Of a DNA stretch of 22,147 nt, positions 1-22,147 are shown piece by piece (the stretch's first letter is position 1; each line of letters opens with the position of its first letter). The DNA lies in the IMG/VR virus record IMGVR_UViG_3300030328_000151, positions 1 to 22,147 of that record. The stretch is one strand, 5' to 3'. The notes below the pieces were generated by a model. It made no database searches and was not told the origin of the DNA. It worked only from the letters and a program-made list of their open reading frames with translations. This DNA is from a virus. Both the position numbers and the translations under genes were made by a program.

Positions 1-627
1 GGGTTAGTCTTGAAAGATATACTACAGACAGACCACAATGAGCCACCTGTTCCTATCAATGAGAGGAATGCTAGGCATCATAAGAATCCCTTGCAGAAAT
101 CTTTATGCACAACTGCATCAATGTATAAGGGTGCAGGTAACAATGGCATGACTATTGTTGACAGACTGATACCTGTAGGTATGGCAGAAGAATATGCTCA
201 CTACAATTACAGGGCAACGAAAGAAGTCTATCATATGGAAGGCAAAGCACCTACCCTACTCACTATGCAAGGTGGCAATAGAGAACCAAAGGTTGCGACC
301 TACTCTGCAAAGGGTGGTAGGATTGTCAATCGTAGATTAGATGAACAAGGAGTTCGTAGAGATTACCAAATGGATTTGCCTTTGACACCACAAGTAGAGA
401 TACGAAGTGATGACAAGACAAATTGCCTTACTACCATCATGAAAGATAATGTTGTTGTAGAAGGTATGACGTGGAGAAAACTTACACCGATTGAGTGTGA
501 GAGATTACAAACCCTGCCTGACAACTACACAGAGGGTGTTTCCAAAACTCAAAGATACAAGATGATTGGAAATGGTTGGACTGTAGATGTCATAGCACAT
601 ATATTGAAAGGAATAAAAAATGACTAA
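1..627 (+). CDS. DNA cytosine-C5 methyltransferase, C-terminal part (5' end outside window)
   Basis: The reading frame is open from base 1, so the gene starts upstream; the TTG at position 10 is an internal Leu codon. Only the C-terminal part is present. The end of the protein holds the family's motif IX/X region: R-K-L-T-P-x-E-C-x-R-L-Q-x-L-P-D, then Y-K-M-I-G-N-G. In this family these residues support the target-recognition region and complete the S-adenosylmethionine site. The preceding 150 residues would be the variable target-recognition domain. The catalytic PCQ and ENV motifs must lie outside the window, so activity cannot be judged. No restriction endonuclease is visible next to it, so it may be an orphan phage methylase that protects the genome from host restriction. 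The stop overlaps the next start by 8 bases. Confidence 0.9.
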   Translation, partial: GLVLKDILQTDHNEPPVPINERNARHHKNPLQKSLCTTASMYKGAGNNGMTIVDRLIPVGMAEEYAHYNYRATKEVYHMEGKAPTLLTMQGGNREPKVATYSAKGGRIVNRRLDEQGVRRDYQMDLPLTPQVEIRSDDKTNCLTTIMKDNVVVEGMTWRKLTPIECERLQTLPDNYTEGVSKTQRYKMIGNGWTVDVIAHILKGIKND

Positions 628-823
628 TGACAGAATGAATGAATATTACTCTCAACTTGAGGGATATAAGATAAAGAAATATTTAGGTGAGGGAGATGAT
701 GGGTTTCCTGCCTTTCTTTTAACTGCACCACATTATAAAGATATTAAAGTAGAGGTTAGTCGTGACCCTGAAGGTAATGATGGTGGCTTTTTATTTATAG
801 GATATGCTAATGAGAGTGCATGA
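620..823 (+). CDS. Hypothetical small phage protein (67 aa)
   Basis: I cannot assign a function. The protein has the look of a small beta-rich cytoplasmic phage protein: a G-Y-K-I-K-K strand near residue 15, then a V-S-R-D-P-E-G-N-D-G-G-F stretch near residue 46. A D-P-E-G-N-G-x-G-F loop of this kind recurs in small phage proteins of unknown role, as far as I remember. It starts inside the end of the methyltransferase gene (the shared bases are ATGACTAA) and overlaps the next gene by 20 bases, so it is probably translated by coupling in the same operon. Confidence 0.65.
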   Translation: MTNDRMNEYYSQLEGYKIKKYLGEGDDGFPAFLLTAPHYKDIKVEVSRDPEGNDGGFLFIGYANESA

Positions 824-1013
824 ACTAATTAAGCAGTTGCAGAAATGTAACAAAGATGCTAGACTGAACATCTTTATCCCATATAAAGTGGGAGAAGATG
901 ATAAGAGGGATATATTTGTTAGTGACTTTAAGGTTGTTGAACAAAACAAACAAGAAGTTGAAATATATTCTAATGATGACCTAAAACCTTATTATGACAA
1001 ACATCTTAAATAA
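804..1013 (+). CDS. Hypothetical small phage protein (69 aa)
   Basis: The N-terminus reads as H-E-L-I-K-Q-L-Q-K-C-N-K-D-A-R-L. It resembles a widespread type of small phage protein that begins with 'LIxxLQKxxxDAxV' and continues with beta strands; no biochemical role is known to me. It overlaps its upstream neighbour by 20 bases and its downstream neighbour by 20. A second in-frame ATG at 810 could be the true start. No strong Shine-Dalgarno sequence precedes either, so translation probably depends on coupling. Confidence 0.6.
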   Translation: MLMRVHELIKQLQKCNKDARLNIFIPYKVGEDDKRDIFVSDFKVVEQNKQEVEIYSNDDLKPYYDKHLK

Positions 1014-1194
1014 GGAAGTAGCAGATGCTTTGCAGAAATTAATTAAGCACGAGGTAAAAGAGTATTTACAGAGTAGTGAATTTCAAGAACACCTTGAATA
1101 TGTAGTTAAAGTTGCAGAGTATATGTTACAGAGAAACATTCTAGAACGGATTGAACTAGAAAAAATAAAGAAAGGAGTAAAAAATGATACATAA
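994..1194 (+). CDS. Hypothetical helical protein (66 aa)
   Basis: Unrecognised. The sequence is strongly helical and charged (E/K-rich) with no Cys and no membrane segment, and might form a coiled coil or small dimer. It overlaps the preceding gene by 20 bases and the following 56-codon gene by 11. A good Shine-Dalgarno sequence for that next gene (AAAGGAG, 1171-1177) lies inside its last codons. The frame fits the compact, same-strand packing of its neighbours, which is the main reason to call it real. Confidence 0.55.
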   Translation: MTNILNKEVADALQKLIKHEVKEYLQSSEFQEHLEYVVKVAEYMLQRNILERIELEKIKKGVKNDT

Positions 1195-1354
1195 AATATT
1201 AGAAATGTTTAACTTACACAGAGAAAAATATGGAGAGGGAACACCTTTTGATTTGGACTATGGTAAGTTAGTTATTATTGGGTTAGAAATGTGGGGAATA
1301 GTATTATGCTACCACATTATTGATTTACTAAACAAGATATTGTTAGGCAGTTAA
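1184..1354 (+). CDS. Small membrane protein (56 aa)
   Basis: The start ATG at 1184 follows AAAGGAG at 1171-1177, and the stop is TAA at 1352. The protein has a charged N-terminus of about 28 residues, then one hydrophobic segment (about residues 29-49, starting LVIIGLEMWGIVL), then a short tail ending KILLGS. This predicts one membrane helix. It is followed two bases later by another tiny membrane ORF. The function is unknown. A role in membrane perturbation or superinfection exclusion is possible, but nothing in the sequence shows it. Confidence 0.55.
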   Translation: MIHKILEMFNLHREKYGEGTPFDLDYGKLVIIGLEMWGIVLCYHIIDLLNKILLGS

Positions 1355-1356
1355 TC

Positions 1357-1440
1357 ATGAAACCTGATGATTATGATAAGATTATGCTAGTGTTTTTCGC
1401 ACTAGCAATCTTCTTCACTATTATAAATGAAACATATTAA
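1357..1440 (+). CDS. Very small membrane peptide (27 aa)
   Basis: This 27-codon frame starts at ATG 1357, two bases after the previous stop, and ends at TAA 1438-1440. The peptide has an acidic start (MKPDDYDK), then about 15 hydrophobic residues (IMLVFFALAIFFTII), then a polar end, a typical single membrane-span layout. No clear Shine-Dalgarno sequence precedes it, so it would depend on coupling to the upstream gene. An 8-bp hairpin lies within it. It could instead be a non-coding spacer, but the membrane-span pattern beside a second such protein favours a gene. Confidence 0.4.
   Translation: MKPDDYDKIMLVFFALAIFFTIINETY
1385..1407 (+). repeat. Inverted repeat / RNA hairpin, 8-bp stem
   Basis: TGCTAGTG (1385-1392) and CACTAGCA (1400-1407) are perfect reverse complements separated by a 7-base loop (TTTTTCG). 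The stem lies in the middle of the 27-codon membrane ORF. No run of T follows the stem, so it is not a standard intrinsic terminator. It may stabilise or process the mRNA, or be chance. Confidence 0.3.
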
Positions 1441-1451
1441 AGGAGTGAACT

Positions 1452-1700
1452 ATGAATATAAAAATAAATGATAGCCAAAAGGAAAGAATCCTTGAGAGCA
1501 TGAATCAATTAAAAGAATTAAATAATGATGTAATGGATACTTGTCCTATACGATATGAGCAACTATGTGCTATGGGTGGATTTGAGTATTTATTATCAGA
1601 AATATTTAATCTAGAACTTCCTAAATGTGAGCATAATCATGTGAACAGATGGAGAAGTTACAGGTTTAAGAATGATAAGAAGAATAAATCCAATAGCTAG
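1452..1700 (+). CDS. Hypothetical protein (82 aa)
   Basis: A clear Shine-Dalgarno sequence (AAAGGAGTG, about 1440-1448) precedes the ATG. The protein is helical and charged, with one pair of Cys residues in the middle and one near the end (C-E-H-N-H at about residues 59-63), and a basic Lys/Arg-rich tail. The C-E-H-N-H cluster could bind metal, but there is no complete zinc-finger pattern. I do not recognise a family. The stop lies inside the next, differently framed 47-codon gene (overlap 29 bases). Confidence 0.6.
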   Translation: MNIKINDSQKERILESMNQLKELNNDVMDTCPIRYEQLCAMGGFEYLLSEIFNLELPKCEHNHVNRWRSYRFKNDKKNKSNS

Positions 1701-1815
1701 AGCATTGGCTCTTTTTAGAAGAAGGTCACAGACATATGTTGTGCCACCTAAAAAGGGCAAAGGTTCTTATACAAGGAAGGCTAAACATAATAATAAACTT
1801 GACAAGCCTTCCTAG
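1672..1815 (+). CDS. Small basic phage protein (47 aa)
   Basis: The ATG at 1672 opens a 47-codon frame ending at TAG 1813-1815. The peptide is very basic. It starts MIRRINPIARALALFRRR and continues with V-V-P-P-K-K-G-K-G-S-Y-T-R-K. Small basic phage proteins with an 'NPxAxxLxxF' start and a 'VxxxKKGKGSYxRK' tail occur in many phages, to my recollection with no known function; nucleic-acid binding is a guess from the charge. The -35 box of a promoter lies in its last codons. Confidence 0.6.
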   Translation: MIRRINPIARALALFRRRSQTYVVPPKKGKGSYTRKAKHNNKLDKPS

Positions 1816-1827
1816 TTGTTATATAAC
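1799..1827 (+). promoter_or_regulatory. Sigma70-type promoter before the DUF932-integrase pair
   Basis: TTGACA (1799-1804), 17-base spacer, TATAAC (1822-1827): 6/6 and 5/6 matches to consensus at ideal spacing. Transcription would start near 1833-1836, about 50 bases before the ATG at 1886. The -10 box sits inside a perfect 14-base palindrome. Confidence 0.75.
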
Positions 1828-1829
1828 AA
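1816..1829. promoter_or_regulatory. Operator-like palindrome over the -10 box
   Basis: TTGTTATATAACAA is a perfect 14-base palindrome that fully covers the -10 hexamer of the promoter at 1799-1827. A dimeric regulator bound here would block RNA polymerase. The regulator is not identified. Confidence 0.45.
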
Positions 1830-1846
1830 AGTATCACTTAACCAAA

Positions 1847-1863
1847 TGTCATAAGTTATGACA
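1847..1863. promoter_or_regulatory. Operator-like inverted repeat downstream of the transcription start
   Basis: TGTCATAA (1847-1854), one central G, TTATGACA (1856-1863): perfect 8-bp half sites around a single base. With such a short centre it is more likely a DNA-binding site for a dimer than an RNA hairpin. It lies between the predicted transcription start and the Shine-Dalgarno sequence of the gene at 1886. Confidence 0.5.
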
Positions 1864-1885
1864 CATTTTATGAAAGGAAATAAAA

Positions 1886-2740
1886 ATGCCATTAGATACA
1901 TACACAACTAACCTCTTTGAATTAGAGGGAACTAACCTAGACTTCAAAGTAAAATATGAAGATACTAAATTTACAGGTAAACGATACGTAAGGAACTCTG
2001 TAACAGGAGATTATCTAGGTATTGTTGGCGATAAATTTAAATCTATTAACCACCTTGATTATTTCAATGGTATCAAAAAGGTTATACAAGAGAATAGATT
2101 ACCTCACCACCTTGATGGTGCTAAAGTTAAAATATCTACTGCTCGTAATTCAGCTTTTGCTTTGATAGATATTATATTACCTAATGTAAAGCATACGATT
2201 GTTACATCTAGACATAAGACAGAGATTAATGAAAGAATGATTGCTCTGCATGGTATAGATGGCTCATGTTCTAACCAAGTTTACTTTGGTGCTATAGATA
2301 GCTATTGTTCCAATGGACAGATTGGTGGAGAGTTTGAGGCTATCAAAAGAAAGAATACAAGTGGTCTTGTTTTAGAGAGGTTACTACAGGAAGTAAGAGA
2401 TGCTAAAACTAACTTTGATATTCGTTGTCAGATGATGCAGAAGTGGGCAGATACACCTCTAAATGTAGATGGTAAGATTTTACTTGATAGCATTATTAAA
2501 TCAGAGAAAATATCTAAGAAGATGTATGAACTAGCCTGTCAAGAAATAGCAAAGAGAGGTAAAAATGTTTTTGCCTTATACTCTGCATTCACTAACTATG
2601 CATCATACGCAGATGAGAGAAATGGTTTCAATATTCGTAACACAGGTTTTGATACGAGAGCAGAAACTATGTGGAGAAGAGAGCAAGAAGTTGCTAAGTG
2701 GGTTTCTTCACCTCAATTTAAATCTTTAGTGGCAGCATAA
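1886..2740 (+). CDS. DUF932-like phage/plasmid protein (284 aa)
   Basis: The fold looks like DUF932, a family found on phages and plasmids with no proven biochemical role. The visible signs are an early 'Y-L-G-I-V-G-D-K-F' segment (about residues 43-51, compare the family's 'Y-x-x-V-x-x-x-F'), a central block with S-C-S-N-Q-V and S-Y-C-S-N-G-Q (about 131-145), and a C-terminal N-V-F-A-L-Y-S-A-F-T-N-Y-A segment. The length of 284 residues is in the family's range. The start ATG follows a GAAAGGAAA Shine-Dalgarno region. The gene is the first after a strong promoter with operators, and its stop overlaps the integrase start by one base (TAATG), so the two are co-expressed. Family assignment is from pattern memory only. 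Confidence 0.65.
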   Translation: MPLDTYTTNLFELEGTNLDFKVKYEDTKFTGKRYVRNSVTGDYLGIVGDKFKSINHLDYFNGIKKVIQENRLPHHLDGAKVKISTARNSAFALIDIILPNVKHTIVTSRHKTEINERMIALHGIDGSCSNQVYFGAIDSYCSNGQIGGEFEAIKRKNTSGLVLERLLQEVRDAKTNFDIRCQMMQKWADTPLNVDGKILLDSIIKSEKISKKMYELACQEIAKRGKNVFALYSAFTNYASYADERNGFNIRNTGFDTRAETMWRREQEVAKWVSSPQFKSLVAA

Positions 2741-3675
2741 TGAAAGTTCAAGACTTACTCAAGGAGTACTATTTATCCTTTGAATACAATAACTTACGAG
2801 AAGAAACTAAAGCACAATATAAATACTTTTTGGGTATAGTTTCTTCAACAAGTGTGGTTGATAATAAAGAGTTAGGCAGTTATAAACTGTCTAGCTTGAC
2901 CACCAAACTTGCTAAGTTATCTTACAATAAATGGTGTGATAGAGGTGTATCGTTTGCTAATCATCTTATGTCTGTTATTAGAGTGTTACTTAATTACGGA
3001 ATAAATATGGAACATTGTGTGATGAATCCATTTAGTAATATTAAGAAACGTGTCGTTGCACATAGAAAAGTTGTTTGGTCAAAGGATGACGTTATCAGGT
3101 TTCTTGATACTGCCTACTCTGATTTTAAGACTAGGAACATAGGACTAATTGCTCAGATGGCATATGAATGGTGTCAAAGAATTGGCGATATGAGATTACT
3201 TGAATGGTCTAGTTTAAAATTAGATGAAAAAAGGATACATATTGAACAATCAAAGAGAAGAGCAGAAGTATTTTTACCTATATCTGATGAGTTATGTGAG
3301 ATGCTAATACAACAAAAAGAAGACTATGGGTTTCAGAAGTATGTAGTACCTCGCCCAAGAGCTTTTAAGGGGGTCTACAAGCCTTATTCGCTTACTAAAC
3401 TACCAATCATAGCTAGGAAGATTATGACCTCTGCAGGACTCTCTAATGAGCTTAGATTGAGTGACTTACGAAGGACAGGAACAGTTGAAATGGTAGATGC
3501 AGGAGTGTCTATGGGAAACATTATGTCAGTAACAGGTCATGCTAATCCACAATCTGTTAAACCATATATGAAAAATACTTTTACTAGTGCTAATTTAGCA
3601 TGGCAACAAAGAAAAAATTTGACAGAAAATAAAAACCATGATATAAGCATGGTATATGCCGACAAGGAAAGGTAG
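2740..3675 (+). CDS. int: Tyrosine recombinase (phage integrase)
   Basis: This 311-residue protein has the two-domain plan of tyrosine recombinases. A SAM-like core-binding domain occupies residues 1-105 and the catalytic domain about 110-285. Catalytic positions visible: Arg147 (C-Q-R-I-G-D-M-R), a beta-hairpin Lys at 172 (Q-S-K-R-R), Arg244 in S-D-L-R-R-T, His267 in V-T-G-H-A-N, and nucleophile Tyr276 in K-P-Y-M-K. The usual first His of the HxxR box is Ser241. In the family these residues cut and join attachment sites. A DUF932-like gene lies directly upstream and primase directly downstream, so it sits at the head of the replication genes. I found no attachment site or tRNA fragment nearby. 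It could also resolve genome multimers. Confidence 0.9.
   Translation: MKVQDLLKEYYLSFEYNNLREETKAQYKYFLGIVSSTSVVDNKELGSYKLSSLTTKLAKLSYNKWCDRGVSFANHLMSVIRVLLNYGINMEHCVMNPFSNIKKRVVAHRKVVWSKDDVIRFLDTAYSDFKTRNIGLIAQMAYEWCQRIGDMRLLEWSSLKLDEKRIHIEQSKRRAEVFLPISDELCEMLIQQKEDYGFQKYVVPRPRAFKGVYKPYSLTKLPIIARKIMTSAGLSNELRLSDLRRTGTVEMVDAGVSMGNIMSVTGHANPQSVKPYMKNTFTSANLAWQQRKNLTENKNHDISMVYADKER
3619..3647 (+). promoter_or_regulatory. Sigma70-type promoter before the primase
   Basis: TTGACA (3619-3624), 17-base spacer, TATAAG (3642-3647). It lies within the last 20 codons of the integrase gene, with a predicted start near 3654 and the primase ATG at 3684. CCATG (3636-3640) and CATGG (3648-3652) form an inverted repeat flanking the -10 box. 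Confidence 0.65.
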
Positions 3676-3683
3676 TATATAAT

Positions 3684-4472
3684 ATGTTTAATATATATGA
3701 ATATGTAGAACATTTAAATGTAGAGAATGGAGAATCACGTAGACTTAATTGTCCTATGTGTAAATCGTATAAAACATTTACTGTAACTAACAACATGGGT
3801 TCTTTGTTATGGAATTGTTACAAGGCTTCTTGTAGTGTAAAGGGAAGTACACGTATACATTTATCTGTAGATGACATACGTTCAATACAACAGAAAAGTG
3901 AATCAAAACAAGGAGATAGCTTTGCTTTACCTGAATATGTAGTTTCTCATGTTGGAAGAAGTGAAGTGTCTAAGTGGTGTCACAAATGGAGTATTGACCC
4001 TGATGCACTAGATTTACATTATGATGTTAAGGAACACAGAGTTGTGTTTCCTATTAAGTCTAAAGGAAGAATTGTTGATGCTACAGGTAGGTCTATCCTA
4101 CGAAAAATACCTAAATGGAAAAGATATGGTAATTCGGACTTGCCTTTTTCATTTGGTTGTGGTAGTATCGCAATCGTAGTTGAGGACTGCATAAGTGCAG
4201 GAGTTGTAGGTAGTGATGTATATGTTGGGGTAGCTGTGTTGGGTACATCATTGTCAGATTCACATAAACAATTCTTGTCGCAGTTCTCAACTACTATCAT
4301 AGCACTTGACCCTGATGCCCTACCTAAGACATTATCATTTGCTAAAGAGTTACGTTCTTATGTTAAGGATGTAAGGATACTAAATTTAAAAGATGACATT
4401 AAATATAAACGAAAGGAAGATATTTTAAAATTGAAACAATTAACCCCAAAGGAGACACAGTTATGGAATTAG
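3684..4472 (+). CDS. DNA primase with zinc finger and TOPRIM domain
   Basis: A 262-residue primase that would make RNA primers for lagging-strand synthesis. The N-terminus carries a zinc-binding site: Cys23-x2-Cys26 and Cys45-x4-Cys50, as in phage T7-type primases that use it to read the priming site. The C-terminal half has TOPRIM features: V-V-E-D-C-I-S-A at about 165-172 (acidic Glu167) and I-I-A-L-D-P-D-A at 205-212 (Asp209, Asp211), which hold metal ions. Unlike T7 gp4, primase and helicase are separate genes here, overlapping by 10 bases. The ATG follows a purine-rich AAGGAAAGG. TOPRIM Glu followed by Asp-Cys instead of the common Gly-x-x-D is unusual. Confidence 0.85.
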   Translation: MFNIYEYVEHLNVENGESRRLNCPMCKSYKTFTVTNNMGSLLWNCYKASCSVKGSTRIHLSVDDIRSIQQKSESKQGDSFALPEYVVSHVGRSEVSKWCHKWSIDPDALDLHYDVKEHRVVFPIKSKGRIVDATGRSILRKIPKWKRYGNSDLPFSFGCGSIAIVVEDCISAGVVGSDVYVGVAVLGTSLSDSHKQFLSQFSTTIIALDPDALPKTLSFAKELRSYVKDVRILNLKDDIKYKRKEDILKLKQLTPKETQLWN

Positions 4473-5686
4473 CATTAATACGAAGCCTGATGGATAAATC
4501 TTTTTATGATGACCATCGTGGAGCAAAATGTCCTGATAGATTATTTAGTAAGGACATCAGAAAAATAAAACAGGCTATAGATTCGGCTATGAGTAGATAT
4601 GAACGTAGTGTTACACCTGATGAGATTGAGGCATTGTTTGTGTCTAACAATCCGTCTATGACAACTGCTCAGAAACAAGCCTATAGTTCTTTGTTTGGAC
4701 AAATTAAGAATGAAAAGCCTATGGGTGCAGATGTGGCACAGGAAGTCTTATCAAAACTATTCCAACAAATTGTTGGAGAGGATATTGCTAACATAGGATT
4801 TGATTACGTGAATGGTTCTCATTCTTCTCTAGAACCTATAAGAAATATACTTGAAATGTATGGAGATGATTTTACACCTAATTTAAATGTGGAGTGGGAT
4901 GACATGGAGATAGAAACACTATTAGCTAAAAATGATTTAGAGGCACGTTGGTCTTTCAATGTTCCTGCTCTTACTAGACAAGTAGAGGGTATAAATTCAG
5001 GACACTTAATTGAAATAGGTGCTAGACCTAACACAGGTAAGACATCTTTTCATGCGAGTTTATTGGCAGGACCAAATGGATTGGCACAACAAGGTGCTAA
5101 TTGTATTATCTTATGTAATGAAGAAGGAAGTCATAGAGTAGGTGCTAGATACTTAACTGCATCAACAGGTATGACAATGAGAGAGATAAAAGCTAATCCT
5201 AGTAAAGCTAGGGATTTGTATGCTTCTGTAAAAGATAATATAAAGATTAAAGATGCTACAGGTAGAGACATGTCATGGGTGGAGAGTGTGTGTAAATCAT
5301 ACAAACCTGATATAGTTATATTAGACATGGGAGATAAGTTTGCACGAACAGGTGGCTTTGCTAGAACTGATGAGGCATTAAAAGCTAATGCAGTTCATGC
5401 TCGTATGATTGCCAAAGAGCATAAGTGTGCTATGTTTTATATGTCACAATTATCTGCAGATGCAGAGGGTAAGGTGTTACTTAATCAAAGCATGATGGAA
5501 GGCAGTAGAACAGGAAAGGCAGCAGAAGCAGACCTTATGATTTTAATTGCAAAGAATCCACCACGACAAGATGAAACAGAAGAAGATTTACAAAGGCATT
5601 TAAATGTGGTAAAGAATAAACTTACAGGATGGCATGGTGTCGTTCATTGTAACCTTAATTATAAAGTAGGAAGGTATGAAGTATGA
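4463..5686 (+). CDS. Replicative DNA helicase, DnaB/RecA-fold type
   Basis: A 407-residue helicase that should unwind DNA 5'-3' as a hexameric ring ahead of the polymerase. The N-terminal 150 residues are helical and resemble a primase-interaction/linker region. The RecA-type core has Walker A G-A-R-P-N-T-G-K-T-S (186-195), a catalytic acidic pair in C-N-E-E-G (about 218-222), Walker B I-V-I-L-D-M-G-D (284-291) and a sensor-like M-S-Q-L (327-330). A basic element (M-E-G-S-R-T-G-K, 345-352) follows, as in DnaB family proteins. It is shorter than E. coli DnaB (about 470). It overlaps the primase by 10 bases and endonuclease VII by 4 (ATGA), consistent with one translated unit. Confidence 0.88.
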   Translation: MELALIRSLMDKSFYDDHRGAKCPDRLFSKDIRKIKQAIDSAMSRYERSVTPDEIEALFVSNNPSMTTAQKQAYSSLFGQIKNEKPMGADVAQEVLSKLFQQIVGEDIANIGFDYVNGSHSSLEPIRNILEMYGDDFTPNLNVEWDDMEIETLLAKNDLEARWSFNVPALTRQVEGINSGHLIEIGARPNTGKTSFHASLLAGPNGLAQQGANCIILCNEEGSHRVGARYLTASTGMTMREIKANPSKARDLYASVKDNIKIKDATGRDMSWVESVCKSYKPDIVILDMGDKFARTGGFARTDEALKANAVHARMIAKEHKCAMFYMSQLSADAEGKVLLNQSMMEGSRTGKAAEADLMILIAKNPPRQDETEEDLQRHLNVVKNKLTGWHGVVHCNLNYKVGRYEV

Positions 5687-6126
5687 CACAATTTAATTTA
5701 TTTAAGGAATTGCCACATAAAGAAAATCCATTTGTTGATGGGGTTGTCTGTATAAAATGTAATATAAGACAACCCATAACACACTATTCTGTTATGAAAG
5801 CAGGTGAAATAAAGAGAACTTGCAGGTCATGTAGAAAAGGACATAAAGAAGTATTAAATAAGTTACGTAAAGAAAATGAATACCCTGATAAAGATTATTC
5901 GTGTGCTATTTGTGATAGGACATTAGAAGAGTTAGGTAAGCATGGGCAAACTAGACTACAAAATTGGGTATTAGACCATTGTCACGATACTAATACATTT
6001 AGAGGTTGGGTGTGTCATAAATGCAACACAGGTTTAGGTGGATTTTCTGATGACTTGACAATACTAGAAAAAGCAGTTATATATTTAGAAAAACATAAGG
6101 AAAAATTAAATGAAACTAACGATTGA
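5683..6126 (+). CDS. Recombination endonuclease VII (HNH/beta-beta-alpha-metal nuclease)
   Basis: A 147-residue nuclease of the phage T4 gp49 type, which cuts Holliday junctions and branched DNA before packaging. The C-terminal half has the family signature: Cys74-x2-Cys77, then D-H-C-H-D (98-102, with the metal-binding and catalytic residues), then G-W-V-C-H-K-C-N-T-G-L-G (109-119). The two Cys pairs (74/77 and 111/114) would bind a structural zinc. A second zinc-ribbon-like set, Cys23-x2-Cys26 and Cys47-x2-Cys50, fills the N-terminus. The start ATG overlaps the helicase stop (ATGA); the end overlaps the polymerase start by 17 bases. Confidence 0.9.
   Translation: MTQFNLFKELPHKENPFVDGVVCIKCNIRQPITHYSVMKAGEIKRTCRSCRKGHKEVLNKLRKENEYPDKDYSCAICDRTLEELGKHGQTRLQNWVLDHCHDTNTFRGWVCHKCNTGLGGFSDDLTILEKAVIYLEKHKEKLNETND
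6055..6083 (+). promoter_or_regulatory. Possible sigma70-type promoter before DNA polymerase
   Basis: A perfect TTGACA (6055-6060) is followed after 17 bases by TATATA (6078-6083); with a 19-base spacer it is TATATT. It lies in the end of the endonuclease VII gene, about 27 bases before the polymerase ATG. It is weaker than the other promoters, and an AT-rich chance match is possible. Confidence 0.4.
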
Positions 6127-8131
6127 CGTAGAAAATACAACAACGAAGAGAGATGGTAAGATGCATCTTGACCCATTTGAGCCAACTAATAAATTGGTTA
6201 TGGTGGGTTGTCTTGATGATAATGGACAACATTATTTATTTAACATGGACAGGGATGAGCCTAATAATATACAAGAGTTGTTAGATAAAGCAACAGTCTT
6301 AATAGGACATAATATTGCTTATGACTTGATGTGGCTTTGGGAATGTGGCTTTAAATATGATGGAATAGTATTTGATACCATGCTTGTTGAGTATGTAATG
6401 CAAAGAGGTATTAAACAGGCATCTTCTTTAGAGGCTTGTGCAGAGAGATATAATTTAGAAACCAAGAAACAAGATACCCTTAAACAATACTTTGCTAAAG
6501 ATATGGGGGTAGATGAAATACCTAGAGATGAGTTATCTGAATATTTGTTAGCAGATTTAAAAGCAACTCAACAACTGTCTAATGTATTATATAAAAAATT
6601 AATTACCACAGATTATCATAGTTTATATGAATCCATATTGCTTACTAATAGAGTGTCTGTTGCTTTAGCAAAAATATATTGTAAGGGATTTGCAGTTGAC
6701 AAAGATAAATTACAAGAAGTACGTGAGGAATTTGAGCAAGAAAAAGCAGATGTTGAAAATAGATTAAAGGAACAGGTTAGAAATTTAATGGGAGATACAC
6801 CTATTAATTTGAGTAGTCCTGAACAAATGTCTTGGGTCATCTATAGTAGGAAGCCTAAAGATAAGGCTATGTGGGCGAATAACTTTATACCTTATATGAA
6901 TAAAGAGGATTATAAAGATAATGTTAAAGAGTATTCTAGTGTAGTATATAAGACTAAAGCAGTTAAGTGTGTAGATTGTAATGGAGAGGGGTACATCAGA
7001 AAAGTTAAAAAAGATGGTAACTTATATTCTAAACCAAGTAGATGTATTTCATGTGGTACACATGGGTATTTGTTTAACAATACAGATGAAGTGGCAGGAT
7101 TAAGATTTTCTGCACCAAATTCTAAATGGGTTAGTGCTAATGGCTTTACTATAAACAAAGCATACTTAGATACCATAAGAAGTGTAGCTAGAAAAAATAG
7201 TATGACTAATGCAGTAAACTTTCTAACTGATTTACAGAGATTGTCTGCACTAGAAACATATTTGTCTTCTTTTGTTGAGGGCATTAATACACATCTTAAA
7301 CCTGATGGTATGCTTCATGTTAGATTATTACAACATAGAACTGCCACAGGCAGGTTTAGTGGAGCAGACCCTAATATGCAGAATATGCCTAGAGGTGGTA
7401 CATTTCCTGTTAAAAAGGTATTCGTATCACGTTGGAAAGGTGGCAAGATATTAGAGGCAGACTTTGCACAGTTAGAGTTTAGAACTGCAGCTTATTTGTC
7501 TCAAGATAAAATAGCAATAGAGGAGATTAAAAATGGATTTGATGTGCATAGTTATACTGCTAGTGTTATTAGTGAGGCAGGTCAGAAAACGACTAGGCAA
7601 GAAGGGAAAGCACATACCTTTGCACCCCTCTACGGAGCAACAGGATTTGGGAGAACGAATGCTGAAGCTACATATTATAAACAGTTCACGCAAAAGTACA
7701 AAGGTATCGCATCATGGCATTCCAGATTGGCTAAAGAGGCTTTAGAAACAGGTATGATAACGACACCATCAGGTAGGCAATTTGCTTTTCCTGATGTGGA
7801 GAGAAGGTCTAATGGAACTGTATCATATTTTACACAAATAAAAAATTATCCTGTTCAATCTTTTGCTACTGCAGATATAGTTCCATTAATTTTGTTAAAT
7901 ATTATTGAAGCACTTGACAAGTACCAGTCATGTGTGGTAAATACAGTACATGACTCTATAGTTATTGATATACACCCATTAGAGATACATAATGTTCTTG
8001 ATATGATTCGTAACATTAATAATTCTCTACTAGGTTTAGTTAATAAACAGTTTACGTTAGACTTTAATGTTCCCTTATTATTAGAAGCAAAAATGGGGGA
8101 TAATTGGCTTGACACTACAGATGTTGTGTGA
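6110..8131 (+). CDS. polA: Family A DNA polymerase with 3'-5' exonuclease and inserted DnaJ-like zinc finger
   Basis: The replicative polymerase, 673 residues. The exonuclease domain (about 1-170) has all three motifs: Asp6-x-Glu8, H-N-x-x-Y-D ending at Asp72, and Y145-x3-D149. After an S-P-E-Q-M segment (236-240, the usual thumb entry) comes an inserted stretch with C287-V-D-C290-N-G-E-G and C312-I-S-C315-G-T-H-G, like two of the four DnaJ zinc repeats. The polymerase part follows: T-A-T-G-R (411-415), motif A Asp451 with E456-x-R458, motif B Arg496, Lys500, Phe504 and Tyr508-Gly509, and motif C V-H-D-S (613-616, Asp615). Phe504 aligns with E. coli Pol I Phe762. It starts inside the endonuclease VII gene. 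The zinc-finger insertion points to HMO-2011-type phages. Confidence 0.96.
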   Translation: MKLTIDVENTTTKRDGKMHLDPFEPTNKLVMVGCLDDNGQHYLFNMDRDEPNNIQELLDKATVLIGHNIAYDLMWLWECGFKYDGIVFDTMLVEYVMQRGIKQASSLEACAERYNLETKKQDTLKQYFAKDMGVDEIPRDELSEYLLADLKATQQLSNVLYKKLITTDYHSLYESILLTNRVSVALAKIYCKGFAVDKDKLQEVREEFEQEKADVENRLKEQVRNLMGDTPINLSSPEQMSWVIYSRKPKDKAMWANNFIPYMNKEDYKDNVKEYSSVVYKTKAVKCVDCNGEGYIRKVKKDGNLYSKPSRCISCGTHGYLFNNTDEVAGLRFSAPNSKWVSANGFTINKAYLDTIRSVARKNSMTNAVNFLTDLQRLSALETYLSSFVEGINTHLKPDGMLHVRLLQHRTATGRFSGADPNMQNMPRGGTFPVKKVFVSRWKGGKILEADFAQLEFRTAAYLSQDKIAIEEIKNGFDVHSYTASVISEAGQKTTRQEGKAHTFAPLYGATGFGRTNAEATYYKQFTQKYKGIASWHSRLAKEALETGMITTPSGRQFAFPDVERRSNGTVSYFTQIKNYPVQSFATADIVPLILLNIIEALDKYQSCVVNTVHDSIVIDIHPLEIHNVLDMIRNINNSLLGLVNKQFTLDFNVPLLLEAKMGDNWLDTTDVV

Positions 8132-8137
8132 TATAAC
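8109..8137 (+). promoter_or_regulatory. Sigma70-type promoter before the candidate ssDNA-binding protein
   Basis: TTGACA (8109-8114), 17-base spacer, TATAAC (8132-8137), spanning the polymerase stop codon. The predicted start is near 8144, and the next ATG is at 8167 after a strong AAAGGAG (8151-8157). The boxes and spacing are the same as in the promoter at 1799. Confidence 0.75.
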
Positions 8138-8166
8138 TATTATTCTTTTGAAAGGAGAAATTAAAT

Positions 8167-9057
8167 ATGAGTGAATTAGTAACGATAAATACTGAAAATT
8201 ATGCCACTATGGCAAGGGCAATGGGTTTGCCTGTTAGTAGTGGTGAGAAAAAAGTTAATACTTTAAATAGACTAAAGATACAACATAAACCTATAATAGG
8301 AGATGATAAGGTTTTAGTTAAAGCAGGTAGTCTTTTGCTTGAGAATGTAGGAGAGGAAAATACTTATTACTATGCAGAGAAAGCTAAGTTTAGACCTTTT
8401 CTGCAAAGGTTTTTGTACAAAAGATATTACCAAGATATAAATAGATATTCTACTACTATAATGGCAGATAATCTAAATATAGATTTAAAAGATGACTATG
8501 GAACTTTTAATTGTGGAAAACCTACAGGGTATGTGAAAGACTTTCAGGCTCTACCTGAAAAAACTAAAGCTATAATAAAAGCTGTTAAAAGACAAAGGGC
8601 AGTTTTTGGAACTCTAGAGTTAGAGAAACCTGTAAAACTTGTAGATGGTAAAGAGGTTAAAGGGGATTTACCTAAGTTTCCTACTATATGGGAGATTGGA
8701 AGTAACATTCTTTACAAAGATATGGGAGACATATTTTCTAGATTCTTAAAAATGGAGAGACTGCCTCTTCAACATGTTATAGAATTATATGATACAGAAA
8801 ATTACTACACTAGTGGCACAGGTGAAAAATACTACAAGCCTCTTTTGAAAGTAGACTACACTAAAAAGGCAGAAATATCTGAAGATGACCATAAAATGTT
8901 TGGAGATTTCTTAGATTGGATTAAGGCACATAATGATAATGTGACTAGAAAATGGGATGAACAGGTTGCAGAACGTCAAGGAGACGTATCAGAAGAAGAT
9001 GCAAAAACTGTGGAGCAATTCATTGATGTAGAACTAGAGACTGATGAAAAGCAATAA
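8167..9057 (+). CDS. Hypothetical protein, candidate ssDNA-binding protein (296 aa)
   Basis: I do not recognise a family by sequence. Three features suggest a single-stranded DNA-binding protein. It lies between the DNA polymerase and the exonuclease, where many phages encode one. It has its own strong promoter and AAAGGAG ribosome site, fitting a protein needed in many copies. It also ends in an acidic tail (last 35 residues rich in D/E, ending E-L-E-T-D-E-K-Q), like the tails by which T7 gp2.5 and other SSBs bind partners. The body is rich in aromatic and basic residues (for example R-F-L-Y-K-R-Y-Y at about 81-88). No catalytic motif is seen. The assignment rests on context, not on homology. 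Confidence 0.5.
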   Translation: MSELVTINTENYATMARAMGLPVSSGEKKVNTLNRLKIQHKPIIGDDKVLVKAGSLLLENVGEENTYYYAEKAKFRPFLQRFLYKRYYQDINRYSTTIMADNLNIDLKDDYGTFNCGKPTGYVKDFQALPEKTKAIIKAVKRQRAVFGTLELEKPVKLVDGKEVKGDLPKFPTIWEIGSNILYKDMGDIFSRFLKMERLPLQHVIELYDTENYYTSGTGEKYYKPLLKVDYTKKAEISEDDHKMFGDFLDWIKAHNDNVTRKWDEQVAERQGDVSEEDAKTVEQFIDVELETDEKQ

Positions 9058-9793
9058 TCCATTTAAAGTACATAATATTAATTATTTGTCACCTAGCAGT
9101 ATTAATACCTACATAAGCGATATGCCTATGTGGGTAGCTAGGTATCTCTTTAGAGTTAAATCAAGTAGTGGTGCAGGTGCAGTAAGAGGCATTGTGCAAG
9201 AATCTGTTTTAGCTAATAAATATGAAACAGGAACATTTGATTATAAATTATTAGAGATGAAATTTATGACTATGTGTACAGAATCAATGATTGATTTGGG
9301 TGATGTTAAAGTAGAAAAAGAAAGGAACTTACTAAATAAATTTGGTGAGGTGATTGATAAAAACTTTAACTATAAAGACTTAGAAGAGTACCAAGAAAAA
9401 GTTGAAGTGCCTTTTGATGATATGCCTGTTCCTATTATGGGTTATATAGATTTTAGATTTAAAGATAAAATTGTAGATTTAAAGACATCAACTAGAATGC
9501 CTTATAAACCTACAGAGGCACAAAATAGACAAATGGCATTATATTCTATGGCATACCCAAACAGTAGTGTAGATTTATTTTTTGCTACACCAAAAGAGCA
9601 TAAAAAGTTTACACTTAAAAATCTTTCTGTCTATAAGAAACAACTTAAAAAGGTTGCTTTTAGTATTCAGAAATTTTTGTCTATCAGTAATGATAAACAT
9701 GAGTTAGCCTCTCTTGTCTATCCTAATTTTGATTCATGGATGTGGAATGGTAAGATAAAAGAAGAGGCAAAAAAAATATGGAAGGAGAAATAA
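9044..9793 (+). CDS. PD-(D/E)XK exonuclease, RecB/Cas4-like
   Basis: A 249-residue nuclease of the PD-(D/E)XK superfamily, with the RecB/Cas4 layout: an S-P-S-S-I-N-T-Y start (16-23), R-G-I-V-Q-E-S (48-54, Glu53), G-Y-I-D-F (133-137, Asp136), V-D-L-K-T-S (144-149, Asp145 and Lys147) and the Q-M-A-L-Y motif (163-167). These residues hold the metal ion and DNA. Proteins of this type act in phage recombination and in host DNA degradation, as T7 gp6 does by a different fold. I see no four-Cys iron-sulfur cluster, unlike true Cas4. It overlaps the previous gene by 14 bases and the next by one. Confidence 0.8.
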   Translation: MKSNNPFKVHNINYLSPSSINTYISDMPMWVARYLFRVKSSSGAGAVRGIVQESVLANKYETGTFDYKLLEMKFMTMCTESMIDLGDVKVEKERNLLNKFGEVIDKNFNYKDLEEYQEKVEVPFDDMPVPIMGYIDFRFKDKIVDLKTSTRMPYKPTEAQNRQMALYSMAYPNSSVDLFFATPKEHKKFTLKNLSVYKKQLKKVAFSIQKFLSISNDKHELASLVYPNFDSWMWNGKIKEEAKKIWKEK

Positions 9794-10023
9794 TGAGTGA
9801 TAAAAAAATAGAAGACCTTAAAAAGGATATTGAGCATATGGAAAAGGAATTAGCCGAAGCTAAAAAAACTTATCGTGAAATGAAAACGAAAGGTTTAAGA
9901 GATGCTATGGAAGCTAAAAAATTAGCAGACGAAGCAGTTAAAGAAGAAATGAAAGCTCTTGGTGTTTATTCTCAGGACTCTTATGAATTTAATCCTTTTA
10001 CAGGTTGGCGAAGACTACTATAG
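9793..10023 (+). CDS. Small coiled-coil protein (76 aa)
   Basis: I place the start at ATG 9793. It overlaps the exonuclease stop as TAATG and follows GAAGGAGAAA (9781-9790), a good ribosome site. An upstream in-frame ATG at 9778 lacks such a site. Residues 1-60 are a long charged helix, E/K-rich with few prolines or glycines, likely a coiled coil. A conserved-looking aromatic end follows (Y-E-F-N-P-F-T-G-W-R). The function is unknown. It lies between two nucleases and may assist one of them. Confidence 0.65.
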   Translation: MSDKKIEDLKKDIEHMEKELAEAKKTYREMKTKGLRDAMEAKKLADEAVKEEMKALGVYSQDSYEFNPFTGWRRLL

Positions 10024-10481
10024 TGTCTAAGACTAAAGCATATCGTAGTGCTTTAAAGCATGGGTATAGGAGTGGGTTAGAACGTACTATATCTTTATAT
10101 CTATCAGATAATAAGTATACGTTTGATTACGAAACTATTAAGATAGAATGGGAAGATTTATGTTATCGCACCTATACCCCTGACTTTATTTTACATAATG
10201 GTATTATAATAGAAACAAAAGGAAGATTTATTGCATCAGACAGACGTAAACATATAGCTATACAAAAGCAACACCCAAAGTTAGATATAAGATTTGTGTT
10301 TACTAATAGCAAAGCTAAATTACAAAAAGGTGCAAAGTCTACATATGGTCAATGGTGTGAAAAGTATAAGTTTAAATATAGTGACAGAGTTATACCTGAA
10401 TTTTGGCTTAAAGAAAAAGGAAAAAATAAACATCCTGAATTTATAAAATTTTCAGGTAAAAAAATAAGGAGAAGCATATGA
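10023..10481 (+). CDS. Endonuclease I, Holliday junction resolvase (T7 gp3-like)
   Basis: This matches T7 endonuclease I closely along its length. It has R-S-G-L-E near the start, then Y-T-P-D-F-I-L-H-N-G, I-I-E-T-K-G-R, D-R-R-K-H, Q-H-P-K-L-D-I-R-F-V-F and Y-G-Q-W-C. In T7 the catalytic residues are Glu20, Asp55, Glu65 and Lys67; from my chosen start they are Glu20, Asp54, Glu64 and Lys66. I chose the GTG at 10023, which overlaps the previous stop (TAGTG). A TTG at 10005 would add six residues and has no better ribosome site. The enzyme cuts branched DNA and host DNA. It is a second resolvase beside endonuclease VII. Confidence 0.9.
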   Translation: MSKTKAYRSALKHGYRSGLERTISLYLSDNKYTFDYETIKIEWEDLCYRTYTPDFILHNGIIIETKGRFIASDRRKHIAIQKQHPKLDIRFVFTNSKAKLQKGAKSTYGQWCEKYKFKYSDRVIPEFWLKEKGKNKHPEFIKFSGKKIRRSI

Positions 10482-10810
10482 TAAAATTTGACAATAAAGG
10501 AAATCAATTTTTTGTTGAAATTATACCTGATATTACGGATGATGGAGAATGGAAAGGGGTGTATCAGTTAGCAATAAATGCTAGAAAAACTAATATAACA
10601 GACGATAGCTATTTTGAATTAGAGCAATTATGTCAACTGACATGTGCAGCAATGACTTTAATGGAAGAAGACCCTAAATTAAGAGATAGGGTATATAAGT
10701 TTTTACACACACCTGAAGAAAATAATAATGATAACAAGAAAAGTGCTAATGGGGTTGACAAAACTATATTAGGTAATATAATAAAAGTTGATTTTAAGAA
10801 AAGTCATTAA
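10478..10810 (+). CDS. Hypothetical protein (110 aa)
   Basis: Unrecognised. It starts at ATG 10478, overlapping the endonuclease I stop by 4 bases, with AAGGAGAAG just upstream as a ribosome site. Residues 1-75 look folded: a beta hairpin (F-F-V-E-I-I-P-D), then helices with L-E-Q-L-C-Q-L-T-C-A-A-M and a D-P-K-L-R-D-R-V end. Residues 76-110 are a low-complexity Asn/Lys-rich tail. A near-perfect promoter lies within the codons of the tail, which may partly explain the loose coding there. The gene belongs to the same tight operon. Confidence 0.65.
   Translation: MIKFDNKGNQFFVEIIPDITDDGEWKGVYQLAINARKTNITDDSYFELEQLCQLTCAAMTLMEEDPKLRDRVYKFLHTPEENNNDNKKSANGVDKTILGNIIKVDFKKSH
10755..10782 (+). promoter_or_regulatory. 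Sigma70-type promoter before the DUF3310/RNR genes
   Basis: TTGACA (10755-10760), 16-base spacer, TATAAT (10777-10782): both boxes match consensus exactly. The predicted start is near 10789, about 20 bases before the ATG at 10811. It would drive DUF3310, the 57-residue protein and ribonucleotide reductase. Confidence 0.7.
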
Positions 10811-11134
10811 ATGAAATACAGAGATATGATAAGAGAAAGGATTAGAGAAGTGGCAGAAGAATTAAAGAAAAAAATGGAAGGTAATCAACCAAAGTTTTTA
10901 TCAGGTAAAATAAAAGAAGATATGGTAAATCACCCACCTCATTATAACAAGGCAGGAATAGAAACCATTGAAGCCATTAAAGCTATGACAGATGATGGGT
11001 TTGAATATTACTTACAAGGCAATATTATGAAATATTTGTGGAGATACAGGTATAAGAATGGTGCAGAAGATTTAAAGAAAGCACAATGGTATCTTAATGA
11101 GTTAATAGATGTGTTAGAGAACAATGAAAGTTAA
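10811..11134 (+). CDS. DUF3310 family protein (107 aa)
   Basis: The C-terminal two thirds match DUF3310, a small phage family often labelled 'nucleotide kinase' without firm proof. Visible signs: V-N-H-P-P-H-Y-N (about 38-45), then I-E-A-I-K-A-M, then G-N-I-M-K-Y-L-W-R-Y (70-79) and K-K-A-Q-W-Y-L-N-E-L (89-98). The His/Tyr-rich start and K-Y-x-W-R-Y core are the diagnostic parts. The first 35 residues are a charged, variable helix. It starts directly after the previous stop and behind a strong promoter, in the nucleotide-metabolism block. Confidence 0.85.
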   Translation: MKYRDMIRERIREVAEELKKKMEGNQPKFLSGKIKEDMVNHPPHYNKAGIETIEAIKAMTDDGFEYYLQGNIMKYLWRYRYKNGAEDLKKAQWYLNELIDVLENNES

Positions 11135-11297
11135 AGTAATGCTAACACTAGAAGTAGACGAGGAAGTTTATCCCATGCCTTCAGATGACAGAATAGATGA
11201 AGAAATTAAAGATTATTTAAGCGATTTAGTTCATGAAGTAGATGGATTTAAATTAAAAAATATAAAAGTATTAATAGGAGAAAAAAAATATGACTAA
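11124..11297 (+). CDS. Small conserved-looking protein before ribonucleotide reductase (57 aa)
   Basis: The frame starts at ATG 11124 inside the end of the DUF3310 gene (11-base overlap) and ends at TAA 11295-11297, overlapping the reductase start by 8 bases. The peptide begins K-V-K-V-M-L-T-L-E-V-D-E-E-V-Y-P-M and continues D-D-R-I-D-E-E-I-K-D-Y-L, then V-D-G-F-K-L-K-N-I-K-V. This is an alternating beta-strand/helix/beta-strand pattern of a compact small domain. I recall similar short proteins beside phage reductases but know no function. It also fills the only gap in this operon. Confidence 0.65.
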   Translation: MKVKVMLTLEVDEEVYPMPSDDRIDEEIKDYLSDLVHEVDGFKLKNIKVLIGEKKYD

Positions 11298-13221
11298 CAA
11301 TTATTTACCTACAGATTATCAAAATTTTATAGCCTTATCTCGCTATGCAAGATGGAAAGAAGATGAGCAAAGAAGAGAGACATGGGCAGAAACTGTAGAT
11401 AGGTATTTTACCTATATGACAGAACATTTAAATAAAAAGCATAAATATGTATTAACAAAAGCATTAAAGGAAAATCTTAAAAACCATATAATATCATTGG
11501 GTGTTATGCCTAGTATGAGAGCTTTAATGACTTCAGGAGAAGCATTAGACAGGTGTCATGTAGCAGGTTATAATTGCAGTTATATACCTGTAGATAGTCC
11601 TCGTTCTTTTGACGAATGTATGTATATATTAATGAATGGCACAGGAGTAGGCTTCTCTGTTGAACGAGAGAATGTAGATAAACTACCTATAGTCAATGAG
11701 CATTTTGAAGAAAGCACTACTATCATCACAGTTGCAGATAGCAGAACAGGTTGGTGTAAAGCATTGCGTGAATTAATAGCTATGTTATATGTAGGACAAA
11801 TACCTCAATGGGATACTTCACAGGTTAGACCTGCAGGTGCTAGACTTAAAACTTTTGGTGGCAGAGCAAGTGGTCCTGCACCATTAGAAGAATTGTTTGA
11901 CTTTTGTGTAGAGAAATTTGAAAATGCAAAGAACAGAAGACTATTTCCTATTGAATGTCACGATATTATGTGTAAGATTGGTGAAGTTGTTGTTGTTGGT
12001 GGTGTGAGACGTTCTGCCCTTATATCATTATCTAACTTAGGTGATGACCAAATGAGACACGCAAAATCAGGTCAATGGTGGGAGAATGAAGGACAAAGAG
12101 CATTAGCTAATAACTCTGTAGCATTTAAAGGTAAGCCTGAGATGGGTACATTCATGAGAGAATGGACATCCTTATATGAATCTAAGTCAGGAGAACGTGG
12201 TATCTTTAATCGTAAATCTGCTAAAAACAAAGTAGCAGAAAATGGTAGACGAGATGATAATCATTTCTTTGGATGTAATCCCTGTAGCGAAATAATATTA
12301 CGACCCTATCAGTTCTGTAATTTAACTGAAGTTGTTGCAAGAGAGACAGATACTTTAAACTCATTAAAAGAAAAAGTTAGAATGGCTACAATACTTGGTA
12401 CATTTCAAGCTACTCTTACTGAGTTTAAATATTTACGTAAGATATGGAAAGATAATACAGAAGAAGAAAGATTATTAGGTGTATCACTTACAGGTATTCT
12501 TGATTGTCCTATATTATCTCCAAATGAAGTTGGTTTGTTTGACACACTTGAGCAATTAAAAAAAGTAGCAGTAGAAACAAATAAAAAGATATCTAAGGAT
12601 TTAGATATACCACAATCCACTGCCATAACTTGTGTTAAACCATCAGGAACTGTGTCTCAGTTAGTAGACAGTGCTAGTGGCATTCATGCTAGACATAATG
12701 ATTACTACATAAGAACTGTAAGAGGAGATAATAAAGACCCCATTACGCAGTTTATGAAGGATGCAGGTATTCCTTCTGAGCCTGATGTTATGAAGCCTGA
12801 TAGCACAACTGTGTTTAGCTTTCCTATGAAGTCACCTACAGGTGCTATTACTAGAACTGCTATGTCTGCTATTGAGCAATTAGATTTTTGGTTACTATAC
12901 CAAAAACATTGGTGTGAGCACAAACCTTCTATTACTGTGTCTGTAAAAGAACATGAATGGATGAGTGTAGGAGCATGGGTATATGAAAACTTTGATGATG
13001 TTTCAGGTATATCTTTCTTACCTTTTAGTGAACACACTTATAAACAAGCACCTTACCAAGATATTACAGAAAAAGAATATAATATCTTGACAAAAGAAAT
13101 GCCACCTGCTATTGATTGGAGCAAGTTGCAAGACTTTGAAAAAGAAGATACGACAAGTGGAAGCAAAGAACTAGCCTGTACTGCAGGTGTATGTGAAATT
13201 GTTGACATTGAAGCAAGTTAA
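11290..13221 (+). CDS. nrdJ: Class II (adenosylcobalamin-dependent) ribonucleotide reductase, monomeric type
   Basis: A 643-residue enzyme that reduces ribonucleotides, probably triphosphates, to deoxyribonucleotides for phage DNA synthesis. It resembles the monomeric Lactobacillus leichmannii type. Key parts: Cys96 (Y-N-C-S-Y, one of the active-site redox pair), N330-P-C332-S-E334 (catalytic Asn, radical Cys and Glu), Cys343 in F-C-N-L-T-E-V, and K-P-S-G-T-V-S-Q (450-457) in the substrate-binding loop. The C-terminal Cys pair C630-x4-C635 would pass electrons from thioredoxin. No separate radical-generating subunit is nearby, as expected for a B12 enzyme. The ribosome site is ATAGGAG (11275-11281). 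The enzyme depends on cobalamin from the host. Confidence 0.95.
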   Translation: MTNNYLPTDYQNFIALSRYARWKEDEQRRETWAETVDRYFTYMTEHLNKKHKYVLTKALKENLKNHIISLGVMPSMRALMTSGEALDRCHVAGYNCSYIPVDSPRSFDECMYILMNGTGVGFSVERENVDKLPIVNEHFEESTTIITVADSRTGWCKALRELIAMLYVGQIPQWDTSQVRPAGARLKTFGGRASGPAPLEELFDFCVEKFENAKNRRLFPIECHDIMCKIGEVVVVGGVRRSALISLSNLGDDQMRHAKSGQWWENEGQRALANNSVAFKGKPEMGTFMREWTSLYESKSGERGIFNRKSAKNKVAENGRRDDNHFFGCNPCSEIILRPYQFCNLTEVVARETDTLNSLKEKVRMATILGTFQATLTEFKYLRKIWKDNTEEERLLGVSLTGILDCPILSPNEVGLFDTLEQLKKVAVETNKKISKDLDIPQSTAITCVKPSGTVSQLVDSASGIHARHNDYYIRTVRGDNKDPITQFMKDAGIPSEPDVMKPDSTTVFSFPMKSPTGAITRTAMSAIEQLDFWLLYQKHWCEHKPSITVSVKEHEWMSVGAWVYENFDDVSGISFLPFSEHTYKQAPYQDITEKEYNILTKEMPPAIDWSKLQDFEKEDTTSGSKELACTAGVCEIVDIEAS

Positions 13222-13244
13222 TTTAATTAGAAAGGAGAATAAAT

Positions 13245-13499
13245 ATGAGAGATATGCTATTGGCAGCAGCCAAATCCTACTATGTGGGGATGATAAATAA
13301 ACACATATCAAACGTAGAAATACTTTTAACTAGGTCTGTAGGTATTGGAGAACATCAAGACATCCAAGATGCTATGGACAAAGAAATGGATAAAGTAGCA
13401 CAGTTTGATGATAAACTTAACATGATATTAAAATATTTTGAAAGGAAGAAAGATGATGAAAAAGTTGAAACAAAAGAAAAGAAATCCGAATCTAAGTAA
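13245..13499 (+). CDS. Hypothetical helical protein (84 aa)
   Basis: Unrecognised. It follows the reductase after 23 bases with a strong AAAGGAG (13231-13237). The N-terminal 65 residues are helical (M-L-L-A-A-A-K-S-Y-Y start, I-Q-D-A-M-D-K-E-M-D in the middle), and the last 20 are Lys/Glu-rich and probably disordered. No Cys and no membrane segment. It overlaps the next gene, in another frame, by about 47 bases. Confidence 0.65.
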   Translation: MRDMLLAAAKSYYVGMINKHISNVEILLTRSVGIGEHQDIQDAMDKEMDKVAQFDDKLNMILKYFERKKDDEKVETKEKKSESK

Positions 13500-13734
13500 A
13501 TATGATGCACCTTTACGTATTCAATATGAAAGAGGATTGAATGCATTTAGAGGTAACCAATATATTAGAAGTGTTGATGGTATAAAAATTATAGCGACTG
13601 AAAATCCTTATAACTCTAATACTATGCAATATAGAGAGTGGCAAAGAGGATATAACTATGCTTACTTTAAACAATTAGAGAAAGTAAAACAAAATGAATT
13701 TAGAAGAAGAAGCAAGGAAGTTCATGGAAACTAA
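13453..13734 (+). CDS. Small basic protein with RMF/CrpP-like pattern (93 aa)
   Basis: I place the start at ATG 13453, five to six bases after AAAGGAAG (13440-13447); an upstream TTG at 13438 would lie before that site. The N-terminus is strongly basic. The rest has the pattern R-G-x-x-A-F-x-G ... N-P-Y ... E-W-Q-R-G-Y-x-x-A-Y-F. That resembles ribosome modulation factor and CrpP-type proteins (R-G-x-x-A-x-x-G ... P-Y ... W-x-x-G-W-x-x-A), with a longer middle. In bacteria RMF pairs ribosomes and silences them. Whether this one binds ribosomes is only a guess from the pattern. It overlaps its neighbours by about 40 bases on each side. Confidence 0.6.
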   Translation: MMKKLKQKKRNPNLSKYDAPLRIQYERGLNAFRGNQYIRSVDGIKIIATENPYNSNTMQYREWQRGYNYAYFKQLEKVKQNEFRRRSKEVHGN

Positions 13735-14053
13735 AAATAAAAGTTCTATAACTGCAGAGAAGTATCAAGAAGGTGCAAAATCTACTGCCATATATCCTAA
13801 GAAGGATGCATTAGCATATCTTGCTCTAGGTCTTGTAAGTGAGGCAGGAGAGGTTGCAGGTAAAGTTAAGAAGAAGATACGAGATGGTACAAGCCATGAC
13901 GTAGCCTCTGAAATAGGAGATGTGTTATGGTATTGTGCTATGTTAGCAACAGAAATGAATGTAAGTCTTGGTAAGATAATGGATAATAATTTAGAGAAGT
14001 TATATGGAAGAAAGCAACGAGGAAAGTTACAAGGGTCAGGAGACACTCGTTAA
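13694..14053 (+). CDS. mazG: MazG-like nucleotide pyrophosphohydrolase
   Basis: A 119-residue single-domain MazG-type enzyme that hydrolyses nucleoside triphosphates to monophosphates. The metal-binding signature is visible: S-E50-A-G-E53 and S-E73-I-G-D76-V-L-W-Y. It is followed by N-x-x-K-L-x-x-R-K-x-R-G-x-L-x-G-x-G-D-x-R, common in this family. Phage versions may clear dUTP, other non-standard nucleotides or (p)ppGpp; the substrate cannot be read here. The start is unsure: ATG 13694 gives the longest protein, while ATG 13724 has a better ribosome site (AAGGAAG, 13714-13720) and would remove ten residues. It overlaps both neighbours. Confidence 0.85.
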   Translation: MNLEEEARKFMETKNKSSITAEKYQEGAKSTAIYPKKDALAYLALGLVSEAGEVAGKVKKKIRDGTSHDVASEIGDVLWYCAMLATEMNVSLGKIMDNNLEKLYGRKQRGKLQGSGDTR

Positions 14054-14297
14054 TAAAGTTACACCTGTCCATGACTTATCATGGTATCTTAAATGGATAG
14101 GGTCTTTGTTTATTATGTCAGGGATAACGTGCAGAGCAGTAGGGGTGTTCCCCTTTTATGATTTGTGTGCATCATTTATAGGCACAGGAATGTTAGCTTG
14201 TATGGCTTATCTTTGGCATGATAGAGCATTGTTAATGCTTAATGGGGTAGCTAGTGTTGCACTTGCAATGGGTATATTAAGATATTTGGCTACTTAA
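14004..14297 (+). CDS. Small membrane protein with three predicted helices (97 aa)
   Basis: The first 26 residues are polar and acidic; then come three hydrophobic stretches at about 27-49, 52-71 and 75-95, separated by short charged turns (for example W-H-D-R at 71-74). This predicts an inner-membrane protein. It begins 50 bases inside the MazG gene and is the last + strand gene; its stop overlaps the convergent virion gene by 8 bases. I recall similar small membrane proteins in marine phages without a known role. A holin is possible, but no endolysin is seen beside it. Confidence 0.7.
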   Translation: MEESNEESYKGQETLVNKVTPVHDLSWYLKWIGSLFIMSGITCRAVGVFPFYDLCASFIGTGMLACMAYLWHDRALLMLNGVASVALAMGILRYLAT

Positions 14298-17200
14298 TAG
14301 GAGTACGAAACGGATTTTTAGGCATTGTTCTAAAGGCTTTTCCCCTTTCACTATCCTGTCTACCGAATAGAAATAAAGCAGTCACAATTTCGTAATTATT
14401 CATGTCTATTTCTCTATTAGGATTTGCCTTTTTCCATTTAGCTTTTGCAGACACTCTATTACGAACAGGTAATCTTTTATATTTCATTAAAGCAGTTAAT
14501 AATTGATTATCATCTTCTTTTATTCCTCTTGCTTCAGCGAAAGTGTCTTGTTTCAAACTTGATACAAAACCTTGTATAATTCCTATAGCCTCATTGTCTT
14601 TCATTTTGTTAATTTCAAATAGATTATGTAAAAGAGTAGGCATTTGTTCTTGCATACCTTCTGCAGTTAACTTGTTAGCTACTCTATTTACTTCAGGAAA
14701 AGCTGATTTAGCCATAAAATCTTTATAGCCAAAACCTAATTGTCCTAGTTTAGCTATATAGTCAGGTGGAACTCTATTTAAAGTTGCACCAAATATTACT
14801 TTCATAAAAGGTAAAATTCTTTCAGGTATTCTAGCATCCACTGGAGATGCACTATAAGGAATTTCAGGGTTATCCACAAATGCATCTATTCTTCGTTTAA
14901 AAGGTAAGCTAAATTCTTGTAGAAAAGCATCCATTCCATCTTCATAGACAGGGTTTTCTTTGTAATCTCTTTTTCTATCTGCCTCTGCTCTTAAATCTCC
15001 AAATTGATAAAATGGTTGTAAATAACCTGAAGATGCTTCACCTAATATTCTTCCAAATGCTGCCATAGATTTTGCTAAATCATCATCTTGTCCTGATTGA
15101 AAATAACGAATTAATTCTGCACCTGTTTTATCTATGCTATAAAAACTTCTAAAGTTTGCACCTGTTACACCTTCTAATATTTCTGAAGCATCACCCCAAG
15201 GTAATCCTCTCTGCATCCTGTGCATTATTTCTCCCATTAATAAGTAAGGAGTTATTATAGGTCCATAAACTCTTGCATCAAATTCATTACCCATACCATC
15301 TTTTAACTTATACCATTCTGAACCTGCTACATCATTTTCAGGGTCACGTAACAAATATCCTAGAGGCATTAAAATAGAAGTTCCTACAATACCTTGTGCT
15401 AATTGTTTATATGCCTTTGTTCCTGCATTTTTTCCTGTACCAAAGAATCTTCCAAATTCATCTCCTTCAGTAGATAATTTTTTCATGTCACTTAAAAAAT
15501 CTTTACTAGGCATAAAAACACCATCTACATTAGGATTAGATTTTCTCATACCCCTAGTTATTACTCTTGTTAAACCTGTTGCTGCTCCAAATACACTATA
15601 GTTGTATGACATTTCCATAGCTTTCATCATAAATCTTGGAAAAGGTATAAGAAGTGTACCAACTCTAGATTTTGTAATGGCATTATTTATAACAGCAAAT
15701 GGTGCAAATTCAGGTTGAGCAGCAAATGAAAATTCCAATGCATCGTCAACTGCTTTTGCCATCATTTTTTCATCTATATCTCTTGCAAAAGTTCCTGCTG
15801 TTAATACCTCATCTAAATCTTTTCCTTGATTAACTAATTGTCTTTCAATGGAAGCCATGAAGCCACCTCTTCTGAATAAAGACTCTTGGTATCTATTAAA
15901 TATGTTAAAGTGGTGAATAGCACCTTCATATATACTTATAGGACTATATTTTTCCTTTTGAAGAAACTTAGGTTTTCCTAAATTGTCTACATCTGTATTG
16001 GATAAAACCTCTTGGTTAGGGTTTCTTTTTCCTACTCTTTGTTTTACTTCACTATACTGACTCCACATTCTTCTTTTAGCTTCACTAAAATTATCAAGCA
16101 AAAAGTCAGATATAATTGCAGATTCTGAATTATCAAAAAATGTATACTTCATTTGAGCCATAGTAGCTTTTCTTGAAAAAGTTTTTGTTGGGTCTATTGC
16201 ACTTTCAAGTCCGTATATTAAAGTATCTATTCCTACTCTAGGCACTTGAGCCAATCCATTTCTCATAGCAGTAGCAACACCTGAAACAAGAGCAGCTCTA
16301 CGTGCATTTTCTAGTCTTAAAAATGTTTCATCAAACTTATTTTTAACTGCTACTTCTGCAGCTTCTTCGGCAGCTTCCTCTGCAGTAACTTTTCTATTAG
16401 CTCTACTTAATTTAGTTCTAGCCACAGATAATGCTGCTAGTCCTTTTGCATATTCACTACTTTGTGCTAATAGCATAGCAGACATATCATTAGCAGTAAC
16501 CCCATATTTACCAAGTATTTCATAGGGTAAATCTTTTTTTATATTTTTATCTGTCAGTATTTCAAATATTCTAGAACTTATTTTTTCCCCTTTTCTTAGT
16601 TTTGGATTTAATAACTTTTGTGTTCTTACTAAACTTTCAAGTGGAACGTCTTTTTCAACTATAGCTGATATGTCCTTTTGTGCTATTTCAAATATTTCTG
16701 TTGCTGCACCTATGAATCTAGTATACATATTCTTATTCATAGCAGGTTCTATTACTTCATTTTTAGGACTCAACTTACCTTTTGCTAGTTCTTTTATTTT
16801 TTTTCTACCAAACTCCTTTATAGCTTCTTCATTAAATTCTTTTAAAGTTCCATCTGCATTTTTTATAACTGCATCTTTTCCATATGCTACCTGTAAATCT
16901 TCTAAAAAGTTTTTCTCAAAAAAACTACTGAGGTCTTTGTTAGATGCTATTTTAGCTTTGGCATTAGCCATTTGACCATCTTGAACCTTTTGTACTGCCT
17001 CTCTTATATTTTTAGATATACTCTCCATACTAGGAGATTTTAACATGTTTCTAACTGAATAGGCATTTATACTACCTGATATTAAAGCTGAAGTTCCCAT
17101 AGCTGTTAATGTTCTAGTTGTATCGTAACCATCTCTAATGCCCATTTCTATTTCTGCACCTTGCACTACATGGTCTACTATACCTGCTTGAGCCATATCT

Positions 17201-17922
17201 ATACTAGCAGTAGAAGCTATACCAATAAGATATTGAGCAACAGTTTTACCTGCTAGTTTTGTGCCTGTATATTTAACTACTTCTTTACCTATACCTGCAG
17301 AAAGTGCAAATAAAGGAGAGGATATATTAGCAGCTACATGACCACCTACAGCATCAACTGCATCAATTATATTATCTGTTAAAGATTGACCTTCATATCT
17401 TTTACTATTAAATATACTAGCAAGACGATTTGTTTTTTTGTAAACTCTAGCAGCTCTTGCTCTTTGCTCTGCAAATTTTGTAGCTTGTGCTTGATACTTT
17501 TTTCTGTCAACATCAGTTGTAGCATTATTATAATTTTCTACAGCTTCCTTTTCTTTTGTAAGTGTTGATTGTAAAAAATCTATTGCTTGTGCTGCATTTA
17601 TTTCATTAGAAGTGTCAAATCGGAACGTATCTATAGCATCATCAACTATATTTTCTGCAGTTAACTCTTGCTTTAAAAAAGGTATAGCCACATAACTAGC
17701 ACCAATAGTTTTTTTAGTACCAACTCTATCTTCTCTCCATTGAAGGTAGTCATTTTGGTATTGTGTGTCATTTATTAAGTCTTGTTTGGAAAGTAATTTA
17801 GATTCATCAACAGATGCTTCAACTTTTTCTGTTTCAGATACTGCAATATTAGGTGGGATAACAGGGGGTCTGTTAAAATCTTCTTGTATTTCTTCTAGTG
17901 TTCTACTGTCTTTTAATAGCAT
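14290..17922 (-). CDS. Large internal virion protein (1210 aa)
   Basis: The size, position and composition fit the large internal or ejection proteins of podoviruses (compare T7 gp16), which leave the virion with the DNA. The N-terminal 170 residues are charged helices with a Gln/Lys-rich coil; residues 185-290 are Ala/Gly-rich and hydrophobic with possible membrane-active helices; an Ala/Glu-rich coil lies near 510-530. Motifs I remember from marine podovirus virion proteins include R-A-A-L-V-S-G-V-A-T-A-M-R-N (542-555) and P-F-P-R-F-M-M (760-766). I see no lysozyme or transglycosylase catalytic motif. It starts at ATG 17922, 12 bases after the 455-residue protein, and converges with the replication block. 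Confidence 0.75.
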   Translation of the reverse strand: MLLKDSRTLEEIQEDFNRPPVIPPNIAVSETEKVEASVDESKLLSKQDLINDTQYQNDYLQWREDRVGTKKTIGASYVAIPFLKQELTAENIVDDAIDTFRFDTSNEINAAQAIDFLQSTLTKEKEAVENYNNATTDVDRKKYQAQATKFAEQRARAARVYKKTNRLASIFNSKRYEGQSLTDNIIDAVDAVGGHVAANISSPLFALSAGIGKEVVKYTGTKLAGKTVAQYLIGIASTASIDMAQAGIVDHVVQGAEIEMGIRDGYDTTRTLTAMGTSALISGSINAYSVRNMLKSPSMESISKNIREAVQKVQDGQMANAKAKIASNKDLSSFFEKNFLEDLQVAYGKDAVIKNADGTLKEFNEEAIKEFGRKKIKELAKGKLSPKNEVIEPAMNKNMYTRFIGAATEIFEIAQKDISAIVEKDVPLESLVRTQKLLNPKLRKGEKISSRIFEILTDKNIKKDLPYEILGKYGVTANDMSAMLLAQSSEYAKGLAALSVARTKLSRANRKVTAEEAAEEAAEVAVKNKFDETFLRLENARRAALVSGVATAMRNGLAQVPRVGIDTLIYGLESAIDPTKTFSRKATMAQMKYTFFDNSESAIISDFLLDNFSEAKRRMWSQYSEVKQRVGKRNPNQEVLSNTDVDNLGKPKFLQKEKYSPISIYEGAIHHFNIFNRYQESLFRRGGFMASIERQLVNQGKDLDEVLTAGTFARDIDEKMMAKAVDDALEFSFAAQPEFAPFAVINNAITKSRVGTLLIPFPRFMMKAMEMSYNYSVFGAATGLTRVITRGMRKSNPNVDGVFMPSKDFLSDMKKLSTEGDEFGRFFGTGKNAGTKAYKQLAQGIVGTSILMPLGYLLRDPENDVAGSEWYKLKDGMGNEFDARVYGPIITPYLLMGEIMHRMQRGLPWGDASEILEGVTGANFRSFYSIDKTGAELIRYFQSGQDDDLAKSMAAFGRILGEASSGYLQPFYQFGDLRAEADRKRDYKENPVYEDGMDAFLQEFSLPFKRRIDAFVDNPEIPYSASPVDARIPERILPFMKVIFGATLNRVPPDYIAKLGQLGFGYKDFMAKSAFPEVNRVANKLTAEGMQEQMPTLLHNLFEINKMKDNEAIGIIQGFVSSLKQDTFAEARGIKEDDNQLLTALMKYKRLPVRNRVSAKAKWKKANPNREIDMNNYEIVTALFLFGRQDSERGKAFRTMPKNPFRTPIK

Positions 17923-17934
17923 TTATCTATCTTT

Positions 17935-19302
17935 CTAGTTTGGCAGTAATCTAATTTCATTAAAATTACCCCCAAGACCCAAATATATATATTTTTTATT
18001 ATTTGCATCTAGATAAATTTTTCCAAGTTCGGGAACTGTCATATCATCTGGAGTTATAGGTTCTATATTTTGTGCTATCACATTAAGATTTGCAATTACA
18101 TCAGCATTCCCTAGTATTTTTTCTGCGTAAAGACGTTTCGCACCATCTTCGGTTTCTCCTTCAGCCTCTCTTATTTTTTGAAATATACTAGCAAAAGCAT
18201 TTTGCTTTACTTTATTAATTTCTGTTGCCTTGTTACTGCCAAAGATGAATTGACCATTTGAATATCCCGTTGCAATTTTTGCATATCCATCATCTCTATT
18301 AAATTTATACCATTTAGTAATGTTGTCTAATGTCCAATCTCCAAGAGCAATAGCTTTTTTCTCTTGTTGTAGAGCATTTTTTGTTCTTTTATTATCTAGT
18401 TTCGCTTTTTCTTGTTGTAAATTTTTCATCTCTACGTTTTGAGGTCTATCTTCTATTTTCCAATTTTGAAATTTTAATTCATTAATTAATTTTTTATTTT
18501 TTTGTGGTATCATATTTACTTTATTTCTCAATAATGCTAGTTGTGGTTCTAGAAAATCATATTGTTTTTTTGATGTTTTAAGATTTTGCTTTGATTGTTT
18601 TGCTGCCATTTGTTCTGCTAGAGTAGCACCTTGAACTTGAAATCTTATATTAGGTCCTTCACCTATAGCTTTATCAGGTCCTTGATAACCTGTAGCAGCA
18701 ATTAATTGATTATATATTTTATCTTCATCAGGTTTATAAAAAGCACTTGACTTATATGCACCTAATGCTGATGCTTTTGCTTTTAAATCTAATGTTGGCA
18801 TTGGAGATAGCTCTCTAGCATATTTGTTTGCAATTTGTTCAAGAGTTCTTAATGACTTGTTGTTTCTTATCTCTTTTAATGAACCTTCATCAATAAAAGA
18901 ATTTAAATAACTAAAATCACTAATAGCTTTACCTGTAGCCTTCTTTATGTCATGTTCTTTTTTTCTTGCACTTGCATCTTTATATACATCACTTATATTG
19001 TTTCCATGAGAAGAATATACAACACTAGCAATTTCGTATAGTGCATTATTACTTAAATTAGACTCTTTAGTTTTTAAAAAGTTATTTACTATACCAGTTA
19101 AATCTTTTTTTACTTTAGTATAAATAGTTCTTTGCCCTGCAGTAGCTTTGGCTATTTTAGGTGAAGTATTATCAACAAATTTATTTAATTGATCAATAAA
19201 AGTTTTTCTTTTATCTTTTTCATCTATACGATATATATCTGCAGCTTTTCCACCTGCAATAGCAAGACCTCTTGCCATGCCTAATTTACCAAAAAATGCC
19301 AT
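17935..19302 (-). CDS. Putative virion structural protein, coiled-coil rich (455 aa)
   Basis: No family is recognised with certainty. The protein is Lys-rich and mostly helical, with a long Gln/Lys/Glu coiled-coil region around residues 210-320 and a short beta-rich C-terminal end (K-K-Y-I-Y-L-G-L-G-G). It begins M-A-F-F-G-K-L-G-M-A, with an amphipathic Gly/Ala helix near the N-terminus. Its place just before the large internal virion protein, and its tight spacing (1 base after the 185-residue gene), suggest a second internal core or tail protein. Confidence 0.6.
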   Translation of the reverse strand: MAFFGKLGMARGLAIAGGKAADIYRIDEKDKRKTFIDQLNKFVDNTSPKIAKATAGQRTIYTKVKKDLTGIVNNFLKTKESNLSNNALYEIASVVYSSHGNNISDVYKDASARKKEHDIKKATGKAISDFSYLNSFIDEGSLKEIRNNKSLRTLEQIANKYARELSPMPTLDLKAKASALGAYKSSAFYKPDEDKIYNQLIAATGYQGPDKAIGEGPNIRFQVQGATLAEQMAAKQSKQNLKTSKKQYDFLEPQLALLRNKVNMIPQKNKKLINELKFQNWKIEDRPQNVEMKNLQQEKAKLDNKRTKNALQQEKKAIALGDWTLDNITKWYKFNRDDGYAKIATGYSNGQFIFGSNKATEINKVKQNAFASIFQKIREAEGETEDGAKRLYAEKILGNADVIANLNVIAQNIEPITPDDMTVPELGKIYLDANNKKYIYLGLGGNFNEIRLLPN

Positions 19303-19303
19303 A

Positions 19304-19861
19304 TTATATTTCTTCCTCTATATTTTCATCTTCTACAATGTTTTCTTGTTGTTTATCTTTTCTAGCCATTAGTCCTGTTTTTGCCTTTTCTAGAGTTTCT
19401 TCTCCTAAAGTTTCTATCTCTGTTTGTACTTCTTCACTAACTTCTTTTTCACCTTGCAACTCTTTTGTTGCTTTTTCCACCATAGTAGGTGTAATACTTA
19501 TATCTTCTGATTTGTTGTCTATATTGTATTCAGTTCCTGTTAAATCACCAATACCTTTTAAATATTCTACAATTACAGGATTAACTAAAACTGCTACATC
19601 AATACTATGTTTGCCTTCCATAGCTCCTACTAAAGTCATTGTTTCAGCTATTGTAGTTAAAGATGTACCACTTTCAAGTAAACCTATAACTTGTCCTATA
19701 TAATTTGGGTCTCCTATTCTAGGTAAGTAAAAACTTAAAGCCTCTTCAATAGTATTATATTGAGGGGGAGATTGCCAAGGTCTAGCACCCACTTCATGTG
19801 TTAATGACATTCCTGCTATTGGAGCATCTAAATCAAGTTCACGTTCTACAGCATCTGCCAT
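19304..19861 (-). CDS. Putative virion-associated protein (185 aa)
   Basis: An acidic protein. The N-terminal part reads D-L-D-A-P-I-A-G-M-S-L-T-H-E-V-G-A-R-P-W-Q, a segment I associate with small virion-cluster proteins of marine phages, though I cannot name a family. Residues 40-110 look helical and folded. The last 60 residues are a Glu/Lys-rich helix and tail. It is one base from the next gene and two from the previous one, so it is co-translated with the structural genes. Its role is unknown; a connector or scaffold function is a guess. Confidence 0.6.
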   Translation of the reverse strand: MADAVERELDLDAPIAGMSLTHEVGARPWQSPPQYNTIEEALSFYLPRIGDPNYIGQVIGLLESGTSLTTIAETMTLVGAMEGKHSIDVAVLVNPVIVEYLKGIGDLTGTEYNIDNKSEDISITPTMVEKATKELQGEKEVSEEVQTEIETLGEETLEKAKTGLMARKDKQQENIVEDENIEEEI

Positions 19862-19862
19862 T

Positions 19863-20075
19863 TTAACTACTTTCCCCTTCTATATTTTTTTTAAATATAT
19901 TTCTTACAGCTAATACATATTCACTAACTTCATTCATTTCATTAGACATGTCTTTATCAGGCTTCTTAAACAAACCTGTTTTTTTATTCGTTGTTATAGG
20001 TTTAGTTTCTCTGTTCTTTAACTCTTTGTCTATAACAAACCAAGATTTACGATTATTATCAATATAAGTTGACAT
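19863..20075 (-). CDS. Hypothetical small protein in virion operon (70 aa)
   Basis: Unrecognised. It is a basic, soluble protein with a Lys/Asn/Thr-rich linker around residues 19-40 and an amphipathic helix near the end (V-S-E-Y-V-L-A-V-R-N-I-F-K). The ATG at 20075 follows AAAGGA in the sense orientation. It is packed between two virion genes (13 and 1 bases away), the main evidence that it is real. Confidence 0.6.
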   Translation of the reverse strand: MSTYIDNNRKSWFVIDKELKNRETKPITTNKKTGLFKKPDKDMSNEMNEVSEYVLAVRNIFKKNIEGESS

Positions 20076-20088
20076 ATTAAATTATCCT

Positions 20089-22002
20089 TTAAGAAAACCA
20101 AGAACCTACTAAGGATTCTGAACCTGCAGTTAAAATAGTTCCTACCATACTACCTAATCCTGATGCAGCTTTTGCATCTGCTTCCATTTCTGTTGATTTA
20201 GTCATAGCATCTGCATTTATATTTGCAGTAGCTAATTTGTTAAGTCTATCTAATTCACCTTCTGCACTTGTCCATGCCCACTCCATAGTATCTGCATAAT
20301 ATTGCCACAGATTATCATATGATTCTTTAGACATATTTAATAAAGCACTAGCATTTAATTCATTAGCACGATTGACTGCCACAGTATCTGCAGTAGCTAT
20401 CTGCCTTCTCCATTGAGCATTATTTTGAGATATAACAAGTTGGTTTTGAGCATTAAATTGGTCTCTTTGGTTATTAAGTTCTGCATTAAATCTTTCTACA
20501 GTATTAGATTGCCCTGCATTAAATTGTGCTTGAGCATTAGCTTGTGTAGCATTAAACTGTGATACTTGTGTTCCTAAATTAGCAAAGAATTGGTCTACTT
20601 GGTTTTGTGAAGTAGCATTAAATTGTCTACGAGCATTTTCTGCAGCTTGGTCAGTGAATAAAGACTGCGTTCTTTGTTGTGCCTTAAATAAATTAGTTTG
20701 TTGTAAATTAGACAAATTAGCCATATCTGTCTGTAAAAAGTTTTGAGCATTTTGAACTGCAGCTTGTTGCCTTGCACTTAAATTAGCACTATCCATTTGA
20801 GCTAAAGCTGATGCTTCTGCCATTGTTAATGCTTGTCTATTAGACAAATTATTTAAATTAACAGTATTAACTGCCCTACTATTTTCTAAAGCTATTTGTT
20901 GTTCTGCAGTAAAATTCTTATTAGCTATATCTGCTATTCTTGCAGAGTTCTGCACCCTCGCTTGAAAGGATTGGTCAAACTCTTGTCCTATAAATTGTGC
21001 TCTTTGTTGAGCAGCTAACATTGCTCTCTGTTGTCTGTTAGATAAATTCTGTGCCTCAAATGTAGCAATAGTTCTTGCATCTGCTTGAGCAATAGGTATA
21101 GCAGATTCCATTGCAGCTTGAATTAATGCTTGACCTGCTATACTAGAAGCTCCTAAACCTCTTTGTTGCATTACTGCTTGAACACCTCTGATTGCTCCTG
21201 CTGCCCATGCAGGTGGGTTAGTAGCATCAAAGTTTGAAGTTAATGTAGCAAGTTGTCCTGCCACAGTTGCTTGGTCACTAGCAGTAGCAGTTGCTGCCTG
21301 AACTTGTTCCGTAAATGCCTTTGCCTTTTCTGCATCAGCTACTGAGTCTACAAGTTCTCCTGTTTGAATTTGCCTCTGTACAGGATTAGTCATTAATATA
21401 GCATTACCTTGAGCAGAGGATAAGTTACCTACACTTGTAGCAGTTTGTTGTGCTGCTAACACTTGTGCTCTTGGGTCGTTTTCAACAGTTTGTGCAGCTT
21501 GTAATGTATCTAATGAAGTATTAACTTGTTCTGCTACATTTTGAGCATCCATTAAATTAGCTTGTTGCACAGTAGGCTGATTAGACATTGTTGTTGTAGC
21601 CATAGATGTGGGAACTGCAACAGTGCCTGTTACTTGCCCACCACTAACAGTTTGGTCAGCAGTTGCTTGTGTGCCTACAGGAACTACTGTTGTGCCTGTT
21701 GGTAAAGCAGGATTAAGCATTTGTTGAGCAGATACTTCTCCTATAGATGAGCTTTCAGTAACATTTTGTTGAGGTATGTTTTGTTGTGTTAATGCTCTAG
21801 GGTCTGCTTGACCACCTTCTTGCATTTTAACTACACCACCTCTAGCCATTTGCCTAGCTGATTCTTCGTAAACAGTCATCTGTCTTTTCTTTTCAGGATT
21901 TTGGTCTAGGTAACTTTCAAAGTTATCTAATGAACCTGCATAACCAAGTCTATTAGCAATTTTCTGTAATCCTGTTGGTTTAAAACCTGTAAATATAGCC
22001 AC
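20089..22002 (-). CDS. Ala/Gln-rich virion protein with 11-residue repeats (637 aa)
   Basis: The start is GTG at 22002-22000, overlapping the previous stop by one base (TAGTG). The N-terminus, G-F-K-P-T-G-L-Q-K-I-A-N-R-L-G-Y, and a short M-A-R-G-G-V-V-K-M-Q-E-G-G near residue 52 resemble the start of virion proteins from marine podoviruses. Residues 70-200 are Thr/Gln/Val-rich and look extended. Residues 319-527 are a long helix with regular repeats: N-L-S-N-R-Q-Q-like units every 22 residues, then Q-F-N-A units every 11. The C-terminal 80 residues hold Trp/Tyr-rich and Ala/Gly-rich segments. It may be an internal or tail protein forming a helical rod. No enzymatic motif is seen. Confidence 0.75.
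   Translation of the reverse strand: MAIFTGFKPTGLQKIANRLGYAGSLDNFESYLDQNPEKKRQMTVYEESARQMARGGVVKMQEGGQADPRALTQQNIPQQNVTESSSIGEVSAQQMLNPALPTGTTVVPVGTQATADQTVSGGQVTGTVAVPTSMATTTMSNQPTVQQANLMDAQNVAEQVNTSLDTLQAAQTVENDPRAQVLAAQQTATSVGNLSSAQGNAILMTNPVQRQIQTGELVDSVADAEKAKAFTEQVQAATATASDQATVAGQLATLTSNFDATNPPAWAAGAIRGVQAVMQQRGLGASSIAGQALIQAAMESAIPIAQADARTIATFEAQNLSNRQQRAMLAAQQRAQFIGQEFDQSFQARVQNSARIADIANKNFTAEQQIALENSRAVNTVNLNNLSNRQALTMAEASALAQMDSANLSARQQAAVQNAQNFLQTDMANLSNLQQTNLFKAQQRTQSLFTDQAAENARRQFNATSQNQVDQFFANLGTQVSQFNATQANAQAQFNAGQSNTVERFNAELNNQRDQFNAQNQLVISQNNAQWRRQIATADTVAVNRANELNASALLNMSKESYDNLWQYYADTMEWAWTSAEGELDRLNKLATANINADAMTKSTEMEADAKAASGLGSMVGTILTAGSESLVGSWFS
20422..21048 (-). repeat. 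Region coding for 11/22-residue (33/66-base) protein repeats
   Basis: In the 637-residue protein the N-x-x-x-x-Q-Q/A unit starts at residues 319, 363, 385, 407 and 429 (steps of 22, one degenerate at 341). The F-N-A unit has its Phe at 461, 472, 483, 494, 505 and 516 (steps of 11). The repeat is at the protein level; the bases have diverged. Hendecad periodicity is typical of right-handed coiled coils. Confidence 0.75.
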
Positions 22003-22147
22003 TATTTAGCTCCAATTAATATCTTATCTAGTTTATCTTCTAGTCTTTTGATTGCATCCATTAAATCATGCATATCATCTTTTACATCGTCTTTACGTGC
22101 ATACTCTTCACGTGTTTTGTTTAATAATATTTGTATTCTCTTCACCT
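22002..22147 (-). CDS. C-terminal end of a virion-cluster gene, coiled coil (partial)
   Basis: The frame on the - strand is open to the window edge and ends at TAG (22004-22002), sharing one base with the GTG of the 637-residue gene. The visible 47 residues are a charged helix (D-D-V-K-D-D-M-H-D-L-M-D-A-I-K-R-L-E) with leucines and other hydrophobic residues at heptad spacing, ending L-I-G-A-K. A GTG at 22145-22143 could itself be the start of a 47-residue protein, so the gene may be nearly complete rather than long. Confidence 0.6.
   Translation of the reverse strand, partial: VKRIQILLNKTREEYARKDDVKDDMHDLMDAIKRLEDKLDKILIGAK

Follow-up and report, generated by a model that had tools for sequence, protein, structure and literature searches.

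Predicted host sigma70-type promoters with a mostly alphaproteobacterial −10 form precede replication genes of an HMO-2011-type phage

The window analyzed here is a stretch of 22.1 kb out of a 24.0 kb virus record that is itself a fragment, and it carries a small set of sites which we predict, with a probability of about 0.87, to be promoters at which the housekeeping RNA polymerase (sigma70 type) of an alphaproteobacterial host starts transcripts before the DUF932-like/integrase, primase, SSB candidate and DUF3310 genes and probably before polA. The sites have the form of housekeeping sigma70-type promoters: 5' of a gene and in its sense, a TTGACA-like and a TATAAT-like box are separated by 16-17 bp, within the 16-18 bp that define the type.

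The window phage is of the HMO-2011 type by its related polA and its conserved replication gene order. Its polA is 63% identical over the full length to that of Puniceispirillum phage HMO-2011 and 54-62% identical to those of Roseobacter phages CRP-345, CRP-1, CRP-603, CRP-207 and CRP-2. The genes run in the order of HMO-2011 (integrase, primase, helicase, polA, SSB candidate, exonuclease-like gene, endonuclease I, DUF3310, RNR and MazG), and the convergent structural genes after MazG likewise match that order. HMO-2011-type phages are one of the dominant marine viral groups, and cultivated members of the subgroup of the window phage infect SAR116 and Roseobacter (PMC9038755). The hosts of all 11 cultivated relatives are SAR116, Roseobacter or SAR11. 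Host assignment via polA in genome contigs yielded five loci, in which the same contigs occurred in unrelated MAGs, and none was assigned; identical related phage contigs were binned in both a Flavobacteriales MAG and a Neomarinimicrobiota MAG. Because identical contigs are binned into unrelated MAGs, MAG-based host calls are unreliable for HMO-2011-type phages. An Rfam search of the window gave no match.

Predicted promoter sites and their conservation

A search of the window for TTGACA-N15-19-TATAA gives four sites and no more (1799, 3619, 8109 and 10755), each on the plus strand, which also carries the window genes, promoters and promoter 1 leader elements located below. Promoter 1 (TTGACA-N17-TATAAC, 1799..1827) lies before the pair formed by the DUF932-like gene (1886..2740) and the tyrosine integrase gene (2740..3675), and promoter 2 (TTGACA-N17-TATAAG, 3619..3647) lies in the integrase end, before the DNA primase gene (3684..4472). 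Promoter 4 (TTGACA-N17-TATAAC, 8109..8137) spans the end of the DNA polymerase A gene polA (6110..8131), before the SSB candidate gene (8167..9057), and promoter 5 (TTGACA-N16-TATAAT, 10755..10782) precedes the genes for the DUF3310 protein (10811..11134; PF11753, E 2e-20) and RNR. These four came from the strict pattern scan, to which the codon test described below is added for promoter 4. A probable promoter 3 (TTGACA-N17-TATATA, 6055..6083) lies in the end of the endonuclease VII gene, before polA. The original prediction had named the same four pairs at 16-17 bases and the weaker fifth site, and all were recovered; it had also held that the remaining TTGACA hexamers lack a −10 box, which is true for the other 15 of 20 in the window, none of them followed at 15-19 nt by a hexamer with at most two mismatches to TATAAT. 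The predicted placement before genes was borne out but not the distance of 20-55 bases, since the −10 box and the start codon are 26-58 nt apart (58 nt at 1799, 36 at 3619, 26 at 6055, 29 at 8109 and 28 at 10755).

Two of the gene labels are qualified. The name DUF932-like is a fair one because the PF06067 score of 19 bits is under the Pfam cut-off of 23. The SSB candidate had no match in family searches; its structure model (pLDDT 82) has gp32-type SSBs as three of its four best fold matches, all weak with a best E of 0.011, which makes the label plausible only. Upstream of promoter 1, a possible terminator (1385-1407) separates two small genes; it consists of a nine-pair hairpin TGCTAGTGTTTTTCGCACTAGCA with a T-rich stretch after it.

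The strict pattern recurs in 80 viral contigs with related polA, where 122 sites follow the coding strand and 2 the opposite one; the spacer is 17 in 120 of the 124. In a larger deduplicated set of relatives, we looked for the motif with at most one mismatch within 130 nt 5' of each gene. It was present upstream of the SSB candidate in 99% of relatives (n=94), of the DUF932-like gene in 79% (n=33), of the primase in 69% (n=76), of DUF3310 in 30% (n=110) and of polA in 20% (n=95), compared with 0-1% for control stretches inside the SSB candidate, DUF932-like, primase and polA genes (the DUF3310 gene is not long enough for a control stretch). No enrichment was found before the integrase (3%), RNR (2%), or endonuclease I, orf10478 and MazG (0% each), and the 10% before the exonuclease gene was not above the 13% inside it. 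Since the motif is enriched before the genes originally listed and not before others, that list is specific and its conservation in relatives holds for the SSB candidate, DUF932-like and primase genes. The wording that every gene module is preceded by such a site goes too far, as the modules without enrichment and the sparsely kept DUF3310 site indicate. The latter (10755) is kept less often than the other three exact sites though it is the best E. coli match, so an E. coli promoter matrix would misjudge the phage sites. In the SAR11-type group, whose polA is about 41% identical, the strict motif precedes the SSB-candidate gene in 15 of 70 contigs with an unrelated spacer, and in subgroup III isolates (CRP-3 and others) the motif is absent at the polA end.

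The −10 box, a predicted late coat promoter and the polymerase

The base at −7 differs among the promoters. It is C in 93 of 93 SSB candidate promoters and in 55 of 55 coat promoters, mostly G before the primase (G42 T10), A before polA (A18 G1), and mixed before the DUF932-like gene (C13 G11 A1 T1) and DUF3310 (A13 C12 G6 T2); in general, TATAA is followed by A in 39%, T in 24%, C in 19% and G in 18% of cases. T is found at −7 in 13 of 223 sites over five junctions and in 0 of 55 at the coat gene, and window site 10755 has it. In E. coli and B. subtilis, −7T is present in >95% of sigma70 promoters, whereas it is missing from >60% of alphaproteobacterial ones, and CarD raises in vitro transcription from −7A/C/G promoters (PMC8407463). 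By this base, most of the phage −10 boxes would belong to the alphaproteobacterial −7A/C/G type, which the hosts of the cultivated relatives fit. From the −7 base alone we infer that host CarD may help the phage promoters, the −7T of the DUF3310 site in the window being an exception. A rule by which the host sets the −7 base, with −7T in SAR11-type phages, was suggested by several TATNAT boxes in HTVC033P and was rejected as a clean rule: in 80 relatives the SSB-candidate promoter has A, G or C at −7 (9 distinct sites, 0 with T), the TATGAT found where polA ends is coding sequence, and both the −7 base and the left-end promoters of that group are mixed.

The same promoter type precedes a late gene. 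All 6 subgroup I isolates have an N16, −7C site 192-230 nt before the opposite-strand coat gene (exact in three, one mismatch in three), and all 55 deduplicated coat loci in viral contigs have TTGACA-N16(17)-TATAAC 180-229 nt before the coat gene. The coat promoters usually have an A-rich tract before them and TATA after; the late promoter reads TTGACA-N16-TATAACTATA, and a leader of roughly 200 nt separates it from the coat gene. Because one promoter type precedes both replication and late capsid genes, the core sequence alone does not set timing. On the minus strand of three isolates (3282, 3943 and 3225), the first leftward gene has a TTGACA immediately ahead of its start codon and a TAAAAC 16 nt further on, inside the gene; this is possibly a leftward promoter or a coding coincidence.

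The search for a phage polymerase covered the T7 family and sigma70 region 2. T7-type RNA polymerase (PF00940) and sigma70 region 2 (PF04542) are absent from the 11 complete isolates and the 24 kb record of the window, as is the CarD domain (PF02559), while PF00940 was detected in T7 and PF04542 and PF02559 in control genomes. The statement in the original prediction that there is no phage RNA polymerase thus extends, for the T7 type, from the window to its record and the isolates. Its reading of early transcription by unaided host sigma70 polymerase fared less evenly: the sigma70-type sites stood, their position being conserved across the family, but "early" is at odds with the late, opposite-strand coat promoters. 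"Unaided" is likewise at odds with −10 boxes mostly lacking −7T, which in alphaproteobacteria points to host CarD help (PMC8407463), and with a conserved, covarying palindrome just downstream of promoter 1.

Among other readings, the one that survives best is that the motif is a promoter needing a phage-encoded activator, or is read by a phage polymerase or sigma factor that escaped detection. Late and early promoters that look alike make some phage control of timing likely, and the conservation beyond host rules (the invariant −7C of the SSB candidate and coat promoters) is unexplained. Against this, the bipartite TTGACA-N16/17-TATAA is the housekeeping form, and neither a T7-type polymerase nor sigma region 2 was found. 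We consider such a dedicated phage factor improbable, though a phage regulator could act on the promoters, and the host sigma70 polymerase appears to be the best candidate for transcribing the phage genes. A heat-shock (RpoH) reading was set aside, since no base before TTGACA is common to the junctions and the −10 box is TATAA; given what heat-shock promoters generally look like, it is presumably unlikely.

With the host polymerase, the consensus −35 box would recruit sigma70 polymerase, host CarD/CdnL would support open-complex formation, and transcripts would start before the next unit from sites in or just after the preceding gene. Nested within a single gene array, the promoters would supplement read-through and not isolate operons. 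Timing would come from something other than the core promoter, as the late coat gene has the same promoter type.

Selection on the DNA and the leader of promoter 1

Some sites lie at gene ends that encode conserved protein motifs, among them the −35 boxes at 6055 and 8109, and conservation of the proteins (polA C-terminus NWLDTKDV, endonuclease VII DLTILEKAVIYL) might be what keeps the sites. We compared codons in 83 polA genes over 307 columns in which at least 90% of rows share a single degenerate amino acid. Just 2 of the 307 columns use a single codon throughout, CTT for Leu667 and GAC for Asp668, and these make up the −35 box of promoter 4. The median relative codon entropy in polA columns was 0.87. 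The −10 box at 8109 lies outside the end of the reading frame, and in five relatives whose polA stops one codon earlier, TATAAC is still 16-17 nt from TTGACA. Selection at promoter 4 therefore acts on DNA rather than protein, and coding constraint is already contradicted as an explanation of the 8109 site. Coding constraint is a very improbable account of the whole set: the coat and DUF932 sites, and some of those before the primase, fall in non-coding sequence or where gene ends vary. The site in endonuclease VII (6055) probably has similar but weaker support: wherever distinct relatives have retained Leu-Thr/Asn at this place, the Leu codon is TTG (29 of 29), and TTG makes up 16% of Leu codons in polA.

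Chance matches in AT-rich sequence can be dismissed as having a negligible probability and as already contradicted, because the strict motif, with its four sites, is far above dinucleotide shuffles of the window (mean 0.32, maximum 3, at least four in 0 of 100) and is kept at orthologous places, even though a generic sigma70 scan, which taken alone would suit chance, showed no excess (89 sites against 90.8 expected from shuffles). The comparison with shuffled sequence proposed along with the original prediction thus favors the sites. The reversed pattern, read backwards, has zero sites in the whole 24.0 kb record. When one mismatch was allowed, 8 plus-strand sites were found compared to 2-5 in five shuffles, so the extra sites at 2858, 9608 and 11546 are at chance level. 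The looser scans carry no signal, and only the strict motif rises above shuffles.

The leader of promoter 1 contains a conserved element TATCACTTAACC (1832..1843) followed by a palindrome TGTCATAAGTTATGACA (1847..1863) about 20 nt past the −10 box. The arms of the palindrome covary in 22 relatives, with 97% of cells pairing and changes on both sides in 4 of 6 pairs. Cells changed on both sides number 15, against 4.1 in shuffles (0 of 500) and 0-2 in slid controls; since related sequences share ancestry, the independent changes are fewer than these 15 cells. Single-sided changes were found in none of the six pairs, a pattern more in line with a DNA operator bound by a dimeric regulator, and RNA folding gave a z of only −1.2. 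The palindrome may be an operator or an RNA hairpin, with the pattern of changes leaning to the operator. Promoter 1 is probably regulated through it, which would allow specific control of the integrase unit.

Meaning and comparison with known systems

We found no described promoters for HMO-2011-type phages in the literature searched, which covered few subscription papers. Elements of this kind are known, and the conserved phage set with a fixed −7C appears to be undescribed. From this set, an exact start site can be predicted for each of five window units and for one late unit that lies outside the window. One speculative idea, to which we give a low chance, is that the lineage fixes −7C in those replication and capsid promoters that it conserves most, making both depend on the host growth factor CarD and not on a phage polymerase or sigma factor. 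If that were true, infection would be tied to the growth state of the host, and timing would come from spacer length (16 at the coat, 17 at the SSB candidate), leader elements or a further regulator. This raises the question of whether phage transcription is driven by CarD-assisted initiation of the kind known from host genes.

The window phage shares with T7-like phages (Autographiviridae) replication genes that run in one direction. T7-like phages use the host polymerase at the start of infection. They carry their own RNA polymerase as well, whereas none was found in the fragment record of the window or the 11 complete isolates. With the −7A/C/G promoters of Rhodobacter, Caulobacter, Zymomonas and Novosphingobium (PMC8407463), the phage sites have in common the TTG of the −35 box, 17 bp as the commonest spacing and a −10 box mostly without −7T. 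The phage promoters differ in a perfect TTGACA and in a −7 base fixed by position, C at the SSB candidate and coat and mostly G at the primase, while the host promoters use the four −7 bases about equally, unlike the invariant phage C (PMC8407463). This promoter class is known from host genes and not from HMO-2011-type phages. Other phages without an RNA polymerase of their own also have near-consensus host sigma70 sites near replication genes, an example being the sigma70 promoters reported for pelagiphage Skadi-1 (PMC10504331); beyond that report, the analysis of the window phage adds tests of conservation and codon selection, a −10 box of apparently alphaproteobacterial form and a matching late promoter.
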